This document shows positions 1-44,849 of a stretch of 44,849 bases of DNA, piece after piece. The notes beneath the pieces were generated by a model that saw nothing but the letters and a program-made list of their open reading frames with translations, was not told the DNA's origin and ran no database searches. The stretch's first letter is position 1; each line of letters starts with the position of its first letter. Source of the DNA: Nitrospiria bacterium (GTDB lineage Bacteria; Nitrospirota; Nitrospiria; JACQBZ01); assembly GCA_035498035.1 (NCBI GenBank), contig DATKAN010000060.1, forward strand, positions 1 through 44,849, given 5' to 3'. Made by a program: the position numbers and the translations under genes.

Positions 1-130
1 GGTCTATCCGGAAGGCACCTGGTACCAGAAGGTCACGCCCAACGATGTTGCCGAGATCCTGGAGCAACATATCATCAAGGGGCAGCCGGTTAAACGGCTC
101 CTTCTCCCCGACGCGGTCTGGGGGCCCTAG
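1..130 (+). CDS. (2Fe-2S) ferredoxin-like protein, C-terminal end (partial)
   Basis: An open frame enters from the left edge (first full codon at base 2) and stops at TAG 128-130, giving 42 residues. The visible tail contains VYPEGTWYQKVTP, then a helix with DVAEILEQHI and a final GQPVKRLLLPD. This pattern matches the C-terminus of small thioredoxin-fold 2Fe-2S ferredoxins (NuoE/Shethna-like), where the Y/W-containing strand and the EI.EQH helix close the fold. The cluster-binding cysteines lie outside the window, so function is inferred from the tail alone. A perfect 28-bp dyad follows 17 bases after the stop. Confidence 0.6.
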   Translation, partial: VYPEGTWYQKVTPNDVAEILEQHIIKGQPVKRLLLPDAVWGP

Positions 131-147
131 CAGGTCGCTGAGCCATC

Positions 148-175
148 GTAGGGGCGTATTGCAATACGCCCCTAC
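148..175. repeat. Perfect 28-bp dyad, GTAGGGGC family
   Basis: GTAGGGGCGTATT is followed immediately by its mirror, ending GCCCCTAC. It is a perfect palindrome with no loop, lying between the ferredoxin-like gene and moaB and ending 9 bases before the moaB start. It has no T-tract, so it is not a classic terminator. It belongs to the same family as the dyads at 5344, 8508, 31824, 32341, 32443 and 33689. Confidence 0.85.
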
Positions 176-184
176 AAAACACGA

Positions 185-688
185 ATGGGTCATAAAGAAC
201 ACAAAGCGCAAGCGCCCTCCAGGGTGAGTTGCGCCGCCGTCACGGTGAGTGATACGCGCACGCCTGAAACGGACACGAGCGGCGCCTTGATCCGCAAGCT
301 CCTCGCGGATTATGGCCATCGCATCGTGTCCTCCCACCATGTCAAGGACGAGCCGGCCGAGATCCAAAAACTTCTCGGCGCTCTTTCACAAAATCCGGAC
401 GTTCAGTCCGTGATCTTAAATGGCGGGACCGGAATTTCTAAGCGGGACGGAACCTACGAAGCCGTCGTCAAATTGCTGGACAAGCAACTGGACGGATTCG
501 GCGAGCTTTTCCGTTCCCTGAGCTATCAAGAAATCGGTCCGGCGGCGATGATGAGTCGCGCCGTGGCGGGGACCTACGGGGGCAAGATCGTGATCTCGAT
601 CCCCGGGTCCGAAGCGGCCGTCCGACTCGCCATGGAAAAGCTGATCCTTCCCGAACTGGGCCATCTGGTCCGTGAAATCAATCGCTAA
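185..688 (+). CDS. moaB: Molybdenum cofactor biosynthesis protein MoaB
   Basis: This 167-residue protein has the MoaB/Mog fold. It shows an N-terminal AAVTVSDTRTPETDTSG strand-loop, the GGTG molybdopterin-binding motif at residues 80-83, the GFGELFRSLS and IGPAAMMSRAVAG segments, and a late IPGS motif. MoaB/Mog proteins adenylylate molybdopterin before molybdate insertion in the cytoplasm. Length fits the family. ATG at 185 gives the usual HKEHKA leader before the core, but no clear Shine-Dalgarno precedes it. It is monocistronic here. A Moco-dependent candidate enzyme (YuiH type) lies 10.5 kb downstream, so Moco is probably used in this genome. Confidence 0.93.
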   Translation: MGHKEHKAQAPSRVSCAAVTVSDTRTPETDTSGALIRKLLADYGHRIVSSHHVKDEPAEIQKLLGALSQNPDVQSVILNGGTGISKRDGTYEAVVKLLDKQLDGFGELFRSLSYQEIGPAAMMSRAVAGTYGGKIVISIPGSEAAVRLAMEKLILPELGHLVREINR

Positions 689-738
689 GGGTCTCGGAAA
701 CAATTTGGCCCAGACTTAACCGGACCCCCGGCTCAGGC

Positions 739-767
739 TTGACGTCTTCCGAAATCCATCTTACACT
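739..767 (+). promoter_or_regulatory. Sigma70-type promoter for the 797-2950 operon
   Basis: TTGACG (739-744), a 17-base spacer, then TACACT (762-767). The expected start point lies near 774, giving a short leader with AGGAGAG (784-790) before the ATG at 797. Confidence 0.65.
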
Positions 768-796
768 TAAATAAGATTCATTTAGGAGAGGGCGTG

Positions 797-2002
797 ATGG
801 GCTATCGTTATGTGATTCTCGGTGCCGGACGTCAGGGCACGGCCTGTGCCTATGATCTGGCCCTCTTCGGCGAAGCCGAGCGGATCGTCCTTGCGGATGC
901 CAATCCCGACTTTTCTCAAAAATCGGCCGAACGGCTTCGTCGTCTTTTGCCCTCTTCCAACACCACCCGGATTGAAGCCGTTGAAATCTCGGTCCAGAAC
1001 CATTCGGATTTGATGAAGGTCCTGCGGGACGCCTCGGCCGTGATGAGCGCGGTGCCCTACTATTATAATCCCCGGATCGCCCGGGCCGCGATCGATGCCG
1101 CCGTCCCGATGTGCGATCTGGGCGGCGATATCGAAGCCGTCCTCGAAGTACAACGGTTGTCGGGGGCCGCGAAGGCCGCGGGCATCGCGATCGTTCCGGA
1201 CTGCGGCCTGGCTCCTGGGATGAATAATATCCTGGCGGTTTACGGCATGGAACGGTTGGATGAGACTGTGTCGGTTCAGATCCGCTGCGGGGGTCTTCCG
1301 CAAATCCCGCGGCCGCCGTTGGCTTACCGGGTCGTCTTTAATCTCGATGGGATGTTGAACAACTATTTCGGAAAGGCCTACGTCCTTCGGAACGCCAAGG
1401 TAACAGAGATCGAAACGTTCAGCGGTCTGGAAAAGATCCGTTTTCCGAAGCCGCTGGGGGCGTGCGAGGCCTTCGTGACGGCCGGGGCGACTTCAAGCTG
1501 CCCCTGGACGTTCGAGGGACGGCTCCAGTCCTACGACTATAAAACCGTCCGCTACGCGGGGCATTATGAGAAAATCAAGCTGCTTCGCGATCTCGGACTG
1601 CTGGACCTCCGCCCGGTCTCGGTCAAGGGGACGTCCGTGGCCCCCAGGGACCTTTTCGTGAAGGTGGTCGGCGACCGAATCGCCTTTCCGGAGGATCGCG
1701 ACCTGGTCGTGCTTCGGGTGATCTGCCGGGGCCGGAAAAACCGGCGGCCGGCCGAGGTGGTACTGGATATGCTCGAATATCATGATCCCGCCACCGGATT
1801 TTCGGCCATGGAACGGACGACCGGCTTCTCAACGGGGATCGTGGCCGCGATGCTGGCCCGCGGCGAGATCCGGGAAAAGGGGGTTGTGCCGCTCGAGACG
1901 GCGATTCCGGCCGGACCCTTTGTGAAGGAGCTGGGCCGGCGGGGGATGGCAGTCCGGGAGAAAATAGTGTATCGTAAGAATAGGCGCAAAATAAAGGGGT
2001 GA
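797..2002 (+). CDS. Saccharopine dehydrogenase-family oxidoreductase (lysine dehydrogenase-like)
   Basis: About 401 residues. The N-terminus has a Rossmann dinucleotide site, YVILGAGRQG, with GAGRQG at residues 9-14, followed by an acidic residue closing the second strand (VLADAN). The middle and C-terminal parts (DCGLAPGMNN, GGLPQIP, and the late ATGFSAMERTTGFSTGI) match the saccharopine/lysine 6-dehydrogenase family. These enzymes use NAD(P) on lysine-derived or related amino-acid substrates; the actual substrate cannot be read from the sequence. ATG 797 is preferred over GTG 794 because AGGAGAG lies 6 bases upstream. It is the first gene of a three-gene operon, with a 4-base gap to the next. 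Confidence 0.82.
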   Translation: MGYRYVILGAGRQGTACAYDLALFGEAERIVLADANPDFSQKSAERLRRLLPSSNTTRIEAVEISVQNHSDLMKVLRDASAVMSAVPYYYNPRIARAAIDAAVPMCDLGGDIEAVLEVQRLSGAAKAAGIAIVPDCGLAPGMNNILAVYGMERLDETVSVQIRCGGLPQIPRPPLAYRVVFNLDGMLNNYFGKAYVLRNAKVTEIETFSGLEKIRFPKPLGACEAFVTAGATSSCPWTFEGRLQSYDYKTVRYAGHYEKIKLLRDLGLLDLRPVSVKGTSVAPRDLFVKVVGDRIAFPEDRDLVVLRVICRGRKNRRPAEVVLDMLEYHDPATGFSAMERTTGFSTGIVAAMLARGEIREKGVVPLETAIPAGPFVKELGRRGMAVREKIVYRKNRRKIKG

Positions 2003-2006
2003 GACG

Positions 2007-2522
2007 ATGGCGGGAAAACATATCGATCACATCGCATTCCGCGTGGCCGATCTGGAAAAGGCCGTTAAATTTTACACCGAGGTGATGGAATTCGAAGTGA
2101 CCGATCGGTTCTTTATCGACTTTGAGGACGATACCAAGGCCCGATGCGCCGCCCTCAAAGCGAAGGACGGCCAGGGGATCTCGGTCTTTCTCAGCGAGGG
2201 CGTGGGCGAGGGCGGCGTCGTCAAGGAATGGGTGAAGGAGCACGGAAACGCGCTGCACCACATCGCCTATGCCGTGGACGACATTAAAAAGGAAGTGGCC
2301 GACATGAAGAAAAGGGGGATCCAATTTACCACGGAAGAGGTGCTGGACAGCGAGGAGTTGACCCAGATCTTCACCAAACCGGCCCCCGAGACCGGAATCA
2401 TTCACGAGATCATCCAACGCAAGGGAAGCAAGAGCTTCTCCGTCAACAACGTCAAACGCCTCATGGCTTCGACGAGAGATTTAAACAAAGACGAAACAGC
2501 TAAGTCCGCCAGAAAGAAATAA
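2007..2522 (+). CDS. VOC-family (glyoxalase/HPPD-like) metalloprotein
   Basis: 171 residues with two beta-alpha-beta-beta-beta VOC modules. Likely metal ligands are the His in HIDHIAF (residue 8), the His in LHHIAYAVDD and the Glu in IHEIIQRKG. The EIIQRKG end and the following FSVNNVKRL helix resemble the C-terminal half of 4-hydroxyphenylpyruvate dioxygenase, while the length is closer to methylmalonyl-CoA epimerase or glyoxalase I. It starts 5 bases after the stop of the preceding dehydrogenase, which implies co-transcription and perhaps a shared amino-acid catabolic role (inference). A Lys-rich tail follows the fold. The specific reaction is undetermined. Confidence 0.8.
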   Translation: MAGKHIDHIAFRVADLEKAVKFYTEVMEFEVTDRFFIDFEDDTKARCAALKAKDGQGISVFLSEGVGEGGVVKEWVKEHGNALHHIAYAVDDIKKEVADMKKRGIQFTTEEVLDSEELTQIFTKPAPETGIIHEIIQRKGSKSFSVNNVKRLMASTRDLNKDETAKSARKK

Positions 2523-2530
2523 CGGCCCTC

Positions 2531-2950
2531 ATGCCCCTCTTCCCCGTTTCAGGCCCGAAACAGAAGCAATTGATCGAACGGATGCAGCGGCTCGGCATCC
2601 GGGAGGAGGATCTGGACGAAAGTTTCGTCCGTTCCTCCGGTCCGGGCGGACAAAACGTCAACAAGACCTCGACCGCCGTTGTGTTGGTCCACCGGCCGAC
2701 CGGAATCACGGTCAAATGTCAGGAGGCGCGGTCGCAGGGCTTGAATCGTTTTTTGGCGCGACGGCTGATGCTGGATCGGATCGAAGGGGAGCGTCTCGGA
2801 GCTGTCAGCGCGGAACGGAAACGCGTCGAGAAGATCCGGCGGCAGAAACGCCGGCGGTCGCGCCGCGCCAAGGAAAAGATGCTGGCGAACAAGCGGCATC
2901 AAGCGGTCAAAAAACGCGAACGGGGGGCGGTGCGTCCGGGGGAGCCATAG
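2531..2950 (+). CDS. Peptide chain release factor-like GGQ protein (ArfB/mtRF-R type)
   Basis: 139 residues. It carries the peptidyl-tRNA hydrolysis motif SSGPGGQNVNKTST near residues 36-49 but lacks the codon-recognition domain of RF1/RF2. A strongly basic tail (RRQKRRRSRRAKEK and onward) resembles the ArfB/ICT1/C12orf65 tail that enters the empty mRNA channel of stalled ribosomes. By family it should release peptidyl-tRNA from stalled or split ribosomes without a stop codon. It is the last gene of the operon, 8 bases after the VOC stop, and converges on the CBS-domain gene with only a 7-base gap. Confidence 0.85.
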   Translation: MPLFPVSGPKQKQLIERMQRLGIREEDLDESFVRSSGPGGQNVNKTSTAVVLVHRPTGITVKCQEARSQGLNRFLARRLMLDRIEGERLGAVSAERKRVEKIRRQKRRRSRRAKEKMLANKRHQAVKKRERGAVRPGEP

Positions 2951-2957
2951 CGGTTGG

Positions 2958-3356
2958 TCAATCAATCCCCATGCGCGGCTCGGACTGTTTCTTGAAATAG
3001 ACCAGCAGGTCGCGCACGGATAGAACCCCCACGATCTTCCCGCGCTCGGTGATTCCAAGGTGCCTAATTCCCACCTCCCCCATCAGGTCGAAGGCATCCT
3101 GGGGCGATCGGGTGAGCTCGATGGAGATGATCGGTTTGCTGATGATCGATTCGACCGCGTCCTTCTTGAGATCGAGACCTTTGGCCGCGGCCTTGCGGAC
3201 GACGTCGGTCTCGGTGAGAATCCCAACCAGCTGACCTTCTTTTTCGACAAACAACGAGCCGACCTTCTGGATCCCCATGATCCGTGCCGCCTCCTGGATC
3301 GTGGTGCCCACCGAAATTTTTTTGATTTCCCGTTTCATTAATAGGGCTAAGGACAT
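2958..3356 (-). CDS. CBS-domain protein (paired CBS module)
   Basis: 132 residues made almost entirely of two CBS motifs. The first reads GTTIQEAARIM...GSLFVEKEGQLVGILTETDVVRK, the second SPQDAFDLMGEVGIRHLGITERGKIVGVLSVRDLL. Paired CBS modules bind adenosyl ligands such as AMP, ATP or SAM and act as regulatory sensors. No catalytic domain is attached, so it is a stand-alone sensor whose partner is not obvious from the neighbourhood. Its 3' end faces the release-factor-like gene. Confidence 0.85.
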   Translation of the reverse strand: MSLALLMKREIKKISVGTTIQEAARIMGIQKVGSLFVEKEGQLVGILTETDVVRKAAAKGLDLKKDAVESIISKPIISIELTRSPQDAFDLMGEVGIRHLGITERGKIVGVLSVRDLLVYFKKQSEPRMGID

Positions 3357-3450
3357 GACGTTCTCCGCCTCCGTCTGGAATCAACGATGGGTGGCATTAT
3401 ACTCAATCCGATCGGGCATCGCAAGTTATGAAGGAATCGGGTCGGGCCGT

Positions 3451-4482
3451 TTAGGAGGGGACGAGGATCAGCTTGCCGAAGCTGTTCCGTTCCAGCATCC
3501 GTTCCTGCGCCTTGCGCGCCTCCTTCAAGGGAAAGACCGAATCAATGACCGGCTTGAGCTTTCCGATTTCCATCAGCTTGGTCACTTCCAGCAGCTCGCT
3601 TCGCGTCCCCATCATCGAGCCGAGGATCGAAAGCTGGCGCGAGAAGATGTATCGGAGATCCGTCCTGGCCTCCGGTCCGGAGGTGGCGCCGCAGGTGACG
3701 AGCTTCCCGTTTTTCGCCAGGGAGGTGAGGCTTTTGTCCCAGGTCTCCGGCCCGACATGTTCGAAAACGATGTCGACGCCCTTCCCACCGGTGAGCTCGC
3801 GGATCTTGTTCGAGAAATCCTCCCGTCGGTAGTTGATCCCCTCATCCGCGCCGAGGGCCCTGGCCTTTTCCAGCTTGTCGTCCCGGCCGGCCGCGGCGAT
3901 CACCCAGGCCCCGGCCAGTTTCGCGATCTGGATCGCCGCGGTTCCGATTCCGCTTCCGGCCGCCAGGACCAGCACCTCCTGACCGGCCTTCAGTTCGGCC
4001 CGCGTGATGAGCATGTGCCACGCGGTGACGAAGGCCAGCGGGTAGGAGGCGGCATCCTCAAAGCTCAGCACGCCGGGCATGGTGAGGACATTGATCGCGG
4101 GGACGTTGAGGTATTCCGCGTATCCTCCATTGGAATGGGCGCCCACGATCTTGTACGCGATGCACATGTTGTCCTGCCCCGAAAGGCAGTAGGCGCACCG
4201 AAAGCAGCTCAGCCCCGGCGCCACGATCACTTTTTCACCCCGGTTGATCCCGGTGACACCGGGTCCGACCGCCTCCACGACCCCGGCGACGTCGCAGCCC
4301 GAGATGTGCGGCATCGTGGTCTTGTAGGCCGGGATGCCCTGCCGGACCCAGATGTCCACGTGATTGATCGAGCAGGCCTTGACCCGGATCAGGACCTCGT
4401 CCTCTCCGGGGGCCGGCGTCGGGACGTCCTGATAGACCAGTTTTTCGGGACCGCCGTGTTCGTGAAAGACGACCGCCTTCAT
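3451..4482 (-). CDS. Zinc-dependent alcohol dehydrogenase family protein (MDR superfamily)
   Basis: 344 residues from the internal ATG at 4482. Starting 13 codons further upstream would read through a dispersed repeat, so MKAVVFHEHGG is taken as the N-terminus. It has a GroES-like domain with a structural zinc lobe CFRCAYCLSGQDNMC (four Cys) and a Rossmann domain with VLVLAAGSGIGTAAIQIA. Similar MDR proteins are NAD(P)H-dependent alcohol dehydrogenases or quinone/enoyl reductases; substrate unknown. It lies head-to-tail with the SDR and acs genes on the minus strand, but a repeat separates it from the SDR gene, so co-transcription is uncertain. Confidence 0.87.
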   Translation of the reverse strand: MKAVVFHEHGGPEKLVYQDVPTPAPGEDEVLIRVKACSINHVDIWVRQGIPAYKTTMPHISGCDVAGVVEAVGPGVTGINRGEKVIVAPGLSCFRCAYCLSGQDNMCIAYKIVGAHSNGGYAEYLNVPAINVLTMPGVLSFEDAASYPLAFVTAWHMLITRAELKAGQEVLVLAAGSGIGTAAIQIAKLAGAWVIAAAGRDDKLEKARALGADEGINYRREDFSNKIRELTGGKGVDIVFEHVGPETWDKSLTSLAKNGKLVTCGATSGPEARTDLRYIFSRQLSILGSMMGTRSELLEVTKLMEIGKLKPVIDSVFPLKEARKAQERMLERNSFGKLILVPS

Positions 4483-4487
4483 GGATT

Positions 4488-4563
4488 TATAGGGGCTCGC
4501 GTCGCCCCCTCCCAATGACAAGCCTTTGGAGCCTCCCCCTCTCGCTCCCTGTGGACGCTGGAA
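4488..4563. repeat. Dispersed intergenic repeat (copy related to 12190-12264)
   Basis: The block begins TATAGGGGCTCGCGTCGCCCCC and continues through GCCTTTGGAGCCTCCCCCTC. It aligns with the block at 12190-12264, with one degenerated arm in this copy. It fills the gap between the SDR and MDR genes and has no coding potential. Confidence 0.75.
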
Positions 4564-4576
4564 AACATAAACCCCT

Positions 4577-5323
4577 TTAGCCGCAACCCTCGACCGGACC
4601 CTTCATCAACGATCGCGCATCGAACGAATGGCCGCTCAAGGCCATGTCGTCCCTGAGAAGAAGATCGAGGGCGACCCGGGCGACCGCGTCCGGGGGCGGG
4701 AGCCGGCCCGGGTCCTCTTCGGGGTAGGCCGCCGCCCGCATCGCGGTCCGGGTTCCTTCAGGGTTCAAGGCCATGACCCGGATCCGATGCTCTCGAAGTT
4801 CCTCGGCCAGGATCTGCGTAAGTCCCTCCAGGCCGAATTTGGAAACGGAATAGCCTCCCCAGTGCGCCCGGCCCCGGCGGCCGACGCTGGAGGTGATGTT
4901 GAGGATGCAGCCCGACCGTCGGGGGATCATCAAACGCAGGACCTCTTGCGTGAGCAGAAACGGGGCGGTCAGATTGACCTTCAATACCGCTTCCCAATCC
5001 TTGAGCGGGTACTCGGCGATGGGCCGGCGCGGGCCCAGCAACGAGGCATTGTTGACCAGGATATCGATTCTCGAATAGCGACGCCGCAGATGGCTCGCCA
5101 GCGAGCGGACGGCCGCGGCCGACGCCAGATCCGCGACCCGGTAGGAGGCCTCGCCGTAGCCCCGCGTGATCTCCCCCACCGTATCCTTCAGTTCCCGCTC
5201 CGTCCGGGAGCAGATCGCCACGGCAGCGCCCTCCGCGGCCAGACGGATCGCGATCGCCCGGCCGATTCCGCGTCCGCCGCCCGTCACCAGCGCCACCGTT
5301 CCCTTAAAGCGGTTAGCGGGCAT
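4577..5323 (-). CDS. SDR-family NAD(P)-dependent oxidoreductase
   Basis: 248 residues with the classical short-chain dehydrogenase plan: cofactor loop TGGGRGIG near residues 15-22, NNAS near residue 90, the catalytic Ser in ITSSVGRRG, and the YSVSK (YxxxK) active site. The Arg/Ser in ICSRTERE after the second strand suggests NADPH preference. FabG-like 3-oxoacyl reductases have this architecture, but many other substrates are possible and the context does not decide. It is followed on the minus strand by the MDR dehydrogenase; a hairpin (5349-5368) separates it from acs upstream. Confidence 0.88.
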   Translation of the reverse strand: MPANRFKGTVALVTGGGRGIGRAIAIRLAAEGAAVAICSRTERELKDTVGEITRGYGEASYRVADLASAAAVRSLASHLRRRYSRIDILVNNASLLGPRRPIAEYPLKDWEAVLKVNLTAPFLLTQEVLRLMIPRRSGCILNITSSVGRRGRAHWGGYSVSKFGLEGLTQILAEELREHRIRVMALNPEGTRTAMRAAAYPEEDPGRLPPPDAVARVALDLLLRDDMALSGHSFDARSLMKGPVEGCG

Positions 5324-5343
5324 GGCAGCGCCACATCATGACG

Positions 5344-5372
5344 GTAGGGGGCGACCGAGCGGTCGCCCTTAC
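5344..5372. repeat. GTAGGGG dyad between acs and the SDR gene
   Basis: A 20-base hairpin, GGGCGACCG/AG/CGGTCGCCC at 5349-5368, sits inside an imperfect GTAGGGGG...CCTTAC dyad. The right arm overlaps the acs stop codon (TAA at 5371-5369 on the minus strand). It may attenuate transcription from acs into the SDR gene, but it has no T-tract. Confidence 0.75.
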
Positions 5373-7318
5373 TCCTCTTCCTGCATGAGCTTGGTCAGGA
5401 CCGAATAATCTTCCAGGGTGGTGGTATCCCCGACGGTCGTCTTCCCCGAGGCGATGTCCCGGAGCAGCCGGCGCATGATCTTCCCGCTGCGCGTTTTGGG
5501 AAGCGCGTCGGTGAATCGGATTTCGTCCGGACGGGCGATGGCTCCGATTTCTTTCGTGACGTGCTCGCGAAGCGTCTCTTTCAACGCCGCCGAAGGGTTG
5601 TTCCCGGTTTTGAGGGTGACGAAGGCCTCGATGGCCGTTCCCTTTAATTCGTCCGGCTTGCCGACCACGGCCGCCTCGGCCACGGTCGGATGACTGACCA
5701 GCGCGCTCTCGATTTCCATGGTGCCCAGCCGGTGGCCCGAAACGTTGATCACATCGTCCACGCGGCCCATCACCCAAAAATACCCGTCCTTGTCGCGACG
5801 GGCGCCGTCGCCCGTGAAATAACAGCCCTCGACGAAATTCCAGTACTGTGTTTTATACCGTTCGGGGTCCCCGTAGATCGTTCGGAGCATGGCCGGCCAC
5901 GGTTTCCGGATCACGAGATAGCCTCCCTGGTCCGGTCCGGCCGGCGTGCCGTCCTTGTTGACCACCTCCGCCACGATGCCGGGAAAGGGCAGGGTGGCCG
6001 AGCCGGGTTTGGTGGGGGTCGCTCCCGGCAACGGCGTAATAAGAATGGCCCCCGTCTCGGTTTGCCACCAGGTGTCCACGATGGGGGAGCGCCCCTTTCC
6101 AATGACGGTGTTGTACCACATCCAGGCTTCGGGGTTGATCGGCTCGCCCACCGTTCCCAGAAGCCGGAGGCTGCCGAGGTCGTGTTTCTCGGGCCACTGA
6201 TTTCCCAGCTTCATGAGGGCCCGGATCGCGGTCGGGGCGGTGTAGAAGACGTTCACGCGATATTTTTCAATCATTTCCCAGACCCGGTCTGGACCCGGAT
6301 GGGTCAGCGCGCCCTCGAACATCACCGAGGTGACGCCGTTGGCGAGGATCCCGTAGACGATGTAGCTGTGACCGGTGACCCAGCCGATGTCGGCGGTGCA
6401 CCAGTAGGTGTCCTCGTCTTTCAAGTCGAAGACCCACTTGCTGCTGATGTAGGTCTGGACGAGGTAACCGGCCGTGGAATGGACGACCCCCTTGGGTTTT
6501 CCGGTGGTGCCGCTGGTGTAGAGAATGAATAAGGGATGCTCCGAATCCAGCGGCTCGGCCTCGCAGACGGCGGACGCCCCTTTCATCAGGTCGTGCCACC
6601 AAAGGTCGCGATTCTCCTCCATCGGGACGGGCGATCCGACCCGGCGGACCACCACCACTTTCTCGATGGTGGGGGTCTGGGTCAGCGCCTTGTCCACATT
6701 CTCCTTCAGCGGAACGACCGCGCCCTTTCGGTAGCTGCCGTCGGCGGTGACGAGGAACCGGGCCTTGGCGTCGTTGATCCGGTCCTTGAGGGCCTCGGCC
6801 GAGAAGCCTCCGAATATGATGCTGTGGGTGGCCCCGATCCGGGCGCAGGCCAGCATTGCGATCGCCAGCTCCGGAACCATGGGCATGTAGAGGGCCACGC
6901 GATCACCGGGTCTCGCCCCCAACTGCTTCAGCACGTTGGCAAACTTGCAGACCTCGCGGTGAAGCTCCTGGAAGGTCAGGACTCGGGTGTCGCCGGGCTC
7001 GCCTTCCCAGATGATCGCGGCCTTGTTCCGACGCCAGGTCTGGAGGTGACGGTCGATGCAGTTGTAGGCGATGTTGATCTTGCCGCCCACGAACCACTTG
7101 GCGAACGGCGGGTCCCACTGAAGGACTTTTTTCCATTTTTTGAACCAATGAAGCTCGCCCGCGATCTTGGCCCAGAACGCCTCGGGTTTGGACTCGGCCG
7201 ACTGGGCGATCTTTTTGTATTCCTTCAGGCTTTTGATGTGGGCCCACCGGCTGAAGGCGGACCGGGGTTTGAAGACGCGGCGCTCTTTCAACACGGATTC
7301 GATGGTTGGTTGAGCCAT
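5369..7318 (-). CDS. acs: Acetyl-CoA synthetase, AMP-forming
   Basis: 649 residues from ATG 7318, chosen over an in-frame ATG at 7390 because GGAGG precedes it with good spacing and the earlier start would lie almost against the promoter. It converts acetate, ATP and CoA to acetyl-CoA through acetyl-AMP. Visible motifs are the P-loop-like [11 protein letters not shown], the adenylate-forming core WWQTETG, the hinge [16 protein letters not shown] and the C-terminal [14 protein letters not shown], whose Lys is the known acetylation site of Acs enzymes. Length is typical. It is divergent from a transketolase C-subunit gene with its own promoter. All key motifs are intact. Confidence 0.97.
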
Positions 7319-7401
7319 ATAGAAACCTCCGGATGCTCCTGTCGGGGAGATGGGTGGTGTGTGATTTTGGATCAAGAACGACGCCGGCAATAAACGCGGT
7401 T

Positions 7402-7431
7402 ATTGTAGTGTAGCCCGAAGGACTTTGTCAA
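7402..7431 (-). promoter_or_regulatory. Sigma70-type promoter for acs
   Basis: On the minus strand, TTGACA (7431-7426), an 18-base spacer, then TACAAT (7407-7402). The start point is expected near 7395, with a leader of about 75 nt carrying GGAGG before the ATG at 7318. Confidence 0.75.
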
Positions 7432-7459
7432 CCGCCGCGGGGCATGAGGGGGAGAGAAC

Positions 7460-7488
7460 TTGACATCCCCCCCGTGCGCGATTATGAT
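7460..7488 (+). promoter_or_regulatory. Sigma70-type promoter for the transketolase C-subunit gene
   Basis: TTGACA (7460-7465), a 17-base spacer, then TATGAT (7483-7488): close to consensus. It is placed back-to-back with the acs promoter, leaving 28 bases between the two -35 boxes. Confidence 0.8.
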
Positions 7489-7543
7489 CAGTACCACGTT
7501 TCGAAAAAGAGGATTCATTATCCATCAAACGGAGGGGGTTCCA

Positions 7544-8488
7544 GTGAAGATGCGCGAAAAGAAAATGGGTCCGGCGACCCGGGACGCCTACGGAGCGGCG
7601 CTGGCCGAGCTCGGGAAGGAAAATCCCAACGTGGTCGTTCTCGACGGCGATGTCTCCGGATCGACGAAAAGCCGGGCCTTCGCCAAGGAATTTCCGGAGC
7701 GCTTTTTCAATTTCGGCATCGCCGAAGCGAACCTGGTCTCGGCGGCGTCCGGGTTCGCCGCCTGCGGAAAGATTCCATTCGCCTCCAGCTTCTCGGCTTT
7801 TCTCATGTGCAAGACCTACGATCAGCTGCGGATGTCCGTCGCGAACCCCCATCTGAACGTCAAGTTGTGCGGCTCGCACAGCGGGATCAGCCTCGGCCAG
7901 GACGGCGCCTCCCAGATGGCCGTGGAAGACCTCGCGCTGGCCTGTTCGCTCCCCAAGTTTACGGTCCTCGTTCCGGCGGATGAAACGGCCACGCGCGCGC
8001 TGGTGAAACGGGCGGCGGAGCATTCGGGCCCGGTTTTCATCCGTACCAGCCGGCCGAACGTGCCCCTGATCTATTCGCCGGGAGAGCCGTTCGAGATCGG
8101 CCGGGCCAAGCTCCTCCGGCCGGGAAAAGACGTGACGGTGATCGCCATCGGGATGCTGGTCTGGGAAGCGCTTGAGGCGGCGGAGCGTTGCGCGGAAAAG
8201 GGGATCGATGTCCGCGTGATCGATATGCCCACCGTCAAACCGCTCGATGAAGAGGCGATCGTCTCGGCGGCCAAGGAGACCGGCGCGATCGTCACGGCGG
8301 AGGAGCACCTGATCGACGGCGGCTTGGGCAGCCGGGTCGCCCAAGTGGTCGTTCAGAATCATCCCGTTCCGATGGAGTTCGTCGGCCTCAAGAACACGTA
8401 TGCCGAGTCGGGGACGCCGGCCCAATTGTTCGAGCGATACGGCCTTACCGCGAACGCCATTGTCGAGGCGATCGAGACCGTGTGTTAA
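7544..8488 (+). CDS. Transketolase, C-terminal subunit (orphan)
   Basis: 314 residues from GTG 7544, supported by GGAGGGGG (7531-7538); ATG 7550 is two codons later. It contains the pyrimidine-binding domain (VVVLDGDVSGST, the FNFGIAEANLVSAASGFAACG segment with the ThDP-activating Glu, and HSGISLGQDGASQMAVEDLA) and the C-terminal transketolase domain (PGKDVTVIAIGMLVWEALEAAE, then AEEHLIDGGLGSRV). Split transketolases need a partner carrying the ThDP pyrophosphate-binding N-terminal domain, normally the preceding gene. Here the preceding gene is acs on the other strand and the next is hypothetical, so the partner must be elsewhere. DXS and pyruvate dehydrogenase E1-beta are related alternatives, but the sequence favours transketolase. 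Confidence 0.88.
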   Translation: MKMREKKMGPATRDAYGAALAELGKENPNVVVLDGDVSGSTKSRAFAKEFPERFFNFGIAEANLVSAASGFAACGKIPFASSFSAFLMCKTYDQLRMSVANPHLNVKLCGSHSGISLGQDGASQMAVEDLALACSLPKFTVLVPADETATRALVKRAAEHSGPVFIRTSRPNVPLIYSPGEPFEIGRAKLLRPGKDVTVIAIGMLVWEALEAAERCAEKGIDVRVIDMPTVKPLDEEAIVSAAKETGAIVTAEEHLIDGGLGSRVAQVVVQNHPVPMEFVGLKNTYAESGTPAQLFERYGLTANAIVEAIETVC

Positions 8489-8507
8489 AAATTCGTGTCC
8501 TGACCGT

Positions 8508-8535
8508 GTAGGGGCGCACGGCCGTGCGCCCCTAC
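8508..8535. repeat. Perfect 28-bp dyad, GTAGGGGC family
   Basis: GTAGGGGCGCACGG is followed directly by its mirror, ending GCGCCCCTAC. It lies between the transketolase-subunit stop and the hypothetical gene at 8555. It could terminate the upstream gene as an RNA hairpin, but no T-tract follows. Confidence 0.85.
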
Positions 8536-8554
8536 GATACATTGCGGCGATCCG

Positions 8555-8932
8555 ATGAATGAAACCGGCAAAGAAAAACTGTTTTTAGATCTGGCGGCCG
8601 AGCTCACGCGGTTCTATACCTTGTTATCGAAGTCGCTCCAGCCGGCAGCCGGTGAGAAGGCGGTCGAGCAATTCGCGCCGGATCAGTTTTCCGAGCAACT
8701 CCGACAGATCTGGGCCTCGCTTCGGCCGCATCTTGAAAAAAACGCGATCGTGAAGGACAAGCTTGAGAAAGACCTCCACGAGGCGCTCCGGATCTCCTCC
8801 GAATATGAAAAGCGGGGACCCAAGGGCCGGAAAGACGCCGTCCTGAAAAAAGAAGCCGCCCGGCTGATGGAGGAAGGGCGCCTGAAGGCCTCCGGATTCA
8901 GCGATCTGGTGGCGTTGTTTAGAAGGTTGTAG
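8555..8932 (+). CDS. Hypothetical protein, helical
   Basis: 125 residues that I do not recognise. It is predicted mostly helical and charged, with no signal peptide, membrane segment or cysteines. The C-terminal half has [17 protein letters not shown] and a Lys/Arg-rich stretch, and it ends [12 protein letters not shown]. The reading frame uses codons like its neighbours and has no internal stop. It starts 20 bases after a perfect dyad and lacks an obvious strong ribosome-binding site. Its last 14 bases overlap tail-to-tail with the ABC-F gene. Confidence 0.6.
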
Positions 8933-10898
8933 TCGGTTTTTCCGTCGCGGCCGAGAGTTGCTCCCACTCGGCCGTCAACTCCTCGACTTTCCGTTGCGCC
9001 CGGCCATGGGCGTCCACCGTTTCAAAAAACCGTTTCTTGTCCTGGTACAATTCCGGATCGGCCAATGCGGTCGTGAGATTTTGGAGTTCTTTCTCGGCTT
9101 CGGCGATCTCCGACTCGATCCGGGACAGCTTCTCCTTCAACGGATTCGTTTTCCGGTACTGACGATTGCGCGCCTCGGCCTCGGCCCGTTTCTGTTCCTT
9201 CGTCTTCCGCGGTTTGATGGTTTGGGGCGCCGGGACTGCGGCCGATCGGTTTTCGGACGGGGATGACTTTCCGGCGGCTGCGAGAGACGGTCCTTCGGCC
9301 AGGGCCTTCTTTTTGTAGAGGTAGTAGTCGTAGTCCCCCGCGTACGAGGTGACCTCGCCGCTCCGGACCTCGATGATCTTGTTGGCGACCGACCGGATAA
9401 AGTGCCGGTCGTGCGTGATAAAGCAGATCGTCCCGGAATATCCGCCCAGGGCTTCTTCCAGGACGTCGCGGGAGGGAATGTCCAGATGGTTCGTCGGCTC
9501 ATCCATCAGGAGAAGATTCGCCGGGCGGATCAGCATCTTGGCCAGCGCCAGGCGGCTTTTTTCACCGCCGGAGAGGACGGTCACTTTCTTTTTCGCGTCG
9601 TCTCCGGAAAACAGGAAGCGCCCCAGGATCGCGCGAAGAAAAGACTGCTCTTCCAGCGGCGCGGCCCCGCTGATCTCATCCAGAACGGTGTTGTCCGGGG
9701 TTAACAATTCGAGTTGATGCTGGGCGTAGTAGGCCAGGGTGACGTTGTGGCCCAATCGACGCTCCCCCATTTCGAACGGAAGGACGCCGGCCAGGAGTTT
9801 GAGAAGCGTGGATTTTCCGGCCCCGTTCGGGCCGACCAGGGCGATCCGCTCGCCGCGGCGCAGCTCGACGTTCAGCCCGCGGTAGATCGGGTTCCCGTCG
9901 TAGGATTTGTCCAGGTCGATCAGCCGGATCACCGATTCCCCGCTCCGGGGCGGTTCGGGAAACGAGAACCGGACGCGTTTTTGCTCCGGGGCCGTCTCGA
10001 CCTTATCCATTTTGTCCAGCATCTTGATCCGGCTCTGGACCTGTCGGGCCTTGGTGGCCTGATACCGGAAGCGGTCGATGAAGGCCTGGGTCTGGTCTAT
10101 TTTTTTCTGCTGGTTCTTGGCGGTCGCCTCGAGAATTTCCTGCGCCTGGCCCTTGGCCGTGACGAAGCGGTCGTAATTGCCGGCGTAGGCGATCAATTGT
10201 TGCCGGTCGACCTCCACCACGCGGGTCGCGAGCCGGTTCATGAAGTTCCGGTCGTGCGAGATCAGCAGGATGGCGCCGGCATAGTCGGCCAAGAAGCCCT
10301 CCAGCCAGATCACCGATTCCAGGTCGAGATGATTCGTCGGCTCGTCCAGAAGCAGGACGTCCGGGCCGGACAGAAGCAGTCGCGCGAGGGCCGCCCGCAT
10401 CCTCCAGCCGCCCGAGAGCTCCTCCATCGGACGCGCGAGATGTTTTTCCTTGAAGCCGAGCCCGAACAGGATCTCCTTCGCGCGGGCCTCGAGCGAGTAA
10501 CCGCCGAGTTGCTCGTATTTCGACTGAAGTTCCCCGTAATGGGCCAGCAGTTCCTCGGCCGCCTCGGGGGAGGCCGTCGCGATCTCTTCTTCCAAGAGCC
10601 GCAGATGATGCTCGATGGAGGAAACATCGGCTCCGCCGGACAGGACTTCTTCCAAAACGGTTTTGCCCCGATGGGCCTCCAACTCCTGGGTCAGGTAGCC
10701 GATCACGGCCTTCTTGTTGATCGCGATCGTCCCGCTGTCGGGCATCACCCGGCCCGCGATCATCTCGATCAGCGTCGTCTTTCCGGCCCCGTTCGGACCG
10801 ACCAGCGCCACGCGGTCTTCCATGCCGATCCGCAGGGAGGCCTCGCGGAACAACACCCGTCCTCCGAAGCGTTTTGAGACTTGTTGAATGGATATCAT
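8919..10898 (-). CDS. ABC-F family ATPase (Uup/YdiF-like)
   Basis: 659 residues with two fused ABC cassettes and no membrane segments. Walker A motifs are GPNGAGKT (residues 34-41) and GPNGAGKS in the second cassette. Signatures are [15 protein letters not shown] and [15 protein letters not shown], and both Walker B motifs read LDEPTNHLD or MDEPTNHLD. Between the cassettes is the ABC-F linker ([20 protein letters not shown]). A C-terminal coiled coil of about 100 residues ([20 protein letters not shown]) follows a low-complexity hinge. ABC-F proteins act on the ribosomal E site, and some give antibiotic protection; Uup/YdiF-type members are usually housekeeping. Which subfamily this is cannot be settled without alignment. 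Confidence 0.93.
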
Positions 10899-10906
10899 GG
10901 TCTATT

Positions 10907-11057
10907 ATAAGGGGCTCACGTCGCCCCTGCCTTCAAGCTTTTGAACTCCTGATTTCCCTATTTACGATTTGCCATTCTCGATTCACCAAATTTCCCGCCC
11001 AAGACGTAAATCGTAAATTGAAAATAGGGAAAGATTCCCTGGAGGGGAATTTTCTGC
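10907..11057. repeat. ~150-bp direct repeat, copy 1 (left of the sulfite-oxidase-like cassette)
   Basis: It starts TAAGGGGCTCACGTCGCCCC and ends near GGGGAATTTTCTGC. It is nearly identical to 12275-12427 in the same orientation, differing by about ten substitutions and one single-base indel. Internally it can fold: TTTCCCTATTTACGATTT at the left pairs with AAATCGTAAATTGAAAATAG and the following GGAAA at the right. It fills much of the 320-base gap between the ABC-F start and the gene at 11219; the remainder (11058-11181) is C-rich repeat debris plus the promoter below. Confidence 0.85.
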
Positions 11058-11181
11058 ATCCCCCTCCCTGCCTGTCCGGCCGGCAGGTCGCTCGCCGTGC
11101 CCGCCGGTTACGATTAAATTTCAATGGATCGTATACTATAAAAGAATGAACGGCGTTAAGTCAAATGGGGTGCCGTCCGTC

Positions 11182-11210
11182 TTGCATAGGCCGATGACCG
11201 ATGTTAGAAT
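11182..11210 (+). promoter_or_regulatory. Sigma70-type promoter for the YuiH-type gene
   Basis: TTGCAT (11182-11187), a 17-base spacer, then TAGAAT (11205-11210). It lies only 8 bases before the ATG at 11219, so the leader would be very short or absent. Confidence 0.5.
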
Positions 11211-11218
11211 GAAACGCC

Positions 11219-11902
11219 ATGACCGATCCGAAAGATAAACTGATTCGGAAAAAAGAGGAATGGGCGCGCGAAAAGCGGGGACTCACCCCTCAGGCACGGG
11301 AAGAAGGCCTTTCGGTCCGGCAAAATCCCGACGCGCCTTCGATCGGAAAGCCGAGGCTGCCTCCCGGTCAGCATTTGGCCAAGGGCTTCCCGGTGCTGGA
11401 TCTGGGCCATCAGCCCGAGGTGCCGCTTGAAAGATGGTCGCTCGATATCAACGGCCTGGTCGAAAATCCGGTCACGTGGGATTGGCGGGACTTTATGGCC
11501 CAGCCGCAGATCCGCCTCGTTTCGGACTTTCATTGCGTGACGACCTGGAGCACGTTCGACAATCGCTGGGAAGGGGTTTCCTTCAAGCGACTTCTCGAAG
11601 TGGTCCGCCCGAAACCCGGGGCGAAACATGTTCTGTTCGCCTCCTACGACGGTTACTCCACCAACGTTCCCTTGTCGGTATTGAACGACGATGACGTTTT
11701 GATCGCGCATCGCTGGAACGACCAGCCGCTGACCCGGGAGCACGGGGGGCCGGCGCGGATGGTTATTCCCAAACGCTATGGCTGGAAGAGCGCCAAGTGG
11801 ATCAAGGAAATGGTCTTCCTCGCCGAGGATCGTCCGGGGTTCTGGGAGGTGAGGGGATACTCGAATACGGCCGACCCGTGGACGGAAGATCGATATTCCT
11901 AG
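11219..11902 (+). CDS. Sulfite oxidase-like molybdopterin protein (YuiH type)
   Basis: 227 residues. The oxidoreductase molybdopterin-binding fold is evident: WSLDINGLVENPVTWDW, the putative Mo-ligand Cys106 in VSDFHCVTTWS, the WEGVSFKRLLEVV segment, and GGPARMVIPKRYGWKSAKWI near the end. It lacks the Ig-like dimerisation domain of full sulfite oxidases and has no Tat or Sec signal, so it should be cytoplasmic. The substrate of YuiH-type proteins is not established. It sits alone with a convergent YggX-like gene inside a direct-repeat-bracketed cassette. moaB at 185 would supply the cofactor pathway. Confidence 0.88.
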   Translation: MTDPKDKLIRKKEEWAREKRGLTPQAREEGLSVRQNPDAPSIGKPRLPPGQHLAKGFPVLDLGHQPEVPLERWSLDINGLVENPVTWDWRDFMAQPQIRLVSDFHCVTTWSTFDNRWEGVSFKRLLEVVRPKPGAKHVLFASYDGYSTNVPLSVLNDDDVLIAHRWNDQPLTREHGGPARMVIPKRYGWKSAKWIKEMVFLAEDRPGFWEVRGYSNTADPWTEDRYS

Positions 11903-11919
11903 AACGTTCCGTGACCCGG

Positions 11920-12171
11920 CTATTTGGGCTGCCCTTCGGCGCTGGGAATGTTCAGATAGGCCCTCATTTGTTCGATGAGGATCTTATTCGCATTCGGATC
12001 GTTGAGGTCCAGGCGGTATTCGTTGATAATCTTGATGGACAACCCTTTCCATTCCTGCCAGCAGACGCCGCATATCTTCGACTTGATTTCGGCTTCGAGC
12101 TGTCCGCCGTAGGCATAGCCCGTGATACCTTCGCGGGTCAATCCGCAATGAACGCATTTCACCTCGGCCAT
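11920..12171 (-). CDS. YggX-like Fe(2+)-trafficking protein with four cysteines
   Basis: 83 residues. The C-terminal half, WQEWKGLSIKIINEYRLDLND followed by ILIEQMRAYL, matches the YggX (Fe-S oxidative damage protection) family, in which W..W....L.NEYRL is the signature. Unlike classical YggX, which has a single N-terminal Cys, this one has two CxxC pairs, C6/C9 and C34/C37, that could form a zinc-ribbon or iron site. Family members protect Fe-S enzymes, probably by handling labile iron. It converges on the YuiH-type gene with a 17-base gap. Small Cys-rich proteins are easily misassigned, so the family call is moderate. Confidence 0.68.
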   Translation of the reverse strand: MAEVKCVHCGLTREGITGYAYGGQLEAEIKSKICGVCWQEWKGLSIKIINEYRLDLNDPNANKILIEQMRAYLNIPSAEGQPK

Positions 12172-12189
12172 TCTTTTCCCCCTGTCTAT

Positions 12190-12264
12190 TTGTAGGGGCT
12201 CACGTCGCCCCCTCCGAAGGCGAAGCCTTCGGAGCCTCCCCCTCTCGCTCGCTTTGCGAGCTGG
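12190..12264. repeat. Dispersed intergenic repeat with two hairpins
   Basis: The block begins TGTAGGGGCTCACGTCGCCCC. It contains a perfect hairpin CTCCGAAGGC/GAA/GCCTTCGGAG at 12212-12234 and a second hairpin GCTCGC/TTT/GCGAGC at 12247-12261. It is homologous to 4488-4563. The second hairpin recurs as GCTCGC/ATT/GCGAGC at 12437-12451. Confidence 0.8.
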
Positions 12265-12274
12265 TTGAATAATT

Positions 12275-12427
12275 TTAAGGGACTCGCGTCGCCCCTGTCT
12301 TTAAGCTTTTGAACTCCTGATTTCCCTGTTTACGATTTGCCATTCTCGATTCACCAAATTTCCCGCCCAAGACGTATATCGTAAATTGAAAATAGGGAAA
12401 GGTTCCCCTGGCGGGGAATTTACTGCC
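12275..12427. repeat. ~150-bp direct repeat, copy 2 (right of the sulfite-oxidase-like cassette)
   Basis: Second copy of 10907-11057, in the same orientation. Together with 12190-12264 and the small hairpin at 12437 it occupies nearly all of the 358-base space between the YggX-like gene and the histidine kinase. No gene is seen in this gap. Confidence 0.85.
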
Positions 12428-12529
12428 TCCCCTCTCGCTCGCATTGCGAGCTTGGTGTCAATAATAGATCGAACTCAATTATACAGGCGTCGCGGCGGGT
12501 GATCAAGAAGGTTTTCTGCGGCCAATGGG

Positions 12530-15334
12530 CTACGGAGAAACGGGGGCGTCCAGAAGTTTCCGAACGCTGCGCGCCAGTTCCTCGGGGTTGTAGGGTTTCG
12601 GGATCAGGTCGATCAGGCCCCGTTGCAAAAGTTCGCTTGAGGCAACCGGGGTTTGATGGCCGCTTGAAATCAGAAACCGCATCGTCGGGTCCAGACGGAG
12701 AAGTTGCTTAAGAACCTCCTGGCCCGACACACGGGGCATCGTCAGGTCCAGCACGACGAGCTTGATCCGGCCGCGTTCCCGACGGAAGACATCGATCGCC
12801 TCCTCTCCGTCCTTGGCCAGCAGGACGGTAAACCCCTTATGCTCGAGGATCGTTTGCCCCAGCCGGCGGATGGGGGCTTCGTCATCCACGAACAGGACGG
12901 TTTCGGTTCCATGGCCGGTCCCTTCTTTCGGCCAAGCTGGCAAGGGGGTCGTGCCGGCCGTCCGTCGGGTGCGAGGGAGATAAAACTTAAAGGCTGTTTC
13001 TACATATGTGACGCTCGACACATCGATCCATCCCTCGTGCTGTTTTATGATGGCATAAACCGTGGCCAGGCCCAATCCGGTGCCCCGTCCCACCTCTTTT
13101 GTGGTGAAGAACGGTTCGAAAATACGATGGACGACCGTTGGCTCGATGCCGTATCCGTTGTCTTTGACCGAAAAGCAAACGAACTCTCCCGGACGGGCGT
13201 CGAGGTGCAGTTTGCAATAGGCCTCGTCGATCCGGACGTTTTCCGCGGCCATCACGATTCGGGGTTCCCAGCCGGGCGGGACCGGTTCGCCGGAGGTTCC
13301 GTTCAGGCAGTCGATCAGCGAGTCCCGGGCGTTGACCCCGAGATTCATGACGACCTGATTCATCTGGCCGGCGTCCGCCAGCACCTTCCAGATGTCTTCG
13401 GCGGTTTGGACCGTGACCTGGATGCGTCGATCGATGGTCTGACGCAACAGACGCGCGACATCGTTCGCGACGGTCCCGAGATCCTGGGGTTGAGGATTCA
13501 CGGGACTGCGATGGCTGAAGGTGAGCAACTGTTGCGTCAGCATCGAGGCGCGGCGGCCCGCCTGCAACGCCGCGGTCAACAGCGGGTGTTGCTCCGATTC
13601 CCGGGGGACTTCGTCGATGGCGAGTTCGAGGTTGCCGATGATGGCCGTCAGCATGTTGTTGAATTCGTGCGCGACGCCTCCGGCCAATTGCCCGACCGCC
13701 TCCAGTTTTTGGGCATGGCGCAGCTGTTCCTCCAGGCGCTTCTGCTCCGTGATGTCCCTTACCGTCGCGATGACGCCCACGATCTCGCCCTGGGCGTTTC
13801 GGAACGGGCCGTATCGTACCGAAGACCAGCCCGTCATGCCGGTTTTCAGAATCAAGAACGGGACGTCAAAATACGTAAAGGTCTCGCCGGTCTTGGCCCT
13901 TTCGATGCTGGTCTCGATGGATTCCATGGTCTTCTTTTCGATGAGATGTTTTCCGTGTTTTTCCAGAAGAATGTCCGGCAAATCCCGGGGGCGCTTCCCC
14001 AGGATGTCCTCCGCCCGGACCCCGCTCAACTCCTCCATGAACGGGTTCCAGACGATATATCGCAGTTCGCGATCGTAGACGATGATGCCTTCCCGGGCGT
14101 TGGCGATGACCTGCTGGTTGAACTGGCTTGAGTCCCGAAGGGCCTCTTCCGCCCGGCGCCGCTCGGTGATGTCGAGCACGGCGCCGATGGTGCGGACCGG
14201 ACGCCGTGCGCCGCCCTCCCCCTTGAAAAATGTCTGGGACCGGGTGGTCAGCCAACGGACCGCGCCGTCGCGCCGAAGGATCCGGTGCTCCACGTCAAAC
14301 CGGCCGTCTCCCGCCGGATCATGGGCCCTCCGGACGGCCGCTCCGATTCGCTCGCGGTCCTCCGGGTGAACGCAATCGAGAAACCCCGCCAGTGTCACCG
14401 GTTCATCCGGCCCGAAGCCGTAGATTTTCCGCTGTTCCGGAGACCAATAAATGGCATCGGTGAGGTGGTCGTGGTCGAAGATGCCGGTCTGAGATACCTG
14501 GACGGCTTCCTGCAATCGGTTCTCATTTTGACGAAGCGCCTCCTCCGCCCGTTTGGGTTCGGTAATGTCCCGGACGGTTACAATGACGCCCACGATCTCG
14601 CCCTGTGCGTTTCGGAGCGGATCGTATCGGACCGAATTCCAGCTCGTCTGCCCGGTATGTTTTAAGGTCACGGCGAGGTCGACCCGCGTGACGGTTTCGC
14701 CGGTCATGGCCCGAGCCAGGCCGTCCAGAATTTCTTGGACCTGCTCTCTCGTCAGGAGGTGCTTCCCGTGTTCTCGTTGAGCGGCCACCAGCTCGAGCGG
14801 GTGTTTTCCCAACACCATCTCCGCCCGCAATCCGGTCATTTCCTCCATGTAGGGATTCCAGGCGCGATATCGCAGGTCGCGATCATGGACCACGATGCCT
14901 TCGCGGGCGCTGCGGATCACTTGCTCGTTGAGTTGTCCGGAGTCGCGCAGCGCCTCCTCCGCACGCTTGCGTTCGTCGATGTCTTCGATCTGGACGATAA
15001 AATACAACGGATGATCCCGGTCGTCCCGAACCATCGAAACATTCAGACGGGCCCAGAACGGGCTTGCATCTTTGCGGAGGTATTGTTTTTCCAGTTGAAG
15101 GGAGGGGAGGCTTCCCCGCACCAGCATCTGCAACTGATCGAGGTTCCTGTCGATGTCCCGGGCGGCCGTGATGCTCTGGAAATCGCGGGAGAGTAATTCT
15201 TTCCGGGAGTAGCCGGTCATTCGGCAGAAGGTGGGATTGACCTCGAGGTATTTGCCCAGCGGCTCCACGGCCAAGAGGGCGATGCCGATGGCGGCATCTT
15301 CAAACGCGCGTTGAAAACGCTCACCCTCTTTCAT
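12530..15334 (-). CDS. Multi-PAS hybrid sensor histidine kinase with receiver domain
   Basis: 934 residues, with no signal peptide or transmembrane segment, so probably cytosolic. Four PAS/PAC units lie at about 8-128, 130-268, 270-398 and 400-538, each ending in an R(D/A)ITE-type PAC motif. PAS2 and PAS4 are near duplicates (RDS.Q.N.QVI..AREGI). The kinase core follows: H-box His556 in GGVAHEFNNMLTAIIGN, N-box near 664-675, G1 DNGYGI near 725, F box FEPFFTTK and G2 GRGTGLGL. A C-terminal receiver has acidic FVDDEA, phospho-acceptor Asp863 in VVLDLTMP and a Lys in KPYNPEE. It should autophosphorylate on His and pass phosphate to its own receiver. There is no adjacent output regulator. Confidence 0.93.
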   Translation of the reverse strand: MKEGERFQRAFEDAAIGIALLAVEPLGKYLEVNPTFCRMTGYSRKELLSRDFQSITAARDIDRNLDQLQMLVRGSLPSLQLEKQYLRKDASPFWARLNVSMVRDDRDHPLYFIVQIEDIDERKRAEEALRDSGQLNEQVIRSAREGIVVHDRDLRYRAWNPYMEEMTGLRAEMVLGKHPLELVAAQREHGKHLLTREQVQEILDGLARAMTGETVTRVDLAVTLKHTGQTSWNSVRYDPLRNAQGEIVGVIVTVRDITEPKRAEEALRQNENRLQEAVQVSQTGIFDHDHLTDAIYWSPEQRKIYGFGPDEPVTLAGFLDCVHPEDRERIGAAVRRAHDPAGDGRFDVEHRILRRDGAVRWLTTRSQTFFKGEGGARRPVRTIGAVLDITERRRAEEALRDSSQFNQQVIANAREGIIVYDRELRYIVWNPFMEELSGVRAEDILGKRPRDLPDILLEKHGKHLIEKKTMESIETSIERAKTGETFTYFDVPFLILKTGMTGWSSVRYGPFRNAQGEIVGVIATVRDITEQKRLEEQLRHAQKLEAVGQLAGGVAHEFNNMLTAIIGNLELAIDEVPRESEQHPLLTAALQAGRRASMLTQQLLTFSHRSPVNPQPQDLGTVANDVARLLRQTIDRRIQVTVQTAEDIWKVLADAGQMNQVVMNLGVNARDSLIDCLNGTSGEPVPPGWEPRIVMAAENVRIDEAYCKLHLDARPGEFVCFSVKDNGYGIEPTVVHRIFEPFFTTKEVGRGTGLGLATVYAIIKQHEGWIDVSSVTYVETAFKFYLPRTRRTAGTTPLPAWPKEGTGHGTETVLFVDDEAPIRRLGQTILEHKGFTVLLAKDGEEAIDVFRRERGRIKLVVLDLTMPRVSGQEVLKQLLRLDPTMRFLISSGHQTPVASSELLQRGLIDLIPKPYNPEELARSVRKLLDAPVSP

Positions 15335-15353
15335 TTCGACCTCGGGGTTTTAA

Positions 15354-15890
15354 TTAAACCTTAGCCCATTTTATGGTACAGCCGGTCGCGTGCGTCTCGG
15401 GCCGGGAAACCGCGCGCCCGCCGAGCAGGGTTTCGATGGCGTGGCGGAGGTCGTGGGACTTGGCCGCCTCCGGGTTTTGCCAATTGTCGTCGATTCGCCC
15501 GGTGTAACGGAGCCGGCGTTCGCGGTCCAGGACAAAAACCTCTGGCGTATAATGCGCCCCGTATGCCTCGGCAACCGATTGGTCTTCGTCCCTCAGATAG
15601 GGGAAGTTGTAGGCTTTTTTCTTGACCCGTTCGACCATGTGAGGAAAATCGTCTTCGGGATAGTTTCGGGTCTCGTTCGCGTTGATGGCGATCAGCTGGA
15701 CGCCCCGGTCGGCGTAGTCATTCTGGATCGCGATCAAACGGTCCTCATAGGCCTGAACGTAGGGGCAATGGTTGCACGTGAACATCACAACGAGGACGGG
15801 TTTGTCCGGAAAGTCTCGCAGGGAGTGGGTTTTACCGTCTACGCCGGGCAGAGAAAAATCCGGTGCCTTTTCACCGATCGGCAGTCTCAT
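15354..15890 (-). CDS. Thioredoxin-fold redoxin (AhpC/TSA-TlpA like)
   Basis: 178 residues with no signal peptide. An AhpC/Redoxin N-terminus (GEKAPDFSLPGVDGKTHSLRDF) is followed by the active-site segment VMFTCNHCPYVQAYEDRL, giving a CNHC (CxxC) pair near residues 39-42. The cis-Pro loop is YTPEVFVLD. This CNHCPY class is widespread and is annotated as thioredoxin-family or peroxiredoxin-like; the electron acceptor is unknown. Its ATG overlaps the stop of the broken zinc-ribbon gene upstream in an ATGA arrangement, which indicates former translational coupling of the two. Confidence 0.88.
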   Translation of the reverse strand: MRLPIGEKAPDFSLPGVDGKTHSLRDFPDKPVLVVMFTCNHCPYVQAYEDRLIAIQNDYADRGVQLIAINANETRNYPEDDFPHMVERVKKKAYNFPYLRDEDQSVAEAYGAHYTPEVFVLDRERRLRYTGRIDDNWQNPEAAKSHDLRHAIETLLGGRAVSRPETHATGCTIKWAKV

Positions 15891-16209
15891 TTTCTAAAGG
15901 GTCGTCTCAGACCCTCCAAGAATCCTTTGGGTTCCTGTGATCCCAAGAGCGTTTCCAGCTTCCCTCAGTCGAAATAGGTCCCCTGGCAGTCCGGGCATTG
16001 ATTCCCCTTGATTCCCGCCGGCGGGACCTCCACCAAATTGTGTCCGCACTTCGGGCATTTCATCCCCTGCGCATTCTGTCGTGATTCGGCCTCCGGCGCG
16101 GCGCGCTTTGCGTCCAGTCAGCGCGAATTTTTCCGATGAGCTCCTTGTTTTTTTTGTAATAATAATCCTCTTCCTTGTTGTATCCGTGCTCGCCGAGTTC
16201 CTTGGCCAT
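15887..16209 (-). pseudogene. zf-TFIIB domain protein, disrupted (frameshift plus internal TGA)
   Basis: Reading from ATG 16209, MAKELGEHGYNKEEDYYYKK and the following ELIGKIRA match the N-terminus of small zf-TFIIB proteins. After about residue 30 the frame is lost. A frame consistent with a one-base deletion near 16115 resumes with LDAKRAAPEAE, then CPKC...CPDCQGTYFD. At 15967-15965 an in-frame TGA replaces what is often Arg/Ala in FD.GEL motifs, after which GKLETLLGSQEPKG stays open to TGA 15889-15887, overlapping the redoxin ATG. The span of 323 nt is one base short of 108 codons. Two lesions suggest a real pseudogene, although a sequence error could explain the frameshift. Confidence 0.8.
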
Positions 16210-16320
16210 CGGGTCTTCTGCTTTATTAGGGTGAGGGGCATTATAGACCAGCATTTGTTTTTTATCAAGGGTCGGTCGGACCACCCGGCGGGGGGATCCC
16301 CAGGGGGGGACCTGTCCGGT

Positions 16321-17562
16321 TTACTCGTTTCGAAGGGCCGCGATGGGATCGAGTCGGGAGGCCCGCCAGGCGGGATAGAAGCCGAAGAAGACACCCACGG
16401 CGACGGCGAATAGGACGGCGAGCAGGGCCCCTTGCGGAGACGTGGACAAGGGCCATCCGAGAATTCCCTCGATAAAAAAATCCCCCACAAAGCTGAGGAG
16501 GACGCCCAGGACGCCGCCGAAAAGGCTCAACATGACGGCCTCGCCGAGGAACTGGATCTGGACGGCCCATGGTGTCGCGCCCACGGCGACCCGCAGCCCG
16601 ATCTCGGCCGTCCTTTGCGCCACCGAGGCCAGCATCACGTTCATGATCCCGATGCCGCCCACCAATAGCGAAATCGACGCGATGCTGGTCAGCAGCCACT
16701 CGAGCGTCCGGCTCTGCCGGATCTGGGCCTTGATCACCTCGTCCGGGCGGCGGATGTTGAAGTCATCCGGCTCGCCGGGGCGAATGTGGTGGCGTTGGCG
16801 GATCAAGGCCGTAACGGCCTCGATCGCCGGGTTGACCGCTTCCCGGGAAGCCGCCGAGCAGACGATGTCGTCGAGCCACGTGATGCCCTGGCCCCCGATT
16901 TTTTTCAGCGCGGTGGTCCATGGCATCATGATGATGTCGTCCTGGTCCTGGCCCCAGCCCGACGATCCCTTCGCCGTCAGCACGCCGACGACCTTGAAAA
17001 GGGAGCCCTGGATGCGGAGGACCTCCCCGATCGGGTTCGATGCGCCGAACAGCTCCCGGCGCACGGTCTCGCCGATTACCGCGACGCTTTCGATATGCTG
17101 GACCTGGTCGCGCGTGAAGAACGAGCCTTCCGCAACCTGCCAAAGCTTGATACCCGTATACTCGGGGGATACCCCCCGGTAATGAGTGAACCAGTTGCGG
17201 TTTCGGTAGACGGCCTGCAGTGTACCGTCGGTGTTTTCGGAAACGCTGACGATGAGCGGCACCTCGCGCCGAATGGCCTCCGCATCCTCGGGGGTGAGGG
17301 TGGTGGTTCCGTAGGTGCCGTTGCGCACGCCGTTGATGTTGCGGGAGCCCGCCTCGATCCAGATCAGGTTGTTTCCGAGCTTTTGCAACTCCGCTTCGGT
17401 GCGCTCCATGCCGGCCTGGCCGATGGCCACGACCCAGATCACGGCGGAGACGCCGACCATGACCCCGAGCGCGGTCAGCCCCGTCCGCATTTTATGGCGG
17501 GCGAGCGCGTGGATCGCCTCCGAACAGAACAGCCTGGCCCAAAGTCGTAACGGCATTGCCAT
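16321..17562 (-). CDS. MacB-like ABC transporter permease (orphan)
   Basis: 413 residues from ATG 17562; an upstream in-frame start at 17604 and one at 17556 are possible. One N-terminal membrane helix (ALGVMVGVSAVIWVVAIG) is followed by a periplasmic MacB_PCD core of about 210 residues. Three C-terminal helices carry the FtsX motif (SLLVGGIGIMNVMLASV, TAEIGLRVAVGAT, then the final FGFYPAWRASRLDPI). Such permeases work with a MacB-type ATPase, and often a membrane-fusion protein, in mechanotransmission export of macrolides, peptides or lipids. Neither partner is adjacent: the neighbours are the zinc-ribbon pseudogene and the divergent gltB. Confidence 0.92.
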   Translation of the reverse strand: MAMPLRLWARLFCSEAIHALARHKMRTGLTALGVMVGVSAVIWVVAIGQAGMERTEAELQKLGNNLIWIEAGSRNINGVRNGTYGTTTLTPEDAEAIRREVPLIVSVSENTDGTLQAVYRNRNWFTHYRGVSPEYTGIKLWQVAEGSFFTRDQVQHIESVAVIGETVRRELFGASNPIGEVLRIQGSLFKVVGVLTAKGSSGWGQDQDDIIMMPWTTALKKIGGQGITWLDDIVCSAASREAVNPAIEAVTALIRQRHHIRPGEPDDFNIRRPDEVIKAQIRQSRTLEWLLTSIASISLLVGGIGIMNVMLASVAQRTAEIGLRVAVGATPWAVQIQFLGEAVMLSLFGGVLGVLLSFVGDFFIEGILGWPLSTSPQGALLAVLFAVAVGVFFGFYPAWRASRLDPIAALRNE

Positions 17563-17663
17563 GGAAATACCGGGACCCTTCCTCTCGCCCTTATTATATA
17601 CCAAATTATCCCTGCAAACGGCTCAAAATGTCTTGGATTTCGCAGGAGTTACGGGAAAAATGA

Positions 17664-17692
17664 TTGACACCAGAGATCATTTTTAGTATTTT
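17664..17692 (+). promoter_or_regulatory. Sigma70-type promoter abutting gltB
   Basis: TTGACA (17664-17669), a 17-base spacer, then TATTTT (17687-17692). The expected start point, 6-7 bases after the -10, falls on the gltB ATG at 17699, so the transcript may be leaderless. No Shine-Dalgarno is visible before that ATG. Confidence 0.6.
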
Positions 17693-17698
17693 AAATGG

Positions 17699-22223
<4,525 letters not shown>

Positions 22224-22231
<8 letters not shown>

Positions 22232-23675
22232 CCCCAAGGGATTTATAAAGATCCGGAGGGAGGGCCCGATGCGCCGGCCGGTCGAGGAGCGGGTCCACGA
22301 CTGGCGGGAATTCTACCGGCCGATCTCCGAGGAAACGCTCAAGGCCCAGGGCGCGCGCTGCATGGATTGCGGCGTGCCGTTCTGCCAGAGCCACAACGGC
22401 TGTCCGGTCCAGAATATGATCCCGGACTGGAATGACCTTGTCTTTCAGGGGCGGTGGAAGGACGCGTTGAAGATGCTTCATTCCACCAACAATTTTCCGG
22501 AATTCACGGGGCGGCTCTGTCCGGCGCCGTGCGAATCGGCCTGCGTGCTGGGGATCATCGAGGAACCGGTGGCCATCCGGATCGTCGAATGGAACATCAT
22601 CGACCGCGGATTCGACGAGGGCTGGGTCACGCCGGTGCTCCCGGAAAAACCGAGCGGCTTCAAGGTGGCCGTGGTCGGGTCCGGCCCGGCCGGCCTGGCG
22701 GCCGGGCAGCAGCTGGCCCGCGCGGGACACGCGGTCACGGTTTTCGAGAAGGCCGACCGGATCGGAGGGCTGCTCCGGTACGGCATCCCGGATTTCAAGA
22801 TGGAAAAATCCGTCCTGGACCGCCGGCTGGACCAGATGCGCGCGGAGGGGGTGGTGTTCAAAGCCGGCCTGGACGTCGGGCGAGATCTTCCGGCGGACCG
22901 CCTGCGGAAGAATTTCGACGCCGTCTGCCTGGCCGGCGGCGCGATGAGCGCCCGCGACCTGGCCGTGCCCGGCCGGGATCTGGAGGGCGTCCTTTTCGCC
23001 ATGGACTATCTCACGCAGCAGAACAAGGCCAACGCCGGCGACGCGATCGATCCGGCGGTCCGGGTCACGGCCCGGGACAAACGCGTGGTGATCATCGGCG
23101 GGGGGGACACCGGCTCCGACTGCCTCGGAACGGCTCATCGCCAGGGCGCGAGGGACGTCTACCAGTTCGAGTTGCTGCCCCAGCCCCCGGCGACCCGCGC
23201 GCCGTCGACGCCGTGGCCGCTCTGGCCGATGATGCTCCGCAGCTCCCACGCCCATGAGGAAGGATGCAAACGGGAATGGAGCGTCTCCACGCTTCGGTTC
23301 TCGGGACAAAACGGACGGGTGACGAAGCTCCACGCGGTCCGGGTCGAGATGAAAACGGACCCGGACGGACGGACCCGGTTCGTCGAAATGCCCGGCACGG
23401 AATTCGATCTGGACGTGGATCTGGTGTTGCTGGCGATGGGATTCACCGGCCCCGTCCGGGAAGGCCTGCTCGCGGATCTCGGCGTCCGGCTTGACGCGCG
23501 CGGCAACGTTGCGGTGGACGAGAACCAGATGACGAGCGTGGACGGGGTCTTTGCCGCCGGCGATATGAAACGGGGCGCCTCCCTGATCGTCTGGGCGATT
23601 CGCGAGGGCCGCGATGCCGCGAAAGGGATCGATCAATACCTCCGCACCCGAAGGCCCGCCGTCCCGGCCGCCTGA
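22224..23675 (+). CDS. gltD: Glutamate synthase small (beta) subunit
   Basis: 483 residues from ATG 22224, inside the last codons of gltB. The N-terminal 4Fe-4S domain has CMDCGVPFC, then [13 protein letters not shown] and [10 protein letters not shown]. The FAD site is [19 protein letters not shown], the NADPH site [13 protein letters not shown], and the closing FAD motif is [19 protein letters not shown]. It takes electrons from NADPH and passes them through Fe-S clusters to GltB FMN. The family and length are typical (E. coli GltD is 472 residues). The operon ends 40 bases later at a terminator. Confidence 0.97.
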
Positions 23676-23711
23676 TCCGTGTCGGCGAGGGGGCCAGAGC
23701 CGGTTTTTCCC

Positions 23712-23738
23712 GGGGCGATCCAGCCGGTCGCCCTTTTC
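23712..23738 (+). terminator. Rho-independent-like terminator of gltBD
   Basis: Stem GGGCGA (23713-23718), a 9-base loop, and TCGCCC (23728-23733), followed by TTTTCATTTT. This is the only hairpin with a T-rich tail in this part of the window. Confidence 0.65.
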
Positions 23739-23763
23739 ATTTTCCCCGACAGCGCGATTCCTT

Positions 23764-23792
23764 TTGACCGGATGGGGGTAATGTTGTATGCT
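23764..23792 (+). promoter_or_regulatory. Sigma70-type promoter for the uppS-proS cluster
   Basis: TTGACC (23764-23769), a 17-base spacer, then TATGCT (23787-23792). The predicted start is near 23799, 15 bases before the uppS ATG at 23814. Confidence 0.7.
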
Positions 23793-23813
23793 TAAAACCA
23801 TGCGGGAATCGAG

Positions 23814-24617
23814 ATGAGAAAGATCGGATCGGGAAACGACGCATCGAGCGACGGCCCGCTGGAGGCGCGGATCGACCGGGCCCGCCTTCCCCGGCACGTG
23901 GCGATCATCATGGACGGCAACGGCCGGTGGGCCGAGATGCGGGGGCTGCCCCGGATCGCCGGCCATCGCGCCGGGATCGATTCCGTCCGGGACGCCGTCA
24001 CGGCCTGCCGGGAGCTGGGGATTTATGCTCTAACGATCTATGCATTCTCGATGGAGAACTGGCAACGGCCTCAGGACGAGGTGAAGGAGCTCATGACCTT
24101 GCTGGAGGGCTACCTCCAGAAAGAAATGGCCACGCTCATGGAGCACCGGATCCGCTTCAAGACGATCGGCCAAATCCATCGCCTGCCCCCCTCCGTCGTT
24201 CACTGGATCCGAGAGGCCGAATCGGCCACGCTCGCCAACGACAAGATGGTCCTGACGATCGCGCTGAGCTACGGGGGCCGGGCCGAAATCGTCGAGGCGA
24301 TTTTAAAGCTGCATGACGATCTTCAGAAGGGCCTGTTCAAACGGGAGGCGGTGAACGAGGCCCTCGTCGGTCAATACCTGAACACGGCCGACCTGCCGGA
24401 CCCCGATCTCATGATCCGGACCAGCGGGGAGAACCGCATCAGCAATTTTCTTCTCTGGCAGCTGGCCTACACCGAGCTCTACTTCACGCCGACCTTGTGG
24501 CCGGACTTCCGCCGCCGCGATTTTCTGGAGGCCCTGATCAATTATCAGCAGCGGGAGCGCCGTTTCGGCCTGGTAAAAGATCAGATCCGACCGCGACGCG
24601 GGGTGAGACAGGGTTGA
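23814..24617 (+). CDS. uppS: Isoprenyl transferase (undecaprenyl diphosphate synthase)
   Basis: 267 residues, cis-prenyltransferase family. The signature start is HVAIIMDGNGRWAEMRGLPR with the Mg-binding Asp; IAGHRAGI follows. The C-terminal substrate motif is RTSGENRISNFLLWQLAYTE with ELYFTPTLWPDF. It condenses IPP onto FPP to make the C55 carrier for peptidoglycan and O-antigen. An N-terminal extension of about 25 residues precedes the core. It is the first gene of a six-gene cluster shared by many bacteria; frr, often located upstream, is absent here and gltBD takes its place. Confidence 0.96.
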   Translation: MRKIGSGNDASSDGPLEARIDRARLPRHVAIIMDGNGRWAEMRGLPRIAGHRAGIDSVRDAVTACRELGIYALTIYAFSMENWQRPQDEVKELMTLLEGYLQKEMATLMEHRIRFKTIGQIHRLPPSVVHWIREAESATLANDKMVLTIALSYGGRAEIVEAILKLHDDLQKGLFKREAVNEALVGQYLNTADLPDPDLMIRTSGENRISNFLLWQLAYTELYFTPTLWPDFRRRDFLEALINYQQRERRFGLVKDQIRPRRGVRQG

Positions 24618-25438
24618 TGCACCTCAAGCGCGTCATCTCCGCCGTCCTCTTCCTGCCGCTGTTCTACATTTTAGTCCGCTACCTTTCGGCGACGGCCTTT
24701 TTCATCGTCGTGTTGTTCGCGGTCCTGCTCGGCCAACTGGAGTTCTACCGGCTTCAATATCCGGTCGGGAGACGGGGCTTGATCCTGTTCGGCCTGCTCT
24801 GCGGGGCCCTGGTGGTCGCCCATTTTCACGCGCCGGGGCTGTTTTCGGACCGGGAGGTGCTGACCGCGCTGGTGCTGGCGGCTCTGGTCTATCCGCTGGC
24901 GACGTACCGGGACGTGGCGACGACCCTGAGCGACGCGGCCGTGACGGTGTTGGGGGTCTTCTACGTCGGCTGGTTCCTGGGCCATCTGATCCTGCTCCGG
25001 GGGCTCGAGCAGGGGGAGTACCTCATCTTCTTTTTGTTTTTGGTGACCTGGGCCTGCGACGCGGGGGCCTATTATACCGGAAAAGGGTTCGGACGCCGGC
25101 CGCTGGCCCCGCGGCTCAGCCCCAACAAGACCGTCGAAGGGGCCGTCGGGGGACTGGCCGGCAGCGTGCTCGCCGCGATCCTGGCCCGGCAATGGTTTCT
25201 CCCGTCCCTGTCGACGGCGGACAGCGTGGTCCTGGGTTTGTTGCTGGGCGCTTCGGGACAGATCGGCGATCTGACCGAATCGATGTTCAAGCGATCCGCG
25301 GGGGTCAAGGATTCCGGCCATTTCCTTCCGGGCCACGGCGGGATCCTGGACAAGTTGGACAGCCTGATCTTCACGACGCCCTTGTTCTATTATTATCTTC
25401 TTTGGGTTAAACAGTACGGCCGGGTCATTGTGATCTAA
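24617..25438 (+). CDS. cdsA: Phosphatidate cytidylyltransferase
   Basis: 273 residues from ATG 24617, which shares one base with the uppS stop (TGATG). Seven or more hydrophobic segments make it an inner-membrane protein. The CTP-transferase signature near the C-terminus reads FKRSAGVKDSGHFLPGHGGI, followed by LDKLDS; the motif usually has DR.D and here has DK.D, a known variation. It makes CDP-diacylglycerol from phosphatidate and CTP, the entry point to all phospholipids. It is translationally coupled to uppS. Confidence 0.95.
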   Translation: MHLKRVISAVLFLPLFYILVRYLSATAFFIVVLFAVLLGQLEFYRLQYPVGRRGLILFGLLCGALVVAHFHAPGLFSDREVLTALVLAALVYPLATYRDVATTLSDAAVTVLGVFYVGWFLGHLILLRGLEQGEYLIFFLFLVTWACDAGAYYTGKGFGRRPLAPRLSPNKTVEGAVGGLAGSVLAAILARQWFLPSLSTADSVVLGLLLGASGQIGDLTESMFKRSAGVKDSGHFLPGHGGILDKLDSLIFTTPLFYYYLLWVKQYGRVIVI

Positions 25439-25439
25439 A

Positions 25440-26603
25440 ATGAAAAATCTGGTTCTCTTGGGATCGACCGGCTCCGTCGGGACAAACGCCCTCCGGCTGG
25501 CGGCCGATTTTCCGGATCGCTTCCGGGTGGTGGGTTTGACAGCCGGGAGCAACAATGATAAACTTCTGGCTCAAATTCGGCGCTTCCGGCCCCGCTGCGT
25601 CGCGCTGGCGGACCCCGCGGCCGCGGACCGCTTGCGCCGACGCTGCGAACGGCTTCCGGATCGGCTCGATCGAGACATCGAAATCCTGTCCGGAACGGAG
25701 GGCCTGGCCCGCGTGGCGACGATGGAGGAGGCCGACCTGGTCGTCTCGGCCATCGTGGGCTCGGCCGGACTCGTGCCGACCTTCGCGGCCATCCGGGCGA
25801 AAAAGACCATCGCGCTGGCCAACAAGGAACCGCTGGTGATGGCCGGCCCGATCCTGCAACAGGAGGCCCAACGTCAGGGGATCGCCCTGCTGCCGGTCGA
25901 CAGCGAGCACAGCGCCATTTTTCAGTCGATGTCCGGCCAGCGCCGGAGGGACGTCCGCCGGCTCATCCTGACGGCGTCCGGGGGCCCGCTCCTCGACCTT
26001 CCGATCGCGAAACGACGGACGATCAAACCGGCCCAGGCGCTCAAGCATCCCACCTGGCGCATGGGGTCGAAAATCTCGATCGATTCGGCCACGCTCATGA
26101 ACAAGGGCCTGGAAGTGATCGAGGCCCGCTGGCTTTTCGACATGCCGCCGGACCGGATCGACGTCGTCATCCACCGGCAGAGCATCGTCCATTCCATGGT
26201 GGAATATCTGGACGGTTCCGTGATCGCCCAGATGGGCGTCCCGGACATGCGCGGGCCGCTGGCCTACGCGCTCAACTATCCGGAACGGCTGCCGCTCGGC
26301 CTTCCGTCCCTGGAACTGACGAAGGTCCGGTCCCTGACCTTCGAGCCGCCGGACCTAAAAAAATTTCCCTGTCTCGGCTACGCGTACGAGGCGATCAAGG
26401 CCGGAGGGTCGCTCCCGGCCGTATTGAACGCCGCCAACGAGGTGGCGGTGCGGGCCTATCTGGACGGCCGGATCGGGTTCCTCGGGATCGCCCGGCTGAT
26501 TCGAAAGACGATGGACGCGCACGTCCCCCAGGCCGTGAAAAGCCTGGAGGACGTCCTCGAGGCCGACCGCTGGGGCCGGGAAAAGGCCTTGAAGGCCGTA
26601 TAA
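25440..26603 (+). CDS. dxr: 1-deoxy-D-xylulose 5-phosphate reductoisomerase
   Basis: 387 residues. The NADPH site is LGSTGSVGTNALRLA at the N-terminus. Conserved segments NKEPLVMAG, LPVDSEHSAIFQSM (metal-binding acidic residues), TASGGPLLD and SKISIDSATLMNKGLEVIEA are all present. The enzyme converts DXP to MEP, the committed step of the non-mevalonate isoprenoid pathway. It starts one base after the cdsA stop. Together with ispG downstream this shows that the MEP pathway operates here. Confidence 0.97.
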   Translation: MKNLVLLGSTGSVGTNALRLAADFPDRFRVVGLTAGSNNDKLLAQIRRFRPRCVALADPAAADRLRRRCERLPDRLDRDIEILSGTEGLARVATMEEADLVVSAIVGSAGLVPTFAAIRAKKTIALANKEPLVMAGPILQQEAQRQGIALLPVDSEHSAIFQSMSGQRRRDVRRLILTASGGPLLDLPIAKRRTIKPAQALKHPTWRMGSKISIDSATLMNKGLEVIEARWLFDMPPDRIDVVIHRQSIVHSMVEYLDGSVIAQMGVPDMRGPLAYALNYPERLPLGLPSLELTKVRSLTFEPPDLKKFPCLGYAYEAIKAGGSLPAVLNAANEVAVRAYLDGRIGFLGIARLIRKTMDAHVPQAVKSLEDVLEADRWGREKALKAV

Positions 26604-26671
26604 TATACTTTAATGATGATGGCTATGGATGAACGTTCATAAGGGTCAAGAAAAGGAGTGACGACGTCGCG

Positions 26672-27808
26672 ATGGAATCCATGCTTCATTTCCTGAACAA
26701 CCTGTTTTATTTCCTGATCGTGCTCAGCGTCCTGATCTTCTTCCATGAGCTGGGCCATTTCCTGGTGGCCCGCCGCCTGGGGGTCAAGGTCCTGAAATTC
26801 TCGCTGGGCTTCGGGCCCCGCTTGATCGGCCGGACGGTCGGCGAGACCGAATATCTGATCTCCGCGCTTCCGCTGGGCGGGTACGTGAAGCTTTTCGGCG
26901 AGGAGCCCGAAAAGGAGGACGAGGCCGGAAAAGCGGCGGCCCCGATGTCGGCGGAGGACCGGGCGCGCTCTTTTTCGCACCAGCCCGTCTGGAAGCGCTT
27001 GCTGATCGTGGCGGCCGGGCCGGTCTTCAACATGATCCTGGCCTATCTGATCTTCTCCGGCTCGCTTGCGATCGGCGTCCCGATGTACGTGCCGGACTTC
27101 GACAGCCTGATGCCGGTGATCGAGAACGTGGTCGATCAATCCCCCGCCCAGGCGGCCGGCTTTAAGCCGGGGGACCGGATCGTTTCGATCAACGACCGGA
27201 AGATCTCGACTTGGGCCCAGATGACCGAGATCATCTACGGCAACGCCGGCAAGCCCCTGACGATCGTGGTGGAACGGGACCATCAAACGACGACCCTGAC
27301 CGTGACGCCGGCCGAGAAGACGATCGATACCGGGGAGGGGAAGAAGACCGTCGGCCAGATCGGGATCGGCAAAAGCCCTCACGGCGCGGAGATCGCGGCC
27401 TCCAATCCGCTGGACGCCTTCGTCAAGGGTTTTCAAGCCACCTGGCAATGGACCTACCTGACGGTGGAAGGGCTGGCCCGGCTCGTTCAGGGAAGACTTT
27501 CGATGGATAATATCGGCGGGCCGATCCTGATCGGGCAGATGTCGGGTCAGGCCGCCTCGCAGGGGATCGGGGGCCTGCTTTTTCTGATCGCGATCCTGAG
27601 CATCACGCTGGGGGTGATGAACATCCTTCCGATCCCGGTCCTGGACGGAGGCCATCTCCTTTTCTTCGTGATCGAGGCCGTGCTCGGGCGGCCGCTCAGC
27701 CTCCGGAAACGGGAGATCGCGCAGCAGGTCGGCCTCGCGCTGCTGCTGCTTCTGATGGCCCTGGCGTTTTACAACGACATCATCCGCCTGTTTGTCAGAC
27801 CGGGCTGA
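26672..27808 (+). CDS. rseP: RIP metalloprotease (site-2 protease) RseP
   Basis: 378 residues. The first membrane helix carries the zinc site HELGHFLVARRLGV (HExxH), followed by LGFGPRLIGR and LPLGGYVKL. A single PDZ domain lies at about 125-215 (SPAQAAGFKPGDRIVSINDRKI), where E. coli RseP has two. The C-terminal LDGGHLLFFVIEAVLGRP supplies the third zinc ligand. By family it cuts anti-sigma factors within the membrane in the envelope-stress response. A leader of 68 bases after dxr contains AAAAGGAGTG before the ATG. Confidence 0.95.
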   Translation: MESMLHFLNNLFYFLIVLSVLIFFHELGHFLVARRLGVKVLKFSLGFGPRLIGRTVGETEYLISALPLGGYVKLFGEEPEKEDEAGKAAAPMSAEDRARSFSHQPVWKRLLIVAAGPVFNMILAYLIFSGSLAIGVPMYVPDFDSLMPVIENVVDQSPAQAAGFKPGDRIVSINDRKISTWAQMTEIIYGNAGKPLTIVVERDHQTTTLTVTPAEKTIDTGEGKKTVGQIGIGKSPHGAEIAASNPLDAFVKGFQATWQWTYLTVEGLARLVQGRLSMDNIGGPILIGQMSGQAASQGIGGLLFLIAILSITLGVMNILPIPVLDGGHLLFFVIEAVLGRPLSLRKREIAQQVGLALLLLLMALAFYNDIIRLFVRPG

Positions 27809-27835
27809 TCCCAAAAAAAGGGCGCGGACGTCTCC

Positions 27836-28918
27836 ATGAGGATCGAACGTCGGAAAACGAGGCCGATCACGGTCGGCGGGGTGAAGATCGGCGGCGACGC
27901 CCCGATCTCGGTCCAGTCCATGACGACGACCGATACGCGGGACGTCGACGCGACCGTGGATCAGATCCAAAAACTGGAGCGGGCCGGCTGCGAAATCGTC
28001 CGCGTGGCGGTGGTGGACGAGGCCGCCGCCGACGCCCTGAAGCCGATCAAGGCCCGGATCGGCATACCCCTCATCGCCGACATCCATTACAATTACCGCC
28101 TCGCCCTCCAGGCCGCGCCCTTCGTCGACTGCGTCCGGATCAATCCGGGCAACATCGGCGGGAAGGACCGCGTGGCACAGATCGTCTCGGCCTGCCGGGA
28201 CCGGGGGATCCCGATCCGGATCGGCGTGAACGCCGGCTCGCTGGAGGAGGACCTTCTCAAAAAATACGGTTATCCCACGCCCGAGGCGATGGTCGAATCG
28301 GCGCTCCGCGCGGTCGGGATGCTGGAGGAGTTGGGCTTCCGCGATATGAAGCTGTCGCTCAAGGCCTCGCACGTGGGCCTCTGCGTCGAGGCCTACCGGC
28401 TGATCTCGAAAAAAACGGATTACCCGCTCCACCTCGGGATTACCGAGGCCGGGACGGCCTTCTCCGGAAGCATCAAGACGGCCGTCGGGATGGGCCTGCT
28501 GCTGGGCGAGGGGATCGGGGACACGATCCGGGTCTCGCTCGCGGCCGATCCGGTCGAGGAGGTGAAGGCCGGCTTCGAGATCCTGAAAGCGCTCGAGCTT
28601 CGCCACCACGGGATCAATTTCATCGCCTGCCCGACCTGCGGGCGGCTCGAATTCGACATGTTCAAGCTGGTGGGCGAGCTGGAGCGGCGGCTGTCCCACA
28701 TCAAGGCGCCGCTGAACGTCTCGATCCTCGGCTGCGCCGTGAACGGGATCGGCGAGGGGATGGAGGCCGACATCGGGATCGCGGGCGGAAAAGAGGGCGG
28801 GCTGCTGTTCAAGCGCGGAAAGATCGTCGGAAAGGTGAAGGAGTCCGAGATGGCGGACGTCCTCGTCGCCGAGGTCGAGGCGATGGCCAGGGAGAGGGAA
28901 AAGGGAGTAAGGAGTTAG
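27836..28918 (+). CDS. ispG: 4-hydroxy-3-methylbut-2-enyl-diphosphate synthase (flavodoxin/ferredoxin)
   Basis: 360 residues. A TIM-barrel N-terminus (SVQSMTTTDTRDVDATVDQI; IPLIADIHYNYRLAL; NPGNIGG) leads to a C-terminal 4Fe-4S domain with cysteines in ACPTCGR and ILGCAVNGIGEG. It reduces MEcPP to HMBPP in the MEP pathway. It lies 27 bases after rseP and is probably co-transcribed. Its last codons (KGVRS) and stop fall inside a purine-rich AAGGAGTAAGGAGT tract that continues toward proS. Confidence 0.96.
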   Translation: MRIERRKTRPITVGGVKIGGDAPISVQSMTTTDTRDVDATVDQIQKLERAGCEIVRVAVVDEAAADALKPIKARIGIPLIADIHYNYRLALQAAPFVDCVRINPGNIGGKDRVAQIVSACRDRGIPIRIGVNAGSLEEDLLKKYGYPTPEAMVESALRAVGMLEELGFRDMKLSLKASHVGLCVEAYRLISKKTDYPLHLGITEAGTAFSGSIKTAVGMGLLLGEGIGDTIRVSLAADPVEEVKAGFEILKALELRHHGINFIACPTCGRLEFDMFKLVGELERRLSHIKAPLNVSILGCAVNGIGEGMEADIGIAGGKEGGLLFKRGKIVGKVKESEMADVLVAEVEAMAREREKGVRS

Positions 28919-28974
28919 GAGTAAAGAATAAGGAGTAAGGAGGAACAGGTAGGGGCGCCGCTGGCCGTGCCCGC
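28889..28974. repeat. Purine-rich GGAGTAA short repeat and degenerate dyad
   Basis: Repeated AGGAGT/AAGGAGTAAGG units run from the end of ispG to about 28947, followed by TAGGGGCGCCGCTGGCCGTG, a decayed member of the GTAGGGGC dyad family. The units mimic Shine-Dalgarno sequences but end more than 45 bases before the proS ATG. Confidence 0.6.
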
Positions 28975-28993
28975 GTTTTCCACGAGAACACCG

Positions 28994-30265
28994 ATGCGTT
29001 ATTCGAAATTATTGATCCCCACGTTGCGCGAGGAGCCGGTCGAGGCCGAGGTCGTCAGCCACCGGCTGATGATCCGGGCCGGGATGATCCGGAAGGTCGC
29101 GGCCGGGATCTACACCTATCTGCCGCTGGGCCTGCGTGTGATCCGGAAGGTCGAGCGGATCGTCCGCGAGGAGATGAACCGCGCCGGCGCGCAGGAGCTG
29201 CTGATGCCGATGGTCCAGCCGGCCGAGCTGTGGCTTGAGACCGGGCGCTGGGGCGAGTACGGGAAGGAGCTGCTGCGGCTCAAGGACCGGGGCGAGCGGG
29301 AGTTCTGCCTCGGGCCGACGCACGAGGAGGTGATCACGGACCTCGTGCGGGGCGATGTGCGTTCCTACCGCCACCTTCCCCAGATCCTCTACCAGATCCA
29401 GACCAAGTTCCGGGACGAGATCCGTCCGCGCTTCGGGCTGATGCGCGGGCGGGAATTTCTGATGAAGGACGCCTACAGCTTCGACCGGGACGAGCCGAGC
29501 GCCAAGGCCAGCTACGATAAAATGTCCAAGGCCTATCACCGGATCTTCGAGCGCTGCGGTCTGAAGTTCCAGCCGGTCGAGGCCCAAAGCGGGGTGATCG
29601 GCGGGACCTATTCCCAGGAATTCATGGTATTGGCCGAGACGGGCGAGGACAGCCTCGTCGCCTGCGAGTCCTGCGGTTTTGCGGCCAACGTCGAAAAGGT
29701 CAAGGGGAAGAACTGCCCGCGCTGCAAGGGCCGTCTGATCACGCAACGCGGGATCGAGGTGGGCCATGTCTTCATGCTCGGGACGAAATACAGCGAGGCG
29801 ATGAAGGCGACCTTCCTTGATCACAACGGCAAGGAGGCCTTGAGCGTGATGGGCTGCTACGGGATCGGGATTGGCCGCACGGCCGCAGCCGCGATCGAGC
29901 AGAACCACGACACGAAGGGGATCGTCTGGCCCCTTCCGCTGGCCCCTTATCAAGTCCATCTCATTCCGGTCAACGAGCAGTCGGAGCGCGTGATGATCAC
30001 CTCGGAGTTGATCTACGGGACGCTGAACAACCTGGGGGTGGAGGTCCTGATCGACGACCGCTCGGAGCGGCCCGGGGTGAAGTTCAACGACGCCGATCTG
30101 ATCGGGGTCCCGTTCCAGATCCTGGTCGGTGAGAAGAACCTGGCCGAGGGCCGCGTGGAATTGAAGGAGCGCCGGACCGGAAAAATCACGAAGGTCACGA
30201 CCGACGAGGTGATCGATCTCGTCAAAAAACTAGTCCTCCCCAACTCAAAGCCCTCCGAATCATGA
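28994..30265 (+). CDS. proS: Prolyl-tRNA synthetase lacking the INS editing domain
   Basis: 423 residues from ATG 28994; a GTG nine codons upstream lies in repeat-derived sequence. Class II motifs are present: motif 1 around [18 protein letters not shown], motif 2 [21 protein letters not shown] and motif 3 [18 protein letters not shown], then the anticodon-binding domain ([19 protein letters not shown]). Typical bacterial ProS is about 570 residues with a ~180-residue INS editing domain between motifs 2 and 3. Here INS is replaced by about 30 residues containing two Cys pairs (C224/C227 and C241/C244). Charging should be intact, but post-transfer clearance of Ala-tRNA(Pro) in cis should be missing. 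It is the last gene of the cluster. Confidence 0.95.
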
Positions 30266-30612
30266 ACCGCCCGAAAGGCCCGCCTTGACGCAAAATCCCC
30301 CCGTCAAAGGGGCGAATATATTCGATCTGCATCATTATATATAATATATATAGGACATATTGGGCCTATAGGTCGTATATGATTGTCTTACGGACAAGAA
30401 GTGTTTATTGACCTGGACAAATTCATTTCCCTGAAATCCAGCTCAATTTCTTATTTCGCGCGAAAAATCATTTGAGTCCTTGGACACCTCTCTTTTAAAG
30501 ACCTTCACGCACAATTCATTTCCACCCGCGCAGTCCGGATCCTTTTTTCCGGTTTAAAACACTGAATCATCGGGCCAGTTTATTCTTCCTGCAAGAGGGG
30601 AATATTTTTTTA
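30266..30612. other. AT-rich intergenic spacer (no gene seen)
   Basis: About 350 bases, markedly AT-rich compared with the GC-rich genes on both sides. It includes an alternating TATATATAATATATATA tract near 30336-30352, GAATATATTC, and CCTATAGG near 30365. A weak CCCC/GGGG hairpin lies near 30300. No ORF of interest, tRNA or known element is visible. Confidence 0.6.
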
Positions 30613-30641
30613 TTGACTGCATGATTTTTGCAGACGATAAT
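30613..30641 (+). promoter_or_regulatory. Sigma70-type promoter for the first OmpA-like lipoprotein
   Basis: TTGACT (30613-30618), a 17-base spacer, then GATAAT (30636-30641). This would give a leader of about 118 nt ending in AGGGGAGGG (30751-30759). Confidence 0.6.
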
Positions 30642-30766
30642 GATCGGAAAGCACAAGGTCGGCTTTGATTATTATGAATATAGCGATCGCCGGAGAGAGA
30701 TCTTTCCGGCCCGGTCATAAGGATTTTGATTCCGGGATGAAAAAAAGATCAGGGGAGGGTTTCGAC

Positions 30767-31585
30767 ATGATGAATTATATTCGAATTGGAATTGCCGTTC
30801 TCGCGGCGGGGTTGATCGTGAGCGGCTGCGTCAGCTCGGGAAAGTACAAAAAGCTAGAGACGGATAAGAACCAGGAGATCTCCGCCCTCCAGCAGGAAAA
30901 AGCCGCGGCGGAGAAGGACAACGCCGACCTGAAGCAGCAGGTCGCTTCGCTCGAGCAGCAGAAAGCGGCGGCGGAGCAAGAGGTCGGGTCCTTGCAACAG
31001 CAAAAATCGGCCGTGGAGACGCAGAAGTCCGCGGCGGAGCAGCAGGTGGGTTCCCTTCAGCAGCAGAACGCCTCGCTGATCGCGGCCAGCCGGCAGCAAC
31101 AGCAGCAGTACCAGTCGCTGGTGAATACACTGTCGAGCGAGGTGCAGAAGGGGCAGGTCCAGGTGAAGCAGTACCAGAACATGCTGACGGTCGAGCTGGC
31201 GGAGCAGGTCTTTTTCGATTCCGGCCGTGCGACGCTCAAACCGGAGGGCCAGAAGGTCTTGAAGGATGTCGGCGAGGCCTTGAAAGGCTTCCCCGACAAG
31301 ATCATTCGGGTCGTGGGCCATACGGACAACAAGGCGATCAAAAAATCCCTTCAGGCCACCTTCCCGTCGAATTGGGAGCTGTCCGTGGCCCGCGCCACCA
31401 CCGTCGTACGCTTCCTGCAAAAAATCGGCGTCCCACCCGAGGATATGATCGCCTCCGGAAGGGCCGAATACCAACCCATCGCGCCCAACGACACGCCGGA
31501 GAATCGCCAGAAGAACCGGCGGATCGAGATCATGCTGATCGATAAAAATCTGCTGAGCGAGATGAGCGTGATCAGTCACGATTGA
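30767..31585 (+). CDS. OmpA-family peptidoglycan-associated lipoprotein, paralogue 1
   Basis: 272 residues from ATG 30767, supported by AGGGGAGGG 7 bases upstream; an in-frame ATG at 30665 would place the lipobox too far in. The signal peptide ends with lipobox VSGC, lipidated Cys21. Residues ~28-140 are a Gln/Glu/Ala-rich coiled coil built from repeats such as SLQQQK and AAEQQVGSLQQQN. The C-terminal OmpA domain has VFFDSGRATLKPEG, VGHTDN and RQKNRRIEI. It should tether the outer membrane to peptidoglycan. It is 60-70% similar by eye to the protein at 33869, but paralogue 1 has a longer Gln-rich spacer. Confidence 0.92.
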   Translation: MMNYIRIGIAVLAAGLIVSGCVSSGKYKKLETDKNQEISALQQEKAAAEKDNADLKQQVASLEQQKAAAEQEVGSLQQQKSAVETQKSAAEQQVGSLQQQNASLIAASRQQQQQYQSLVNTLSSEVQKGQVQVKQYQNMLTVELAEQVFFDSGRATLKPEGQKVLKDVGEALKGFPDKIIRVVGHTDNKAIKKSLQATFPSNWELSVARATTVVRFLQKIGVPPEDMIASGRAEYQPIAPNDTPENRQKNRRIEIMLIDKNLLSEMSVISHD

Positions 31586-31823
31586 CCCGTATGCCCGAAA
31601 GGACTATAATCCGGCAAGAATAGCCCTTCCGGTGCGGACATTGTAACGGGGCCCATCCCGCGCAACAGGATCGAACTCCGTTGGCACGGGATCCTGCCCG
31701 ATGTCTGCCGTCTATATTTTACGCACGGTCCGATCCCCCGGAGGGCGGGAGGCCTCATTGAACGGCCACACCCGTCATTATTCTTATATTTCTTCCGCAA
31801 AAATCCAATACCAAGATCGTTTT
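31586..31823. other. Intergenic spacer (no gene seen)
   Basis: Non-coding between the first OmpA-like gene and the HD hydrolase. It contains an inverted pair CAGGATC...GGATCCTG (about 31667-31698) and no promoter I would defend. A 65-codon frame beginning at 31701 is discussed under rejected items. Confidence 0.5.
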
Positions 31824-31850
31824 GTAGGGGCGGTTCCGAACCGCCCCTAC
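31824..31850. repeat. 27-bp dyad, GTAGGGGC family
   Basis: GTAGGGGCGGTTC, one central C, then GAACCGCCCCTAC. A separate perfect GATGAAA-A-TTTCATC palindrome follows at 31865-31879, just before the HD gene. Confidence 0.85.
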
Positions 31851-31899
31851 CGAACCAATCAATCGATGAAAATTTCATCATGCCGGCGTCTTCGGTGAT

Positions 31900-32328
31900 A
31901 TGAGCACGCTGGACCGTGCGATACAGATCGCCGTCAAGGCGCACCGCGGGCAGGAGTACGAGCCCGGGGTCCCGTACGTGCTTCACCCGCTTCGGGTGAT
32001 GTTCCGGATGCGGACGGACGAGGAGCGGACGGTGGCGATTCTGCATGACGTGGTCGAGCAAACCGATTGGTCGCTGAAGGATCTGCGGAAGGAGGGCTTC
32101 AGCCGCGCGGTCGTCCAGGCGGTCGATCATCTCTCCCGTCGCAAGGGCGAGTCGTACGACGATTTCATCGGGCGGATCCTTCCGCATCCGCTGGCCCGGC
32201 GGGTGAAACGGGCCGACCTGTCGGACAACATCGAGCAGTGCCGGGGTCCCCGGCCCACCGCGAAAGACCGGAAGCGGATCGCCAAATATAAGGCGGCACT
32301 GGCGCGATTGGCCACGGCGCATCGGTGA
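31900..32328 (+). CDS. Small HD-domain hydrolase (SpoT/MESH1-like)
   Basis: 142 residues. HD-domain metal and catalytic residues are visible in order: AVKAHRGQ, YVLHPLRV, AILHDVVEQT (the HD pair), and KRADLSDNIEQC. This order matches the ppGpp hydrolase domain of RelA/SpoT and its stand-alone form MESH1/SAH. There is no synthetase, TGS or ACT domain. If active it would hydrolyse (p)ppGpp or a similar nucleotide. It lies between dyad repeats, in a spacer-rich section flanked by two OmpA-like paralogues, suggesting an inserted single gene. No convincing ribosome-binding site is seen. Confidence 0.8.
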   Translation: MSTLDRAIQIAVKAHRGQEYEPGVPYVLHPLRVMFRMRTDEERTVAILHDVVEQTDWSLKDLRKEGFSRAVVQAVDHLSRRKGESYDDFIGRILPHPLARRVKRADLSDNIEQCRGPRPTAKDRKRIAKYKAALARLATAHR

Positions 32329-32340
32329 CGGGATGAATTT

Positions 32341-32364
32341 GTAGGGGCGTACGGCCGTACGCCC
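32341..32364. repeat. GTAGGGGC dyad, truncated right arm
   Basis: GTAGGGGCGTACGG followed by CCGTACGCCC; the terminal CTAC arm is missing. The same core, with GTAGAAGC at its left end, recurs at 33689-33712. Confidence 0.8.
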
Positions 32365-32410
32365 GGATTTGAAGAGGCAGGTCCCCATGCCTGCCCGATT
32401 ATCATGATTC

Positions 32411-32470
32411 GTAGGGCCGGGCCCGTGGGCCCGCCCGCATTCGTAGGGGCACGGCATGCCGTGCCCCTAC
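32411..32470. repeat. Two adjacent GTAGGGGC-family dyads
   Basis: A degenerate GTAGGGCCGGGCCC...GGGCCCGCCC element (32411-32436) is followed by a perfect 28-bp dyad at 32443-32470 (GTAGGGGCACGGCA and its mirror). A short AGGCAGG...CCTGCCC hairpin lies just before, at about 32375-32397. They fill the 244-base gap before the YhcG gene. Confidence 0.8.
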
Positions 32471-32572
32471 AAAAAGATAATCGACGAATTTCGCGGGGGC
32501 GGAGGCCGTCGCGCGGGGGGCGGAAGGAAAACGTAATTGGATAAATCTTCGGTGGTGGTATAGGGTGACTCT

Positions 32573-33652
32573 TTGAAGCGGAGATTAAATCGTTTATTGA
32601 CAAAGCAAGGGACGGCTTCTCCCGCGCCGGTTCCCGAAAAACTATTGGAAGACCTTCGTTCGCTCATTCAGGCGGCACGTAACCAAGCGGCTCAAGCCGT
32701 CAACGCAGGGCTTGTGATACTTTACTGGAGCGTCGGACAGCGAATTCGGACGGACATCCTGCAGAAGAAACGCGCGGAGTACGGCGAAGAAATTGTCTCG
32801 ACGCTGTCGGGAAAATTAACGCCCGAGTTCGGAGGCGGGTTTTCCAGGCCGAATCTCTTTCGAATGATCCAATTTGCGGAGGTTTTCCCCGCCCTTGAAA
32901 TTGTCTCGACGCTGTCGAGACAATTGGGCTGGAGTCATTTCGTCGAAATCATTCCGCTGAAGGAGCCTCTCCAGCGGGAATTTTATGCCGAGATGTGCCG
33001 GATCGAACGCTGGAGCGTCCGCACACTGAGAGAGAAAATCAACGGGATGCTTTATGAGCGAACGGCCCTATCGAAGAAACCGGCCAAACTCGCCGAGATG
33101 GAACTCCGGCAACTCCGCGAGAAGGATCAGCTCACCCCGGACCTCGTTTTTCGCGACCCTTACCTCCTGGATTTCCTCGGCTTGAAGGATACCTACAGCG
33201 AGAAAGACGTTGAAGCCGCGATCTTGAGGGAGATGGAGGCTTTTATTCTAGAACTGGGAGCGGGGTTCACCTTTGTGGCCCGTCAAAAGAGAATTACCGT
33301 GGGGGATGTAGATTACTACCTTGATCTGCTATTCTATCATCGCAAACTGCGGCGATTGGTTGCCATCGAATTAAAGCTGGGCAAATTTCAGCCCGCCGAC
33401 AAGGGACAGATGGAACTGTACCTCCGCTGGCTGGAACGGCATGAACAACAAAAGGGTGAAGAATACCCGATCGGACTCATTTTATGCGCCGGAAAATCCA
33501 CCGAACAGGTCGAGCTCCTGCAACTGGAAAAAAGCGGCATCCGGGTAGCGGAATATCTCACCGGGCTTCCTCCCCGAAAGCTCTTGGAGAAAAAACTTCA
33601 TGAGGCCATCCGGCATGCTCGACGGGAACTGGAAAGCAAGGAGGCGGAATAG
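32573..33652 (+). CDS. YhcG/DUF1016 family PD-(D/E)xK nuclease
   Basis: 359 residues. The N-terminal DUF1016 domain (about 20-190) includes LYWSVGQRI, GGGFSRPNLFRMIQFAEVFP and RQLGWSHFVEIIPLK. The C-terminal PD-(D/E)xK nuclease has Asp251 in YYLDLLFYH and E266-L-K268 in VAIELKLGKF, then a Gln-containing helix. Family members are linked to phage defence, recombination or mobile elements, but a biochemical role is not settled. The coding sequence contains a 27-bp palindrome at 32899-32925 and a 21-base repeat of its left part 108 bases upstream, both encoding EIVSTLS. It stands alone between repeat-filled spacers, suggesting acquisition. Confidence 0.9.
   Translation: MKRRLNRLLTKQGTASPAPVPEKLLEDLRSLIQAARNQAAQAVNAGLVILYWSVGQRIRTDILQKKRAEYGEEIVSTLSGKLTPEFGGGFSRPNLFRMIQFAEVFPALEIVSTLSRQLGWSHFVEIIPLKEPLQREFYAEMCRIERWSVRTLREKINGMLYERTALSKKPAKLAEMELRQLREKDQLTPDLVFRDPYLLDFLGLKDTYSEKDVEAAILREMEAFILELGAGFTFVARQKRITVGDVDYYLDLLFYHRKLRRLVAIELKLGKFQPADKGQMELYLRWLERHEQQKGEEYPIGLILCAGKSTEQVELLQLEKSGIRVAEYLTGLPPRKLLEKKLHEAIRHARRELESKEAE
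32789..32925. repeat. In-gene direct repeat plus 27-bp palindrome within YhcG
   Basis: GAAATTGTCTCGACGCTGTC plus a following G occurs at 32789-32809 and again at 32897-32917, exactly 36 codons apart. At the second site it extends into a perfect inverted repeat: AATTGTCTCGA (32899-32909), loop CGCTG, TCGAGACAATT (32915-32925). Confidence 0.9.
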
Positions 33653-33688
33653 CGAAGGGGGGGGTCGTGACGGCACGTGGGTTGACTT

Positions 33689-33790
33689 GTAGAAGCGTAC
33701 GGCCGTACGCCCGGGCATACGAATCCGTAGGGGCGAACCCTTGTATTCCCCCGCATCCGAATCCGTAGGGGCAGGTCCCCGTGCTTTCCC
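33689..33790. repeat. Decayed GTAGGGGC-family elements
   Basis: A dyad core GCGTACGGCCGTACGC lies in 33689-33712, then GTAGGGGCGAACCC (33727-33740) and GTAGGGGCAGGTCCCC (33765-33780), each missing its mirror arm. They form most of the 216-base gap between YhcG and the second OmpA-like gene. Confidence 0.7.
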
Positions 33791-33868
33791 GGTATTTGCG
33801 TTTGTACGCTGGAATTCGCGATTTAATCGTCCTGAACATATCGTACGGGCAAAAAAGGAGGTACCGAC

Positions 33869-34684
33869 GTGAAAAATTATCTTTTTATCGGCCTCACCGT
33901 TCTGGCGGCGGGGATGATCGTGGGCGGGTGCGCCGGCTCGGAAAAATATAAAAAGCTAGAAACGGAAAAGAACCAGGAAATCGCGGCGCTCCGGCAGGAA
34001 AAAAGCGTGCTCGAGCAGCAGAATACCGCGCTCGAAAAGGACGTCGCCGATCAGAAGCGGCAGACGGCGGCGGCGGAACAGCGGGCCGCGGCCATGGAAC
34101 AGCAGAATGCGGCGGCGATCCGTGAGGCGAAGCAACTTGAGATTGATAAGGCCCATCTGATCGCGGCAGCCCGGGGGCAGCAGCAGGAGTACCAGAAGCT
34201 GCTGACCGGACTGTCGAGCGAGGTGCAGAAGGGCGAGCTCGAGCTGAAACAGTACAAGAACATGCTGACGGTCGATCTGGCGGACCAGGTCTTCTTCGAT
34301 TCCGGCCGCGCGACGCTCAAGCCGGAGGGGAAGAGGGTCCTCAAGAAACTGGGCGAGGCCTTGAAAGGTTACAACGATAAGATCATCCGGGTGGTGGGCC
34401 ATACCGACAACAAGCCGGTGCCCAAGTCCCTGCATGCGACCTTCCCGTCGAACTGGGAGCTGTCGGTTCTCCGGGCGACCACCGTGGTTCGTATACTTCA
34501 GGAGGCCGGGGTCCCCCCGGAATCGATGATCGCCTCCGGACGGGGCGAATACGAACCGACGGCCTCGAACAATACGGCCGAAGGACGCCAGAAGAACCGG
34601 CGGATCGCCATCATGCTGTACGATAAGAAGCTGGTCAACGAGTTGACGGAAACGCCGGCCGAGCCCGCGGTCGAGACAAAATGA
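33869..34684 (+). CDS. OmpA-family peptidoglycan-associated lipoprotein, paralogue 2
   Basis: 271 residues from GTG 33869, with AGGAGGT about 7 bases upstream. Signal peptide and lipobox VGGC, Cys21, align with paralogue 1, as do YKKLET and KNQEI just after it. A Gln/Ala/Glu-rich coiled coil spans ~30-135. The OmpA domain has VFFDSGRATLKPEGKRV, VGHTDNKPVPKSLHATF and EGRQKNRRIAIML. The near-identical domain order and conserved GLSSEVQKGE/STLSSEVQKG spacer show a duplication. The two copies flank the HD and YhcG genes. It probably anchors outer membrane to peptidoglycan. Confidence 0.92.
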   Translation: MKNYLFIGLTVLAAGMIVGGCAGSEKYKKLETEKNQEIAALRQEKSVLEQQNTALEKDVADQKRQTAAAEQRAAAMEQQNAAAIREAKQLEIDKAHLIAAARGQQQEYQKLLTGLSSEVQKGELELKQYKNMLTVDLADQVFFDSGRATLKPEGKRVLKKLGEALKGYNDKIIRVVGHTDNKPVPKSLHATFPSNWELSVLRATTVVRILQEAGVPPESMIASGRGEYEPTASNNTAEGRQKNRRIAIMLYDKKLVNELTETPAEPAVETK

Positions 34685-34730
34685 CCGCCGTGAACGGGTG
34701 GCGGGGGATGGGAAAAAGAAAGGAAATCGC

Positions 34731-34812
34731 AACGAGGGTCAGGTCTTGAAATATCACATTGGGGTAAATGAAACGATATCCGCCTCCTCTCCGGCCTCGC
34801 GCGCGGGGGATA
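34731..34812. repeat. RAYT/REP-like signature and CTCCGGCCTCGCGCG element
   Basis: AACGAGGGTCAGGTCTTGAA followed by ATATCACATT (34731-34760) resembles sequence that often borders REP-associated transposase genes in environmental genomes (from memory). It is followed by CCTCCTCTCCGGCCTCGCGC and GCGGGGGATAATT (34783-34813), a recurring G/C-rich hairpin element also seen at 35096, 37445, 40309, 41363, 42410 and 44241. Confidence 0.45.
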
Positions 34813-34864
34813 ATTAGGATGGATAAAACAAAAGATTTGACGTGTTTTTGAGTTTATTTCTTAA

Positions 34865-35062
34865 ATGAGAAAGAGATGGTACAGGAATTTTTTCATCTCG
34901 GCCGTGCTATTTTTAGGTGGATTAACTTTCTTGGATGCTCTTCTAGGAAATGCCGGGCTTCAATCCAACAACATCCATATGTTCGACATAGGAATGATTG
35001 GTGTATTTTTTATGATTTGGCTTTTATTCTATTTTGTCAAACCAAAGTGGTTTAAAGATTAA
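34865..35062 (+). CDS. Small two-helix membrane protein
   Basis: 65 residues: positively charged start (MRKRWYR), membrane helix 1 (FFISAVLFLGGLTFLDALL), a short loop, helix 2 (IGMIGVFFMIWLLFYFV), and a KPKWFKD tail. I do not recognise the family. The gene is clearly AT-richer than its neighbours and lacks a Shine-Dalgarno, which suggests foreign origin or low expression. The two-helix layout with charged ends argues that it is a real protein. Function unknown. Confidence 0.55.
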   Translation: MRKRWYRNFFISAVLFLGGLTFLDALLGNAGLQSNNIHMFDIGMIGVFFMIWLLFYFVKPKWFKD

Positions 35063-35152
35063 ATAAAATAACAGGACATAAATAACAGGGACAAATTGAG
35101 CTCCCCTCCGCCCTCGCGCGGGAGCAATTAAATTCGGCCTAAAGGAATAAAC

Positions 35153-36667
35153 ATGAGGCGGGCTGACTTGAAAGAGAAACTCTCCATGGCGGTGATGGCA
35201 GCCGCGTTCCTGGCCGTGGGCTCGGGTTGTGCTGGTTCCCGGCCTGCGCCGACGGAGGCCATGAAACACGACGAGGCCGGAGCGAAGCTCCGGCATCAAG
35301 GGGATCTCGAAGGTTCGATTACAGAGTATCGCGAGGCCCTTCGCCTGGATCCGAACGATGCAGAGGCCCACTTCAATCTCGGAGTCGTACTCCGCAAAAA
35401 GGGGGATCTGGATGGAGCGACGGAAGAGTTGCAAACCGCGCTTCGTCTCAACCCGAACAATTCAGCCGCTCACTATCATCTCGGGGCCGTGCGAGGCGAC
35501 AAAGGAGATGTCGTTGGCGCGATGGCGGAGTTCCGTACGGCCATTCGCCTGAACCCAAATTACGCAAACGGCCACATGGGTCTCGGGTCGACGCTTGCGA
35601 ACCAAGGAGATCTCGAAGGTGCCATGGCGGAGTACCGGACGGCGGTTCGCTTGGCTCCCAACGATTCATTTGGTCACAACGGTCTCGGAAATGTGCTCAT
35701 GGGCAAAGGGGATTTCGACGGCGCGACCAAAGAGTATGAGACCGCCCTTCGGCTAAATCCGAACGATACCTACTCGCACGATGGCCTCGGGGCCGTGCTG
35801 GCGCGCAAAAGGGATCTGGATGGGGCGATGGCGGAGTTCCGCGCGGCCATCCGCCTGAACCCGAGTGATGGATACGGGCACGACGGACTCGGCAATGTGC
35901 TGGCGGATAAAGGGGACCTGGATGGCGCGATTGCGGAATTCCGGACGGCCATTCGCCTGAATCCGAAGGATGACCAGGCTCACACCAATCTCGGGGTTGC
36001 CCTTAACGGCAAGGGGGATCTTGATGGCGCCATTGCGGAACACCGCGCCGCAATCGGCATCGATCCGGGCAATTCGATCGCGCACTTCAATTTGGGCATT
36101 GCACTGCTTAACAAGGGGAAACTTGATGAATCGATAACCGAGGACCGCACCGCCATACGGCTGAACCCGAATTTTGAAATGGCTCATTTTGATTTGGGAG
36201 TCGCACTCTTTCGGAAAGGGGACCTCAACGGGGCTATTTCCGAGTATCTCTATGCCCTTCGCCTGGATCCGAACGACCTAAAAGCGCACACCAATCTTGG
36301 GGCTGCGTTCCATTTCAAGGGGGATTTGGAGGGGGCGATCGCGGAATACAGAACAGCCATTCGCTTGAACCCGAATGAAATTAATCCCCACATGGATCTG
36401 GGGGCCGTGTTTTACAGCAAAGGAGATTTTGAGGAAGCCATTAAGGAGTACCGCGTCGCGCTTGGCCTGAATCCGAACAATGCGCAGGCCCACTATGTTC
36501 TCGCGATGGCGCTCATGGGTCAGAAAAACGCGTCCGAAGCAGAAAAAGAGATCAGAGAGTTTGAAAGGCTGGCTCCGGATTCGCCGACCAAGCGCCAAAT
36601 GATCGATCAAGCCAAGCGATGGCTTGACACGATCGGTGCACCCGGAGGGCGAGGCGGGAACCTCTAA
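35153..36667 (+). CDS. TPR-repeat protein, probable lipoprotein, 13 TPRs
   Basis: 504 residues. The N-terminal signal ends AVGSGC, with a loose lipobox at Cys26 (Gly instead of Leu/Val/Ile at -3), so it is exported and possibly lipidated. Residues ~37-478 are 13 consecutive 34-residue tetratricopeptide units with consensus AH.NLG..L..KGDLDGAI.EYRTAIRLNPN; the last one is degenerate. The regular KGDLDGA phase and no spacer between units point to expansion by tandem duplication. TPR solenoids bind partner peptides; the partner is unknown. It could be the periplasmic assembly partner of the neighbouring lipoproteins, but nothing in the sequence proves it. Confidence 0.9.
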   Translation: MRRADLKEKLSMAVMAAAFLAVGSGCAGSRPAPTEAMKHDEAGAKLRHQGDLEGSITEYREALRLDPNDAEAHFNLGVVLRKKGDLDGATEELQTALRLNPNNSAAHYHLGAVRGDKGDVVGAMAEFRTAIRLNPNYANGHMGLGSTLANQGDLEGAMAEYRTAVRLAPNDSFGHNGLGNVLMGKGDFDGATKEYETALRLNPNDTYSHDGLGAVLARKRDLDGAMAEFRAAIRLNPSDGYGHDGLGNVLADKGDLDGAIAEFRTAIRLNPKDDQAHTNLGVALNGKGDLDGAIAEHRAAIGIDPGNSIAHFNLGIALLNKGKLDESITEDRTAIRLNPNFEMAHFDLGVALFRKGDLNGAISEYLYALRLDPNDLKAHTNLGAAFHFKGDLEGAIAEYRTAIRLNPNEINPHMDLGAVFYSKGDFEEAIKEYRVALGLNPNNAQAHYVLAMALMGQKNASEAEKEIREFERLAPDSPTKRQMIDQAKRWLDTIGAPGGRGGNL

Positions 36668-36705
36668 TTAAGCGCTCAACGGTCATCGCCGGGTGGGTTG
36701 GGAAG

Positions 36706-37371
36706 ATGAGGGTTCTCAGGCTTGCATTATTGATCGCATTGGCGGCGTGTGCGCTTCCGCGGGCCGGCCTGCTGATGCCGGACGGCTCGACGGTCTATAT
36801 AATAAATTCGCGGGTGGAGTTCGTTGACCATGCACGGCGGCCGGTTCAAGTGGATCATCCTCCGAAGGATATCGTTTTGTACTTTCCGTACATTCCCGGC
36901 CAGTTTAACGGCTCATTCAACTCGCCACCGCTGCAGACCCTCCAGGTGATCGAGGGTTCCGAGTTTCAGCTTGATTTAGGCCGTATGTCAAGGAGGCTGG
37001 ACGAGGCGGCGGAAACATTGAAAAATACCGTTGAAACAGAGGGGCTGACGATCGATCCACCCTCGACACGGTTCGCCCGTGTGGCAACCCTTGCCTATGA
37101 CCGGAACACAGGGAATGCCATCGGGGGGAGCAGTTTCATTGATGCCGAGTCCAGAGAATACTTGATTCTGGTTTATGTAGACCGCCCCTGTTCCTTTTCG
37201 GGAAGTACCCATATTAGTTCTTACGGCAGTGTATACGACATTCGTTTGCCGCGCCCGGGGTTCCATTGGTTAAGGGCGCACGCCCTTGGGGAAAGGAGTT
37301 TTATCTTAAGAGAATATACCGGAGAGAATGAAGCCATATTCTCCATTGAAATACAAAAAAAGGAGACGTGA
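36706..37371 (+). CDS. Hypothetical lipoprotein
   Basis: 221 residues, not recognised. A good type II signal is present: MRVLRLALLIALAAC, with lipobox LAAC and lipidated Cys15. The mature part is beta-rich (VEFVDHARRPVQVD, VLYFPYIPG, YLILVYVDRPCSFSG) with one further Cys. It starts 39 bases after the TPR gene on the same strand, so the two may be co-transcribed. Codon use is a little less GC-biased than in the housekeeping block. Function unknown. Confidence 0.7.
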   Translation: MRVLRLALLIALAACALPRAGLLMPDGSTVYIINSRVEFVDHARRPVQVDHPPKDIVLYFPYIPGQFNGSFNSPPLQTLQVIEGSEFQLDLGRMSRRLDEAAETLKNTVETEGLTIDPPSTRFARVATLAYDRNTGNAIGGSSFIDAESREYLILVYVDRPCSFSGSTHISSYGSVYDIRLPRPGFHWLRAHALGERSFILREYTGENEAIFSIEIQKKET

Positions 37372-37425
37372 TTCATCAAGATGAAGGGGCACAAAGGAAA
37401 TGCGACCGGCTACAAAAACGGAAAA

Positions 37426-37487
37426 AAACGGGGACAGATTTATTTCCCCTCTCCCTCCGGCCTCGCTCGCCCCTGGGGAGGGAATAA
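37426..37487. repeat. GGGGACAGATTTATT signature with G/C hairpin
   Basis: ACGGGGACAGATTTATTTCC runs directly into CCCTCTCCCTCCGGCCTCGC and CCCCTGGGGAGGGAATAA, which can fold on itself. It is related to 35090-35131 (CAGGGACAAATTGAGCTCCC... GCGCGGGAGCAATTAAATT). It occupies the spacer between the lipoprotein and the toxin-antitoxin pair. Confidence 0.5.
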
Positions 37488-37512
37488 GACAAAATCGTTC
37501 TCCTGAACATCC

Positions 37513-37554
37513 TTGACACCAAATGATATCGCATGATATCATTTGATTTCAAAT
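37513..37554 (+). promoter_or_regulatory. Toxin-antitoxin promoter with overlapping palindromic operator
   Basis: TTGACA (37513-37518), an 18-base spacer, TATCAT (37537-37542). A perfect inverted repeat AAATGATATC/GCAT/GATATCATTT (37521-37544) covers the spacer and -10 box, and a second one, ATTTGA/TT/TCAAAT (37541-37554), follows. This layout fits autorepression by the downstream ribbon-helix-helix antitoxin. Confidence 0.8.
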
Positions 37555-37568
37555 GGAGGAGGGGGGCG

Positions 37569-37841
37569 ATGAAAACCGTTGTCAAAGAGAGGGGAAAAAC
37601 CGAGGAGGTTGCGCTTGGAGCCCGGATTCCGAAGGAGCTTAAAGAGAAGCTGAACCGGTTCTGCCTGGAACACGGGCTGAAAATGAGCCATTTCGTGAAA
37701 AGGGCTCTTCAGGATAAATTGGGGGAGGCGGAAGAGGAGATCCGGGACGTCGCGATGGCCCGCGGTCGATTGGCCGATGCCGAGTTCGTCTCACGGGAAG
37801 AATACGATCGCTATATCCGACGCCGGCTCGCCAAAAAATGA
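37569..37841 (+). CDS. Ribbon-helix-helix antitoxin (type II TA)
   Basis: 90 residues from ATG 37569 (GGAGGAGGGGGGCG directly upstream; an in-frame ATG at 37533 lies inside the operator). The RHH DNA-binding fold is suggested by VALGARIPKELKEKLNRFCL and the SHFVKRALQDKL helix. The acidic/charged C-terminal part (EEEIRDVAMARGRLADAEF) would wrap the toxin. Its stop overlaps the toxin start by ATGA, so the pair is coupled. It should dimerise on the palindromes at 37521-37554 and repress its own operon. Confidence 0.85.
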   Translation: MKTVVKERGKTEEVALGARIPKELKEKLNRFCLEHGLKMSHFVKRALQDKLGEAEEEIRDVAMARGRLADAEFVSREEYDRYIRRRLAKK

Positions 37842-38095
37842 GTTACGTCCTCCGCTTTGAGAAGCGGGTGCTCAAGGATCTGGACCGCATCCCACAAAAA
37901 GATCTCGTGCGAATCGATAAAACCATTCAAGCGCTGGCGCTCCAGCCAAACCCCGTGGGCGCCAAAAAACTGGTCGGGGAAGAGAATCTCTGCCGGGTGC
38001 GTCAAGGCGATTACCGGATCGTCTCCGCGGTGGATCACAAGGCCGGAGTGGTCGGCATCCTGGGGGTCCGGCACCGCAGGGATGTTTACCGCTGA
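37838..38095 (+). CDS. RelE/ParE-family toxin
   Basis: 85 residues with the RelE fold pattern: MSYVLRFEKRVLKDLDRIPQ, DKTIQALALQPNPVGAKKL, GEENLCRVRQGDYRIVSAVD and VVGILGVRHRRDVYR. The Arg in YRI and the late RHRRDVY segment are typical RelE active-site positions for ribosome-dependent mRNA cleavage; a ParE-type gyrase toxin is less likely. It overlaps the antitoxin by 4 bases. The pair is intact and has its own promoter. Confidence 0.88.
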   Translation: MSYVLRFEKRVLKDLDRIPQKDLVRIDKTIQALALQPNPVGAKKLVGEENLCRVRQGDYRIVSAVDHKAGVVGILGVRHRRDVYR

Positions 38096-38144
38096 TGCTT
38101 TTCAGTATAACGGGGTCGGCGTATATCCATTCCGGCTCCCTTAG

Positions 38145-38170
38145 TTCCGGGGACAGCATACCTAACGGTC
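38145..38170. repeat. TCCGGGGACAG signature
   Basis: TTCCGGGGACAGCATACC lies between the toxin and the methyltransferase gene. A related GTGTCCGGGGACGGCGTGTA is at 38875-38895, before the helicase gene. Such short REP-like signatures commonly mark RAYT-mobilised repeats (from memory). Confidence 0.35.
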
Positions 38171-38212
38171 GGCTTCTTTGTTTGGAAGGGATAGCGCTCG
38201 AAAGGAGTTATT

Positions 38213-38851
38213 ATGGATCCAAGTTTTTGGCACCAACGGTGGCAGAAAAATGAAATTCCTTTCCACGCCCGTGAAGCCAACCCGCTCCTGGTCAAATATT
38301 TCAAAGAGCTTTCGGTGGCGAAAGGCCGTCGCGTATTTTTACCCTTGTGCGGCAAGACTCTTGATATTGCCTGGTTGCTTTCCCATGGCTATCGAGTGGC
38401 TGGGGCCGAATTGAGTAAAATAGCCGTTGAGCAATTATTTTCGGAGCTTGGGGTGGAACCCAAAATATCGGGGGTGGGTCAAGCCGATCACCACGGCGCT
38501 GAAAATATCGACATATATGTGGGGGATTTTTTCGATTTGTCACGCAGGATGCTCGGCCCGGTCGATGCAATCTATGACCGGGCCGCTTTAGTGGCACTGC
38601 CCGAAGCCATGCGCCCTCGATACACCGCGCACTTAACGGCGATTACGGATAATGCTCCGCAGCTACTCATTTCCTATGAGTACGACCAAAGCCTGATGGA
38701 CGGCCCTCCTTTTTCCGTCAGCAACGAGGAAGTCAAAAAACACTACAGAGATCGTTATGATTTAACGCTCCTGGCAAGCACGGATGTCCCGGGTGGATTG
38801 AAGGGAAAATGCGCCGCCAAAGAGAACGTTTGGCTGCTACAAAAAGACTAA
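38213..38851 (+). CDS. tpm: Thiopurine S-methyltransferase family protein
   Basis: 212 residues. TPMT family motifs are clear: N-terminal SFWHQRWQKNEIPFH; the SAM site VFLPLCGKTLDIAWLLSHGYRVAGAE; DFFDLS after the fifth strand; and YDRAALVALPEAMRPRYTAHL. It transfers methyl from SAM to thiol, selenium or tellurium substrates; bacterial members are linked to selenite or tellurite methylation. AAAGGAGTTATT precedes the ATG. It is a solitary gene, so its physiological substrate is unknown. Confidence 0.92.
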   Translation: MDPSFWHQRWQKNEIPFHAREANPLLVKYFKELSVAKGRRVFLPLCGKTLDIAWLLSHGYRVAGAELSKIAVEQLFSELGVEPKISGVGQADHHGAENIDIYVGDFFDLSRRMLGPVDAIYDRAALVALPEAMRPRYTAHLTAITDNAPQLLISYEYDQSLMDGPPFSVSNEEVKKHYRDRYDLTLLASTDVPGGLKGKCAAKENVWLLQKD

Positions 38852-38937
38852 TCGGTGCATCTTTTTAAGTGCCGGTGTCCGGGGACGGCGTGTATAATCA
38901 GTGATCCATAGATCAAATAGGTGAGCGGAGTGACGGA

Positions 38938-40254
38938 ATGGACCCGGTGAAAAAAATGGCTTCTCAACAGGCTGTCGTCATCCCGGACGATTTTGAAATC
39001 ACCCCGGAGATCGAACATGCCTTCGACCTGATGGAACATTCCCGCCGTCACGTCTACCTAACGGGGAAGGCCGGGACGGGGAAATCCACCCTCCTTCAAT
39101 ATTTCAAAGAGAAGACCGCGCGGAACGTCATCGTATTGGCCCCCACGGGCGTGGCCGCCATCAACGTGGGCGGCTCGACGATCCATTCGTTTTTTCGCTT
39201 TCCTCCCCGGCTCATCACCCCGAACGAACTGAGGCGGGTTCGGGGCCGGGAGAAGCTGTTGGCCGCCTTGGACACGATCGTAATCGATGAAGTCTCGATG
39301 GTGCGTGCGGATGTCTTGGACGCCGTCGATCACGCCCTGCGATTGAACCGCCACCGCCCGGACGAGGCCTTCGGGGGCGTCCAGGTGATCTGCATCGGGG
39401 ATCTCTACCAGCTCCCGCCCATCGTCGAGCCGGAGTTGCAGGATTATCTGGCCGACACCTACGAGAGCCCGTACTTTTTCGACGCCCGTGTGTTTAAGGA
39501 AAATAAGTTCGAAGTGATCGAGCTGGGGAAGGTGTTCCGGCAGAGCGATTCCGGCTTTATCGGGCTCTTGAATAAAATCCGCAATAACGAGCTCGAAGAA
39601 TCCGATCTGGTCGATCTCAATCGACGCTGCGATCCCTCTTTGGGGTTTGAGAAGGAGGGTCCGGCGATCACGCTCACCAGCACCAATCGGCGTGCGTCGG
39701 CCATCAATCGAAGCCGTCTGGAGGCCCTGGACTCGGAAGGCTACGCCTTCGACGCCGCGGTGAACGGGGATTTCGACGAGGCCTCCTACCCGACGGACGA
39801 ACGCTTGGAGCTGAAGGCGGGGGCCCAGGTGATGATGGTCCGGAATGATCCCTCCAAACGCTGGGTCAACGGAAGTCTCGGCGTGGTTCAAAAGCTTTCA
39901 CGCGATTCGATCACCGTCGCGTTGGGCGACTCCGCCTGCGCGGTCGAGCCGTCGGAGTGGGAGAAAATCGGCTATGAATATAACAAGGCCGAGGGCCGGA
40001 TCGAGCCCAAGGTGACCGGTTCCTTCAAGCAGTACCCGATCAAGCTCGCCTGGGCGATCACCATCCATAAGAGCCAGGGCAAGACCTTCGATAACGTGAT
40101 CATCGATCTGGGGCGCGGCGCGTTCGCGCACGGGCAGACCTACGTGGCCCTGAGCCGCTGCCGGTCGATCGAAGGGATACGTTTGATGAAGCCCATCCAG
40201 CCTTCGGATATCATCCTGGACGGGACGGTGTCCCGGTTTCATAACGGGCCATGA
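38938..40254 (+). CDS. PIF1-like/AAA family DNA helicase
   Basis: 438 residues, superfamily 1B. Walker A is GKAGTGKS (43-50), followed by APTGVAAINVGGSTIHSFF (motif Ia), VIDEVSM (Walker B), GDLYQLPPI (motif III) and LGKVFRQSD (motif IV). The C-terminal UvrD_C_2 part has WAITIHKSQGKTFDNVIIDLG and TYVALSRCRSIEGI. It should unwind DNA 5'-3'. GGAG lies 8-9 bases before ATG 38938. It stands alone; housekeeping PIF1-like helicases and mobile-element ones look alike, so its role is uncertain. Confidence 0.9.
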   Translation: MDPVKKMASQQAVVIPDDFEITPEIEHAFDLMEHSRRHVYLTGKAGTGKSTLLQYFKEKTARNVIVLAPTGVAAINVGGSTIHSFFRFPPRLITPNELRRVRGREKLLAALDTIVIDEVSMVRADVLDAVDHALRLNRHRPDEAFGGVQVICIGDLYQLPPIVEPELQDYLADTYESPYFFDARVFKENKFEVIELGKVFRQSDSGFIGLLNKIRNNELEESDLVDLNRRCDPSLGFEKEGPAITLTSTNRRASAINRSRLEALDSEGYAFDAAVNGDFDEASYPTDERLELKAGAQVMMVRNDPSKRWVNGSLGVVQKLSRDSITVALGDSACAVEPSEWEKIGYEYNKAEGRIEPKVTGSFKQYPIKLAWAITIHKSQGKTFDNVIIDLGRGAFAHGQTYVALSRCRSIEGIRLMKPIQPSDIILDGTVSRFHNGP

Positions 40255-40257
40255 CGC

Positions 40258-40386
40258 GGCGGGGCGCATCGCGAAGCGCCCCTGCGGGTCCGGTGCGACG
40301 TATTCCGCCCCCTCCGGCCTCACGCCCGGGGGAGGGCTCGAGAATGGAGCCATGGGCAGTGGAATCATACCAGCCCGGGTTTTTTT
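40258..40386. repeat. Repeat cluster downstream of the helicase gene
   Basis: It holds GGGGCGCATCGCGAAGCGCC (imperfect dyad at 40261-40282), then CCCCCTCCGGCCTCACGCCC (about 40309-40326). At 40354-40386, GGGC...CCAGCCCGGG is followed by TTTTTTT, a possible terminator. An inverted pair GAATATT...AATATTC (40411-40434) lies before the PPK2 gene. Confidence 0.6.
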
Positions 40387-40447
40387 AACGGGTTTTGTTA
40401 TGGCCGTAAAGAATATTTACGATTGACAATATTCGAATAGGCCGGGC

Positions 40448-41317
40448 ATGAAAATCAAGGTCAAGCCATTCCGGGTTCGTGAGGGGGAGGGGGTGCAGCT
40501 CAGGAAGTGGCCGACGCGCGTAAAACCCTTTTACGCGTCGAAGGCGCACTACGAACGGCTGCTGGCCGACCACATCGGGCGGCTCAGACGGCTGCAAAAC
40601 ATGCTGTACGCGCACAATCGGTACGCGCTGTTGTTGATCTTTCAGGCCATGGACGCGGCCGGGAAGGACGGCGCGATCAAGCACGTGATGTCCGGGGTGA
40701 ACCCGCAGGGCTGCCAGGTCTTCAGCTTTTCGCATCCGAGCCCGCAGGAGCTGGAGCACGATTTTCTCTGGCGCACGACCCGCTGTCTTCCGGAACGGGG
40801 CCGGATCGGAATCTTCAACCGCTCCTATTATGAGGAGGTCCTGATCGTGCGCGTGCATCCCGAGGTCCTGCGAAGCGAGGCCTTGCCGGAGGAGGTTTTG
40901 GACAAGGGGAAGATCTGGCCGGGCCGGTACCGGTCGATTCTCGATCTGGAAAAGCACCTACACCGCAACGGCACCCGGATCGTGAAATTTTTCCTCCACG
41001 TCTCCAAGGAGGAGCAGCGCCGCCGTCTCCTGGCCCGGATCGACAACCCCGACAAGAACTGGAAGTTCAGCCGGGCCGATTTGGCCGAGAGGGGGCGATG
41101 GGGGGCCTATATGAAGGCCTATGAAGCCTGCCTGAGCGCGACCAGCACCCCCACCGCGCCGTGGTACATCGTGCCGGCCGACGACAAGGAGAACGCGCGC
41201 CTGGTCATTTCGCAAATCATTCTCGACACGCTCCAGGGGCTCAGGCTGCGTTATCCCGAGACCAGCCCGGCGCGCCGGAGGGAATTGCGGGCCCTTCGCG
41301 CGCAGCTGGCCAAATGA
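40448..41317 (+). CDS. PPK2-family polyphosphate kinase/phosphotransferase, class III-like
   Basis: 289 residues. The P-loop-like Walker A is [16 protein letters not shown] with MDAAGKDG at 68-75, continuing [15 protein letters not shown], a stretch typical of class III PPK2 enzymes that phosphorylate AMP and ADP with polyphosphate. Walker B/lid features are [37 protein letters not shown] and [12 protein letters not shown]. It converts nucleotide mono/diphosphates to higher forms using polyphosphate. It starts ATG 40448 after an AT-rich segment with a GAATATT/AATATTC inverted repeat that might be an operator. The subclass is from motif recall. Confidence 0.88.
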
Positions 41318-41456
41318 GGGGCGGGGTCGGCTTCGGCTTTTTGGGTTTTAGAATCCAGTCCGGCTCCCCTTTTTCTCCGCGCGCGGGGGAAAGGAGGGAT
41401 GTTAAGCAGGAGAACATGTTCGGTGAAACGGAATTCATCAATCGAGGAGGTGTATC

Positions 41457-41849
41457 ATGGAAACGCAGGTGGTGAAGGATGTGAGGGCGGTGATCGAAAA
41501 ATTCAGGGACGCGGTTCAAAAGCGGGACATCAAGGCGCTGGAAGCGGCGGTGGCGCACGAGCCCGACATGGTCTTCTACGGCTCCCAGGCGGGGGACAAG
41601 CAGGTGGGCTGGCCCGCGATCAAGGCCTCGTTCGAGGAGCAGTTCCGCGAGACGAGCGCGATCGAGTCGGAGGCGCTCGACAGCGCGATCAAGGTGAACG
41701 GGGACACGGCCTGGGCGGCGTATGACCTGCGCTACAACGAGGTCGGCGGAAGCAAGGCCGGGAGTTTCGAGACCCGCTGGACCTGCGTCCTGTGCCGATA
41801 TAAAAACGGATGGAAGGTCGTTCACATGCATCATTCCGGGGGGCGATAG
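41457..41849 (+). CDS. SnoaL/NTF2-like (DUF4440-type) protein
   Basis: 130 residues with a cone-shaped NTF2-like fold: a first long helix (VVKDVRAVIEKFRDAVQKRD), EPDMVFYGSQAG, GWPAIKASFEEQF and a terminal strand WTCVLCRYKNGWKVVHMHHS. The His-rich end is typical for SnoaL-like small proteins. GAGGAGGTG lies 6 bases before ATG 41457. The family covers steroid isomerases, polyketide cyclases and sensors, so a specific activity cannot be assigned. The next gene begins about 50 bases later on the same strand. Confidence 0.83.
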   Translation: METQVVKDVRAVIEKFRDAVQKRDIKALEAAVAHEPDMVFYGSQAGDKQVGWPAIKASFEEQFRETSAIESEALDSAIKVNGDTAWAAYDLRYNEVGGSKAGSFETRWTCVLCRYKNGWKVVHMHHSGGR

Positions 41850-41901
41850 AGCGGGAAGCGTCTCTGCCTTTGTCCTTGCGAAAGGGGGCGGGGTGCCGCC
41901 G

Positions 41902-42408
41902 ATGATGAAGATATCCCGATCCTATTTCGTGGGCGCGGCGGTTTTATTCGGGACGTTATCGCACGGGCCGGGTCTGCAAGCGGCGGCCCTCACGGACAGA
42001 CAGATCGAGGAGCGGGTCTCCGAGGCGATCCGGAGTCTGGATAAGATGACGGAGTTATGGGAGGAGGAACGCTACGATGATCTGTATGCGCTGGGGACGA
42101 GAGGGTTCCGGGCTTCGATGACAGCGGAGCATTTCTCCTTCCTGATGCGAAACGCGACCCGAAGCCCTCAATGCTGCTTTACGCGTTTCCAGAAGGCCGA
42201 GGGGCGCTTGATCGACCCGAAGCAGGTTGAAGTTTCGGTCACGGTCGCCTATCAATATACCAAGTACGCGATCAGTCGGCCGCCCTTCGCGCCGATGCTT
42301 CCGGAGTATGAACGCGAAACCTTCATCCTGGTTCTCGAAGACGGCCGCTGGAGGCTGGACCTCAACGAGGTGGTGGATCGCGCCTGGATTTCCGGCCGGC
42401 CCTATTGA
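41902..42408 (+). CDS. Exported hypothetical protein
   Basis: 168 residues from ATG 41902 (an adjacent ATG at 41905). A Sec signal peptide MMKISRSYFVGAAVLFGTLS with likely cleavage after GLQAAA. The mature part is an alpha/beta domain: LDKMTELWEEERYDDLYAL, NATRSPQCCF with a Cys-Cys pair, then two strands VEVSVTVAYQYTKYA and ETFILVLEDGRWRLDLNEVV. The final strands resemble NTF2-like or DUF4019-like proteins, but this is weak. It is probably periplasmic and may form a short operon with the SnoaL-like gene. Confidence 0.65.
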   Translation: MMKISRSYFVGAAVLFGTLSHGPGLQAAALTDRQIEERVSEAIRSLDKMTELWEEERYDDLYALGTRGFRASMTAEHFSFLMRNATRSPQCCFTRFQKAEGRLIDPKQVEVSVTVAYQYTKYAISRPPFAPMLPEYERETFILVLEDGRWRLDLNEVVDRAWISGRPY

Positions 42409-42488
42409 ACCTCGGCCCCCCTCCGGCCCCGGGCGCGGCCGCGGGAGACCCACGAAGGGAAATTAAATTCGAAAGTGAGGAGGAAAAA

Positions 42489-42809
42489 ATGATGGCTCGA
42501 ATCTGGCACGGATGGACAGCCCCGGACGACGCGGACAAATACGAGGCGCTGCTTAAGGATGAAATCTTCGTCGGAATTCAGAATCGGCGAATTCCCGGCT
42601 TCAGGCATATACAATTGCTCCGCCGCGAGGCCGGCGGAGAAGTCGAATTCGTCACGATCATGCGGTTTGATTCCCTGGACGCCGTGCGCCGTTTTGCGGG
42701 AGTGAATTACGAGGCGGCCGTGGTCCCGGACCGGGCGAGGGCGATCCTCCTCCGTTTCGACGAACGGGCGCAGCATTATGAAATCATCACGGACGGGACC
42801 GAGACTTAA
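42489..42809 (+). CDS. Antibiotic biosynthesis monooxygenase-like (ABM) domain protein
   Basis: 106 residues from ATG 42489 (GAGGAGG 6 bases upstream; the earlier in-frame ATG at 42405 lies over repeat). It has a dimeric alpha/beta-barrel pattern: MARIWHGWTAPDDADKYEAL, IPGFRHIQLLRRE, EVEFVTIMRFDSLDAVRRF and DRARAILLRFDERAQHYEI. The ABM fold includes quinol monooxygenases and heme-degrading enzymes but also many of unknown function. It converges on the cPGS-like gene with a 16-base gap. Catalytic specificity is unknown. Confidence 0.78.
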   Translation: MMARIWHGWTAPDDADKYEALLKDEIFVGIQNRRIPGFRHIQLLRREAGGEVEFVTIMRFDSLDAVRRFAGVNYEAAVVPDRARAILLRFDERAQHYEIITDGTET

Positions 42810-42825
42810 CGGCCCTCACAGCGGC

Positions 42826-44160
42826 TCAGACCTGGGCCCGTGCCTTCGCGATCACGTCCCTCAGGACCTCTCGCAACGAAGGACCCGCGCGCTCTTGAAA
42901 CTCGTAGGTGACACGGCAGCTCGGTTGTCGGATCTCGATGACCCGCCGGAGGTCCGCCGGTGTCGCGATCACCACCGTATCACAGTCGGTCCGGCGGATG
43001 GTTTCGGCCAGCTCGTCGATTTGGCCGGGTCCGTATCCCATGGCCGGCAGCACATTCCCAAGGTGCGGGTAGCGGGCGAACGTGTCCGCTAGGCTCCCGA
43101 CGGCATACCGGCGCGGGTCCACGAGCTCCCGGGCGCCCGCCTGGCGGGCGGCCAGCACGCCGGCCCCGAACGTCATCCCGCCATGAGTCAGGGTCGGTCC
43201 GTCCTCGATTACGAGGACCCGCGCCCCTCGAACCCGCTCCGGGTGGTCGATCGCGACCGGCATGGAGGACTCCAGAACGACGGCGTGCGGATTGTAGGTG
43301 CGAATGTTGGCCCGCACGGCGTCGATCTGCGCCGCGCCGGCGGTGTCGACCTTGGTCAGGATCAAGACATCCGCCCGCAACAGGTTGGCCTCTCCCGGAA
43401 AGTAGGTCCTTTCATGCCCGGCGCGGTGCGGGTCCACGAGGACGATCTCCAGGTCGGACCGGAGAAAGGGCAGGTCGTTGTTCCCTCCCTCCCAGAGGAT
43501 GACATCGGCCTCGCCTTCGGCCTGCCGAATGATCCGCTCGTAGTCGACGCCGGCGTAGACCACCCCGCCCTCCCGAAGATGAGGGGCATATTCTTCCATT
43601 TCCTCGATGGTGCAATCGGCCCGTTTCAGATCCTCGAGGGATTCGAAGCGTTGGACCGCCTGCTTGGCGAGATCCCCGTAAGGCATGGGATGACGCACCA
43701 CAACCGCCCGGAGCCTCTCGTCCCGAAGCCGCCGGGCGATGGCGCGAACCGCCGGACTCTTGCCCGCTCCCGTTCGGACCGCGCAGACCGACACCACGGG
43801 TTTACGGGAAGGGATCATGGTGGCCCGCGGGCCCAGCAGCGCAAAGTCGGCGCCGCTTGCGATGACACGGGACGCCGCGTGCATGACCTCCTCGTGGGAC
43901 ACGTCGCTGTAGGCAAACACGACTCGATCGATCCGGCGGGCCTCGATCAGCGACTCCAGCTCCGCCTCCGGGTGGATCGGAATGCCCTCGGGATACAGCG
44001 CCCCCGCGAGAGACGGGGGATACGTTCGTCCCGCGATGTTCGGAATCTGCGCCGCCGTGAACGCCGCCACCTCGTACCGAGGATTCTGTCGAAACGCCAC
44101 GTTGAAGTTGTGAAAATCCCGGCCGGCGGCCCCCATGATTAGAACACGAATCCGTTCCAT
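42826..44160 (-). CDS. Cyclic 2,3-diphosphoglycerate synthetase homologue
   Basis: 444 residues from ATG 44160; a longer frame to 44559 is a random extension. The N-terminal Rossmann-like half (RVLIMGAAGRDFHNFN; DRVVFAYSDVSHEEVM) is followed by a P-loop-like RTGAGKSPAVRAIARRL with GAGKS at 131-135. Then come ILWEGGNNDLPFLRSDL, VDPHRAGHERTYFPGEAN, ADVLILTKVDTA and VIEDGPTLTHGGMTFGAG. This matches archaeal cPGS, which closes 2,3-DPG to the thermoprotectant cyclic 2,3-DPG with ATP. Bacterial homologues are known from genomes, but their product is not proven, so the function is inferred. It is divergent from a universal stress protein. Confidence 0.85.
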   Translation of the reverse strand: MERIRVLIMGAAGRDFHNFNVAFRQNPRYEVAAFTAAQIPNIAGRTYPPSLAGALYPEGIPIHPEAELESLIEARRIDRVVFAYSDVSHEEVMHAASRVIASGADFALLGPRATMIPSRKPVVSVCAVRTGAGKSPAVRAIARRLRDERLRAVVVRHPMPYGDLAKQAVQRFESLEDLKRADCTIEEMEEYAPHLREGGVVYAGVDYERIIRQAEGEADVILWEGGNNDLPFLRSDLEIVLVDPHRAGHERTYFPGEANLLRADVLILTKVDTAGAAQIDAVRANIRTYNPHAVVLESSMPVAIDHPERVRGARVLVIEDGPTLTHGGMTFGAGVLAARQAGARELVDPRRYAVGSLADTFARYPHLGNVLPAMGYGPGQIDELAETIRRTDCDTVVIATPADLRRVIEIRQPSCRVTYEFQERAGPSLREVLRDVIAKARAQV

Positions 44161-44240
44161 TCGTGATAATTTACTATAGAGTCGGTCGGCCGGGCAATGG
44201 TAAACTAAGGGGGTCGGAATACCGTTCTTCTCGGGAGATT

Positions 44241-44275
44241 CCTCTCCGGCCTCGCGCGAGGAAGGCGGAACCGGG
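44241..44275. repeat. CTCCGGCCTCGCGCG element
   Basis: TTCCTCTCCGGCCTCGCGCG then AGGAAGGCGGAACCGG, with CCTC..GAGG pairing, in the spacer between the cPGS-like and Usp genes. It belongs to the family listed at 34783, 35096, 37445, 40309, 41363 and 42410. Confidence 0.5.
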
Positions 44276-44315
44276 GGGGGGTGGAAGTCAAGAAACACGC
44301 CGGCAAGGAGCCGCC

Positions 44316-44849
44316 ATGCTGGAACTGAGGCGCATTGTTTGTCCCGTGGATTTCTCGGAGTTCTCCGTAAGTGCGTATCGCTATGCCCTATCGCTGGCCC
44401 GGCATTATCGGGCCAAGCTTTTCGTGCAACACATCGTGGAGCTCGGGCACCATCCTTCGGTTTACTATGCCCCCTCCGCGGATTCCTTTGATGAGTTCTG
44501 CCGGGGACTTTCCGAGAAGGGCAAGGAACAGCTGAAGGCATTTGTGAAGCAATACACACACGAGGAGATTGAGCCGGAATGCGTTGTGCAGCAAGGGGAA
44601 ACTTCGGACGCGATTCTGTCTTTTGCGGACGCGCAGAAGGCGGACATGATCGTCATGGGAACGCACGGCCGGCGCGGATTCGACCGCCTGATGCTGGGAT
44701 CGGCGACCGAGCGGGTGCTTCGAAAGGCCTCGTGCCCGGTGTTGGTCGTGCGTAAACCGGCGCACGACTTCGCCGGTCCGGGTCACGAGCGGGATCCCGT
44801 CCGCCTGGGCCGGATTCTTTTCTGTACCGATTTCTCCGAGCATTCCCGG
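44316..44849 (+). CDS. Tandem universal stress protein (UspA family), 3' end missing
   Basis: From ATG 44316, with AAGGAG about 6 bases upstream, the frame is open for 178 codons to the window edge. First Usp domain: N-terminal RRIVCPVDFSEFS, helix SAYRYALSLARHYRAKLFVQ, and the ATP-binding signature MGTHGRRGFDRLMLGSATER with CPVLVVR. A second Usp domain starts at RLGRILFCTDFSEHSR and is cut by the edge. Tandem Usp proteins respond to starvation, oxidative or other stress by nucleotide binding. It is divergent from the cPGS-like gene with about 155 bases between the starts. Confidence 0.93.
   Translation, partial: MLELRRIVCPVDFSEFSVSAYRYALSLARHYRAKLFVQHIVELGHHPSVYYAPSADSFDEFCRGLSEKGKEQLKAFVKQYTHEEIEPECVVQQGETSDAILSFADAQKADMIVMGTHGRRGFDRLMLGSATERVLRKASCPVLVVRKPAHDFAGPGHERDPVRLGRILFCTDFSEHSR

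Follow-up and report, generated by a model that had tools for sequence, protein, structure and literature searches.

A palindrome inside the reading frame of a Nitrospiria DUF1016/YhcG gene covaries with predicted recognition helices and is a probable binding site of the encoded protein

The window, that is the whole stretch of DNA analysed, comprises 44,849 nucleotides of a Nitrospiria bacterium and contains a gene of the DUF1016/YhcG family (Table 1). In Pfam, the encoded protein matched both family domains above their cut-offs, PF17761 (DUF1016_N) with E=2e-47 and 161 bits against a cut-off of 32.8, and PF06250 (YhcG_C) with E=5e-47 and 160 bits against a cut-off of 32.5. The PADLOC match of the gene was PDC-S02 (E=5e-131). 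For DUF1016 proteins, Kosinski et al. 2005 (PMC1189080) had predicted a nuclease domain as well as an N-domain that is mostly helical and had no role assigned. Among 58 sequences, residues E214, E227, D251, K268 and Q279 of the PDDEXK domain were invariant and residue 266 was always E or D; together with a fold match to NucS/EndoMS nucleases, this conservation indicates that the catalytic residues are intact, and the nuclease domain looks active. A PDB sequence search with the protein returned no match. The AlphaFold2 model, of moderate confidence (pLDDT 74.5 overall, mostly 82-91 in the N-domain blocks), placed helices at residues 69-86, 92-104, 108-115, 120-126 and 149-157.

Table 1. Positions of the DUF1016/YhcG gene, its two palindromic sites and the predicted protein features in the window
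Feature	Position	Strand	Description	Basis
DUF1016/YhcG gene (predicted)	32573..33652	+	ORF of 359 aa, TTG start as listed	
Site 1	32791..32817	.	imperfect palindrome, codons 73-82, encodes the helix preceding recognition helix 1	
Recognition helix 1 codons (predicted)	32846..32884	+	residues 92-104; coupled residues 92, 93, 96, 97	AlphaFold2 model and coupling to pairs 8-22, 9-21, 10-20
Site 2	32899..32925	.	perfect 27-bp palindrome, codons 109-118, encodes helix 108-115, the first of the second predicted helix-turn-helix	
Recognition helix 2 codons (predicted)	32930..32956	+	residues 120-128; coupled residues 121, 124, 125, 128	AlphaFold2 model and coupling to pairs 9-21 to 12-18
Helix 149-157 codons	33017..33043	+	residue 149 coupled to innermost stem pairs	model and coupling
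PDDEXK nuclease domain	33146..33598	+	residues 192-342	

Two similar OmpA-like lipoprotein genes (30665-31585 and 33869-34684) lie on either side of a stretch with the DUF1016 gene and, at 31900-32328, an HD-domain-like gene, which suggests a duplication, or an insertion between the copies. A long tetratricopeptide-repeat protein gene lies downstream (35153-36667). REP-like repeats (TTGTAGGGGCGTACGGCCGTACGCCC, CGTAGGGGCACGGCATGCCGTGCCCCTAC and variants) were observed on both sides of the DUF1016 gene (32335-32474 and 33687-33791) and are unrelated to the palindrome within it. When a sister species was compared, the region was absent at high identity and no empty site was found.

Site 2 reads AATTGTCTCGA-CGCTG-TCGAGACAATT (full palindrome, AATTGTCTCGACGCTGTCGAGACAATT), with arms of 12 bp that are 100% complementary. 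A 21-base partial copy of it, GAAATTGTCTCGACGCTGTCG, is present exactly at 32789-32809, 108 bp or 36 codons upstream, and EIVSTLS is encoded in frame by both. The palindrome and half copy that the sequence-only reading had pointed out in a YhcG gene are thus both in place and in frame. With up to 3 mismatches, AATTGTCTCGACGCTG was counted 3 times in the window, where 0.36 occurrences were expected, and 0 shuffles reached 3. At the variable base pairs, site 1 was closer to site 2 of the same gene than to that of other genes (0.653 vs 0.430, 0/2000 shuffles), and on this sequence comparison the predicted specificity is common to the two sites. An inner-palindrome scan of viral contigs yielded 120 stretches, and a DUF1016 relative (E<=1e-3) was encoded in none of the 80 that were checked, indicating that palindromes this short arise by chance too; searches of viral contigs for DUF1016 relatives also found none.

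For comparison, a codon alignment was made with 80 relatives of at most 74% identity from Nitrospirota, Planctomycetota, Elusimicrobiota, Verrucomicrobiota, Acidobacteriota, Proteobacteria, archaea and others, and the pairing and covariation statistics were taken over 87 aligned genes. The arms of site 2 paired at 10.06 of 11 positions, compared with 7.58 +/- 0.13 when arms were swapped between genes, and those of site 1 at 8.97 compared with 6.82. The covariation score was 0.516 against 0.149 after shuffling (0/500). Site 2 reads, for example, AATTGTCGTGACATTGTCACGACAATT, AATTGTGCAGACACTGTCTGCACAATT, ATTGTGTCCGCACTGCGGACACAAT or ATTTTGCAGGCGGTGCCTGCAAAAT in relatives, and the encoded peptides vary in step (VVTLSRQL, VQTLSAQL, VSALRTQL, LQAVPAKL). 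Other palindromes in the aligned genes were nearly all at sites 1 and 2. Judged by these alignments, the palindrome is selected, beyond chance. This bears out the earlier proposal of a selected nucleotide-level feature, both through arm covariation and through synonymous codons that covary rather than vary freely across genomes; the segment does recur in other DUF1016 proteins, and nearly all relatives have the palindrome. The conservation of the sequence itself that had been expected was not found: palindromy is kept, and the sequence diversifies along with the recognition residues described below.

Compensatory pairing is therefore present in the stem, and a dyad read by a dimer predicts such pairing equally. 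After the covariation result, the palindrome was first read as an RNA or single-strand hairpin, in which the mRNA stem-loop itself acts by controlling translation or decay. The perfect stems with 3-nt loops, covariation that fits a covariance model, and the extra palindromes no more than about 300 bp away from the gene agree with such a hairpin. G-U was in modest excess over A-C on the sense strand, an excess confounded by codon positions and not clear outside the codon-constrained ones. Against the hairpin, an Rfam search gave no match. A hairpin recognised by its shape also predicts no code between stem bases and protein residues, and it was the residue-to-base code presented below, in which stem bases are coupled to helix-turn-helix faces and tracked by synonymous codons, that led to the hairpin being set aside for a DNA dyad. 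We now regard the hairpin as improbable.

The palindrome was found at the same codons in members of 35-45% identity, in the second DUF1016 gene of the same genome (GTTTGTGCAGCAGGTTGCTGCACAAAT), and in Burkholderia, Pseudomonas, Segatella, Spirosoma, Glaesserella, Pseudanabaena, Arthrobacter, Hymenobacter and Rhodococcus, so that the distant carriers belong to Proteobacteria, Bacteroidota, Actinomycetota and Cyanobacteriota. Shorter or imperfect versions were observed in Chryseobacterium, Rickettsiales, Deinococcus and Wolbachia phage WO. E. coli K-12 yhcG, whose own palindrome is AAAGATTTGGCAGACGCTGTCTGCCAAATCTTT, has 3 in-frame palindromes, one of them with arms of 15 bp, and a fourth immediately past the stop codon; across E. 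coli alleles a G-to-C change in this fourth palindrome is compensated by a C-to-G change. Truncated and deleted alleles of E. coli yhcG were also observed (L266, L267, L273). Two truncations end at nt 385 and 406, within the third palindrome (gene nt 378-410; L265 6205-6237), and a deletion with ends in or next to palindromes takes out palindromes 2 and 3. These ends could result from cleavage, slippage or IS-mediated events.

Searches of the 2.67 Mb genome with up to 3 mismatches found no match to site 2 beyond sites 1 and 2, and no match to the palindrome of the second DUF1016 gene outside that gene. The palindrome covariance model likewise hit only sites 1 and 2 in this genome, and over 296 genomes of the phylum it gave matches in 30, nearly all within DUF1016 genes. 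A few matches lay outside recognisable DUF1016 genes (G130:C20, G017:C14, G177:C1, G205:C109 and G049:C52; L258, L246, L252, L255 and L263). The sequence-only reading had also considered a mobile insertion kept in frame. A mobile repeat resembling REP or Rickettsia palindromes could account for the several palindromes in and just past E. coli yhcG and for the upstream arrays at some loci, but the codon position is fixed family-wide, the many dispersed copies per genome that mark such repeats were absent from this genome, and the matches over the 296 genomes were nearly confined to one gene family. REP-like dispersal was rejected on the covariance-model searches of this genome and of the 296 genomes, and a mobile element is the least probable of the explanations considered.

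To relate the stem to the protein, about 55,000 residue pairs were scanned, and the strongest couplings clustered around residues 92-97 and 112-128. The outermost variable stem pair (8-22) was coupled to residues 93, 96 and 92, pair 9-21 to residues 128 and 97, pair 10-20 to residues 125 and 97, pair 11-19 to residues 124 and 121, and the innermost pair (12-18) to residues 121 and 149. The coupling thus runs from outside to inside along the stem and matches the order of the residues in space. In the AlphaFold2 model residues 92 and 120-121 are where helices begin, and the residues that show coupling are found at these beginnings and along a single face of helices 92-104 and 120-126, a modelled placement as in recognition helices. 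Several of the pairings are chemically sensible, with Arg97 or Arg93 found with G and Glu125 with C:G. Site 1 was weakly coupled and gave no clear signal in the tree test.

Synonymous codons within the palindrome also tracked the predicted reader residues. A TCN codon for Ser115 was accompanied by Ser121 in 41/41 cases and an AGY codon by Thr121 and Arg124 in 7/7 (p=1e-8 for TCN/AGY against Ser/Thr121, uncorrected for relatedness). For Arg116, CGN codons went with Pro128 (26/27) and Arg97 (25/27), and AGR codons with Tyr128 (13/16) and His97 (12/15); the association of CGN/AGR with Pro/Tyr128 gave p=5e-8, uncorrected for relatedness. The codon of Ser79 in site 1, 36 codons off, predicted residue 121 (p=1.5e-7, again uncorrected for relatedness). 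Since synonymous codons track the reader residues, the signal is carried by nucleotides and not by amino-acid packing; as one side of every base pair is non-synonymous, this lessens packing effects and does not wholly remove them.

Relatedness was addressed with a tree made from alignment columns other than those of residues 68-159. On this tree a base pair and its reader residue shifted together in 4.9/5, 5.9/6, 4.9/5, 5.2/7, 6.9/8, 6.2/8, 7.0/8 and 4.2/6 independent pairs and never in the opposite way, while control residues changed the same way in about 0.1-1.1 of 5-8 independent pairs; the number of independent pairs per test was small (3-8). The Ser115 codon switch was represented by 3 well-supported independent pairs, all concordant. 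In a nearest-pair test, residues 124, 121 and 149 outranked the rest of the 204 positions for stem pair 11-19, and the test was weaker for pairs 8-22 and 12-18. The code extends, on lists of distant DUF1016 members read by eye, to Ser121/Val149 with inner GAC..GTC, Thr121/Thr149 with CGC..GCG, Arg or Lys149 mostly with ACC..GGT, and Gly/Phe/Tyr121 plus Arg149 with CA...TG.

Correlations of this kind might also come from amino-acid packing or cassette exchange, with no reading of DNA, because the palindrome-encoded helix probably packs on the helix that follows it, and exchange could move the segment as one block. Palindromy, however, is not an amino-acid property, the synonymous codons track the residues, and the code follows a regular order. 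Residues 84, 88, 104, 130, 132 and 154, which are equally variable and lie in the same stretch, showed no coupling to the stem, and such uncoupled neighbours count against block exchange. Packing or exchange is accordingly rated as quite improbable, slightly below the hairpin.

On the coevolving residue-base code, the earlier suggestion that the palindrome is a binding site for the gene's own protein fits best, and the encoded protein very probably binds the palindrome in its own gene. The cognacy of this site is deduced from coevolution, and the site is unique in the genome. The palindrome would be a double-stranded DNA site lying within the reading frame, between the two codon stretches for the reader helices. 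The all-helical N-terminal domain would form a homodimer in which each monomer contributes two helix-turn-helix units; in each half site the outer variable base pairs would be read by helix 92-104 and the inner ones by helix 120-128, the variable pairs lying between AATT ends and a centre that are both conserved. Binding to the two sites, which are separated by 108 bp and both lie in the gene's first third, would then most likely block the gene's own transcription and hold a potentially harmful nuclease low until a presumed trigger arrives. A dyad that is read by a helix-turn-helix protein and found only in its own gene fits an autogenous operator, and a nuclease domain that looks active and NucS/EndoMS-like makes tight control plausible. 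Whether autorepression would be the main role of binding is judged, from the sequence evidence, to be evenly balanced. The explanation as a whole, an own-gene dyad read by a homodimeric N-domain that most likely represses the gene, is considered the probable one.

Additional palindromes of the same architecture were observed next to the genes, at 0.655/kb within 300 bp upstream compared with 0.02-0.03/kb further out, with up to four in a row at some loci. Examples upstream of DUF1016 genes are an array in L218 (1570-1730) and palindromes in L205 (1030-1130) and L226 (3893-3921), the last with matching specificity. In the relatives tested, flanking palindromes did not match the specificity of the adjacent gene (0.332 vs 0.333), and by eye the exceptions with a matching flanking palindrome were L226, the E. 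coli 3' site, Segatella and Pseudanabaena. Inspection against paralogues in the same genomes revealed no clear pattern. The flanking palindromes may serve other DUF1016 proteins, and since most of them are mismatched, simple autorepression does not account for them.

Flanking palindromes of mostly other specificities are expected if DUF1016 genes occupy each other's sites, which agrees with a second reading of the bound site, in which a site-specific nuclease binds the palindrome as its own address in order to cut or nick (homing, element turnover, rival exclusion or suicidal cleavage) and not to regulate. The intact catalytic residues, the uniqueness of the palindrome in the genome, and the occurrence of the family on plasmids, near integrases, in conjugation operons, in phage WO and in type I restriction operons are consistent with it, as are the two E. 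coli yhcG truncations that end within the third palindrome. However, the site for the gene's own product is preserved intact within it, so that a brake on cleavage would be needed, and palindromes are deletion-prone anyway, with one of the truncations adjoining IS1. We consider cutting or nicking at the gene's own address unlikely compared with regulation. It is likewise only tentatively suggested that DUF1016 genes are self-addressed elements, each bearing in frame, between the codons of its recognition helices, the DNA address on which its nuclease acts, and that the foreign addresses around them record competition or mutual targeting among such elements; if true, these elements would be a kind of self-targeting nuclease system not described before. 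As to their wider setting, DUF1016 genes were also observed within type I restriction-modification operons, where in Aeromonas the genes overlap, or beside DNA methyltransferase genes (L288, L277, L281, L285).

Under the preferred reading, an operator-like site bound by the gene's own product, the residue-to-base code would allow much of the DUF1016 family to be matched to a predicted DNA target from sequence alone. Nearly every member would gain such a target, in bacteria, archaea, plasmids and phages, with PDC-S02 as a defence candidate and yhcG of E. coli K-12 among them, and a site inside the gene itself makes the function of YhcG, cutting or regulating, directly testable. It would also be a case of a protein sequence evolving to preserve a nucleotide pattern, which would mislead coevolution-based contact prediction. 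In the literature searched on DUF1016/YhcG (COG4804, PDC-S02), which lay outside most subscription journals, no palindrome, binding site or code was found described.

Several known systems share parts of the proposed arrangement. In autoregulated type II toxin-antitoxin pairs and the control proteins of restriction-modification systems, a dimeric helix-turn-helix protein on a dyad controls a toxic activity, but unlike in DUF1016 the operators are in promoters and the regulator is usually a separate protein or domain partner. The lac O2 and gal OI sites are intragenic operators, with the repressor site inside a coding sequence as is proposed here; theirs lie in target genes, whereas that of DUF1016 lies in its own gene, and we know of no family-wide coevolution of operators of this type with the repressor. 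Rickettsia palindromic elements are palindromes within reading frames (PMC4316617); they are dispersed, about 100-150 nt long and found in many genes, whereas the DUF1016 palindrome belongs to one family, is fixed in position and matches its reader. The likeness to I-TevI and related intron homing endonucleases lies in a nuclease bound near its own gene at a target-like site and repressing itself, I-TevI doing so from an operator resembling its own target (PMC2988022) and the DUF1016 protein by proposal. I-TevI is a GIY-YIG nuclease and DUF1016 a PDDEXK one, and the operator of I-TevI is upstream, over the promoter and single, whereas the DUF1016 site is in the reading frame, family-wide and palindromic, and coevolves with its predicted reader.
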